A stretch of 64,000 nt of DNA from the NCBI RefSeq assembly GCF_022458985.1, contig NC_061774.1, positions 20,616,697-20,680,696 of the forward strand, given 5' to 3'. Every line of letters begins with the position of its first letter. Within the stretch, counting starts at the first letter, position 1. Under the pieces are notes generated by a model. That model saw only the letters and a program-made list of their open reading frames with translations, did no database searches and was not told the origin of the DNA. Source of the DNA: Mugil cephalus (Eukaryota; Chordata; Actinopteri; Mugiliformes; Mugilidae). The position numbers and the translations under genes were made by a program. Positions 1 through 64,000 of this stretch are shown here, one piece after another.

Positions 1-1207
1 CAGGAGAAGAACGCCGAGATCAGGAGGCTGACTTCTGAAATAACAACTATAAAAAGGTAGTATTCGGATAATCTTGTAAAGTTCAAAAGCATGAGTGTGC
101 ACATTACCCACGTTTTAGTGCATAAATGTGGAAGGACGCTATAAATAAAGGTGAATACATTTGAAGGGCGGTGTTAGAGTGTCATGTGGATTTAAATCTA
201 TTCTCCCCTTTTCATAGTGAACTTGCCAGGTTTGAGGAAATCCTGACAGACTACAAGAGATACAAAGAGCTTCTCTTCAAGCTGTCTCCTACAGAGTGGC
301 AGGAGGCCCAGAAGACAAAAGCAAAGAAAGCGAAAGTCTCGTCTGGCAAAGACACAAAGAAAGACCAGAACGGGGACTCTGAAGAGACGGGTACTTTAAC
401 TTTAACTTTAAATAAATGAACAACACCAGGATGGTGGCACACTCTAAATATGAAGTGTACTTTTGTGGTTTACATCAACTGGAAATTACTCTTTGTTCGA
501 TAAACCCACTATTCTTATTCAAGTCAAAGTGTGTGAGTTAGGTTTCTTTAGGTTTTGTTTTTGTGGGTCTGACGTTGTGACGTTTTTTCTGATTTTTTCA
601 GCCCCTTTTGGCTTTTTTGTCCCGAAAGTACATGAATAATTCATAAATAAACCTATGTATTTGGTTTAAGGGAATTTCTCGCCCTGTCTGGATGGCCTTT
701 GCATGTCATGGCATGTTTGTTGGGTTGACTGGTAATTCTAAATTGACCGTAGGTGTGAGTGTGAATGGTTGTTTGTCTCCGTATTCGTCCAGGTTGAACC
801 AAGTCTCTCGCCCGATGACTATCAAAGCTACCTTTCCTGAAACCATACTATTAGGTTGTTAAGCAGCAGTATTTTAGTTTGGGGTAAAGCAAATAATTCA
901 GTTGAAAAATTAAAAACTTCTACATGGATGTGCCTTAAATTTACTTCGTATGAATGTAAACTGTTGATTTCAAAACACTCAAATTATTAACAGTAACTCT
1001 GTTAATGTAACTTTATTAAATGTATTAAACTTTATTTAATTACATGTTACCAATTGAAGTAACTCTTCTTTTTACAGTGCACTATGTTAATGTCCTCTCA
1101 TTGTTTTTAATGACTCTTTAAAAACACAGATTTGGAGGGAAAAATGTCCAGTCCAGATCCAGTCCAACTGTCCACCAGCGAGACCAGGTTGGCCTCAGCA
1201 CACAGTC

Positions 1208-1291
<84 letters not shown>

Positions 1292-3008
1292 GTAATGTGT
1301 TGTTGTTCCTGCCATGTTGGATCATACCATGCAGTATTTAATGGGGGCTCCCTCTTGTGGCAGAGTCTTGGTGGTGACTTGAACATTTTGGTATAATTCT
1401 CAAACATCCTGCAGGCAATTTGAAATTTAAAACCCCAATTACGAAACCATGAATATAAGCATCCACAATACTTCTAGTACATGCAGCTGCAAAACCTCTT
1501 TCTTTGTCATTTCAGAGGCACAGATTCTGAACTGAACCAGGATAACTCGGAATATGAGGTTGGTTTCCTTCAACTAAAAAAACACATATTAAGCTAAGTT
1601 AAGTAGCATTTCCTTTTAATCTTTTGTGTTTAGCCACAGAGTGTGTCACCTTTGCTTGTTACCTCTTTGCAGGATGAGCCAGAGCTGTTCTTCACGGATC
1701 CCCAGCAGCTCGTGGACCTGATGACGGAGCTGACGGAGCAGAATCTGTCCCTCATTCAGAGCTGCACAAGAGTGCAGGAGACCCTGGAGGAGCTCCAACA
1801 GTCCATGGAGACGACCAGGAAGAAGATGTAAGCACGGTGCATGAAGTGTCAGGACATGAAGTGAATTAAATGTCACCGCAGACACTCACTCCGCTCTGTG
1901 TCTGTCTCAAGTGAAAAGGAGGAAGAGCAGACGAAACAGGAGATAGACGCCATGAAGCAAATGATTGACAAGGAGAAGGCGAGAGGCGCCAAGCTCGAAC
2001 TGAAGGTTCAACTACACGTGTCACTGAACACAGAGGATGAAGTAAGGAAACAGATTGACATATTTTTACCAAATATTCCTATGTTTTAAATCATAAACCT
2101 GCTGTTAATGTCTCTCTGTGGTTACATGAGTGCTAACAGATCGTGCTAATGCTAAGAATCTGTTTCTCTGACTCACAGGATGTGGTGTTTGATGCTCTCA
2201 GTGAGAAGGTGGCGGAGGTGCATCGTAGCTGCGTGGATGATCGCATGGCCAACCTCAGCACCTTGGAGAAGCTGGCCAATATCGAGAACCGCCTGTCTTT
2301 AGTGCTGGAGGGTCTTGAGAGCATGCCCGAAGAAAAACTGGAGATGATGAACAAGATCAAGGACAGCGAGAAGAGGAGCAAGTATGGATCGCTGACTATG
2401 TTCTGCTTATTTGCTCAAAATCAATCAAGTAACAAATCAAACCTGAGGGCATTTTTTTTATTTATTTTTCCAATTTTGAAACTGAATAAGAAATCTAGTA
2501 GTTATGTAAAACTCCCGTCTCTCTTACATCATGACTGAAGGCAGCGTGAGGAAAAGCTGAGAGAGCAGAAAGAGAAACAGAAAGACAGGATGACGCGGTA
2601 CCTGGAGAGATCTCTGGCTGACTCCAAGAAAATAGTAAGTTTATTTGCGTGGAATTTAGTTTTAAGCCCAATGACGTCTGGGATGGGCTCCAGCACCAGC
2701 AAGTGGTTACAAAAAATTAAAGAATGAATAATTGATATTTTAGTTTTATGTTTATCACAAGTAAATCCTGCTTTTAAAATTAAGAAAAAAATCAAAATAT
2801 AGTAAAAGCCATTACAAAATATCAATATATTGTTTAGACTTTCGCAGCTGATTGAACTGAACACTTTCTGATTTTCCTTCAGAGTGGGAGGAAGCTCATG
2901 CCCAGATGCATGCCCATTGTCCGGAGAGTCAAAGTCAGCAATGTGGATGACGTCCCTCCTGAAGACCAGATGAACGAATACCTCTTTGGCACCGACGACA
3001 CAGAGTAA
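1..3008 (+). CDS. cfap100: Cilia- and flagella-associated protein 100 (CCDC37), C-terminal part
   Basis: Nine exons read by eye: 1-56, 218-390, 1130-1187, 1516-1558, 1673-1827, 1912-2041, 2179-2381, 2541-2634 and 2883-3008 (stop TAA 3006-3008). They give 345 in-frame residues; the start lies left of the window. The product is almost entirely charged coiled coil. The stretches LSPTEWQEAQ, ELFFTDPQQLVDLMTELTEQ and NLSLIQSCTRVQETLEELQQ recall the CFAP100/CCDC37 family. That family is an axonemal coiled-coil protein linked in algae to inner-arm dynein control (the MIA complex); this role is known from the family and not shown here. The region between the second and fourth exons is the least conserved, so the small exon 1130-1187 (donor GTTGGC) is the least certain. 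The intron before 1516 carries a TCTA microsatellite. Confidence 0.88.
700..795 (-). repeat. Fragment of teleost interspersed repeat (SINE/L2-like core), intronic
   Basis: Lies in a cfap100 intron. The text around 721-780 (GACTGGTAATTCTAAATTGA, then GTGAATGGTTGTTTGTCTCC) matches the longer copy at 54842-55075 almost word for word. A further scrap, GGGATGGGCTCCAGCACC near 2679-2696, belongs to the other end of the same repeat. This element is widespread in fish genomes. Confidence 0.7.
1208..1290. repeat. (TCTA)n microsatellite
   Basis: About 20 uninterrupted copies of the tetranucleotide TCTA in a cfap100 intron, starting only some 20 bases after the donor of the small exon 1130-1187. The array is likely to vary in length between individuals. 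Confidence 0.97.
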
Positions 3009-3700
3009 AAGGAAAATTAAAAAAAAGATTTTTTTGTATTGAAAGCGAGAATTAAAGTGCAGTCTCCTTCACAACAGCTAAGACGCGAACATGTGTTTTT
3101 ATGTGACACCCCATACACCACATTCATCACATGAGATTTAAAAAAAAAATAACATATTTGTAGTGTGAGTAAAGTACAATAACATTTTCCTTGTTTCCTT
3201 TGTATTTAAAAATACAAATGGTCTTATAGACCACAGGTGTCAAACATAACAACGAGCAACAGGAGAGTCCAATCTGGTTTGCAGCATGAATACTCCAATG
3301 AAAATAATTAACTAATTTGTGCACTGTTTCATTTAAAGAAGTGGACAGAACACAAGAACCAAACTGCAGACAGCAGCCTGCCCAAATTGCACTTTATTAA
3401 TTTTTTTAAAGGATATTTTATTAAATTTAAACATCCCCATAACTGACTTTGCATTTACTTCTAAAACAAATGGAAAAAGTTTGGAGTTGTTGCTACTTGC
3501 TGTTATGACACAATGTTCCACTAATTTCATTTTAATTTAGTAGAGAAGGACAAACTGACATGTTGACCTTGATATATGCACCAAATTCAGAGGGAATCTA
3601 CACAAAAGTCTTCCTCATGAAGTGCCGAAAAGTGAACTCAGGAAAAAGTACAGGTAAAATGGTGCGATACAGAGCACTTACGTCAAGTGTTAAAGGTTCA
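3009..3700. other. cfap100 3' UTR and spacer
   Basis: AT-rich sequence after the cfap100 stop. There is no long reading frame. AATTAAAG near 3052-3059 could serve as a weak ATTAAA-type poly(A) signal. GGTGTCAAACATAAC near 3236-3250 resembles the end of the hAT-type MITE found intact at 41757-42148, so part of this stretch is probably old transposon. Confidence 0.5.
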
Positions 3701-4020
3701 AGTGAAGGAGGAAGAAATAGGAGCGAAGAGGTGGTACTGATAAGGCTGAGATTGTTCTAGGGTATTGTTCTTTGAATAATACATTGAAACTGGTCGGGAA
3801 GCTTGATACTGGGCTGAATGAAGGGTGTCAGGAAATGGAGACGATAGAACATGTTATTATGTGGTGCCGGAGGTATGAGGAAAAAAAGAGGTGTGATGAG
3901 GAGGAACAGGCTGAGAAAATGTGCGGTGAAGGAGGAGGCTTATTAAACATAGAGGATAGGATACAGGGAAAGATACTGCTACAGTACCTAAGGGAAATTG
4001 GTATTTATCACCGGATTTAG
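3700..4020 (+). mobile_element. Degraded non-LTR retrotransposon (LINE) C-terminal tail
   Basis: Two adjacent frames read EEVVLIRLRLF and then CQEMETIEHVIMWCRRYEE. In that order these match the conserved tail found after the RNase H-like region of I/Nimb-type LINE ORF2 proteins (EVVLTRLRxGH ... C..C...ETVEHVLxxC..Y). A frame break between the two parts (stop near 3758) and the absence of the reverse transcriptase show it is a dead 3' fragment. The clade assignment is my inference. Confidence 0.55.
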
Positions 4021-4129
4021 GGAGCGATGCTGTAGAGAAGCTCCTGGGTGAAAAGAGGAAAGATAACGCAAACCATCTGACCGTTAACACTCACAGCTAC
4101 GGCCATTTTAAAATCACCAATTAACCTGA

Positions 4130-4342
4130 CCAGCCTATCACACGGCTAACGCTCACACTCACACCTAGGGTCAATTTAGAGTCACCAATCAGCCTAACGA
4201 GAATGTCTTTGGAGGTGGGAGGAGATGGAGTACCTGGAGAAAACCAAGGAGAACATGCAAACTCCACCCAGAAAGGCCCATGCTGGACTCGAACCTTCTC
4301 GCTGGGAGGTATCAGCGCTAACCACCAAGCCGCTGTGCCGCC
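4130..4342 (+). repeat. Teleost interspersed repeat with conserved core
   Basis: Contains the typical fish-repeat wording GAGAACATGCAAACTCCACC followed by CAGAAAGGCCC and a tail reading CCACCAAGCCGCTGTGCCGCC. An inverted copy lies at 54842-55075 and fragments lie at 700-795 and about 2664-2702. It may be the 3' end of an L2/CR1-type LINE or a SINE derived from one. Confidence 0.75.
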
Positions 4343-4535
4343 TGCAATAATGATTATAAGTGTCAACTTAATATTTGTGCAATAATGATGATAATAACAA
4401 TAATAATATATTTTTAGGGCCACAGGCCACCAAGGCACTGAGATTTGACATAAAGACCATAAACATGTTTATTTTAACATGGGACTGACTTATTTTTGGA
4501 CTTGATTGTTTTTGTCAAATAGATTTTTTCATCTC

Positions 4536-4880
4536 TTAGCATCCGTGTTAGCATTCATCTGATTTGTATGTTAGCATTTGTCTGCTAGCATCCTTGTTAG
4601 CATCCATCTGGTTTGTGTGTTAGCATTTGTCTGTTAGCATCCGTGATTGCATCCGTGTTAGTATTCGTCTGTTAGCATCCGTGTTAGCATTCATCTGATT
4701 TGTATGCTAGCATTCGTCTATTAGCATTCAAATTAGCATCCGTGTTAGCATCCATATGATAGCAGTCGTCTGTTAGCATCCGTGTTAGCATCCTTGTTAG
4801 TATTCATCTGATTTGTATGTTAGCATTTGTCTGGTAGCATCCGTGTTAGCATCCGAATTAGCATCGGTGTTAGCACCTTA
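4536..4880 (+). repeat. TTAGCATC-type minisatellite
   Basis: A degenerate tandem array built from 8-12-base words such as TTAGCATCCGTG, TTAGCATTCATC and TTAGCATTTGTC. Occasional longer inserts (TGATTTGTATG) recur with a period of about 120 bases, which gives a higher-order repeat. There is no coding potential. Confidence 0.85.
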
Positions 4881-5425
4881 GACATTAATAGCAATGGAGA
4901 AGAACTACAAATCTGAACATTACATGAGGAGGGGGGGGCTTCATTAACACAACAGCTGTGTACCTGGTAGCTATGGCGACGGAATGCTGAGTCACCCAAA
5001 CCGCCAAAACATTATGACCATCTCAGACATTAACAGCATTGGAGGAGGAGGGCAGATGTGACTCCACGACCCCCAAAATTTCAGCTGAGACCGGTTAATT
5101 AATCAGGGACTCCTCTGTTGTCTCTGCTGTTAATACTGCTGACCCCTGTCTCCCATACATTTTATGTAACAACAACAACACAACAACCATCATACTCACC
5201 CCCTTTCACCTTTAAAACAGCCAAAAAGTGAGGCCAGTCAGATGGTATAAAACTTAAACTGGTTCTCGGAAAGACAGCTGTACAAGTACACTACTCCCCC
5301 ACACACATACACACACAAACAAACAAACAAATAGTAAACTTTAAGTGGTTACAGTTGCACACATGCACAAATGACTGGTTTCTCCAAAAATCCACACTCC
5401 TCCAACCTCAGCAGGTTGAAGTAGA

Positions 5426-5488
5426 CGAAGAAGAAGAAGAAGAAGAAGAAGAAGAAGAAGAAGAAGAAGAAGAAGAAGAAGAAGAAGA
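5426..5488 (+). repeat. (GAA)n microsatellite in the ap1ar upstream/5' UTR region
   Basis: About 21 near-perfect GAA triplets, ending about 240 bases before the ap1ar start codon. Apparent acidic or poly-Leu reading frames across it are artefacts of the repeat. Confidence 0.95.
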
Positions 5489-5489
5489 T

Positions 5490-5725
5490 GGTGGTGAACA
5501 GCAGGTGGTGCTGTTTCATTTTCGTGCCCCTCCGTCTCCGGCAGCTCTGTCATCACATCAGGAAGGAGGATGAGGAAGTGTCTGGCTCAGGAGGACCGGA
5601 CCTGGAGATGTAGCTGCTGCTGCTGCACGATCCGGTGAAACACCACCACCACCGCCACCACCGCCGCTTCCAGCAGCCTCCCCAGCCGGCTAGGCAGCTA
5701 CACAACAGGCACATTTGACAATGCG
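5490..5725 (+). promoter_or_regulatory. ap1ar: Probable ap1ar promoter/5' UTR
   Basis: The GC content rises sharply here, with CCG, CCGG and (CAC/CCG)n runs, immediately upstream of the ap1ar start at 5726. No TATA box is seen. The transcription start cannot be placed from sequence alone. An out-of-frame ATG at 5721 lies five bases before the proposed start. Confidence 0.45.
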
Positions 5726-8700
5726 ATGGGTAACTGCTGGGCTTACTGTGTCGGGCTGTTCAGGAGGGAGGCCAACAGGATCCAGAGAGGGGGCGGGTGA
5801 GTGAAATATATATAGCATTAGCGAGGTGAGCTAACGAGCACACAGGCAAGCATCTGTTCCAGCTGTTGCTAAAGCTAACTAGCACAGACAGTTTGGACGG
5901 GTGATACCGCAGTGTTTTCTGTGAAGACTTTTGAGCAGCTCGGTGTTTACTGATCCGGGGGATACGGTAATGAGCCTCAGGTGGCACTTTACCGGCAGCC
6001 AAGGCGGTGACAACATGTATCCAGACCCCACCCCGATTGTCAACAGCACGGTGTGGTTTAACCAGGTCTGGATGAATGACTGAGCGAGCATAGGAGCTGG
6101 AGGTCTCTGACTATGGTTATACATTCATATCTGTTCAGTCTCACTTCAATTAAGTTGTATTTATGTAGTGTCAAATGATCTCAAGACGCTTTACAAAATG
6201 CTCCAAAGCAGGTTGTGGGTAGAGACAGAAAAGAGAGGAGAGGACAGCAGGAGAAATTAAATGAACATCCATATGTCATAGATAGATGCATCTTTCTAAA
6301 GCAAACATGTAGAATTTGATGATGATACAGGTGCGAGATGTAGCTTATGATGTTAGATCAGTTTCCTTAAGTCTCATGTCTGATGAGACATATGTCATTG
6401 TTTATTTATCCCACGTATGTCACATTAGACAAGAATATATACAAAAACCTAGGGTTGCACCACAACAGTTTTTTTCCCCAACGATACCAATAACTTCCTG
6501 CTTCTCCAAGCCGATATTGATAACCGATAACTGATGGTAAGAAAGGCTAGGATGTAGTGTGCAAAGATGAATTCAACATTATGGGTCTGCCTTTTTACTA
6601 ATAGTTTAACTGACATTATTACAGTTGTGACTCTTCAAACAATAAAAAAAAAAGAAAACTTTATGCCACTGCTATGTTTGTTATGTTTGAGCGTGCAGCA
6701 TAGCCTGTAGGGAACAAAATCAGAGCAATCTCTGTTTATTATAGTCGTCTCTTTTTATTGGAAAACATTTTTAATATCGGACATACTGTATGGATGTGAT
6801 GTTAAGTTTTTCCAATATCGGACCGATAATTATCTATGCCGTCATTACAAAAAAACAACATCACATTTGACAGAATATACCAAAAATAACAGTATATAAT
6901 ATATAGAGGAAAATAGAAGTATAAAGACATTCTGTGTATACAGTGTGGAATGGGAAGTAAAATTGCTTAAAAAAAAAAATGTAGACAGTGTGGATACAGA
7001 TACTTGGTGTCAGCTGTCTGTTTCCAGCGTTGGTTGCAGCCTGTCACCAAACTAAACGTTAATAATTGATGCTTCTGGTCTGATTTCTGCTTTGTTAAGA
7101 CAGACTGTTGAGACTTACGTCCATATGCACCGATCAGCCTCAACATTAAAGCCCCACATGTTTTTTTTTCTGAATCCTGGCATTGATGTGGAGCTTCCCT
7201 CTGTACGTGTCCCATCACCTGAGCACCGCAGCAGCAGCTTAAAAACGCCTCAATATTAATTGTAAATGGGGTGTTTCTTGCATCCCAGTACTAGTGTCCT
7301 TCAGGGGAGTGGATCGTACACACCTGGTCATCCAAATTATACAAAAGAAAGCGTCACACATCAGACTACACCACCTTTTTACCTTCTGTTCTGGTGCTGT
7401 GTGAATCGTAGGAGCTTTTAGCAGTGTACAGGGGTCAGTGTTCACATCCTGACTGGTCTGAAGCTGCACAGCCTTTGTACAAAACAAACGGTGATGCTCT
7501 GTGTGTTTCTTTCTATCAGGACCAGCATTAACTATTTTTACAGAAATTTGAGCTACTGTAGCTTGTCTCCAAAGAGCCTGTCACTGGTTTACTGCTTTCA
7601 TTTTCCACTGCAGAAAAGCAAAAAGCTCCAGTTTTTGGAAATGTTCTGACTCAGTCATCGAGCCATTACAGTTTGTCCCATGTCACTTGGGTGAGGTATT
7701 GGCAATGACATCACGACACTGGAGTCACGATACGATACATTATGATATTGCCATATTCTACATAGTTGACTGAGAAATTGTAAATGGAGCTTAAAATAAA
7801 AGTTAAATGCATGTACATCAGATAAAAGTGGCAAAGATGACAAAAAGTGGTGGTGGTGGAGGTGCAGAAGTTGTTCACGATCGGCTGAAAACATGACTTT
7901 TTCTTTTAAAATCGATATTGTAGCTGAAGAAATAGTATTTGCGATATATTGTGCTGCATCGATATATTTTCCCACCCCTACATGTCACTCGAATAACTTA
8001 CAACTATCCCTTTTCTCTGCTTTTAAACCATAAACTTTGAAGACAAAATGTTCACTTGCTCCCTGATGTAGAAGTGATACTAAATAATACAACTTTAGTA
8101 CTAGTTATAATGGGGGAGTAAGGAACCTCATGACAAACGTGTCCACTTCGCTTGCAGACATTAGGTCATGCTTTTATTTTGAAAATGAGTCATCTTACCC
8201 ATGAGTAATAACATTTAAATAACTTATCTGGCCTGAGGCTGGGGGGGAAAAAATAAATATTAATGAAAAATATAATGAACAAAGGGCTGAATGAGCCAGC
8301 AAGGTCTCAAACGCGGTTTCCTCTGGTCTGTCTGAGGTAAAAACATCAGCTGCAACGTCACTTATCAGGACACAAACTCAGCAATAGACAGGAGAAGGCA
8401 ACGTAGCAGTGGGATTACAGTTGTCAGTCAATAACGTGAATTACGACTTTCTTTAATTTGGGTTGGGACGTTCCAGAAACGTGGATCACAGGATTATTTG
8501 GATGTCAGAAGGGTTATTAATCTTAGCAACTTGGCAAGTTGCTAAGTTTGATCATATAGACACCAAAAATGTATTGTGTTATGTCTATTACGTTTTGTAA
8601 AATACTAAAAATTGTTGTGGAATTGTTAGACAGACACAACATTTTTAGATCGTAGGGCTGTTGCCGTGGGAAACACCGTCAGGCATTGCACGAGGCTTTT

Positions 8701-10471
8701 TAAATGCACATAGTCTTTCGTTACTCACAAAGGTCAAAATTAACCAACAGATCACGCCACAGTGCTGTTATGTCTGTGTTTTTGTCCACTTATACTTCCT
8801 CTATAATCTATTTTTGCACTAAAATGTATGAGACTTAAATAGATTTTTGCTTTATTGCACATTATGGATTTATATTACTTTTAATTATTCCTGCAGATCA
8901 AAATATTTCCGAAGCAGTACCACGGGGGAGCATTATACAATAGAGGTAGGAGTCGTACGTTATTTTATTTGCATTATTTATGTATAAATTTAATGTCTAA
9001 TTGTTTACTTTCTATTTTGCAGTTTGAAAACCTGGTAGAGAGTGATGAGGTAAGTCTGATTTATATGTTATACGAGACCGAAATAAGTAGAAGAATCTTT
9101 GTTTACTAACCTGAATGCCGGCTCAAAAACCTTTTATGGTTGAAAGTTGGTGTGGAGTTACTCCAGAAGTTTTTTATATTGATACCAAGGATAGTATCGG
9201 TATCAGATCGATACTTTTGTTGCAGTTTCTCTTCTATACGTCCAGTAAATTATTCGTCACAGAGTTCATGTGAGCGCAGCTTCTCTCTCCTCTCCGTCTC
9301 CACCTGTAGTAAAAGATGGATATCGACAGAGTTTGACACTCAAATCCCAGCATCACAGCAGCATCGCACAGCTGGAACTGATGCTGTTATTGAAATGCTT
9401 TGGTACTTGGAAGAGAAGATAATTACACAGGATGAAAACTCACTTTTTGGTGGAAAATGAATGAGCCAACTGTTCCCTCTATGAGCAGTTTTTATATTTT
9501 TGTTACATTGTTCCTTTTTCTTGTTTCCTATTTTGCACTAATGACATTTTGTTTTCTAAAACAATTCTGTGAAGTAGAAGGGGAATAGTTTTATGCTGTT
9601 AAATTGTTTTATATTGTAGGTGTACTTGCCTAAAATATTTGTCCTGTGTTATTCAGTGATCAAGTATCACCGATACAAGCCCTGTATTTATTTGGTATCA
9701 GACTGATACCAAAATTCCCAGTATCGAAAGTGAAGCAGGAAGTAGAAACTAAAAATGTCTCACTCTGACGTCAGCTATGTGCGTAAGTTACGTCGTCTGT
9801 GTCCCACATTTCTCTGAAAGAGCCTTTAGACTTAAATAGACTTTATTCATCCACAACGGAAATTGCTTGGTCACAGTAGCTCATTTGCACATAAAAAAAA
9901 CTCTTGAAAACTATTAATATAAATAAATAGATACATTTAATTACACTAAAAATAATGAAGTAACTACAATGAAATAGTTTAATAAATAGAAGTAAATACA
10001 CACTATATAAATGATGAGGAGCAATAGTATGGATGGAGGAGATGGAGATTTATGTGGTGATGGACAGAGTAACAGAAATGTATTGGTACACGTCATCTGA
10101 GCTCAGTGTAGTTAAGTTTATTTCTAACCAAATAGCCTCTGATTGGTTGTAGAGCTACTACTCAGTTGCCTGCAGAGGATTTTATTCAAACACGCCCCAT
10201 AAATTAAATCCAGCTACAACACGCTAGTTGTAAACAGATTCAGACCCAGTTGAATTTTAAATGAGTAAAGTGTTTTATAAAATGTTTATGGTGTAATTAA
10301 AAGCTGGATTAAGCTGCTTCTCTGTAGGACACTTTGAGCCTAATAGGCATCCTCAACCCATTATGGATAAAATAATGGGTTCCATCACTGTCCTATAGGA
10401 GTCTTCCACTGTCTTTTCCTGGGAGTAACTTGATGACTGTCTGCACAGAGTCCCGCCGTAGTAGTAGTAGC

Positions 10472-10526
<55 letters not shown>

Positions 10527-11714
10527 TGCAGCACGATGGATTCACTGTTGTCTGTTTGTGTTTGTTGCATTGCAGGCAGAGAGTCCACAGGCCTGCCCCA
10601 GGTAAGAAATCTGGATTCAAAAATCCTTTTTTTCTTTTTTAAATGATTTAAAATTGAGTTAAATTATGCTTTGCTGTTATTTTATTAGACCCATCAGTGA
10701 AGATGAGATCAAGCACCTCAAAGAGCACCGTTACGCTGCCATCTCAGACAAGCAGGTCCTGATAGACCAAAAGCTTCAAAAGGAGGTAAGACCCACTTTA
10801 AAAGTGGTCTTTTCTTTATTATTATTATTGTTATTATTATTATTATTTTATTTTATATTAACGGCCCCCATTATTTCATTTTTCCTTCATTTCTGGATGT
10901 GTTTTGGCTTATTTTTGATTTGCTGCATTGTTTTTTCTGTTGTGTAATTTTCTGTTCTGTGTTTTGTGTTTGTTTCATTTTTGTTATTTCTGCTCAGTTA
11001 GAGGCACAAGAGGAGAAGTTAAGGCTAGAAGAGGAGGCTAGAAATGCCGCCCAGCGCGAGGCCGCCAGGCTGGCGCGCGAACGAAAAGTGAAGGAGGTGA
11101 GGCGGCACTGAGCGCTCCCTTCTGCCAGTTTACCTTGCGCTGCCTGGCTAAAGCAACTTTCTCCTCTAAACCCGCTGACCCCCCCGTGCAGAGGCTTCCC
11201 AGCCTTTAAAGGGGCACAGCCTTCTTGTTGTCCTCATTAGTCTTTGTCGTCCTGTCAGGGAAGTTATTGTCTCATTGCTTCAGTCGTCTCATAAACCACT
11301 TGTTAGCGGAGCATCTTTCAGTCATTTTATAGCTGAGTACATTTATTTCAGAAGGCACCGTATTGAGGCAGACATATAACTGGAACTTATTCATACGTAC
11401 AAGCAGGGAAATTAAGAAAAAGGCAAAAAAACATTCAGGTAAAAGGCCTGACTCCACAGACCCGAGTCATGCATGGAGAAATTTAGACTCTTGGTAAACA
11501 GGGATCAGCCATAACATTAAAACTACTGACAGGAGGAGTAAATATCATTGATCATCTTGTGATACTTCAGTGGTCTGCGGGGAAACTTTTGGACCTGGAA
11601 CTCTTATGGCACGTAACACCCACCTAGACCAGACCAGGCACCTCCACCCCATAACAACAACACTCATTGATGGTCTGACACAGACTCACAAAAACAGTTT
11701 AAGAAAAACTTAAA

Positions 11715-11749
<35 letters not shown>

Positions 11750-14700
11750 TGGAAAACAGCATAATGTGTTGACCTGGCCTCTAAATTCACTAGATACCAA
11801 ACTGATCAAGTATCTGTGGGATAATCCACAGAGGCCCCTCCCCTCAACACATAGGACCCAAAGGCCCCCCACTAACAACATCCTGTTTCCAGACACCACA
11901 GGACACAATCAGAAGACCCATATCCATTCACTGATGAGTCACAACTGTTAAGAAAGCACAAGGGAGACCTACACAATATTAGGACATAATGTTGTGGCTG
12001 ATTGTTGTATAGTACAACAAATAAAATGAAGAAATGTGCTTATGGCTTCAATTTCCCAAATGAAACACCTAAAAATTAGTTTCCTGCTTATATGATACAA
12101 TGACAATTGATATTTTATTAAAAAACACTTTTTTATATATTTTTTTTGCTTTTCATTCCACCTTCCACTGCTTCTCTGGCATTTTAACCTTTGTTTTAAC
12201 CAGCAGATGTTTTCAACTTAACCTAGTTCTTATTTTAGTCACATGAAGATACGATGAGAAGGTTTTTTTTGTTTTTTTTTTGTTTTGTTTTTTTGTTTCA
12301 TCCATGGCGTTTTTGTTCGCAGCTGTCTGCCCAGAAGAAACGTGGGAAAGCAGACGGCTCCGGTGGTGAAACCCAGCAAAAAAAGTGAGTTACTGAAGTT
12401 CATTAGACAACGGGATTATTGTTGAGCTGGGGGCGCCCTGTGGTCATGAGATTCTACATAGGTTTTATAGATTTCATCAAAATGGTTTTCTAGTCTGCGG
12501 CCCACTGACGAGATTATATGAGGCATTTATAGTGTTCATATCTGTCTGTGAAGATATTTCAGCTCAAAATAAAAAAGGAGTGCGCTCTTTAGATGTACCT
12601 GGAGGTGAGGGTGCACCATACAAAGAACTTGTTGGCAACAACGTTGACGTTCACTCACGTCCCCTGTGTCTGGACCAAAAAGTTTTACTTGTGCACACCA
12701 CAAAGAGCTAAGCTAACGCCCAGCTGGCACGTACAGTATATTCTAGGAAACCAGAAGAACAATTATTAGGTGGGAGGCTTGGAACAGTCTAGAAACCATT
12801 GTAGAGAGCTGTTGTCTCCTGAATCATGCTTTAAAATTAAATTGATATTGTAAGAATATCCTTATCGTGAAGTGAAAATCTCATATCGTGGCAGCCCTAT
12901 TTTGAGTGTTCAGGTTAGATTAACTTTGTTTAGGTCGACCCAAGTTGGCAGAGATTTTTGTCTACTTTTTTTAGTCAAAAAAATCAAATGTTTTGATACA
13001 CAATTGGTGATGGAAGTGTATGTTCAGGAGATCACACTGACCTGGGAATGCATGTGCAACTTATTTGCAGCTTGTATAGCGATATGGCACACTTTTTTTT
13101 TAATCGAATGTTGCAGCATGTTGGCAAGACCGAGCTGCTCTGCATCCGAGGAGAAGAGGAGATTCGGAGGCAGATATCGGGAACTGTGCAGGACACAGTG
13201 ATTTATTCAAATATCACCGGCCAGTCCATTCGGCATGTCATCAACAAAATGAAAGCGTTGGAAGAATACTTCCTGATAAAAGACTGGATGAGCAGGAGCA
13301 GCATGGGGCGCACCATGCTGTCCATTGTTTACCTCGCAGTATTCCAGTGCACTTAAATGTGTAATGATGACGTTGTTGATGCAATGACATATGAGAGGGG
13401 AAAAAACACTGTGTTTACATGCACAGCTTAATCGAGTAAATAATAATAATAATGATAAACGAGTTGTTCGTGTGGCAGACCGGCATTTCAAACAACAACC
13501 AGATGAACAATACTACAGTTTTTGTAATCTTGTACGTAATGTGTGCGCTACTTTTGGTGCAGATAAGATATGCGCTATCCCTCAGGTGGTTCTTCTAGAG
13601 GCTCTGTTTACCTTCTTCTTCTTCTGTGATCGGCTTTCTTGGATGTTTTTGTTCTGGGTTCACACACCAGCACAGCGGTTGTGGAGCATGCACGCACGCG
13701 TCATCCTGTTGTATTCTGATTAAGCGTATACATGCCGGAGAAAATCGATTTCCAATCGCATTATCTGGGTGTCTTAATCGGATTATGAGAACTCCGATTT
13801 TAGTCGGAGTAACGTGTTTACATGCACTTAAGTTGTCCAGTTAGAATCCCATTAAGGCAATAATTATTTTTTTCACGTGTATGTAAATGCTCTGACTGTA
13901 AAACCTAAGGCCAGAGGCAAAGCTAAGATTTAACTCTGAGCTTCAGAAACACAGCTGCAATTACTACTTATTGCCCTAGATGGTGCCAAAAACAACGAAA
14001 CAAACCCTTAAATCTACCCCTTTAAGCTCTTTCCAGGGACATTGATTTAAAGATGTGAGCGCTCATGTGTGTGTAGGCTGCAGAGAAGATAATAAACCTT
14101 AACTGATTTCCACTGTGCTGCAAGGCAGCCAAGAGTTCTCAAAATCCTCATACCTTCTTTATCTTGTCTTATTTCAGACAAACTCCTGGGGAGGATTTTG
14201 ACGTCTACCTCCAGAATGTTAAAGCCCAGTCCGAGGCTTTCAGGAGCAACCGTGAGTGAAACATCTTACCTGAATTATGGTTCTGCTCATAATGTGCACT
14301 TTGCGTTTGTACATTTTACAAGAGAAAAAGACGAGGTAAATGATTTTTATTGCCTCAGCTGTCTGTCCGTCATCAGGACTTCCCTCGGACACCAACGTGG
14401 TGACTCCCAACACGGAGTGCAGCTGGGATTTCACCACCAAGACCCGCTCCACCAACGACGACGGGACCTCACTGGACCTGGAGTGGGAGGATGAGGAAGG
14501 TGAGATATTTCGCTAAGAAAAGCTTTCTTTTGCCAAGTAGAATCAATATTTAGGCAGAAACATCTGATTTAATTCTAATTTCTAATCTACATTCTAATCT
14601 AAGTCTAATGTTGGAAATTACTTAAATTATTATTTGATTATGAAAACAGTTCAAAGTTAATTACCTGTCAATCCATTGGCATTTTTGCAGGGAACTTTTT

Positions 14701-15197
14701 TTTTCCAGGCCATAAAGTGTGTGGTGTGTTGTATTTACATAGACTATACTGTATATCTTTACAGAGTATACATTAGCTGGTCAATATTTAAGTTAAACGT
14801 GGTACTTCAGGTCTTAAAGTTCCCTTTAGAGTGAGATATGTCTCACTTGAGCCACCACATTTCTGCCTGCAGCTGATTTATACTTCAGTTCTGTGCCGTC
14901 AGAATGAAAGCTTGTTACATTCTAGGAATGAATCGTGCACTTCCAGTCTGGGAGAGGTCTCGGACGGAGGAGGACATCTTGCGTGCGGCCCTGCGGCCGG
15001 GCAGCAAGCAGATGACCAGCGGGCCGACCTCGGCCTCCGAGGACTCCAACGCGCTGGAGTGGGAGAATGATTTTGTGAGTAACCACCCTGAGGACAATGC
15101 AGACGCGGAATTTGAAGGGTTTGTCAATCCCGTCCTAGACACTCCCTCTGAGGACGCCTCGGACTGTGGCCTCAGGTCGGACAGCCAGGACAGATAG
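5726..15197 (+). CDS. ap1ar: AP-1 complex-associated regulatory protein (gadkin / gamma-BAR)
   Basis: Ten coding exons: 5726-5796, 8897-8945, 9023-9049, 10576-10601, 10689-10785, 10998-11096, 12323-12384, 14178-14251, 14377-14499 and 14926-15197. They sum to 900 nt (299 aa), close to the roughly 300 aa of mammalian AP1AR. The product begins MGNCWAYCVGLFRREANRIQ: Gly2 fits N-myristoylation, and Cys4 and Cys8 could be acylated. Recognisable blocks are FENLVESDE, a charged helix with QEEKLRLEEEARNAAQREAA, the acidic-Trp segment SLDLEWEDEEGMNR, RTEEDILRAAL, and LEWENDFVS near the C-terminus. In the family this peripheral membrane protein links the AP-1 clathrin adaptor to kinesin-1 and restrains Arp2/3; I infer the same job here. 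The start at 5726 is chosen because it gives the acylation motif. Introns are large and repeat-filled. Confidence 0.95.
6440..6840. mobile_element. hAT-like MITE remnant, ap1ar intron 1
   Basis: Starts with AGGGTTGCACCACAACAG and contains repeated words of the GATACCAATA / CCGATAACTGATG type. It ends with CCAATATCGGACCGATAATT. Such GATA/CGAT-rich ends after GGGTTGCACCA are typical of short nonautonomous hAT elements in fish. No transposase remains. Confidence 0.45.
7126..7500. repeat. Truncated copy of the GATCAGCC-ended repeat family
   Basis: The left end TGCACCGATCAGCCTCAACA at 7126-7145 matches the termini of the elements at 11500-12008 and 62284-62784. No matching right end is visible, so it looks truncated. 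It lies in ap1ar intron 1. Confidence 0.45.
7670..7985. mobile_element. hAT-like MITE remnant, ap1ar intron 1
   Basis: The left part has CACGATACGATACATTATGA. The right part has GCGATATATTGTGCTGCATC followed by ATATATTTTCCCACCCCTA. This is the usual appearance of a short hAT element with CGATA-rich subterminal repeats. There is no coding sequence. Confidence 0.45.
9140..9735. mobile_element. hAT-like element remnant, ap1ar intron 3
   Basis: Bounded by GTATCGGTATCAGATCGATA near 9193-9212 and by GGTATCAGACTGATACCAAA near 9694-9713, which are inverted, complementary-looking ends. Inside, one frame reads CERSFSLLSVSTCSKR, faintly like the C-terminal dimerisation region of hAT transposases. That resemblance is weak. 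Confidence 0.35.
9827..9900 (+). repeat. LINE 3'-tail fragment (GACTTTATTCATCC family)
   Basis: Reads TAGACTTTATTCATCCACAA then GGAAATTGCTTGGTCAC. Related copies occur near 37141-37182, 54700-54785 and 55495-55560. It resembles the 3' end of fish LINE families such as Rex1-type elements; the clade is not certain. Confidence 0.55.
10458..10525. repeat. (AGT)n microsatellite
   Basis: About 22 AGT/GTA triplets with one CAG interruption, some 50 bases upstream of ap1ar exon 4. Poly-Ser or poly-Leu frames across it are artefacts. Confidence 0.95.
11500..12008. repeat. GATCAGCC-ended repeat, full-looking copy in ap1ar intron 6
   Basis: Left end GGGATCAGCCATAACATTAA at 11501-11520 and right end CATAATGTTGTGGCTGATTG at 11985-12004 are imperfect inverted repeats. 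A second full-looking copy lies at 62284-62784. The copy here contains a (CAA)n run at 11715-11749. It is a nonautonomous family of unknown class, very common in fish DNA. Confidence 0.6.
11715..11749. repeat. (CAA)n microsatellite
   Basis: About 11 uninterrupted CAA triplets inside the interspersed repeat at 11500-12008. Confidence 0.93.
13411..13890. mobile_element. GTTTACATGCAC-ended element, copy 1 (ap1ar intron 7)
   Basis: Left end GTGTTTACATGCACAGCTTA; right end CACGTGTATGTAAATGC, roughly the inverted complement of the left. Shares internal text such as TTTACCTTCTTCTTC, TTTTTGTTCTGG and TTAAGTTGTCCAGTTAGA with the copy at 28780-29310. No coding capacity, so it is probably a nonautonomous DNA transposon. 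Confidence 0.6.
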
Positions 15198-18100
15198 TGT
15201 CCACCACCAAAGGAGACGTTTGTCGCACACCCTCTTCACGTTAAAGCTCACCAGCTTTTTTGCCTCGTCAGACGGAAATGTACCTACATGTTCTTCATAC
15301 TCTGTCATGAGACTGTGTGGGAATGTGTATCTCTCATGTTTTCATGTGCTCGTTTTTTCAGTGCCTTCATTTGCTAAATTTGCCGACCATTTTATGCATT
15401 GATGAACTGATGAATTGCATCCAGTAGCATCTCACACATTGAACCTAGTGGTGAGCTTGAGTATTACAACCAATTTTTCTCACTTTACCTCCCCCAAACC
15501 TAGGTGGCCATATTATGTCAGTGACTTCCTTCAGATCAATGACATTGTCTCTGGCCATGTTGATGCAAACAATAAATCCTTAATGGGTTAAAGATTATCT
15601 CATAACCTGAAATTACAAAAAAATGTCTGAAAATGTGTTAGAAAAACGCTGTTATCAGACTCACTTCTCATCAGAGCATGAGTCTGGTGACATATTTGGG
15701 GGCGTGTTTCAACTGATACAGAGAAAGAAATAGCTCTGCACACAACTGGATATTCTTATATTTTCACACTGTGAACACACATTTGACTTTTCAGACTTTC
15801 AAAACATCATGCAGATTTTAAAACTTGGCTTCAGACATCAACAGAGTCCATGGCTTGTCCTTCTTCTTGATTTCACATATTTCATATATAAAGATTAACA
15901 GCTCCCATCAAATTTTTTATTTATTTATTTTTTTTAAATACAACAATAACTGATTAGCCTTTAGCACAAACCACAAATCCCTTTTCTTTTTTTCTTCCCA
16001 ATTTGTGCTGTCAAGCCACCTTGGGTTGGGAACAAACCCTCAAAAGCACAAAAAACACAGAAACCAATCTGTCTCTTGCCCGATAAGGTCGTCACTAGAG
16101 CCTTTTTATGGTTTTTCCATTCAGCTCTTATGTAAAAACACAGCAGTGCAACATGGTGGGCCTCAGGGAAGAGGACCTTCTCCCGCTGTAGATATGAAGA
16201 GCTCATTCAAAGTCACAACAATTCATGGTTACTGCACTTACGGAGACATATTCTGCTAATTGACCTTTCTAAATCCTACACACTGGTTTATTTTCTTAAC
16301 CCCAACAGGGATGTTTGTTCCCTGTATTTGAGCTATCATTTTTAGCAGCAGCTAACAGGCTAACGGGAGCAGGACCTGGGGACCAAATACAGTTCAAGGG
16401 CCAAGGTGACTCACACAGTGGCAACGGCAGGAGCATTCCTGCATGTCTTTTGTTGGGGTGGGAGGAAACCCTCAAAAGCACAAAAACACCCAAACCACTC
16501 TGTCTCTCGCCTTTTCTTTGTCCTTTGATTTTACTTTAAATCTGAAATTTGGGTCATCATCATCACACGTTCTTTGGATTGGCAGATTTATTACACAAAA
16601 CTTCCTCTCATGTCCTACTTGTGTGTAATTTCTGATGCTTTTGTGTCAGTGAGCATTGAAAAAACTCTGCATGTCAGACGGCAGCATTCTCAAACAAGGC
16701 ATGCGGTTTACAGTACATGATGCATATATCTTAAAAAAAACAAAAGAAAAACACTGCAGTGTATTACTGACATTCTCTGATGTTTTAATGGATCAACAAA
16801 TTATTTTAAACCCCATCCGGACTCAAAAGACTAATTAATCTGTATCTATAGAAAATACTGGTGTGGGGTGTGATTGCTTTAAAATGCGGGGCAGTAAAAT
16901 AAAACATGTGAAAGATTAATCACAGACAATCTAAAATAAGTATCAGTCACTGCTGATTTCTAGTTTAAGGAGACAAGTCAGTTTAGGAAATCTAGACCAG
17001 GAACATTTATAAATCCTAATATGATCTAATTGTTGTTACTATCAATTAATGGCAGCAATATTTCTGAAATGATGAATCTTTTGATTGAGCTAGTGCTGCT
17101 CACCCAGTCCTCTTGTAGAAGTAGTTCTTCACATTTGATTAGTTTGAATCAGAAGTAGTTTGCTGGTTACACTGCCGTGTGCTCGATTAGACTCACTGAA
17201 ATGATTCTCTGGTGAAGAAGGTGGAAACTGATCTGACTTCATGTCGGCTTGTGCAGACGAGACACTGGTTCATTTGCAGAGACTTCATTTCTCAATATAT
17301 GAATGTGTAATTTAAAAATAGTATTTTTTTTCCGGACACATTTTAATTTTTCTTTTGCTGTGATCTTTGATTAATCACTGTATATTTCTGTAAAAAATGG
17401 TAAAGGACAATATTCTTTGTCACACTGAGGTTAATAATGATAATAAAAAAAAAGTACAGAAAGAAGTCGCAGACACAGCTGGGATTCTGATCATTTTTGG
17501 TGACATTATTCAACAGAACTATCATCGGGGGGAGTGTATTGTGCATGTCAACAGTGTCATTTTTGGTGATCTTTATTTCTGACTTTTTCTAATAAACACA
17601 GAACACGACCAAGTTGTTAAGAGGAGAGTCATAGACAGGCAGCGGGTGAACCAGTTCAATGTCAAACTTTAACTACAAATAGCTTGCTGTCTTTTCAACT
17701 GTGAAAATATTAGCTGTAACTTCAACTGGGGGTACCATATGGATGATGTGTTGTGAGTCAAGATATGCGCTACCTCTCTCTTTTGCACTGCACTGTGTGT
17801 GTTTCTTGTATTTGGGACGTGTTCAGCATCAATGTGGTTTTGGAGACATTGATATTTTACAAGGAGGTTAAATGAAATGTGGTTGTATGAGGTACTTACC
17901 CATGGTTAGTGTATTAGCTACAGAGGATGGTTAGAGGCCACCAGACTCCATTGAAAAAACGGTCATTTTTACCTCATATCCCTTTCACATTGAAAATACC
18001 GGGTTGACTCAGGATTTTCAGGCCCAGGTCGACCGGCCTTTTCGATGCGCTTTCACATCGCCAGCAGTCCCGGGCCTGACCTCCCGCTGTGAGAGCTACA

Positions 18101-20815
18101 TGCCTATTTTTCCCTCCCTCTCATATGTAATCGTGTCGACAACATCATGTTACACATTTAAATGCGCCAAATCTCCTCTTTTCCATGGATGCAGAGCAGC
18201 TCCTGAGTCTCACAGTCTTGTCAGTGTGCTGCCATGACCGATGCCGTGCCATATCCCTATACAAGCTGTATATAAAAACAGCCGTGCATGCGCAGTTCAC
18301 TTCAAGATCCCCCAGTATGTAGGGCTAACGTAGGGCTAATTCACCTTCACATTTGATTTGTTTGATTGAAAAAAATGGACAAAAATCTCAGCCCTTCAGA
18401 GATCGGCCTCTTATGGGAGTAGACCAAAACTTTGCTCTGTTTTTGAGCTGCTCACGGCCCTGGAGCTTCTACCATGACACAGTCTGACAGGCCGTCCAGT
18501 GATAAAATCAGAATGTATGTAACACTATGTACACTCTGCCTCATACAACCACAGAGAACGCAAACTATTCCTTTGAAGTTGAAACACCACAGCAAAACCT
18601 TATCTATTGTGCAGCAAATTATTTTTGTAGAAGTTAGACGAGTGGAACTGCTCATTCACAACCTCATATCACAAACAAACTCCTCAGTTTAAGGTGAATG
18701 TATTTATCTTCTTGAAGGAATACTGCACAATTAAATTTGAACCTTGGTTGAAAAAGCTGTGCCGTCTTCTTTGAATCTTAAAAGTGCTTTTTGGATAATC
18801 AAAAAATAATAATGCTATGAGGAAGTGGAAAGTTATTTAACATTTCCAGCCAACTGGACACAGTGTACATGTACAGTTTTCAAACTGACAGACTTATGTA
18901 CGTTGGTCACAAACAAATTTTCAAAACAGGATTTTAGTTTTTCAGCAACCGGCTTTTCTTTCTAAACTTTTATTGCTCCCACCGGACCACTGCGTAGGCC
19001 ATCCACAATTGTCCTCCGGCTGACTCACTTTCAGAAAGGCTGATTTCTCCGGTTCCGTCGACGTGTTGGGAAGTTAGGTCGAAAAAAACATCTGTGACAT
19101 CTGTAAAGGCCAAGTGTGGCGTTTACCGCTCTGCGTTTAAAATACAGCCGTGATTCAGCTTCCTGCCGGTCCAGAAGAGCGTAGTCACCGGCTGTTCTGA
19201 ACACTGCGTGCGCTGTGTAGCTTTATAGTAAAAAAACCTCGTGTGAACAGGAAGTGGATGATATTTGTTGTAATGCTGAAGTGGGCAGAAGACAACCTGT
19301 GACGTGGGTTGCACAATAGCAGGATGGTGTGAGACACAGCGGCTGAACTTAAACTATGTCAACACAACATACTTTTTATTTAAAATGTGCGGGCACCCTC
19401 TTGATATTTGTCCTAATCCAGCCTTCCTGACTCACTCACCCTTTATTTACCTGTTATTTTACCTGTCAGTCAAACTGATATCTGGTATGTGACTAAATGC
19501 CACAGTGATGATGGTGTAACAGCAAAAAAAAAAAAAGAGTCAAACCTTCCCAAGTATTTATTTCCCCTTAATGGCTGAATATTGTGTAATAATCTTGACA
19601 ATAACAACTTGAAAGAGTTGAGTGTGTTGACTCAAGTTACTGGATTACACAACATATGAGTGACTTTAAGTCCTTACTGGATACAATAAGTCATGCCCTT
19701 TATGACCGGCAACCATGATCAGATGGTCGAGTGGCTCATCGGTGGATTGATTTAAGGTTTTTAACCGCAATGCAGAAAGACATCTGGCAGTAAAAGAATA
19801 TATCTCTGATCTCTCGCTTGCCCCTTAGTGATGGGCTCTACAATCATGAAATTCGTCACAACTCCAGATTAAATGTGGGACCTTGATAACATGATGCATT
19901 TTAGGGTTAGTTTTAATTCTGTTGTTTGTTCCTAGTACCGAAATGTGAATGAAATGTGCAGCCTGGACTATTTCCGTAAGACAAAGTTGTCGTTTTTCCA
20001 TTGTCACTGTCAGGCAGGAGATTGGATAAAACATTTGACTATTTTATGATTTGATTTCTGTATGAGCGCAGAATCCTGATTACTGATCACTGTGGATGGT
20101 AAATTAGTGTCATCTCTAAGCTGCATTGCACCGACCCTATGGCACGCTGATGCTCAAAAATTTTTGTGCGACGCTATAAAAGCACCTCTACTGGTCTCAT
20201 CTATACTGTTGACACAAGAGACAAATTTGCATAACTGTGCAACTTTTGTTCTCCTGATGCAAAACTGAGCAATTCTACGTTCCACATTTTTTTCCAATTC
20301 TTTTTGGAATTCATGGACAATAGACCACATTTATATAAAATTATGTGACATTGGGGAAAAAAAAGAAAAAGAAAAGGCCATATTTGACCTGGAGGACACC
20401 AGGAAGGTTAAAAACAACAAAGAATGTATCATTTTCCTCATGCTAAAGAATATAAGCCTTATATCTGAAATAAGAATTAATTCCTTGATTATTTACAGCA
20501 AACTGTGATTTGTATTTTGAGTATTGTGTATTGTGTCCAGCACCAGGTCTATTATTTGACTGCAGATAATCCAGCTTCAAAATAAACCGGTGCCTAAGTC
20601 GTCGTGTGTAGATTTTTTCCTGTAAGACTTAATGTCGTGGATATGACGCATAGTCTGATGACTTCAGTCTGGGTCCTCCATGTTGACCTAGTAAGGGTCA
20701 ACATATGACTATACAATGCCTCCCTGTGAGGAACCAACTGGCCTGTGGTCATTGCTGATACTAATGTATAATTTTCACACAGTATTATATACTTATATAT
20801 TTATATGATTATATG
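15198..20815 (+). other. ap1ar 3' UTR and gene-poor spacer
   Basis: About 5.6 kb with no supported gene. An AATAAA-like signal (ACAATAAATCC near 15570) may end the ap1ar message. Two related blocks near 16015-16085 and 16440-16515 both carry AAACCCTCAAAAGCACAAAA, a local duplication or two copies of a repeat. TATCCCTTTCACATTGAAAA near 17978-17997 followed by GC-rich text to about 18300 looks like another short repeat. The remainder shows nothing I can name. Confidence 0.5.
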
Positions 20816-20883
<68 letters not shown>

Positions 20884-20884
20884 G
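20816..20884. repeat. (TCTA)n microsatellite
   Basis: About 16 copies of TCTA, preceded by ATATTTATATG-type sequence. Same unit as the array at 1208-1290. Confidence 0.97.
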
Positions 20885-22029
20885 TCTGCATTAAAACACA
20901 CTATAAACAAACACGCACAAATTCATTCATTCTGCTTTGTTGTCGTTTTTATTTACATTCCCACTTTATTTATCTTCATTCTCATCTAACTACATCTATG
21001 CTTTTTAATTATTGTCTGTATATTAAAGTTACTATGGGAAATACTCCGTGCATAATTTTGCTTGAATACAGTAAACTATCTTCTTTAATGACGTAGTAGG
21101 AGGTAGGATGGAGAAGAAAAAAAAAAAGACTGGAACAGAAGTGATGAAAAGCTGTGTAGAAAATGTTATGTGCAGTAGTTAGTTAGATCATATTGTGTGT
21201 GTAATTTTATGGATCGCTTACAACTCACAAAACTGAGATCATTTTAGTCAAGGGACAGATGGTTGTGGTTTTCAGGTGGCCATGTTGCCTTATTTAAAAT
21301 TGGTTTAATTATGCATGATGGATAAACTACACATGTTGGAGGTTTGGTCTGGTCTCTTTAACAGTAACATATACATGAGATTTGAAAAAAAAAGCCCACT
21401 AGTGGTGGGACATGGACACTTCATTTCATTTCAGGTCCAGAGACTGAATGAAGAATCACGCACGTCCAACATTATCTGGTCCGACAGCAGCGGCTCGTCT
21501 GTGAGGAGTGGGTGTGGAGTACTTCGCCATCGGTTTGATTAATTAAAGTTAAAAGGATTAGCAACACGGGGCCTGTTGAGAAAAAAGGGGAAAAAAAAAA
21601 AAAAAGTCTCCAACAACTGACTACAAAGGACAACAATACACAACAGACCACAGAGCTCCAGACTGAGTGGAGCCAGCAACTTGTGAGACGTCCCAGAGCC
21701 GCAGCACGACTACAGTAAGACTCCCAACTTCAAACACCGAAACATTAAAAAAAATCAATAAGAGGGGCATCTTTCGTGTTTATTTTTCCTACGGGTTCAC
21801 ATCGGAGCTAATGTTTGACGCTATCTTCGTGATAATCCAGCCGGAAATGTCAAAGATGTAAGGGAGGGGGGAGAAAAAAGTTTGTACACTCGGAACACTC
21901 AGACCTACCTACGCGCTAGGAAAGGGAATATTTATTTATTATTTCATTTTTTAAATATAGCTTTTGAATGTCATAACTTGAGAGCGGGGTATTAAATTGG
22001 GCTTACGTGAAATGGTAACGTAGTGTGTT

Positions 22030-22287
22030 TAAGGCGACAATTAACAGAAAAATCCTCCCCGACTGTAACGCTAAAGAGCGAGCACTAGTTTGTCAGTGCG
22101 GCGGAGGGATATGCACTCCGCCTTCCCCAGCCTACTTGTCTCCGGGATCTGGAGGACATGGCACGGAGGAGACGGAGGGAAAAAGCGGTGGAAAAGGACA
22201 GAAAAGCGACAGAAAAGCTTAATAAAGTAGCCGCCTAAACGTTCGCAAAGCGGGTCCTGACTATGGCGTGTGCGCGTTGTTGAAAAG
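22030..22287 (+). promoter_or_regulatory. smad5: Probable smad5 promoter and noncoding first exon
   Basis: A CpG-richer island in AT-rich surroundings, ending in GTTGTTGAAAAG followed by a good donor GTACGTG at 22288. The next strong acceptor (T-rich tract, TTTTGCAG) ends at 24601, giving a 2.3-kb 5' UTR intron that would join this exon to the smad5 start exon. No TATA box is obvious. The left boundary and start site are not determined. Confidence 0.45.
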
Positions 22288-24601
22288 GTACGTGATTTGA
22301 GGGGTGTTAAACAGTTTGAAGTGCTCTAATGAACTCCGGGGAGCTACATCAGCTAACAGCGAGGAGGGAGAAAAACGTAGAAGTTTTATTTTTAAGACCA
22401 AACATTGCTCTGATTCTTTACACTCCTTTGGTAGTGGTTGATAATCGCTGCCAGGTGCCCCCACTTTTAATTTCACGCCAAATAAGAGGTGTTTACTTCG
22501 GGTTTAGTGAGCTTATTAGCCGACTCTCGAGGTTACTTTCGTGAGCCTGCTACATACCACAGTTAGCCACTTAGCATCTGGGGGAAATTTATTATTGTTA
22601 TTATGTGTGTCTTCGTGTTTTCGTGATACAGTGAAGTCATTTTAAATGTATTTTTTTTTTTACTGCTGTTTAAGGGGGGGTTTGTGTAACATTAGATGCG
22701 TCTTTCTGAACCCCCTTTCTCTTGTTTCTCAGGATGGTGGGGGGGTGCTTCGTTCTTCCATATTGTCTGGTCCCTGAACTCCACACTTTGAGACACTACT
22801 TATAAAGAGTTTTTTTTGTACACATTATGTAAGTGAGAATAACGTAATTATTAAATATTAAACTCAAAAGAAACCAGCCGACTACTAATGTGGCCTAATC
22901 TGTGGGTGATATCACTTATTATTCTTATTTTCCAATTTGTAGTATGTGGTTAGACCTCAAAACACATTCAGGGGAATCCCATTATTATCTCATCCCTTTT
23001 TTTTTCTGTATTTTCTCAACGAGGCTGATCCCTGAAGTGCTTAAATATAAGAATATTGTATAAGTAAACGGCCTCTTTTGTAATTTGGACAAGGATCAGA
23101 TATGAATGATAAGAATGATAAGACTATACTTGTAAAGTGTGTCACTATGGAGAATTTTGGGGACTGCGTTTTTTTTTCCCCACATACAAAATACGTGAGT
23201 CATAGTTTTTGCAATAAAATATTGCCGCCCACTCCACCTTTACAATAACACCTACCACCTTTAGCTGTTGCTACACATCTAGATGCTGATCAGTAAATCA
23301 GGTTTTTTTTGTTCTTCTCCAAGCTGCTTTTCAAAATGTGACGCTGTAAAACGTTGAGTCGGTCCACACTGATTTGATTTCCAGCCTTTTGATGGTGAAA
23401 ACACAATGTCTTATCAGCTCAGCGTTTTCCAGTCGGTTAAAATGATCAGCTTTATCTGCGAGATTAGCACCGAGATGCATATCTTTGTCTTTTGTTGTCC
23501 AGCCTGGCATGTTATATCGCCAGTGTTTTTCAATCGAAGAATACGTTTCTGCTTGTTTCAGGCGTTTCTGGCTGTGTCACTACATTTTAAAGCCGTTACT
23601 CGTCGTTGCTGATTCAACAATAATCCGGTGAATCAATCCTGTTGCAGAGAAGCCCAACCGATCCAGATTTCCAGACATTTACTGATTAATTTTAGTGTAT
23701 GCTGACATGTCCTACTTTTTAAGAACAATGAGCAGTGGGAGTGGGTGCATTGCTTTTGGACAGCTGTGAGCTGGAAGGGAGGGATCGGGCAGAGATGGGA
23801 CGAGGGAGGAAGCAGCTCTTTGTGGTTACATCCTTTTTGACTTGTTTCACAAGTCCCCAAACAGCTGCTGCTGCTGCTTCTACATGTGTTTGACCCCCTG
23901 TTTGCTTTGTCTGCATGATATGGATTGAAACTCCATGGTGTATATCACAACATGGTTTGTTTCATTAATGTTGTAGTGCGCCCCGAGGTATCAGCCGTAG
24001 TTCAGAGACGTGATCTTTTTTTTGTTGTACCTTGCAGAAATATAACTTGCAGAACCAGATCTTATTATTAAAAGAGGAACATTTCTCTATTTATTTAAAT
24101 GTATTTATTTTTTGCTTCCTATGCACATGCTCAAGCAGGATGTCAGCGTATCTCTCACTTAATTAAAGCGTCCAGTTTAACTTACAGCTTCATGATAGTG
24201 TCTGGTTTGATATTTTGACACATTTTCTTCATTTTGGAGTCATTTTAAGTAAACCACCCTTTACATTACCTTAACGCCGGGACAGTAAGAGGGTTTGTCC
24301 ATATGTATGTGTGTCCTTTGAAATGCATGGTCATCTGTAAGTTCTGCATTCAACACCTATTATATAATTTAGTCATCCAAGTTTCAGCAAGACTGGCAGT
24401 TTCGTGGAAATTACATGTCGGATCAAAAACGGGACGTAGGGCTTTTCGGTCATCCATGGTTATCATATATATTTATCCCCAGTTAGGAAAGAGAAATATT
24501 AAGTGATTTATACAAGCATTAGGAAAGGAACGAAAAGTAATTTCAACAAAACGACGTGTTCCCAGTGTTTACATGCATCTATCTTTTTTTTTGTTTTGCA
24601 G

Positions 24602-31536
<6,935 letters not shown>

Positions 31537-33040
31537 TAATGGACAAGTTGGGGGGCTTGGTGGAGCCTTTTTACTTTTTTTTTTTTTGTTTGTTTGTTTG
31601 TTTTTTTTGTTTTTTACCTTTTTATTTCTCCCCTTCAGTGATTTATAATTTAAAGCAGTCTTAACGGCTGAACTGTTTACACTTACTTTGGGAAGGGATA
31701 TTGAGCTCTGGCTAGAAGTTCAACAGCATTCGCAGTCAGAAAACCTGATGTTGAAACAGCGCGACATTGGAAGAAAACACCTGGAGGCGGAGAAGGATGA
31801 GCGATGCCCAAGTAGCAGTAACAACAGGGACACACTACTGCTGGACAAGGCTACTAATATTTGCAAGAACTGAGGGGCTCCGTTGTCAAGCTGGAATCGT
31901 TCAAATGGTTAATTTTTACGTCACGTTTTATTGTTTTCGACAAATGATTTTATTTCTCTATGTGTACCTTTTTAATGGAGCATAACTGTTTCACTACTCT
32001 GCCTTATGTCCAACAGACAATTTGAATTTTACAGAACACTTCTCTTGCATTGTTGTCCTCAATGTCAGATATTTACAATTTAAAAAATATAGACACAGTT
32101 ATGTTTACCATTAGACTCTGATATAACAAACGCTTTTGTTTTTATAGTCTTTACTGCTAGAAATGAACACTGAGCTACTGCCTTTTTAAAGAAAGTTGCG
32201 TATGCCTGCCTGATAGTCTTTGATATGGGAGATCAATCACTGAACAAGTTTAACTTGCCATAAGCTAACAACATTGTGAATGTTACATCTATTGCAATAG
32301 AAGTAGTCATTTATGATATAATCAGACTATGGACACCATCATTATTGATTCTTGTTTGTACTCTTGAGTTCAAAGTAATAGTGACTGTATTTTCCATACT
32401 TACCGTATTAACAATATCATACACTCATGGATTATATGGAGGCATATTAAATTTTGGCGTGGGTACCAAGGCATTATGTTGATAGATAATTGACTTATTA
32501 GCTCAATGAAATAAACAGGTTATTTGGTAACAAGGATTATTTTTCTGTGCTTTACTGTGGTCATTTACATTCAGAAAGCTGAATAACATACATATGGACA
32601 GATGGTTATGCCTATGCAGATGAGGGGGTAAAAAAAGAGTCACTGAAGACACATCACCACTCGGTTTTCCATCACTAAACACAGGCAAATATGCTGGTTT
32701 GAATGGCTGATGAAGATGCTGTAATACATGGTAATCACAGACCTAGAAAAAGAAAAATTATGTTGCCAAAAACATTACGTTATCACAGAAAACAAAGAAA
32801 ACAATAGTGTGTTGTCTTGGTGAATGTTGAGTATGTAAAGTGACAGTAGTATTAAAAATAAAGCTCATAAAAAAAGGCAAACCAGTGAAATTAAAGGTTG
32901 GTGAGATCTTTAGGTGGTAACTCTTCTATATTGTTTTTTTTTTTTCATATTTACGTACGTGTTTGTGTTTTTTTTTTAAATAAATAAATAAGAACTACTT
33001 CCAATAAAAAATTGGTTCAAGACATTTCTCCAGACAGCTT
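31537..33040 (+). other. smad5: smad5 3' UTR and spacer
   Basis: AT-rich, with T runs shortly after the stop. Poly(A) signal AATAAA at 32510-32515 (TGAAATAAACAGG) is the best candidate for the end of the smad5 message, giving a 3' UTR of about 1 kb; another AATAAA lies near 32857. No other gene is seen. Confidence 0.55.
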
Positions 33041-33043
33041 CCT

Positions 33044-33054
33044 ATTGGTCCACG
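33044..33054 (+). promoter_or_regulatory. syvn1: ERSE-II (ATTGG-N-CCACG) ER-stress element of syvn1
   Basis: The bases ATTGGTCCACG are a perfect match to ERSE-II, the ATF6 / NF-Y / XBP1-responsive element (ATTGG-N-CCACG). It lies 20 bases upstream of a TATA-like box at 33075-33080 and about 2.2 kb (through the first intron) before the syvn1 start codon. Mammalian SYVN1 is induced by the unfolded-protein response, so position and gene fit. Confidence 0.75.
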
Positions 33055-33074
33055 TTGGTATTTACCGTAAGCAT

Positions 33075-33213
33075 TATAAAAGCGGCGCCGCCTAATGACA
33101 CTCCCACAACTAATCACATTTACGAATTCTGCTAGGGAAATTATCAACAATATACCAATATTCTGACAGCGTTTAGTCATAGTTGCGTTTTACAGCCGTT
33201 TTCCGGCTTAAAA
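33075..33213 (+). promoter_or_regulatory. syvn1: syvn1 core promoter and probable noncoding first exon
   Basis: TATAAA at 33075-33080 is followed by the GC-rich GCGGCGCCGCC. A start about 25-30 bases downstream would give an exon running to 33213, where AAAA|GTAAGTA forms a strong splice donor. A second good donor (AATCG|GTAAGT, exon end 33475) suggests an alternative first exon or a longer first exon. Both could splice to the acceptor CTCTGCAG before 35192. Confidence 0.5.
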
Positions 33214-33479
33214 GTAAGTATTCGATGATTGCTGAAAATCCCCTTGCGTCAAATTACCTTAATGCAAAACCGGATGTGAGGTGGCTCCCAAGGAGCAAGC
33301 CAAAGATAAACACGTAGACACACCAACAGGGGCCAGGGTTTGGTAAATGTTACAGGGAGGGTAGTGTAGCATGATGGAAATGGAGTAGCTGGCGACAATT
33401 TGAAGATTTTGGCACGTAAGGAGACATTCGTCGCGTTAACGAAGGAGCAAGTCTTCCGCAGAAATCGAGTAATCGGTAA

Positions 33480-35190
33480 GTCCCGCACAGTGGAGGCAGC
33501 TAGCACCGGCTAACAGTGGCTAGCACTGGCTAACTAACCCAATTATCCGGGTTTGACAGGTAGTCTGTGGACTACTAACACAAAAGTGCATTCAACTATT
33601 ATCTTCGCAAGCTTAAGTTTCGTTATTTCTATGCAAGCTGTCACGAGGATAGTCTGAGGTCTTCATTTTTTACCACACAGGCTCCGAAGTTAGCAAAAAA
33701 AAGCGTCTTCTTCACCAGAAAATGAAAGACGTTTATTTGCACATGCTAATCTTAACATATGTGTTAGAAGATCTTCATCCGTACCTTGTTTTAAGTTTTA
33801 GAAATGTTTCGTAGTGTGGAGTAGTTGTGTAAATTAGCTCCGATAGAGTGAACATTTGTAACCAAATTAACTTTACAACAATAGCACTGGAGAAAACAGA
33901 AACGATCCTTTTACTTTGTACAATTGTAACTTAAAAAGTCGTATAGCCTAAATACTGTTCTTAATTTGATGCCTGTTCTTGGTCCATTGATCTTTTGTAA
34001 TTGTGGGTCAGAATGTTTTATTTATAATATTGTCTGTCTGTGTCTTTTATTGGTTTGTTTTGACATTGTCTGTCTATGTCTGGTTTTGTAATTGTCTATT
34101 ATATGATTGGCATTTGTCTTCTGTTAAAAGTCTTCTATGTTTGTGTTGTGTAAAAGCCTTGGGACTAATGCACCAATGTTGATTTATGTGCATTGTCCCG
34201 ATTCAATAAATGAAAGTGAAATTAATTAAATTACAGATCATGTTTCTGCCCTTTTTTTAAAAAGGCTAAACTTTTTTGTTAATGAGTTATTTGACCTATT
34301 CTTCGCGCTACAAAATGTTAATAGGTTTTTTCTGCATTGTTTAAAAGAAATCTCGTTCTACATCTTTAAATAAAACCTCAAGTCAACCATGTGTGACTGA
34401 GGACAAGCTCAGAAATCCTTACGTTGTCACATTTCGGCAAACACAACACAAGACAAGACAAAAGTCTGCATCCGCTGTCACAGCCAGTCGGTAACAAATG
34501 TGTCACTTTGTGTTTGGACTGTATCCGAGTTTCCGGATGATCAGTCTAGAAAATACTGATTTTATCTTGTGAGATGTTTACATGTTGTCAGACCATAATG
34601 GCAATAATGGTAATAAAGGTCTGACCTTTAACGTCATTTCACCAGCCTCTGCCATTAAGGATCATTCTAATAACTAATAAATTGTTCAGAGTTTGCCCCA
34701 CAAACATGCATTAAAGAGAGTGTGGCCGCTCGAGCGTATTAATCACAGGTTATTCTTGATAATCTTTGTTTGCATTACTCAGCTGCACAACTAACAAATC
34801 AGAATTAATCAACATGAATGATAGAAGTTGGAACTTTTTTTTTATCACGTTGCAGTTGAGTTGGTAAACAAATAACCCTGAAATGTTATTTATTTTTTCC
34901 ATAAAGTGTTGCCTTTCTTTTGGTAAAAAGGTTAGAGAGATAATGGCAGAGTTTTAGATTTCATTATGGACTGATAGGCTACCAAAGCTTTGTGAACGTG
35001 CAGTATGTTCAGTTAATAAAAAATGTATATATGCAAGTAAAATGAACATGACATAAAAAATGTCACTGATCGCTCTCTAGCAAAGCTCTCCCCTGTATTT
35101 GCATATTGTTCTGCTATGCCAGTCAGCTGTCACATACTTTGCACAGCTGCCCATTCTTCCTTTTCTCCCTTCATCTGTTTCCTCTCTGCA
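33480..35190 (+). other. syvn1: syvn1 first intron
   Basis: AT-rich sequence with no long frame. AATAAA at about 34205 (ATTCAATAAATGAAAG), preceded by TGTCTG/TGTCTATG-rich text near 34033-34150, looks like an old retrotransposed or repeat 3' end. Nothing else can be identified. Confidence 0.5.
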
Positions 35191-35205
35191 GCATCTGAGT
35201 CCAAA

Positions 35206-38200
35206 ATGGTGCGTGCAGCCTTGGTGACCGCCACTAGTCTGGCGCTGACTGGAGCTGTGGTGGCGCACGCTTACCTCCTCAAACACCAGTTCTACCCCAC
35301 TGTGGTCTACCTCACCAAGAGCAGCCCCAGCATGGCGGTAAGAGCGGCAGCGGCGTGAAGTGAACTCTTTGGGACTGTCTCGAAACGTGACATTGTAAGA
35401 AATCTGCTGTGTGTTTCTTGCATCATCAGGTGTTGTACATTCAGGCGTTCGTGCTGGTGTTTCTGCTGGGAAAATTCATGAGGAAGGTCTTTTTTGGACA
35501 GCTAAGGGCTGCAGAAATGGAGGTAGAGTTCTGTTGTCATTACTTCACACACTGTTTGCTTTTATTTGTAGTGTAGATGAAGACAAAATTAGCGTTTTTG
35601 CTCAGGTGCGTTCACACGTGTCTTTTCTCGCTCCCATCAGCACCTCATCGAACGCTCCTGGTACGCGGTGACCGAGACGTGCCTGGCCTTCACTGTGTTC
35701 AGGGATGATTTCTCCCCTCGCTTCGTCGCCCTCTTCACCCTCCTGCTCTTCCTTAAGTGCTTCCACTGGCTGGCCGAGGACCGGGTGGACTTTGTGAGTG
35801 ATGGACGAGAAACCCGCTCCCTCATCACGCACATTCCAGACGAGGCAGATGGCGTTGACTCGAACAAACATTGTTATCTGAGATTTTATAACTGATGATT
35901 TAGTTTGAACTAGAATGTAAAGGATGTAGAGGGAGGGCCGAGCGGTGTGACCGAAAACGTTATTTATCACGGTATTTTTCTTTTTTTTTTTCATGTGTAA
36001 TCACGTGTTCACAGCATTTTCTAGTGGTTGAGAGACGAATTAATGCAGTAGATGGACTGAGGATAGACTATTTTAATGTGACGATGAGTAAATACTGTGG
36101 AGTAATCCAACACTAGTAGTAAAACAGGTTTGCATGACCCTGTGTTAGCACCGCCTGCTGATGTGGAAATCTGGGGACATTTCCAGCTCGGAGATTAAAA
36201 AAAAAAAAAAGAGAGAGAAGAAGAATTAAATGTTATGATTTAATTTATTTGTTCATATCTAAACTGCTACGTCTGTAGCACTACCACAGTGATTATAGTC
36301 AACATTTTTTTTTCCATTCATAAAAAGCTGTGTACACTGTGTAATCAAATACATGTGTTGGTATATTAAAAATTGATATCCTAACAAAAAAATAAATAAA
36401 ATACCAGCCCTATGTAGAGGTTATTACCAAACTTTTTAGTGAACATATATATATTGTTAAAAATCTCATGTGATCTTTCAGTTTTTGAATAGATGTGTGG
36501 GTTTGCTGCTTTAATGTGTTCTTTATGTGTTTTTCCGTCAGATGGAGCGAAGTCCAAACATATCCTGGGTTTTTCACTTGAGAGTTTTATGTAAGTACGA
36601 GCCGCCAGATTTCATTTTTCCCACTCCTCTGCGCTTTTTTTATCTTTCACTTCTTTCTCTCTCTCTGCCCTTCATTGATAGGACGTTTGAGGCTGAGTCT
36701 TTAGCTAAATGAAACCGTATGTAAATGTTTCTATTTTCACATGAGACCAGGTGCTCCACAGTTTAGCGTAGCCCCGGAGTGACTGAGACGATGACGCTAA
36801 CCGACCACAAACACGTGTGCTTCAGCAGAATCCGTTCCGTTTCACTGATCTCTTCACACGCAATTAGGAGGATTTATTTGATGCCATATATTCAGAATCA
36901 GTTTGTGCAAATATTAAAGTTTTAATCAATACTTCTTCTGGTAAAATGTCTATATGCAAACGCCCGGCGGAGAAATGTAGGCCATCAATTAGGATAACAC
37001 TCTTTATTTCCTGTAGCTCTCATGGGACTGCTGGCGGTCATGGACTTCCTGTTTGTCAACCATGCCTGTCACAGCATCATTACCAGAGGAGCTTCAGTCC
37101 AGCTAGTGTTTGGATTTGAGGTTTGTCAGACTCTACTAAGATAAGATAATCATTTATTTATCCCGCAGTGGGGAAATTGAGGCTCAGCTCCATGTCTTTA
37201 TCTTTAAACAAAAGGCTATTTTAACTCATGTTAATCTAAGAGTTATTTTTACTCTCCCAGGATTAAGCCTGTTTGGTTTAGTGTGGACGTGGTTTAGACT
37301 GAACCTATTTACTGTGTCCTGTGGAAATCACTTCATTTGCTGGTGAATCTGAGGTCTAAAAGCGTAAAGTTATGCATTTTCAATGTTCTCTCGTGTGCTC
37401 CTCAGTACGCCATCCTGCTGACAATGGTGCTGACCACATTCATCAAATACATCTTGCACACCATTGACCTGCAGAGTGAGAACCCCTGGGACAACAAGGC
37501 CGTCTACATGCTCTACACCGAGCTCTTCACAGGTGCTTTATTCAGCCCGAGTTCAGCACGGGATTTATTTATCTCCTTAAAATGTCGGCGAAACCGTACT
37601 GAAATGCTATTCTGTGTATTCCAGGTTTCATCAAAGTGCTGCTGTACATCGCCTTCATGACCATCATGATAAAGGTTCACACCTTCCCCCTGTTTGCCAT
37701 CCGCCCCATGTATTTGGCTATGAGGTGAGCAGCTTTGTCATTTTTCTCTGTCCCATGCTCATTGATTTAGAAAGTTTTTTTTACCAATTATGTGTTCTAC
37801 CTCACGTTATTTTAATGTATTAAGTTTTTCTTTGGCGGTGGTGCGATGATTACAGCTGCACGAGTTAATCTCTTTAAAGCATTTTTGTATAGTTTAATCT
37901 TATTGCAGGTTTGATTTATTTTTTTGTCATTAAATCAGATTAGAAATGTATGTTGATTCTTGTGCTGTTTGTCATTTCTCTCAGGCAGTTCAAAAAAGCT
38001 GTAACGGATGCTATAATGTCCCGGAGAGCCATCCGCAACATGAATACACTGTAAGTTTACCTCTGGTTATGATTAATCTTTCTTCCCCCGACTAAACTAA
38101 TCATATCTTGTTGTTGTTTGTTGGACAAATGACAATATATGCTGTAGAATATTTGGGTAATCGGTAGCAGTAACACTGTGGAAAGTGAACGAAATCTAAA

Positions 38201-41200
38201 GCGTGGTCATTGTAAGTTCATTTTAACCCGTGGAAGAAAATAATCTGTAGCATCGAAACTATCAAAACATCCAAGATTAGGCAGAAACTGGTAAAGACAA
38301 AGGCAGACCATAATGGATAAGTTATCACAGAGAGCCCAAAACAACTCCACAGGCAAAAAAACAAACAGCAGCGTTAGTTATATAGGTGTCTGTGATTATT
38401 CTGGAGAATATTCTGGACAGTATTTGTCTTCATTTAGGAGTAAGTGCAATAATAAAAGACAAAGCAATCGTATTTGTCCACTTTCAAATTAATAAGAATA
38501 ATAAAAACTTAAAAATATCCCATTTAAGATGCAGTTAAAATAGATCTTTAAATGCATTAACTATGGAAACCATGCAATTAATTGCAGTTAAATAATTTAA
38601 TCTATTGTCAACCCTAGTAACTATATTAACTTCAGGAAAAAAACAGAACCAAAGTTTAAAAAGCCTTTATTAAAAGTGTCTAATACATTGTAAAAGTTAA
38701 AAATTGGTAAGTGCCTTTTATTTTTTAGTTTGCTATATTAATTTCAGTTGCAATTACTTAACAAAAACAGGGTTTCAATCCTGTAATAGATGTAGAGAGA
38801 CGGTTCAAGCCAAAGACAAACCTCTCTGATACGTTACGTAGCCTCTGCTCACTTCTGTTGCCCTTCTTGTCCGTTCGTTCAGGTATCCTGATGCTACTCC
38901 CGAAGACCTGCAGGCCTCGGACAACGTGTGCATCATCTGTCGGGAGGAAATGGTCACTGGAGCCAAGAAGCTACCCTGTAATCACATTTTCCACTCCAGG
39001 TAAGTTTGGGCGATAAACAGCCCGGGAGCTCAGCGGGACAGACTGGAGACGGGAAAAACAAACAGTTGCGTGTCAGATGTGGTCAGCGCCCAACAGCTTG
39101 TGTATTTAACGCGAAACCAGTCACCATGGCAAATTAAACACCACTTAAACGCAACAGCCCCTGGGGCTGCGGTTCTTGTTCTACTTTAAATAACGGCGTC
39201 GCCGTCCTTCTCCTCCCCACAGCTGCCTGCGCTCCTGGTTCCAGAGGCAGCAGACGTGTCCCACCTGTCGCATGGACGTCCTCCGAGCATCCAACAACAA
39301 TCAGGCTCCAGCTCCAGCCCAGGCTCCGCCCCCTGCCCCGGCAGCCCCCGCCAACGCCCCTGCAGCCCCGCCTCCTAATGGTGAGAACACCTGTGATGTG
39401 CTTTAACGCAGCCGTCGTACAAGAATGATCAAATGTGGAGACTTCAGAACTATAAACTCTTATCGTATTAGTTAACTCTGACACTAGTTGAGCCGCTCTA
39501 CACGGTCGCTGAGGATCTATCTTGTCGTGTCTTTTCCTCCAGTGGCTCCAGGCATGCTTCCAGGCTTTCCTCCTGGCATCTTCCCCTTCTGGGGTCCCTT
39601 CCCCGCGGTGCCTCCTCCCGCCGCCGCCGCTGCACCTCCAGCTCCCGGCGCCACCGACGCTCCCCAGAGCAGCACAGAGGCGACGCAGGCGGCCGGTAAG
39701 AACGCCTCGAACTACCTCATTAACTGCACATTTATTTATTTATCTGTTGAGTGAGCGCTTTGCACCTAGCTAGGCAGTGAGTGTGTGATGTGTTTGCCTC
39801 ATTCAGGCTCCACTCAGCCCACGTCATCTACGACAGACTCCGCTACAGCAGCAGCAGCAGCAGCAGCAGCAGCGGCTGCAGCAGCTCCGGGATCAGCAAT
39901 GCCGGGCTTCCCCTTCTCTTTCCCACCTCCTCCCTTCCCTACCGCACCATGGCTGCCTATGCCGCCACCTCCTCCCTTTGGTGAGCGTTAGTAGTTGCAT
40001 ATCAAATACTTTATAGTGTTGCAACAAGTGATCGATAGCAGCCAATTGTTGCTTTTCCAGTCACGCTATGTACCGACCTCTGACACCAGCATAATTTCTA
40101 ACCACATTCTTTCGTTATTTTGGGCAAAATGCATAATTACATCAACAGAAATTGTTTTTAATGCTTGCTGACTCGCTCAGTTGGCACATCAAATCCTCAC
40201 AGAGCACCACTAGATACTTTATTTGGATTGAGACTGTGTGAAATCTGAAAATGACCCTAGAACCTAAAATGAAAGAGTAAATAAAAGCTCCTCCCACGCA
40301 CAGTGCACGCAAACTCTGGTATTTATCCAGAAAACGTGTCCCGAGGTCCCTGCCAGCTTTTACTCACTTCACTACTTCGTCCTCTCGCCTCCTCCAGTGT
40401 CGTCGATGCCCCCTCCCCCTCCGTCTCTGTCTCGGCTGTCGGAAGAGGAGCTGAGGGAGCTGGAGGCGGAGGGACGCCGGGGACTGGAGGCCAGACTTCA
40501 GTGTCTCCAAAACATCCACACCCTGCTGGACGCCGCCATGCTCAACATCCACCACTACCTCAGCACCGTCGCCACGCTCACGTAATTCAGCCTTAAGAGA
40601 TTCTGTGGCTGGTGGGGGGGTGTTGTTAGAAATAGCAAAACAAAACAAATGAATCTCATTGTATGAATGAATTAATATTAGTCTCATCTCAGCTCCATTA
40701 ACAGAGCGTTTAATGAATCAGGCTGTTTTTATTAACAAGACAATTTTCGTTTTAATATCAGGTGATAATTGTCCTTCTTCCATTGTTTTGGGATCAGTCT
40801 GTGCTGCACATAGAGTGAAGTGAAAGCAGTTGGTTTCCGCTAAGAAGTTGGTTTTGCTCATTGCATTACTTAATAATATTAAAAAAAAATCAACAATGAT
40901 GGTTATTTTCTTTTTCTGACTGAAAACACAGAATTTATTGTGACTATCTTTATAAAAAAAAATGCTTTTTAGTGTGAAGCTGCAGCAGTTTTCATTGGCA
41001 TTTGTTAACTTTTATAGAGATTACAACAAGTTCAGAATAATAACAATATATAAATACAGGACTGTATTCATGTGTTCAGTAGATGGAGACATAAGAGACA
41101 AGTGGGCAGCTTTAAAATATTTTTCCCCCCCTCCAAACTTTAAACGTAGAAACCATCACATTGTCCAGACGGATTAAATCTAAAGCAAAACCGAGCAGAA

Positions 41201-42592
41201 TTTCTTGTGTTGCATCTGTCTAAGTTTCACTTCAATCCTTGAATCGTCCTCCTCTGTTCTCCACAGTCCTCCTCGGGCTGAGGCCAGCGCCGGAGAAGCC
41301 AGTGGAACAAACCACACTGCGTCTCCTCCTCCAGCCGCCAGTAAGAGTCCCAGTAAGGAGAAGGCCTCCTCCTCCACCTCCTCTGTCTGTAAGTAACCTC
41401 ACCTCCTCAGTCGGTCGATCTAAAAATGCACTACTTGTTGTTGCTTAAATCTGGTCAACCTCTTATCATTCCAATATCCAATATTCCATATAATTTCCAA
41501 AAAACCCTATATAGTAAACTGAATGCTGTTCATGAACCTTTTGGAGCTCATACATGGTCTCGGTTTGACTCTAAAGTTTCTATCATAAAAGTCAAGATTC
41601 AAGATCACTTTATTAATTATTTTGTCCAAGAATCATGAGATAAGAAAAAATGTATATGAACAAGACAAAAGAAAAATTAGTAAAAATGACAAAAAATCTA
41701 GTCTAGTTTACAGTAAATAAAACATTTGTTATCTTTATAAGTGAGTCACTCTAAGTCAGGGGTGTCAAACTCATGTTAGTTCTTGGGCCACGTACAGAAC
41801 CACATGATCTCAAGGGGCCAGACCTTCAAATAATGACAACTTCAAATGTTTCCCTTTGTTTTAGCACAAAGAAGTACATTATGAAAGTGTTTACATTTAA
41901 TGACCTGTGCTATTACAAAATATTACAACCAGATGTTTCCTAAGAAAAAGAAGTGCAATTTCGATATGTCTCAATGTTGTTATGTCCACAGCTCGTAAAT
42001 TGTGTGAAAGGAAAAGTAAATTTTATTGGAAAATTTGCAGTTAATGTCTTCAGTGTAATTTTTGCACTTTGTAAATTCATCCCGCGGGCCAGATCGGACC
42101 CTCTGGCGGGCCGCTTTTGGCCCGCGGGCCATATGTTTGACATCCGTGCTCTAAGTGGTGTTTTTGTTGTGTAAAGTTGGAACACAGTTAAGAATTTGTT
42201 TTGTTTGGAAAAAAATGTGTTGTTTGAATCTTATAATGACTTTTATCAATGAAATGACACAACACAACTCGAGTACAGAGCTCTGATTGGTTCAAAAAGC
42301 TACTGCTGTCCCACATATGACCCAGGGGAACATTAAAGGGTTGATATCTTAGTTGAAACAGGACACAAGTTTAACCTCGACTGTTTTGTTTCCAGCCGAC
42401 GAAGCGAGTGGAGCCACCGTCTCCTCCCAACCCGCCGACTCCACCTCCGCCTCCTCGGACCCGGACAGAAAAGAGAAGATGGACGACGGGGAGGTGGAGG
42501 ACGAGGACGGGGAACCGAGCGCCGCCGAGCTGAGGCGCCGCCGCCTCCGCAAGCTGGAGACGTCGTCGTCCCCCCCGCCACCAGACAACTGA
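35206..42592 (+). CDS. syvn1: E3 ubiquitin-protein ligase synoviolin (Hrd1), ER-associated degradation
   Basis: Fifteen coding exons: 35206-35337, 35430-35522, 35641-35793, 36542-36590, 37017-37120, 37406-37532, 37625-37724, 37985-38050, 38883-38999, 39223-39380, 39543-39695, 39807-39980, 40398-40581, 41267-41388 and 42396-42592. They sum to 1929 nt (642 aa; human about 617). The N-terminal 240 residues are membrane segments (TSLALTGAVVAHAYLL, VLYIQAFVLVFLLGKFMRK, FVALFTLLLFLKCFHWLAED, MGLLAVMDFLFVN). The RING-H2 begins at Cys291 (CIICREEM ... CNHIFH ... CPTCR), the same position as in human. A Pro/Ala-rich tail and an acidic end (EKMDDGEVEDEDGEPSAAEL) follow. Hrd1 is the catalytic core of the ER retrotranslocation channel that ubiquitinates misfolded ER proteins. 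The tail has a run of 13 alanines encoded by a GCA/CAG repeat (about 39839-39880). Confidence 0.97.
37138..37182 (+). repeat. LINE 3'-tail fragment in a syvn1 intron
   Basis: ATTTATTTATCCCGCAGTGG followed by GGAAATTG is a scrap of the same family as the fragments at 9827-9900, 54700-54785 and 55495-55560. Confidence 0.4.
38500..38625. mobile_element. Short hAT-like end in a syvn1 intron
   Basis: Text such as TGCAATTAATTGCAGTTAAA followed by TAATCTATTGTCAACCCTAG resembles the terminal part of a common nonautonomous hAT family of fish (ATTAATCGCAATTAA...GACAGCCCTA). Only one end is recognisable. Confidence 0.35.
41757..42148. mobile_element. Complete hAT MITE with 8-bp target-site duplication (syvn1 intron 14)
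   Basis: Starts CAGGGGTGTCAAACTCATGT and ends GCCATATGTTTGACATCCGTG, an imperfect inverted repeat of the start. It is flanked by an exact 8-bp duplication CTCTAAGT (41749-41756 and 42149-42156). The inside holds GGGCCA/GGCGGGCCGC words, and no transposase. Terminal CAGGGGTGTCAAACTCA and 8-bp duplications are hallmarks of hAT insertions. Confidence 0.85.
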
Positions 42593-45034
42593 TCGTTCGC
42601 GTTCTGACTCGGGACATATCGCCGTGGACCGACGGGCACCCTGAGCTGACATGTGGCTGCTTTGGTTCTTCATTGCCTCTCTTCCTCGTGGCTGCTGCCT
42701 TCCTCTGGCTCAGGTATCTTAAGTGTGTCGAGTTGGACTCAGGCCGTCGGAAGGCGCCTCTGGACTCTTTCTGTGTCAGGAAGCAATAGCCCCCCCCCCC
42801 TTTTTTTTTATGTTTTGATTCCAACATTTTTTTTCCCACTAAGAAGGACTTCAGTAAGAGATGTACTACAGGTGTTTGTAAGTTTAATCAGACTGCGGAG
42901 GAGTTCTCGTTTGAAACCCAGTCGAGGTTGATCAGTGAAGGAGGTGTTTGGATTTGTGTTTGCTCGTTTTTTTTTTCCTTTCGATGACGTCTTTGTCTGC
43001 ACTTTCTGTTTAACCCGGCGTACAGGTGTTCCCATTCACCACATCCACGTGTTACATCGTTAACAGTGAACTCGGAATCGAGAGAATCCGGTCGACAATT
43101 TCCGCTTTCTTTTCCTTTTTAATGCGTCGCCGCTCTTCTGTTTTCCTGGGTTCTCAACGTGTTGCCACTGCAGACACTGTAACATACTGATTTATTTGAA
43201 TGTGTACATACTGTATAAAGAGTTTTAATAGGAGGATCTGTACATAATGCAGAATAAACTGACTGAAATAGCAGCGGCACGGCACGGATGTGGGTTTGAA
43301 TGTCGGCAGGCTCGCGCTGCGGAGGTGCCGTTGTGTTACAGTGTGAGGTTCGTTAAGTGTGAGCACCTTTCTTTGGGTTTTCTGTTGCTGTTATATTAAA
43401 AGTTGCTACTGATCTAAAAGAACAACAAAAAGAAAAAAACCCTGACTTCTTTTAACTTTTTAGATGTGCCAGCTCTTCTTGATTGATCCACATCGAGGGA
43501 TAAAGTGTTGATTCACTTTAGGTCAAATCAGCCTTTTTCAATATTAATTTTGTTGGTTTAAAGAAATTTATTCCCGTCTCTTAATTTTTCTCAGTTTTTT
43601 TTTAATAGGGGAAAAGTTTTTTGCTGTTGTTGTCTTTTCAAACGTCTAATTGACATTAGAGAAGAACAAGTAAAAGCAGGAAATAAAACTGCACATTAGT
43701 CACATTTGGTTCACATAGAACAAAACATGCTTTAAAGAGATTTAAAGTTTATTCTAGACAAAGAAGCGATGAAGTCAATGCAAAAAGCTGCAGTTCATCG
43801 AGTGGCCACTTGAGGCTCCAAAAGGGCGCAAACCCCCATAAACCCCCATGTTAAAAAGCCCAAACATGTTTACAGCCTGGTACAAAAAAATGATTTTGGT
43901 CTCAATAGTTCATTTCACTATTCACGACAACTGTATGTATGTTTAATTGTTCTTTGTTGTAAAATGGGAAAGAACAATTAAAATGGAAGAACCCAAGTTG
44001 CTCGGGGGCCATTGAGGGGAAAATAATACTGTGACATTTATTTTTTATGAAGGTTTAAAATTCTGCAAAATTAAGGCTAAAGTTCCTTCCTAGCCTGAGC
44101 TAACGGGGAGCGGAGAGTTGGGTGGGCGGTTCTCAATGTCCAACACAACCACCCCCCCATGTCCATATTTGGAGTATCCTCATGTGGGCGGAGTCAAACC
44201 CTTTGGGCTTCGTTTCCTTGGTTCAGAATCCAGTGGGTGACATCACGATGGGTTTGTCCATAGTGTACACAGTCAATGTTCTTGACCAAAACAATTACAT
44301 CACAAGGTCCATTTAGTGGCTCTGCTGGAGTTTTCCATTGAGCCATAGAGGCCCCCCACCCCCCCAGCTCATGGTATGATTGACAACCAGGATCCTTGTG
44401 TTGACTGTCGGCGTGAAAGGAAACAACCCAACAGGGTTTCAAAATATAAATGAGCCACTGTTCAATCATGTACTGGGGAAACTGTCCCCTTTTTAGAAGA
44501 CATCCATCCCCTGATCCACTCCAGCCGAGTGTCTGCAGGGCTAAAGTTTTAACCTCTGGTTTCACACAGATCATTCTGCAAAAGGTTGAAAATGAACGGG
44601 TTGAGTTACAGGAATAAAAAAAAACAAACAAATGTCTCCTTGTGTCACTGTCGATGTTCTTGTCCTTGTACAGGTCGGTTATAGTGAAATAGTTTCATAG
44701 AAGTGTATTTTGGTATTTTCCTTGAAACAAAGGTTTAAACCACATATTCGTTTAAAAATTAATCGACCACGTGTCTTATATGTCTTTAATGATGCGTTTT
44801 CTCTCTGGACGTCTTTCAAATTATTTATTTTTTTATCTATTCTTAGATGTAACATATTATATACGGCGACACTGCAGACCTGTAAAATAAAGCGGATGTA
44901 AAATGGTTTAAACAGGGTTTTTTATCGGACGGTGTCAGACAAAAGTAAAGTCATATCCACTGGTGGTTCACACGCTTTGATTTATAATGACATATGATTC
45001 CCACAACAGACGACACACGTTTTTCAGAAAAGTT
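42593..45034 (+). other. syvn1: syvn1 3' UTR and convergent spacer
   Basis: Contains AATAAA at about 43253 (GCAGAATAAACTG), the likely syvn1 poly(A) signal, and another near 44886 (AAAATAAAGCGG). The stretch 43795-44560 starts with CATCGAGTGGCCACTTGAGG and reads like a common fish interspersed repeat with short mixed words. No gene is seen between the convergent syvn1 and gpr137 ends. Confidence 0.5.
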
Positions 45035-45725
45035 TTTATTGGTTTCCTGTTTACATAGTAAATTTCATGTGGTAACCTCAAAAACAAGCATTAATTTATT
45101 TGACCTACAATTAAAGGTAGAATCATATTCATAAAATAAGTTAAACTTCAAATATCAAAATATAATTATACAAGAGGAGGGGAGGGAGGGGGGATACTGG
45201 CCTTAGAGGGAGGAAACACAGTCATACCTGCAGCCATGTTTGGATCACTGATCAGTAAACAGCCTGCTGGTGTAAAGGAATGTGCCAAGAGACATTACTG
45301 GTCTTAAAACAGTACTTCTTCTTTTATCACGTGAACTGCCCCGTGTTTTAAGGAATGTAAACGAAGCTAAACGCGCCGTATTTAGGAGTAGTTTACCTGG
45401 TACAGTGAGAAAATTACTTTAAAAATAAGCTAAGAGCCTGCAGCTCGATCTCAGCTCAACCTTCACGAGGATCTAACTGAGGACGACGTTTAAAGCTTGT
45501 TCCCTTTTTTTTTTTTTTTTGATAGATTCACATTCAACAAATACGCTCTCCGTTCCAAAACTAAAAAAGTGCAAGTTCACTGTTTGCTGGTGGTTTCCTG
45601 AGGTTTTCAGAGTGAGGTGGTACTTCTACTGCTGCTGCTGATGCTGCTGCTGCTGCTGCTGCGCGTCCTTGAGATGAACGTCATTGCGGGTTGCGTCGGA
45701 CCTGAGAACGGCTGAGGGTCGGGGC
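45035..45725 (-). other. gpr137: gpr137 3' UTR with poly(A) signal and (CAG)n
   Basis: On the minus strand AATAAA lies at 45035-45040 (TTTATT on the plus strand), about 690 bases after the stop. A triplet run (CAG on the minus strand) occupies about 45629-45662. Apparent reading frames across it with poly-Ser or poly-Gln are past the stop codon and not part of the protein. Confidence 0.65.
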
Positions 45726-48700
45726 TCAGTTCTGAGGGGTGGAGTAGAACGTGTGGTGCTGGTGGTTGAGGTCGGATGGGTTGGTGGAAAACAGGAGAGG
45801 AGCGGTCTCTGATCCGTACCAGCTGGGAGAAGCAACAAAGGTGAAGTATGAGAGGACGTGGTGATGGTGTTAGCTCCCACGACATCCACAATAACTGAGC
45901 TGGTGAACTGTGGATCTGATCGTGATGAATTAAATCTAAATCTTTAGAAGTGTGAAGGTCTTCTTGAGTCGAATGGATTAGTACGGAAGCCCTAAGCGGC
46001 CATACATTCATACGTATCTCGAGTTATTTATCTCATTATCTTCGGGATTTCCAGAAACTTAATTGTTACCTAGCAAACATTAAATCACAAAACAAACAGC
46101 TCAGCGTACAGTAGGCCTATTACACTGATATTATTAGTACCATATTATTACTTACATTGGTGTTCAGGGCATCCCTCAGTTAGAATGACAGGTCATGTAC
46201 ATATAAATATATAAACACAACATGTTTTCCCAAGATAATGAGATAAATAACTAGACAGCTTGAGAAAACGGAGGAAATTAACTAATTTTCACATGAAAAT
46301 GCAGGAAATAATAAGTATAAATGCATGACCGCTTTGTGCTTCCGTGTATTAGCGCCCTATTCACGTGAGATTAGTTTAACCTGGGACGTCCTGTAGATTC
46401 AGAAATGACTCGCCCACGTCTGTTTTTCATGTGACGCATTCGCACGGGATAAACAAACCCTGTGTTTTACCCAAATTTATGATCTGCAGTTACGGCTCTG
46501 CTACTTTCCACCTCACTCCACTGTGCGTCAGAAACGATTTTAATCAAATTCTAATGACTAATAAAAGATATATTTGTGATACTATTTATCCTGGGAAAGA
46601 AATCACCAACGACCTGGAGCTATTGAAATCAACTCTGATCAGTTCAGCGACATCTCGACTCTGCTCTCTAACATCTGTCCAAACTTTGAGTAAAACCTGA
46701 GATACGGCAAAGAAAGAAGTTACGGCAAGGCCTGAGTAAACCAAAGGGTGAAATCAAAAGCAAAAGTACTGCTGTAGAAGTATGTTGTTTGATCAGTGTT
46801 TCTCTTCCACATCACAGCTGTTGTCTGAAAGCGTCAAAAGAGCAACGACTTTCCTTCATTCTCTCCTTCTTTACCGGAGTAAAGTGCACGTTAATGAGGC
46901 CGAGAGTGAGAAACTACAAATGACCTGTGGATATTTAAATCAGACCAACTCTGATCAGTCCAGCAACATCTCGACTCTCCTCTCTAACATCAGTCCATCC
47001 TTCATTATTCTTAAGTGCGAAGAGACAGAAAAAAGCTGCAAAAACATCAAACAAAAGTCTCAAAAAAGTAAAAACCCACCCCCTAAATCACAGAAACGTC
47101 GATTCGCACCAGATAAGTTTTATCAGAGACCTCTGTGTTAGGAGAATTATAGTAGGTAATTATTTCTATACAAATTCACAGACATGGATGATTCGTACGG
47201 GATTAAGATTATTAGAAATTACCAGAGGTCCCCAAATAAAACTAGTTCCGTGAAAATAAAAAACTTATATCTAACCGAGTAATGAGAGACGCCACCGGTC
47301 CTCAGGATGCACAGAGACTTACTGAGAGATTCTTCTGCAGCAAGTGTTGCGTGGGTTGTGTGCGCGACGCAGACATGAAACTAACTGATATGACAGTGTG
47401 GTCACGTTTAAGTAAGTAATCACCTCATTGTGGGCGAGATCATGCACACACTGCTCTCGGCTTAGTTTCGTTGGTGCTACAGCCCCCGGTTTATTTAAGC
47501 ATTAATCATGTAAAGTGTTGGTAACGGCAGTACCTTGGGTGTGGATTCGAGCTGCGCACCCATGGAACGGACACGTCCTCGTCGCTGCCTTGAGGGTCGT
47601 CAAAGAAATACGGACGGGGCAGGACTCTGCTGGTGTTGCTCTGTGACATTGAGACGTGACGCTTGAGTGATGCAGAACCCGTCTCATACAGCTTTTTCAT
47701 TAGCGGCCTCCTCGACTCACCTCCTGAGCGGGTCGGCGAACTCTGAATATGAGGATGAGCAGGCTGGTCGGGAGCAGCTCCCATATGAAGAGGATGGCGC
47801 CGAAGGCCAGGTAGCCCCTGTCACCGAGTTCGCTTTGTAGGTCGGCCTGAACACAAACAAACGCACACAGAGACGCATGACTATCTAGTTGACTTCCCCA
47901 AGATTTACCTACATGTTCAGATGAAATAAAAATATTCACCGCCACTGTGATTACCTGGTCAGAGACGTTGTACCAGTCAAAGTTGAAGGACTCCACTTGA
48001 TAGTTTTGGGACAGAATGAGGACAGTCAGGTTGTAACAGGCTCGACTGGCGAACAAGAAGATCACTGCTGCTCCGAGCGCTGCTGTGCGACACACTGTGG
48101 TCCCCTGGTTGTGTAACAGAGGAACCAGTTAGCCTGGACGTCCATCAGAGCTGCAGACAACTCCACTCATTTGTATTGTCCTATAAACGTAACGGGACTA
48201 AAAGAGCGCTGCAGACAAATACAGCGGAAAAAAAAACAACAAGATATCCTGTCTTCTATTCCCTAGCATCAGTCAAATTAATGCTGGATTCCCATAATGC
48301 AATGCAGCACTACCTTCCATTAAAACTCCACGAACAGAGTTTTTTTTCATACTGATTTTCTTTGTCTAATGAAAATTATGCCGTCATTATGTTATCATTA
48401 TTCTTTTACATTTACCTCAGTTTCCCAGCACCAGTGTCCTTACAACAAACAAAGATCTATCGGGGTTTCTGCAGGTTTGAACAAGTGAAGTTTAAGACTT
48501 TTTAAGATCTTTTCAAGACCATTATAGGTTAAATTTGAGACTTTTTTAAGACCTTTTTAAGACCACTATGGGTTAAATTTAAGACTTTTGAAGACCTTTT
48601 TCAGACCATTATAGGTTAAATTTGAGACTTTTTAGGACCATTCTGGGTTAAATTTAAGACTTTTGAAGACCTTTTTAAGACCATTATAGGTTAAATTTGA

Positions 48701-50153
48701 GACTTTTTAAAGAACTTTTTAAGACCATTACGGGTTAAATCTAAGACCTACACAAGTGCGAAAAATAAGGAAAATTAGAGACCTAGATTTATTTAAATAA
48801 TAACTGAATAACAAAATGTATTGTCATTCAGCTATCAGCTCAGGACGTCCCTGGGGTGGGCTCCGCTAATGAGGAACAGAAATAAAATAAGTCGAGGGGG
48901 TCATACTGCAGATGAGGTAGTAATCAATGGACATAAGGATTTAAGACTTAACTAATTGTAATTTAAGACCTATAATGCAAAATATGCTGAGTTTTTTTTA
49001 AAAAAAAAACTTAAATTTGGATTATCAAATTTTAGACTTTTTAAGACTCTACATCTCTTGTGGTAACTATAAGCTCATAGATTTAATGTGAAAGCAGCGT
49101 CAGACCTCCCCTCACTTATAAAAACCAAAGACATCTGTTACAAAAGTCTACTTTTGGTTATTTTGACTCTCTGGGGAAGAAACGTCTCTCTGCACCTTGC
49201 TGATCAGGTAGGGGCTGGTGGAGCGCGAGTGTCGGGTCAGGAGCAGCAGCAGGGCGGCCAGCAGCACCGCGTCCAGGATGAAGAGCAAGTCGTTGACCAG
49301 AACTCGGACCAGGACTAGATTCCAGGTCCGCTCCCCGGCCCCGCCACGGCTGCCTCGGTCCCCGAGACCAGCGCACACCGCGTTCACGGTGAGGAAGATG
49401 ATGCTCAGCGCACCGTATACGCCACGCGCAAAAAACCTAAAGAAAACCAATCGTGAATAAATTATCTGTTATAGCACATGGTGTATTTTTTTTTTATATA
49501 TATAAGTGGCTAATAGTGTGAAACTTACAGTCCTTTGTCCACATCCGTGCTGTAAGTCTCTCTTGCTTTGAGTAAAACCTGAGATACAACAAACATAGAA
49601 GTTACGGAAAGGCCTGAGTAAACAAAAACACTGTACACTAAAAGTGAAACCAAAAGCAAAAGCACTGCTCTAGAAGTATCTTGTTTGTTCAGTGTTTCTC
49701 TTTTGCATCACATCTGATGTATGATAAAAGAGCAACCGGACTGTCCTGTTTACTCCCCTTTCTCACCTGAGTAAAGTACAGATTAATGAGGCTGAGGGTG
49801 AAAAACTGCAGACACACGGGGAAGCAGTAGAGCAGCCAGTAGGCGGTGGCAGGCAGGTGGTTTGCTTCCAGGGCGTTGTGGAAGTAAAAAGAAAACAGGG
49901 TCGTGCGGAGCGCGGACCACAGCAGGCAGAGGAACAGGAAGAAGCTCTGGTAGCTCCATCTCTTGTGCCTGTAGAGGTGGAGGAGCCACAGCTGCACGTA
50001 CACCACCAGGAAGAGGCCGGCGTACAGAGCGGTGTAGAGGATGGTGAAGCCCAGCTGGACGGACGGGGCGACAGCCGGACGCAGGGGCACCGGCGGGGGC
50101 AGCGTGGCCGAGGAGTTCGGAGGAGCAGTGGCAGCGATGACGGGAGCTTCCAT
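45726..50153 (-). CDS. gpr137: Integral membrane protein GPR137, lysosomal 7-TM protein
   Basis: Seven coding exons in transcription order: 50153-49767, 49578-49529, 49436-49196, 48104-47955, 47846-47721, 47640-47534 and 45822-45726, 1158 nt (385 aa). Family text includes [93 protein letters not shown] and a C-terminus [13 protein letters not shown]...FYSTPQN. The PLLFS / YSTPQ ending is that of GPR137, which separates it from GPR137B and GPR137C. The N-terminus has an NSS glycosylation site and is proline-rich. Despite the name, the family acts at lysosomes, with roles reported in mTORC1/Rag control for relatives. Intron 5 is only 80 bases. Intron 6 holds a decayed duplicate of part of the gene (46684-46920). 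Start chosen at the ATG giving [12 protein letters not shown]. Confidence 0.93.
46612..46995. repeat. Direct repeat flanking the gpr137 duplicate
   Basis: ACTCTGATCAGTTCAGCGAC near 46632 and ACTCTGATCAGTCCAGCAAC near 46950 open two similar blocks of about 60 bases (each continuing ATCTCGACTCT, CTCTCTAACATC). They bracket the duplicated segment, suggesting that the whole unit was duplicated in tandem and then lost pieces. Confidence 0.6.
46684..46920 (-). pseudogene. Decayed duplicate of the gpr137 exon 1 - intron 1 - exon 2 junction region
   Basis: Aligns along its length to 49566-49810. Shared words in the same order: CTTTGAGTAAAACCTGAGAT, GAAGTTACGG, AAGGCCTGAGTAAA, AAAAGCAAAAG, ACTGCT, AGAAGTAT, TTGTTTG, CAGTGTTTCTCTT, CATCACA, AAAAGAGCAAC, AGTAAAGT, TTAATGAGGC. 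In the exon 1-like part the minus-strand reading resembles the gpr137 segment LINLYFTQ, but has an in-frame stop and has lost the splice donor. Same orientation as the parent gene and located in its intron 6. Confidence 0.7.
48465..49065 (+). repeat. Degenerate TTTAAGACTTTTTAAGACC tandem array within a mobile element, gpr137 intron 3
   Basis: Opens with TCGGGGTTTCTGCAGGTTTG and then repeats a unit of about 60 bases containing TTTAAGACCATTATAGGTTAAATTTGAGAC-like text (about six copies, 48490-48745). It goes on to GTGCGAAAAATAAGGAAAAT and ends in TAGACTTTTTAAGACTCTAC near 49035. Related, shorter sequence lies at 50300-50600. Confidence 0.6.
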
Positions 50154-50299
50154 TGGAGTGCGGACAGGACTAATTTGCTGTCACCATCGTGGAGAAAGTG
50201 CCTGGTTTTATCCTCTGTGTCCTTACGTGGGTGTCACATGGGAGACCTGCTGAGGGCAGACAGGTTAGCGGGTTTTAAACAGGAAGCTGAGCAAAATAG

Positions 50300-50600
50300 A
50301 TAAATAAATAAGTACGAAAAATAAGGGAAATTTGAGACCCAGATTTACTTTCTTTTACATGATTGAGTCAGGCTTTCGTCAAAACATGAGGCTACTCCAA
50401 ACCTCATTATGTACACAGCTCCACTTTCTCTTTCTGCATATTGCTTAAGTTAGATTTCTTTAATAACTACACGGAACAAACTGCTCATTGAACAAAAAGC
50501 GAAAGAAGCTGTTTTAAGACTTGACTGAAATTTAAATTTAAATGCAAAATGTGATTGTGCTTAAGACTTTTTTAAGACTTTGCGGAAACCCCGAAAAAGA
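50300..50600 (+). mobile_element. Second, shorter copy of the TTTAAGAC element
   Basis: Shares GTACGAAAAATAAGGGAAAT plus GAGACCCAGATTTA with 48757-48795. Ends CTTAAGACTTTTTTAAGACT followed by TTGCGGAAACCCCGA, the inverted complement of the TCGGGGTTTCTGCAGG left end at 48470. The two therefore define the terminal inverted repeats of one family. Confidence 0.55.
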
Positions 50601-51440
50601 AAAGAAGAACTGACCACAAGAAATCACACGACTGACATCACACTAGTGAAATTCTGGGCAAAATCTGTCAAAACCTTCTGACTTCTGATATTGAGATATA
50701 AAATGAGAATCTTTTTTCCCTATTATACCAAACAAAGTCAGTATTCATAAAACACCTGTAGCAAAATGAAAATAAAAAATGCCAGATCACAAATTGAAGC
50801 ATTTAAGGCAAATATTATATTATATATTGTAATAAATTTGTCAATATACATGAGGACCTTCTACAACCATTGTAATTAATGACGATGTAGCAGCAGCCGA
50901 CTAAAAATAATATACACATACATCCTCCCCTATATTTAGGTCATAGACTATGACATTATTATATAATAAGACACACAACTAACCATTATGCTGGATTATC
51001 ATCAAGAAAACAACTGGTTGTATTAATATACCCGTAACATACAGTAACATACACATCCTCTGTGGGTTTTCGACTGATATAAACATTAGAGAAATAAGTC
51101 TAGGTCGTGTAATGTAATACATATTAAACTGTAAAGACTGTGTTTTCCCGTGTAGCCTATAATTCAGTGACCTTTGAGACTCTGTAGTCCGGACTGCCAT
51201 CAACAAACCTCTAGAACATAAACAACCGGCTGTGTTGCGTTCACGGACGTCAACAACAGCTAAATTAAACGCGACTAACTTTGCCAAGTACTTGTAGTAT
51301 CCCCTCGTAGTCGTTTTGTTTTTAATTCACACGTCGATGTGATTAAATTTCTCATCTGTCAGTAGTTATTTAAAGATAATAACAACAGACCTGAAGTCGG
51401 AGAGAGCTCCGGGATATCCAGCCGAGGCGACGACTAAGAG
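50600..51440 (-). other. gpr137: gpr137 upstream region
   Basis: AT-rich sequence with no frame of note. A slightly GC-rich patch at about 51390-51435 (GGAGAGAGCTCCGGGATATC) could be a noncoding first exon or promoter of gpr137, since the coding start at 50153 sits in an exon with no clear promoter. Not proven. Confidence 0.3.
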
Positions 51441-51444
51441 ATGT

Positions 51445-53117
51445 GCTGTGAGCAAAAGAGCCGATGTTTGGTAGTGAATCAGAAGAGTCGATTACCAGCG
51501 AGGGAGAGCCGGCTCCCCACGACTATTCTATCTGTCTCTAACCTACCCTTTAGTCATATTAATTGTTGCTACAGTATTAAAAGCTCTACCCACCATTGTT
51601 TTTACTTTTTCTAAAAGAAAATTGTTGCACTGCACCTTTGGAAAAATAGCTTTGACCCATACATAAATAATAATAATACAAAAAAAATGAAGCTTTGTCT
51701 TGACATTTGTTCTGGAGGTGCAACAAATACACAATTAGACTTGTTTTTTTATATAGAGTGCTTATCCTATTGTTTTTATAGTTTCATTACTTTAGCCAGG
51801 TGCTACCGCCCAAAATTTTTATTACGTTCTCACATAATTACAATAAAGGATTCTTGATTCCCATGCCATCTGAAATACTACTGTATATTTATATTGTAGA
51901 TTTCGTAGACACTGAGATTTTATTATCTATTTTAAATTTATACACCTGACCTCAAGCTGCTAATAAGCACAAGTTGCAACTTGTGTGCAGTAACGATAAA
52001 GTTCTTCTTCTTCTCTCTACTAAATAAATTCTTCTGTATGCTATACAATTGCTATACATTGTTATACATTATACATTGTTATATACATACATCCCAAACA
52101 CTGTGCCGTGGCATATTAGTGTGTCGTGAGAGAGAGTCAGATGGGCTGCACTAAATTATCCAATTTTACTAATCAGGTCATAAAATTATTTTTTATTTAC
52201 TGTAAATAATTAATGTTCTTTCACCTGTGTTATACCATTGTCACATAGTGAGAGGCAGAACAATTAAATCATCTTCCACTAGATGGCAGAATTTAGATAA
52301 TTAACCTGTTTATCTATCTGCTGCCATTCAAACAATTGAATAAGTCATGATGCTTGGAGTGAAACAGTGGTGATAGTGATGGATAAATACTGTAAAAGAA
52401 AAAGTACTCAATCCGAACTGGGTCCTGGAGAAAATTCTGAGCCAGATGAAGATCCTAGCCTGAGAAGTGGTCAGAAGAAAGCAAAAAATGTGAGCGCAAG
52501 ACAAAACAATGAAAGTTAGCTTTCTTTCAGAATTACTTTTACCGGGGGAACCAACCGAGCTGACTCTGTTATGCTTGGTGTGTGGTGAACCATGGCTCGA
52601 AGCAAACTTAAACACCATCTCCAAATAATAGATGATGGGTACACGATCATTATTTCATTGTGCTTTTTGTGGCATTTTTATTTGGTGGTGTGTCATGGGA
52701 TTTTTCTAATGTAAAATATAATATGTGTCATGGCTCAAGAAAGGTTGGGAAACACTGTATTATATAACAGATAAACATTGAAGTTGAGGAAGAAATTTAC
52801 TGCAGTTATTGCAAAATGCAATGTATCTACTATGACATTTATTTATATGGATGTTTATGTAAAATAAATGTTGTTACAAACTGAGGAATAGTTAAAAAGT
52901 GGTAGGAATTAAAAAAAGTGCGTACCTCTTCCTACTCTTTTTTTTTTCGAAGAGAAGGGCTGTGTTTCTTTTGATTTATATTTTTTTTGTCCAAATAGTT
53001 GTTCGAAATAAAATTGATTCATAAATAAAGAGCCGTTCGATGGGTGAAAGAAACGACTCCATTTGGGGAGAGCCGAGGTAAAAGAGTCGACTCTCAGGAA
53101 AGAGCCGTACGTCCCAT
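51445..53117. mobile_element. Nested hAT-like elements between gpr137 and the PLD-family gene
   Basis: The outer ends, AAAAGAGCCGATGTTTGG...GAGAGCCGGCTCCCC (51453-51520) and GAGCCGAGGTAAAAGAGTCG...AAAGAGCCGTACGTCCCATC (53080-53117), are rich in GAGCCG / GAGTCGA words in opposite sense, as in some nonautonomous hAT families. Inside lies a second hAT element (52085-52766). Confidence 0.45.
52085..52766 (+). mobile_element. hAT (ZBED5-like) transposon remnant with broken transposase start
   Basis: The right end reads GAAAGGTTGGGAAACACTG, the inverted complement of the usual CAGTGTTTCCCAACCTTT start of Charlie-like hAT elements. The left end CCCAAACACTGTGCCGTGGC near 52092 is a decayed partner. 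From about 52380 the plus strand reads MDKYCKRKSTQSEPG..., like the N-terminus of the ZBED5/FAM200 group of hAT transposases, then a zinc-finger-like VCGE / SKLKHHLQ portion. Frame shifts and stops break it. Confidence 0.65.
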
Positions 53118-53144
53118 CATTAAAATGGCGACGGTTTGTTTCCG

Positions 53145-53480
53145 CATTGTGTGGCCTGCGTAACGTCTGATGGGCGCGGCCACCGTTTGGATTCCAACCG
53201 CCAATCAGCGAGTCCAGGAAACCGCGGTCTCTTCAATTCGTTGTTTACTTGTCCATTGAACGCATGATTCAAAACCTCATTAAACGCACGGGTTGTTTAT
53301 ACTGTACATCACCGCGAATCGTGGTTTTAATGTTTTTTTTTATTATTATTATTATTTTTTGGGTTTTGTCTATATCACAGCTCTACATTAGCCGTGGGCC
53401 ACAGCAGCAGCAGCAGACAAACGTGTCCGTGTTATTGCTGTTTACGTTGTTAGCCTGGTGTCATTAAAACTCCTCCAAAG
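53145..53480 (+). promoter_or_regulatory. Promoter/5' UTR region of the PLD-family gene
   Basis: CpG-rich patch (GATGGGCGCGGCCACCG) with a CCAAT box in CCGCCAATCAGCG at about 53199-53211. The start codon follows at 53481 in the context CCAAAGATGCC. Between them a T-rich block and a short CAG run (about 53403-53418) are seen. The start site is not determined. Confidence 0.5.
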
Positions 53481-56400
53481 ATGCCGATGCTTCTGCGGTC
53501 CCGAAGATCCCTTGCACCCGGCCGGGCCCCCGAGGTGGAGTTACCGGAGCCTGCGAAACGGAGGAGGTCGATGCGCCTGCGGCGGAGAGTCGTGTACGAG
53601 GTGGGTATTTTTTTTTTCTTTCCTTTTTTTTTTTGTATTACTCAGACTTTCCGCCTCCTCTTCCTCCACTCCACGGTCGGCCACGTAGCTACACAACTAG
53701 CTGCAGCGACATTAGCGGACTACCAAGAGAAATATACTCCAGGAGCTAGGAGTGATCTACAAATTAACTCCAAAAACATTTTTTAAATAGCATTTAAACC
53801 TATTTAGTGCACGCTTGAGGTAACCGGGTAGCATAAAGTTAGCTAGTTGGGAGCTAACGGAAATACTGCACCGTGAGCGTGGACCTCAACACAAAAAGTT
53901 GTTTATCGGTACCTGGTTACTGCAGCATGGTGAGTTTTTACTAGTCTAATGCTGTTTTATATCAGGGAAATTTAGTCTGGTAGCTTCATCACATAGAATA
54001 TGTTAACAATAACAGAACAGTAGTGATAATATTAATAAGAATGTCTTATGCTATGGAAAACTCGCTCTTTCTGCACACACATAATTGACTCTTATGCTAT
54101 TAAGCTAACAATATATGATACTTTAGTCTTATATAATTATAGTCTGAGAGTTTGCTCAAGGTCCTTGTCTCTGCCACCTCTGCTCATCTTTATTTCCCTA
54201 TTGTATAATTTGGATGGGGAAGATGCGTTGCGGACTGCACACAAGCAGCAGCTTCATGCTTTATTACACTGCGGCTTCACTCTTGTTAACTGTGGTTATT
54301 ACCGATCCGGTCCTGTCAGGACTCCGATGAGTCAGACTCCGAGAGCGTCCAGAGACCAGCGATGGAGAGACACCTGAGTCCGCCGGCCGAGCTGCAGGAG
54401 GAGGCTGCTGGGGATGCAGACTTGACGGTAGGATCTATAATTCACTCTCTCAGACCACAACAAACCCGGCAAAGAAGTGATGCTGTGAGGCGTCGGCAGT
54501 GCAGCAGCAGCATGGGATCGATACCAGGAAGTGTTGCCAGGCGAATGCGGAAGTGTCTTAATCTTATTTTGCCTCCTCGCGCAGAACAAATCTGATTAAA
54601 ATATTAAACCTGCTTGTTTACCAGTGCACAGCAGAACCCAAATGATCCCGAAGATTTGAGTTAAAAGTTAAATTCACATGAAGTAAATATTAATAATTCC
54701 CCCAAATAGACTTCGACTTAGCTTTAGATTGACTTGATCCACAAGGGAAATTTCTTGGTAACTTAGTTGCACAAAAGAAACACTTCTGAGGACCACAAGT
54801 AAAAAGAAAGATAAAGTAAAATAAAATAAAAAGTGTGACTCAGGCTTTTTTGCATGTTCTCCCTGTGTCTCCATTGATTCCCTCCGGTACTCCAGCTTCC
54901 TCCCACCACCCAAAGACATGCTCGTTAGGTTGATTGGTTATTCTAAATTGACTGTAGGTGGGAGTGTGAATGGTTGTTTGTCTCTGTGTTAAGCCTGCGA
55001 TCGGCTGGCGACCTGTCCAGGGTGTACACCGCCTTTCTATCCCGATGACAACTGGGATAGGCTCCAGCAACTGAAATAAAAATAACACTTTACAAGAATT
55101 AGCATATGAAGAAATGTAGTAAAAATAGTTATCGCTGTTTATTGGTTGTATTTCAGCATCAGTTAACACTAAGTTCAACCTATAATTTAAATGTTGTCTT
55201 ATTGTTTCAGTTTCAAAATCCTGGTCTCACTCAAAATAAGCAAAGCTTTAACATTTTGATTTACACTTTAATCTTTACAATATAAGGCATTTACAGTTTT
55301 ACACAATATTAATTGCCCAATTAACCAGAATGCACAAATGTAAACAAACTAATCACTCATGACATGGCACCACTGTAACAGTAGTAACATATTTACACTT
55401 TTGTACGTGTACTTGTTCCCTAAACCATGTGCTGTTATTTTTAACATTAGCCCCAGAAACTAGTTTATCAACTACATGCTAATTCAGTTTTATTAGACTT
55501 AGACAGACTTTAATGATCCATGAGGGAAATAACTCGATAGCTTCGTTGCACATTAAAGTAAACACTCATGAAAACCACAAGATAAGATAAAATAAAAATC
55601 AGATAATTCAATTAATTTGCATAGCAGTTAGCAAACTTTACATAGTAAAATACATTCATTCTAGTTCCGTCTGATTCCCCACTCTGCATTTTGTGTCACG
55701 GCTTCTTATTGCAACTCAGAGTCTTTATAACCATAGTTAACTCTACCAGTTTTATCCAACAAAAAGCTTAGAACAAAGTTGCTGACACAGAAGTCTCACT
55801 CGATTGGCTACTCTGAACCACAAGACCAGTATGACTCATTATGTTATATAAAAAAAAACACAATAGTAAAACTTATATAAAGTCAATTATGAAATGCAAT
55901 GACACGTCAGTGGATTGATGTGGCAGCTGCAGAAATGTGTCGGTCACCCCCGCTCAGTGTATTTATGAAAATGATTGTGGTTATAACCTGCATCAGAATG
56001 TGAAGTTGAATGATGCCGTAGTCGTGGTAACGCCTTTATTAACTATGCTGAGGTGCACCAGAGCTAATTTGAATAGGTGTGACTACTGTAGTCATTTCTC
56101 TGTCCGAGAAGTCTCTCAAGGTAATATACAGCATTATTATTTTGTTCTTTTGACAAAAAAAAAAAAAAAAGCAGGATAACTGAATGATTTTAAGCTGGAA
56201 GATGTTTGTGTTTGTTGAACTGCTAGCCTCATAGATAGTCAAATGAGTCGTGTGCAGTGTGAGTGGAAATCACGCTTCTAAAACGATTGTTATGGCAAAG
56301 GTTTTTGTCTTTCTCAGGATTTGCAAGATTGTAGTGTTGTGCTGGACCGCCTCCAGGTCGAAGACAAGGCTCTAAGCAAAGAACTCGAGGAGAAAGACGA

Positions 56401-59400
56401 CATGAAGCGCAGAAGTGGGAAATCCATCTCCCGAATCCCTACTTTCCACAAACGACCCACCAACGTCGGCCAGACACCGGAGCCGCCCGTCCCCAAGAAA
56501 GACAGCCCCGTCCAAGCGGCTCCGCCTCCCGAGAAAGCTGAGAGCGGTGGTGTGGAGGCTCCGAGGCTTAAACCGCTGGAAGCCAGAGAAACCACCCTCC
56601 CCCACCCGTCGGTCCACGTCCCCAAACTTGGCTTTGAACCTCCCGCTGTGTTCGGCAGCACAGAACAAGCTGCTGCTGCTGCTGCGGATGACGCCTCCAT
56701 AATTGCTTCTCCGTGGAGCTGGAGTTTATCCGAGTCTCTGCTGCAGTCCCCTTCTATGACTGCAAGCCCCAGGCCTGCCCTCAGACCGAAGCAAGACAAG
56801 AGCAGAACCGCAGAAACTGAAGCTGCAACCACACCAGATGGCCTCCTTCCAAGCGTGGGTTCCCTCGGCCAGAAGCCGCTGGAGGACGCAGCGGAGAAGT
56901 GCGGCGCTAGCATTAAAGGTAGGTTTACCCCCACTGCCTCTGGAGACAATGACAAGTCTGCAGAGGCCTTCCCCACAGCTGTAGTCAGCCAGGTGGAAGA
57001 TATTATGGACGAAGAACCACCGTGGGAGAAGGAGCCCGTGAACGTGGCTGGATTAAAGGGGAGTGTTCCTTCATCAGATGCTGAATCTGAAGCAGATTTG
57101 CCGGAAGAGAAATCTGAGGGCAGTGTTTTATGGGACGCTACGGAGATCCGCGAACCACCAATAAACCGGTCAGAGTTTCCAGATGTGGCAGAGAAAACAG
57201 CTAATGTTGATGAATCTACTTCCACTGTAGCGCCAGAGAAGCAAGCCGAGGCGAGCTCGAGCAGTCCCACCAAGGTGAGCGACACGTTTCTATTCGTGCT
57301 TCGGAATTCAGCGCGGACCGAAGCTCTGTTTGCGAACAAAACTCATTCGTACACGCCCCTTGTGTTACAGGGGTCGGGATGCTGCAGTTTTGCCCTCCTT
57401 GTGTTCCTGCCCACCACCCTGCTGCTTCTCGGAGGCTTCGGTCAGCACGTCTGGCACTACGGGCTTCCCACGTCTGTGGCTCAGCTTACGGCTCAGCTCG
57501 AGCTGCACTGGCTGGAGGGAGTTGGTTTAGTACCAGAGCCTTGTAGCACAGACTGTCGGTGAGTAGTGTCACCAAGTGTATCTTTGGCGAGGTTAGTCTA
57601 GAAGTGTTTGTTATATTCACCTCATCAAAACAAATAATTAACAGCGTTTTGTGGAAATACCTTGTTGGGTGTGGTGTATAAAGTCCTGTTTAGACGTAAG
57701 ATTCACAATGAGATTAATAGAGTTTTGCGTCAGACAGGTTTAGGTTTAGGGTTTGGTTCAAGCTTGTTGTTGTTGTTGTTGTTGGACAAGCTGTTGTTTT
57801 GTTTTGTCTTTCCTTGAATATTTTGAACCATAACTTGAATTCTCCTCTCTGTTATTCAGAGTGCATCTGGTGGAGAGCATCCCCGTCGGCCTCTACGAGT
57901 CTTCCCCTCGGCCCAGAAAGAGCATCGCAGACAGCTGGCTGCATCTCCTGCACAATGCCAACAGTTCTGTCCACATCGCGGCTTTCTACTTCACACTGCG
58001 GGGCAGCGATTTGGAGTTTGCGGACTCCTCCGACTCTCAGGTCAGGACGGTCTTACGGACACGTCTCACAGTATATATATATTACATCAAGTCCTTATAC
58101 CCAGAGTTTTCAGACTCTGTTTGTGCTCCTCAGGGAAGAAAGGTCTTTGAGCATCTGAAGCAGCTCGAATCCAAAGGTGTAAAACTCCAAATTGCCGTCA
58201 ACTCGCCCCAGACCTCGACTCAAGACACGGCGGCGCTGGCTTCTACAGGTGAGGGTGTGTTTGTATTTCAGGAACAAGACGTTGTGGAGTCGCAGGGAAT
58301 CTATGGATTAATTAATTAATGCCTCGGTCTGTGTTTTGCAGGCGCAGAGGTCAGGGAGGTGGACCTCAAGGCTGTAACTGGAGGCATCGTCCACACCAAG
58401 CTGTGGGTGGTTGACCAGAAGCACTTCTACGTGGGCAGTGCTAACATGGACTGGCGCTCTCTGAGCCAGGTACAGACAAAAAACCTTTAAGTCCTTTAAT
58501 GGAGTGTGCAGGTTTTAAACACCTAGAAATAGACATGTGAGCCGTGCTGCTTCCAGGACACAATTAAAACCCTCTGCCGTGCGCCTGCTCTCTTCTCTTT
58601 ATGACCCAAGGTGAAGGAGGTGGGTCTGTCAGTGGAGAACTGCAGCTGCCTGGCTCAGGACGCCGATCGGATATTCGGCGTGTACTGGAGCCTCAGTGGT
58701 TCGAACAACGGCTCCCTCCCACCGTACTGGCCTGCTCGACTCTCCGCCCTGTCCAGCTCCGAGAACCCCCTGCGTCTGAAGTTCAACGGCGTCCCCGCTC
58801 GGGTCTACCTTTCCGTAAGTTCGACCCTGACTCGGTCTCCTTCCTTCAGGAGGAATGTTTTAGAAATGGGCTTTTGTAATAAGGTTTTTTTTTTTTTTAG
58901 AATTGATCACTATGCACTATAAAGACAGCGTATAGATAATCATAATGAGTACTTAATGTCAACTTAATTGACAAAGATGTATGACATTCATTCTCAACAA
59001 GCGCTTAACCTTTGATTAAGAAAACGTAATTGAAAAATATTTCTGTTGCCTTTCCTTAGACCGAGTAGTAATATACTGAATATATACAGTATATGTGAGA
59101 GGCTCCTCTTCCTCTTACACTCATCTTGTATCTCGTCTCCTGCAGAGCGCCCCTCCTCAGATCTCAGCCCGCGGCCGCTCCGACGACCTCTCCACCATCT
59201 TGTCCGTCATCAACGACGCCCAGAAGTTCGTTTACATCTCCGTCATGGACTACCTTCCGACGTCTGAGTTCACAGAGCCGCTCAGGTAGACTCCTCTCGC
59301 AAAGATCCACCTACAGTATATTTACGGGAGAGTCATTTAATGTGAAGTGTCTGACTGCATGAACGCTCAAAGTCAGTTACACATCACGTTAGATCCAGGT

Positions 59401-61412
59401 TATTACAGCTGTTGTGGCTCTGTAAGATCATCAGTTGCTACGTTTCCATTACCTCTAGAAAATGCACAAAACCTAAATATCGCAATAAAAACTGGTAATG
59501 GAACATTTAGAAAAACCTCTAAAACACTTTTACGCTCTCATGAGGTGGTTTTTCAGACGCATCGATGTAAAAGTTTTCCTCAAAAGTGCAATAGAAACAC
59601 TTTTTTTTTGCATTTCCCCGTCACCGGAGATGACGCAGAGGGTCATGTGACCAGTTCATTTGACGTCCATCTTCCTCAAAGTGTAGTCTCGCGTGACGAC
59701 AATGTAAGAGAATTATGGGATAACGCAATACGAGACTTTATCAGAGGTACAGCTCATTCAAAAAACTCCTTTCAATAGAAACACATACAAAGTACTTTAA
59801 TGAAATTTCAAAAATATCCCTTTTATTTTACGAAAAACTGTAATGGAAACGCAGCTATTGAAACTGCTGCGACATGTGGCTGATAAACTTCTCAAATTAA
59901 CATAAATAGTCAGCTTGGATGTTCTTAGCGTTCATAGTAACAATGTGTTGAGAGTGAGGATTAAACTATGTATCAGTGAAAATACAGAAAAAAAAAGTCC
60001 TCTGCTTCTTATCTGCTTACGAGACATTTAGACAGTAACGGTTGTTGTGCTCTCAGGTTGTGGCCGGCCATCGACTCGGTCCTTCGTTCTGCAGCGTGCA
60101 CCAGGGGGGTGCAGGTCAGGCTGATGGTCAGCTGCTGGCAGCACTCGCCCGCCTCCATGTTCGTCTTCCTGCAGTCCCTGCAGGTCCTCAACAGACACCC
60201 TCTGAAATGTGACATTGACGTGGTACGTTGGGAGCTTTTGTTTCTTTGGCGGCTTGAAACACATTTAACGCACTGATGCGATGTTGCCTTTTTTTTTTAT
60301 TTATTTATTTTTTTTTTATTGTTGCTCCGTTTAGAAAGTCTTTACGGTGCCTTCGACAGCAGAGCAGATGAAGATCCCTTTTGCACGGGTCAACCACGCC
60401 AAGTACATGGTTACAGACAGAGTGGTCTATATAGGTAAGCTGCACTTCATGAACTGATTTATCCATTTAAATATCTCCCTGCCACCATTGGTATTTACCA
60501 GTAATTTGGCATATTATATTAATTAATTAATTACACTTTTAAAATGAAAATAAAAAGACAGACAGAAAGAAAAATGCCAGTTTACTTTCAAGTGGTTGAT
60601 TTAACCTCCTGAGACCTGAGGTTTTACTTGGTATGCATTTTTAATTTCTCCATTTCTCTTGGTGTTGGATTAGTAGAACCTAAAAACTATGAAAACCCGG
60701 AAGTAGTTTTTGGAAAAAAATTGTGTCCTCATGTGTGCACACAAGGATTATTTTACTCAGTATTATGATAAAGTCACCAATATGTAACAAAATAGAAAAC
60801 TATTAATTTTCATGTCTGAATGTTGCTGTGTACAAGCAGAATTTGAAATAATGAAGTCCCAATGTCCTCAATCGAGTACATGCTAATTAGCAAAGTTATA
60901 GCTTCTTACTATTAGAATTTGTGTCATATTAAACTAGAAAAGTTAATAAGCATAAATATCTTACACTATCATGTATTTACACCAGTATCTAGTTATGAAG
61001 ATAAAACTTTAAATGAAGCAGAATAAGCTGCGACGAACCTAAAACTTAACGTCCCCATATGAGGACGAAGGGTCTCAGGAGGTTACATTAAGAACAGTTT
61101 CCTTTCTTGCAGAAAAATGCATCTACAGCAAAATTTAAGCAACACGTGTGTCTGTGACCATGACTAGAAACGTCACCGCGTCTCGTTCTTGTGGTGTTTC
61201 CGTTCCCAGGGACGTCCAACTGGTCAGAGAACTACTTCACCCAGACGGCCGGCGTGGGCTTGGTGGTGAACCAGACGGGCTCCGCGGTGGAACAGGGCCA
61301 GCAGACTCTGCAGAACCAAGCGGAGGACCTCTTCCTCAGAGACTGGAGGTCCACGTACGCCAGCACTCTCCCCGTGGACGACGCGGACGTCTGTCCTCAC
61401 AGACCACACTAA
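53481..61412 (+). CDS. PLD3/PLD4-like phospholipase D-family protein with a long N-terminal extension
   Basis: Twelve coding exons: 53481-53600, 54320-54427, 56318-57274, 57371-57558, 57860-58040, 58134-58248, 58342-58469, 58611-58814, 59146-59285, 60057-60222, 60335-60434 and 61210-61412, about 869 aa. From residue 396 it follows PLD3/PLD4: one membrane segment ([19 protein letters not shown], about 399-417), the luminal start [15 protein letters not shown], a first HKD motif HTKLWVVD at about His574 with GSANMDWRS, and a second HAKYMVTD at about His790 with [10 protein letters not shown]. Both keep His, Lys and Asp. PLD3 and PLD4 are type II lysosomal/ER proteins, known as 5'-3' exonucleases; catalytic activity is inferred. 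Residues 1-395 are unusual: basic ([17 protein letters not shown]), then acidic ([10 protein letters not shown]), then a 957-nt Pro/Ser/Glu-rich exon with no fold I recognise. It could be a fish relative sometimes called PLD7; not certain. Confidence 0.88.
54700..54790 (+). repeat. LINE 3'-tail fragment, PLD-gene intron 2
   Basis: GACTTCGACTTAGC...GATTGACTTGATCCACAAGG then GAAATTTCTTGGTAAC...TTGCACAAAAGAAACAC matches the family seen at 9827-9900. Another fragment follows at 55495-55560. Confidence 0.55.
54842..55075 (-). repeat. Teleost interspersed repeat, inverted copy
   Basis: TGCATGTTCTCCCTGTGTCT is the reverse complement of the GGGAGAACATGCA core of the 4130-4342 copy. The element continues through GGTTATTCTAAATTGACTGT, GTGAATGGTTGTTTGTCTCT, GGCGACCTGTCCAGGGTGTA and ends GGGATAGGCTCCAGCAAC. 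This is the fullest copy in the window. Confidence 0.8.
55495..55560 (+). repeat. LINE 3'-tail fragment, PLD-gene intron 2
   Basis: TTAGACAGACTTTAATGATC then CATGAGGGAAATAACTCGAT and TTGCACATTAAAGTAAACAC. Same family as 9827-9900 and 54700-54790, all in plus orientation. Confidence 0.55.
57275..57370 (+). other. 96-base intron that is in frame and stop-free (PLD-family gene)
   Basis: Canonical GTGAGC donor and TTACAG acceptor bound an intron of exactly 32 codons without a stop. If it is kept, the frame passes unbroken from the extension into the membrane segment, adding [20 protein letters not shown] and 12 more residues. Splicing is my preferred model because the sites are good; retention would still give a full-length protein. 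Confidence 0.6.
59437..59855. mobile_element. GCTGCGTTTCCATTAC-ended MITE, complete copy (PLD-gene intron 9)
   Basis: The ends GCTACGTTTCCATTAC (59437-59452) and GTAATGGAAACGCAGC (59840-59855) are inverted repeats matching at 15 of 16 positions. A partial copy sits at 25712-26045 in smad5. A 143-codon open frame across it seems accidental, since no homolog comes to mind and it is mostly repeat. Target duplication is not clear. Confidence 0.75.
60605..61082. mobile_element. piggyBac-like MITE (PLD-gene intron 11)
   Basis: Ends CCTCCTGAGACC (60605-60616) and GGTCTCAGGAGG (61071-61082) are perfect 12-base inverted repeats. The left flank is TTAA (60601-60604), the right flank TTAC, one base from the TTAA duplication expected of piggyBac-type insertion. 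The class assignment rests on TTAA and the CC start; there is no transposase. Confidence 0.65.
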
Positions 61413-62283
61413 AGTTTAGCCTCTCAATAAAGCGCGCTGCATTGTAGATGAGCGTCTCGCTACTTCCCGTCACTTGAACTTAATTTGACCGATGTGGAAC
61501 CAGCTTGCACTTATATCGCTGTTAATGACCAGCTGCCTTTTTTTCTGTATATAATTGCATTTTCATATTATTTTTATACTCTTTGCTGCCCTATACACAT
61601 AGGTCAAGGTGCAGGGGAACTCGCTTTGTACAATTTATTTCATGCCTGGAGCATTTTGTATATTTTCCTCCGAAAATGTAGAAGCTTTAAAAGGCTCCTG
61701 CGGGAAGTAAGACCCTTCCAAGGTTGTGCTCACACCATGGCTATGTTTACACTGCTGAAGCTATCAGCTGCTAATGATTGTATGATTGTGTGTAATTAAA
61801 CTACTTGATCTCATGTCGGTCCTGCAGGACCCACTTGCCGCTGTCAGCTGTCTCGTAGGGTTTGAATGTGTACGACTGAACAAACGCGCAAACTCGCTTG
61901 GTTAAAGGTTTTGTTTGGATTTGAAAGAAACATTCCCCGTCTGCTTTTAGATTTACTGTATCGTCTGTTACTGTATCATTCCCGTCGCTGATCCTTCACC
62001 GGGATTATCTGTTTGTTGTGTGTATGGGACCCTCCTCCTGTCGTCAGCGGACGCGTTGTGTCATGTTAAACTGTTGCACTGTTGAGAAAAAAAACACCTC
62101 CTCCCTGTCGATGGACCAAGAATCATTCATCTCTTACAAACTGAGCAGTTCACGTGCCAATAAAACCTGCTCCCTACCTGGTGACGTCTGAGAGCTTCTT
62201 GGGTACTAACTGTTCACTCTCTCATAACGCATATAATAATAGTAATGATTTGAGTCCTGAACTGAATCACGTTATTTTGTTAT
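61413..62283 (+). other. PLD-family gene 3' UTR and spacer
   Basis: AATAAA at 61426-61431, only 14 bases after the stop, and another at 62159-62164 (CCAATAAAACC). The first would give an unusually short 3' UTR; the second a UTR of about 770 bases. No further gene is seen. Confidence 0.6.
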
Positions 62284-62784
62284 GCACCGATCAGCCGTAA
62301 CATCACAACCGCTCCTCTAATACTGTCTCGGTCACGCTATTCCCACTCAAACAGCCCTGACCCGTTGAGGCGTGGACTCCGCTAGACTTGTGGGCGGTTG
62401 TGCTGTGGTATCTGGCACCAAGGCGTTAGCAGCAGATATTTTACATCTTGCGAGTCGCGAGGTGTGGCCTCCGTGCTTTTTCCAGCTCGTTCCCACAGAT
62501 GTTGGCCTGGATTCAAATCCGGAAGAGCTCGGAGGCCGACCGCTTCATACGAAAGGATGCACATGGTCTTCCAACGGCGCTTCCATGTGAAAGCGAGAGG
62601 CAGACCCAAGCAGAACGTTCCCCCGCTTTGTGTCTTTTCCTGCACTGACTCGGGTTGTTTGAATCCTCCCCTTTGTCTTATTTCCTGCTTCTAATACAAC
62701 AAACTTTGGAGAACAAAAGGTTTCTCTTGCTGCATGATGTGTCCCCAGATAATCACCGTCATAATGTTATGGCTGATCATCGTG
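62284..62784. repeat. GATCAGCC-ended repeat, full-looking copy
   Basis: Begins GCACCGATCAGCCGTAACAT and ends ATAATGTTATGGCTGATCAT plus CGTG, the inverted complement of the start. Same family as 11500-12008 and the partial copy at 7126. Inner frames (up to about 98 codons) carry no recognised domain. Confidence 0.65.
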
Positions 62785-63500
62785 TAAGCAAGAATATAGA
62801 CTCGTCTTCGCATTATTTGATCAATGAATGATTAGTTTTGCTCTTAAAGTGTCTCCCACAGTGTTAATAGGGTCCAATTCGTTCCACCGTGTTCACAGAA
62901 ATATTTACAAATTTACAATAATTTAAAAAGAGTGGGTCAAACGAATCCAGACGTAACGTGAACTACCTAAATTCAACAGTTTTCTTAAAATATGTTGTTA
63001 CTTCATTTAATCGTACATAAATTTGTGCATATAATGCCACGTCTCAACAATTTATATTCAGTGTTTATGAAGTACAGACTGCTGCTATAAGTCACTAAAT
63101 CCACGTTATTATGTTAATTTAAAGATGGGACTGATACAAAACGCCAGTGCTGTAATATACTGTATAAATAGTTGGGATAGCATCATAATTATGGGTTTTC
63201 TATTAAGATGTGTTGAAGTGTAACGAAAAAAACTTTCTGAAGGTGTGATTCACCAACATTTAATTTGCACAATAATCAATTAGTGGAATTTATTTACAAT
63301 AATTCAAATACAGATCTCTGAACCCATGCTATTTTTTTTTTTTTACTTTGAGATCAATGCTTAAATTGTGACATCTACTCTAATGAGCATGTTAAACTGA
63401 TATTGTGACGTATGGTATAGTCAAAATGTTGTGAAAATTATGTAGAGACAAACATAAAATAAAAAAACAATAAATAAAATGAAAAAAACAGCCGACATGA
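62785..63500. other. AT-rich spacer
   Basis: AT-rich, with scattered TTTACAATAATT and AAATAAAA words. I see no gene or clear repeat. Confidence 0.5.
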
Positions 63501-63514
63501 CGCACAGATAAATC

Positions 63515-64000
63515 TACATCTAGTGTGTCTTTATTGTCACATTTGAGAATTATTACTTTACTGATCACTTATCTACACATATCTAATAAACAAATACAAA
63601 ATAAATGGAACAAAAACTTGTCTAGAGCTTATGTTGAAGTTGAAGGATCTTGTTCCATGTGCAAAAAACTCTTCCAGGGAGACATTTTTTTTTTTTATTC
63701 TCCTCGTGCCCCGATTAAAATACTCGTGCTGCAGATACAGGACATTTCACAGCAAACGTCACTGCAGGCCTGCAGGATGCTACACTCCTCAAAACGCCCC
63801 ACGCTAAAATCCATCCAGCTGTATGTTCTCCACGTATAACAGATGAGATAAAGTGAGAAGGCAAACACAAACAGAAACAGCAAAGATGGGGGAGGGGGGC
63901 TGTGTCTTTTCCACAAAGTCTGACTGCGACAGTCGTCCGATTCGTTCTCCATTCATGTGCAGGGAGAGTTTTCTCTGACAGGAAGGGCTCGATGTCCTCC
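63515..64000 (-). other. Possible 3' end of a minus-strand gene at the window edge
   Basis: A minus-strand AATAAA lies at 63530-63535 and the sequence becomes less AT-rich towards 64000. A frame entering from the right edge on the minus strand starts EDIEPFLSEKTLPAHEWRTN and stays open for about 95 codons; another frame enters as GGHRALPVRENSPCT and stops near 63955; a third opens at an ATG at 63952 with a hydrophobic stretch (SLLFLFVFAFSLYLICYTW). None is recognised, so the feature may be a last exon with its 3' UTR. Confidence 0.3.

Follow-up and report, generated by a model that had tools for sequence, protein, structure and literature searches.

HKD enzymes work through phosphohistidine chemistry. 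Previous studies have reported that PLD3 is a type II membrane protein whose lumenal part is released by cleavage in acidic compartments, and that its tail is short, with ubiquitination of the tail used in sorting (PMC10783504). When PLD3 is deficient, Toll-like receptors that sense nucleic acids become chronically activated (PMC10783504), and loss of function of PLD4 leads to lupus (PMC12611768). In the present study, we analyzed a 64,000-nucleotide stretch of Mugil cephalus DNA (contig NC_061774.1; hereafter the window) and characterized a gene for a PLD3/PLD4-type enzyme with a 395-residue N-terminal extension. In the literature searched, such an extension on an enzyme of this type was not described.

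The gene occupied positions 53481-61412 of the plus strand and comprised 12 exons with 869 codons, with GT-AG borders and in-phase reading at all junctions. Its 869-residue product consisted of the extension (395 residues) and a membrane/lumenal part (474 residues). The features of the locus were as follows.

52901-53480, plus strand: promoter-like sequence, rich in CpG, 5' of exon 1
53481-53600, plus strand: first coding exon (40 codons), encoding a basic N-terminus that carries KRRR and RR...KRRR clusters
54320-54427, plus strand: second coding exon (36 codons), encoding an acidic stretch, symmetrical 0-0 cassette
56318-57274, plus strand: coding exon 3, 319 codons, Pro/Ser/Glu-rich region predicted to be disordered, symmetrical 0-0 cassette
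57275-57370, plus strand: intron 3, 96 bases, the same frame open throughout (32 codons)
57371-57558, plus strand: exon 4, sole membrane segment and beginning of the predicted lumenal domain
57860-61412, plus strand: exons 5-12 including introns, encoding the lumenal enzyme of PLD3/PLD4 type, in which HKD1 reads HTKLWVVD and HKD2 reads HAKYMVTD
61426-61431, plus strand: poly(A) signal AATAAA just 3' of the stop

The initial annotation had placed exons at 53481-53600, 54320-54427, 56318-57274, and 57371-57558 and had claimed a long N-terminal extension in one frame with the membrane segment of a PLD3/PLD4-type enzyme. All four exons were found with GT-AG borders, the first three junctions were in phase 0, and the continuous extension, mostly disordered by prediction, was supported. 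The ATG of exon 1 was the first after an in-frame TAG at 53451-53453, and beyond exon 4 the same frame ran through eight more exons to a stop at 61410-61412. The CpG observed/expected ratio was 1.40, 1.19, and 1.03 in three 300-base segments of 52901-53800, compared with 0.27, 0.41, and 0.16 across 52001-52900.

To place the enzyme part, we compared it with known structures and families. A phmmer search of the 474-residue membrane/lumenal part against the PDB returned PLD3 (E = 1e-128, 433 bits) and PLD4 (8e-115, 387 bits), with the PLD3 match spanning query residues 45-462 of 474; in Pfam, the enzyme part matched PLDc_3 (6.4e-36) and also PLDc_2 and PLDc. When aligned with PLD3 chain 8s86_A, 202 of 400 lumenal residues were identical. 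Two H-x-K-x4-D/E motifs were present in one chain, H574-K576-D581 and H790-K792-D797, which aligned with H201/K203/D208 and H416/K418/E423 of PLD3. The PLD3 residues H201, K203, D208, N218, D220, H416, and K418 were kept, as was the glycan site N236. The enzyme differed from PLD3 in that HKD2 ended in D, the canonical HKD letter, in place of E423; that three of the five PLD3 glycan positions were not Asn and N284 lacked a sequon; and that Cys300 was replaced by Ser. Because the active-site residues are intact, the lumenal domain most likely acts like PLD3/PLD4, as a 5'-end exonuclease or in a related phosphodiester transfer. Of the nine homodimer-interface residues of PLD3, five were kept (R340, R350, F377, S380, and L384) and four were changed (H339, F341, Y354, and E355), so dimerization is uncertain. 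A single hydrophobic peak was observed at residues 401-425 (19-residue Kyte-Doolittle value 2.05; maximum of the next block 1.03). In contigs of bacterial and archaeal genomes, the pattern for enzyme-part relatives fit 28 stretches, none of which was confirmed.

The neighbors of the gene in the window matched AP1AR (5.1e-44), MH1 (5.9e-43), and TPR_SYVN1_N (1.8e-27) in Pfam and synoviolin in the PDB (1.8e-31). The MH1 neighbor was taken by eye to be smad5; another was presumably gpr137, likewise named by eye, with only a sub-threshold Pfam match (THH1_TOM1-3, 0.0013). The human gene positions, with GPR137 and SYVN1 at 11q13, PLD3 at 19q13, and PLD4 at 14q32, taken as one duplication set, raise the idea that the gene may be a third paralogue. 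In the pompano Trachinotus ovatus, gpr137, syvn1, smad5, ap1ar, and pld7 are listed together among 16 candidate genes (PMC12903247), and in the croaker Larimichthys polyactis, gpr137 is listed with pld3 (PMC12066304); the accessible text of both sources gives candidate lists by name, with no gene order, adjacency, protein, or tail. Four of the 15 other genes on the pompano pld7 list (gpr137, syvn1, smad5, and ap1ar) were thus common to the list and the window, as was gpr137 for the croaker gene called pld3. Since these neighbors are shared with the pompano list, the gene is probably fish pld7, an already named gene, and the earlier suggestion of an undescribed subfamily was too strong. In the portions of the fish literature searched, the name pld7 was found only in PMC12903247, and PMC11144346 and PMC10706248 named pld4 alone.

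The evidence on whether exon 3 is coding pointed both ways. Its period-3 power was 10.1, whereas 300 shuffles reached at most 3.6 and 36 overlapping presumed noncoding stretches at most 3.8; the value was close to that of the initial 957 bases of the enzyme part (11.2), in a test that is blind to strand and frame. These results make it unlikely that the open frame of exon 3 arose by chance, and the periodicity suggests selection as protein. The codon choice of exon 3 gave no support for its reading frame: the own-frame synonymous-codon score was near zero (-0.03 to -0.04) and was exceeded in three of the five alternative frames, all with stops (9, 16, and 7), and GC3 was 0.55 vs. 0.76 in the enzyme part. 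The codon choice of exons 1 and 2 was coding-like. One antisense frame over exon 3 was open for 342 codons, which we infer is largely because exon 3 has no Tyr codon. An antisense gene over exon 3 was rejected on its lower synonymous score (-0.12 to -0.21), a score that decides little here because it also places three closed frames above the sense frame.

It is most improbable that the extension is part of a separate gene or an artefact of gene prediction. Such a reading is favored by the codon choice of exon 3, its open antisense frame, the lack of Pfam or PDB relatives for residues 1-395, and an AATAAA at 57160 within exon 3, which could yield a truncated transcript; AATAAA/ATTAAA hexamers are frequent, with 16 in 53601-62000. 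It is opposed by the strong exon 3 donor, by the lack of a stop between the extension and the membrane segment, and by a single open frame (56282-57562) that runs from exon 3 through intron 3 into exon 4 even when unspliced. Exon 4 contains no Met codon, no in-frame ATG occurs anywhere in 57275-57470, and exon 4 therefore needs a start codon upstream. The shared frame, the missing ATG, and the periodicity of exon 3 together make a separate upstream gene unlikely. A different reading retains the gene and holds that its usual protein is short, by skipping of exons 2 and 3 or by use of another first exon, the long form being rare or tissue-specific. As each of exons 1-3 has a length divisible by three and is joined in phase 0, exon skipping leaves the frame intact, and joining exon 1 to exon 4 gives 514 residues, near the 490 of PLD3. 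Between 50501 and 57300, we found 10 ATG-to-donor stretches with a donor score of at least 2, of which seven use the donors of exons 1-3, one falls within exon 3 in a different frame, and two lie upstream of exon 1 (52379-52489 and 52592-52687) and could in principle be short first exons. None of the stretches, considered as alternative short first exons, resembled the PLD3 tail. The promoter-like CpG stretch sits at exon 1, which argues against the short-protein reading. Splice sites scored with matrices, as ranks relative to other sites, placed the exon 1 donor in the top 0.6% of GT sites, the exon 2 acceptor and donor in the top 7.0% and 3.0%, and those of exon 3 in the top 1.7% and 0.1%. 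Across the gene, scores were lowest for two acceptors (exons 2 and 10) and three donors (exons 7, 8, and 9). The exon 3 acceptor outscored 6 of the 10 other acceptors of the model and its donor 9 of the 10 other donors; together with the coding periodicity of exon 3, this leaves a mainly short protein unlikely.

The extension was then considered as a protein region. When searched against the rest of the window by tblastn (E up to 1), only its own three exons matched, and among viral contigs four stretches fit the pattern of exon 3 relatives, none of which was confirmed. Disorder was estimated from the Uversky and TOP-IDP scales and from a low-confidence single-sequence AlphaFold model of exon 3 (mean pLDDT 51.8). 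In line with the disordered region proposed in the initial annotation, the extension was predicted to be mostly disordered, apart from one helix at exon residues 2-32 and possibly a low-confidence second at 185-200. An SxIP site was defined as [ST]x[IL]P with a basic residue in the four before, no acidic residue around (here the four residues before and five after), and a disordered context. The two local features were as follows.

56321-56413, plus strand: predicted helix, protein residues 78-108, block pLDDT 71, 85, 85, and 64 in the single-sequence model
56417-56455, plus strand: 13-residue SxIP-type (EB1-binding-like) site, protein residues 110-122, qualifying under PMC4834103

Three [ST]x[IL]P sites were present in the protein, and the one at residue 114 (SRIP) qualified under the rule of PMC4834103. 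When the extension was shuffled 20000 times, a qualifying site arose by chance in 0.8% (strict) or 4.4% (loose) of cases. In a disordered region of 395 residues, one such site is weak evidence for EB binding.

We regard it as about an even chance that the gene encodes a pld7-type, type II single-pass enzyme of the PLD3/PLD4 kind whose 395-residue cytosolic tail serves as a positioning and regulatory (tethering) module. Within the secretory/endolysosomal system, the two-HKD catalytic domain would be lumenal, and the mostly disordered tail would lie on the cytosolic side, running from the basic N-terminus through an acidic stretch and a short helix to a positively charged, acid-free segment with the SxIP site. 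This site could bind EB proteins, linking the membrane of the enzyme to growing microtubules, and an enzyme dimer, if formed, would present two such sites. Because exons 2 and 3 are in-frame cassettes, splicing could toggle between the long-tailed and a PLD3-sized form. The tail may steer the location of the enzyme. Of this picture, the gene structure, coding periodicity, homology, and motif match come from the sequence analysis, and the activity, topology, tail function, and splicing switch are proposed.

The main rival of a cytosolic tethering tail is nuclear-envelope targeting, in which the tail would be an inner-nuclear-membrane signal (an NLS tip, a disordered linker, and a membrane segment, as in yeast Heh1/Heh2) and the enzyme would lie in the nuclear-envelope lumen; we consider this doubtful. 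The order of elements agrees with it, as KRRR at residues 26-29, preceded by RR at 8-9, leads into a mostly disordered region of 366 residues and then a single membrane segment. An NLS and a disordered linker are required and sufficient for inner-membrane accumulation of yeast Heh reporters, and the Heh2 signal is functional in HEK293T cells, whereas for LBR, SUN2, and LAP2beta in mammalian cells the behavior fits diffusion-retention and not active import (PMC4695851). Against this reading, the basic density of the N-terminus was matched in 3.5% of 20000 shuffles, a monopartite NLS pattern equal to KRRR occurred in 31% of 5000, and a bipartite NLS with a 10-12 residue spacer had no match in the extension, with one match when the spacer was allowed up to 20. 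The nucleus-facing region proposed earlier is therefore possible but was not borne out as stated. SPPL2 proteases process type II stubs, and the enzyme might be released in the lumen, after which intramembrane cleavage would free the tail to signal in the nucleus as an SPPL2-type intracellular domain. This very unlikely course is pure inference; it is in keeping with the NLS-like basic cluster of the tail and with PLD3 as a type II protein that loses its lumenal part to cleavage in acidic compartments (PMC10783504).

A PLD3 relative with a tail nearly the size of the enzyme would be a natural experiment in how tail sequence sets enzyme location, and the long tail could explain the role of fish pld7, which was found in print by name only (PMC12903247). 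A broader proposal, which we consider quite unlikely, is that this is a third vertebrate enzyme of the PLD3/PLD4 type kept in fish, which has acquired an optional 355-residue cassette (exons 2-3) that would convert an ordinary lysosomal-type nuclease into one that is microtubule-tethered or nuclear-envelope-facing. If it is true, alternative splicing would determine the site at which an enzyme that degrades nucleic acids (or remodels lipids) encounters its substrate.

STIM1, an ER protein, ties its membrane to growing microtubules. It is listed as an SxIP protein (PMC4834103) and is the membrane example among SxIP plus-end proteins, in which, as predicted here, the motif lies in a basic, acid-free disordered stretch; the likeness to these proteins is one of motif alone, predicted from sequence. 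The tail also resembles that of yeast Heh1/Heh2, where a basic cluster, a long disordered linker, and a membrane segment follow in the same order, and differs in the PLD enzyme domain after the membrane segment and in an NLS of uncertain quality. With PLD3 and PLD4, the gene shares a membrane segment and, after it, a lumenal domain that contains two HKD motifs. A short cytosolic tail is typical of that family, though not part of its definition, and the distinguishing feature of the gene is its tail: 395 residues precede the membrane segment here, whereas the tail and membrane segment of PLD3 together span 60 residues.

By sequence reading and exon joining, we reconstructed the coding region of the PLD3/PLD4-type gene (the PLD gene) as 12 exons at 53481-61412 on the + strand, with a product of 869 residues. 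The initial annotation had claimed that three upstream exons, encoding 395 residues (the extension, or tail), lie in one frame with the membrane segment of the enzyme. The reconstruction bore this out, with GT-AG at all junctions and compatible phases from the first exon to the last:

53481-53600, + strand: exon 1, 120 bases, part of residues 1-395
54320-54427, + strand: exon 2, 108 bases, part of residues 1-395
56318-57274, + strand: exon 3, 957 bases, part of residues 1-395
57371-57558, + strand: exon 4, membrane segment
Exons 5-12, + strand: remainder of the lumenal enzyme
61410-61412, + strand: stop codon

An AATAAA starts at 61426, shortly past the stop codon, and the CpG observed/expected ratios around exon 1 were 1.40, 1.19 and 1.03 (windows 52901-53800), where the promoter of the gene would be expected. 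A short frame at 52379-52489 (MDKYCKRKSTQSELGPGEN...) presumably resembles the start of a hAT/ZBED-type transposon protein. Tetranucleotide-type repeats at 1091-1396 and 20809-21096 translate as YLSIYLSI...

The period-3 power of exon 3 was 10.1. The highest value among 300 shuffles was 3.6, and among 36 overlapping windows of equal length, presumed to be noncoding, it was 3.8; the opening 957 bases of the enzyme part (residues 396-869) scored 11.2. The periodicity suggested that exon 3 is shaped as codons and did not tell the strand; the sense strand was favoured by the splice sites and by the frame common with exon 4. By splice-site matrices, the exon 3 acceptor ranked in the top 1.7% of the AG sites of the window and the donor in the top 0.1% of its GT sites. 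A single open frame of 426 codons takes in exon 3, intron 3 (96 bases) and exon 4, so an unspliced transcript would still link the extension to the membrane segment. No in-frame ATG was found in 57275-57470 (intron 3 and membrane segment), and exon 4 contains no Met. The synonymous choice of exons 1 and 2 was coding-like (0.22-0.29 nats per codon). Against a coding reading, the own-frame synonymous score of exon 3 was about zero (-0.03 to -0.04) and fell below three of the five other frames, which carried 9, 16 and 7 stops, and its GC3 was 0.55 versus 0.76 in the enzyme part. An antisense frame of 342 codons (56314-57342, - strand) also lies open over exon 3, probably in large part because this exon lacks Tyr codons. 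Along exon 3, GC3 ran from 0.60-0.68 (first 80 codons) to 0.40-0.46 (last 79), with 0.76 in the enzyme exons. An AATAAA hexamer at 57160-57165, within exon 3, could permit a truncated transcript coding for the tail alone. The length of intron 3 (57275-57370) is divisible by three and the intron has no stop in the coding frame, so its retention would lengthen the protein by 32 residues without truncating it.

The extension matched no Pfam family and no PDB chain at E up to 1. The disorder proposed for it in the initial annotation was again predicted by the charge-hydropathy plot and a high TOP-IDP score. The AlphaFold model of exon 3 had a mean pLDDT of 51.8, such low confidence from a single sequence being only weak evidence of disorder; it placed one moderately confident helix at exon residues 2-32 and a low-confidence helix at 185-200. 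Three [ST]x[IL]P sites occur in the whole protein, only one of which satisfies the criteria for SxIP (a type of EB1-binding motif) printed in PMC4834103. This site lies in the extension's longest run without an acidic residue (26 residues, of which 7 are basic). Qualifying sites arose in 4.4% (loose) and 0.8% (strict) of 20000 shuffles, and in 1.0% of 5000 shuffles under a slightly different strict pattern.

With a type II topology like that of PLD3, the tail would face the cytosol. Of its features that can be tested, the most specific is the SxIP site beside the predicted helix, which suggests a putative tether to microtubule plus ends. An alternative is the nuclear envelope, following the order NLS-linker-membrane (PMC4695851); the extension carries a basic stretch at residues 6-36, including KRRR at 26-29, and its 12 Lys/Arg in 36 residues were matched by 3.5% of 20000 shuffles. 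A switch by alternative splicing is conceivable: as both exon 2 and exon 3 are symmetrical cassettes, skipping the two would yield 514 residues, close to the 490 of PLD3.

Upstream of the PLD gene, we found frames with AP1AR, SMAD MH1 (named smad5 by eye) and SYVN1 domains, and a further upstream frame that we take to be GPR137 (Pfam match below threshold, E 0.0013). These ap1ar, smad5, syvn1 and gpr137 frames span 14877-50180, and all four stand with pld7 among the 16 candidate genes that a review gives for Trachinotus ovatus (PMC12903247). A croaker study (PMC12066304) counts gpr137 as well as 'pld3' among its candidates on a single chromosome; both lists give gene names and no gene order. 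The PLD gene is therefore probably the one that goes by the name pld7, at times pld3, in fish. Going by the positions of the human genes, it would be consistent with a third PLD3/PLD4 duplicate that mammals have lost. No description of the extension was found among the open-access literature matches listed; a long pld7 model may already exist in protein databases.

In the enzyme part, Pfam matched PLDc_3, PLDc_2 and PLDc. The PDB search matched 14 distinct sequences; the top seven were PLD3 (best 1e-128), followed by two of PLD4 (8e-115 and 9e-115). Judged from sequence, the mechanism of the lumenal domain should be that of PLD3/PLD4. In the alignment to the PLD3 chain 8s86_A printed in the PDB match (numbering anchored on H201), 202 of 400 aligned residues were identical. 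With residue roles taken from PMC10783504, the product retains the two catalytic His-Lys pairs along with D208, N218, D220 and the glycan site at N236. Unlike PLD3, the product has D in place of E423 and Ser in place of Cys300; N97, N132 and N387 are not Asn, and position N284 is still Asn but without a sequon. At the PLD3 dimer interface, five of nine residues were kept and four were changed.
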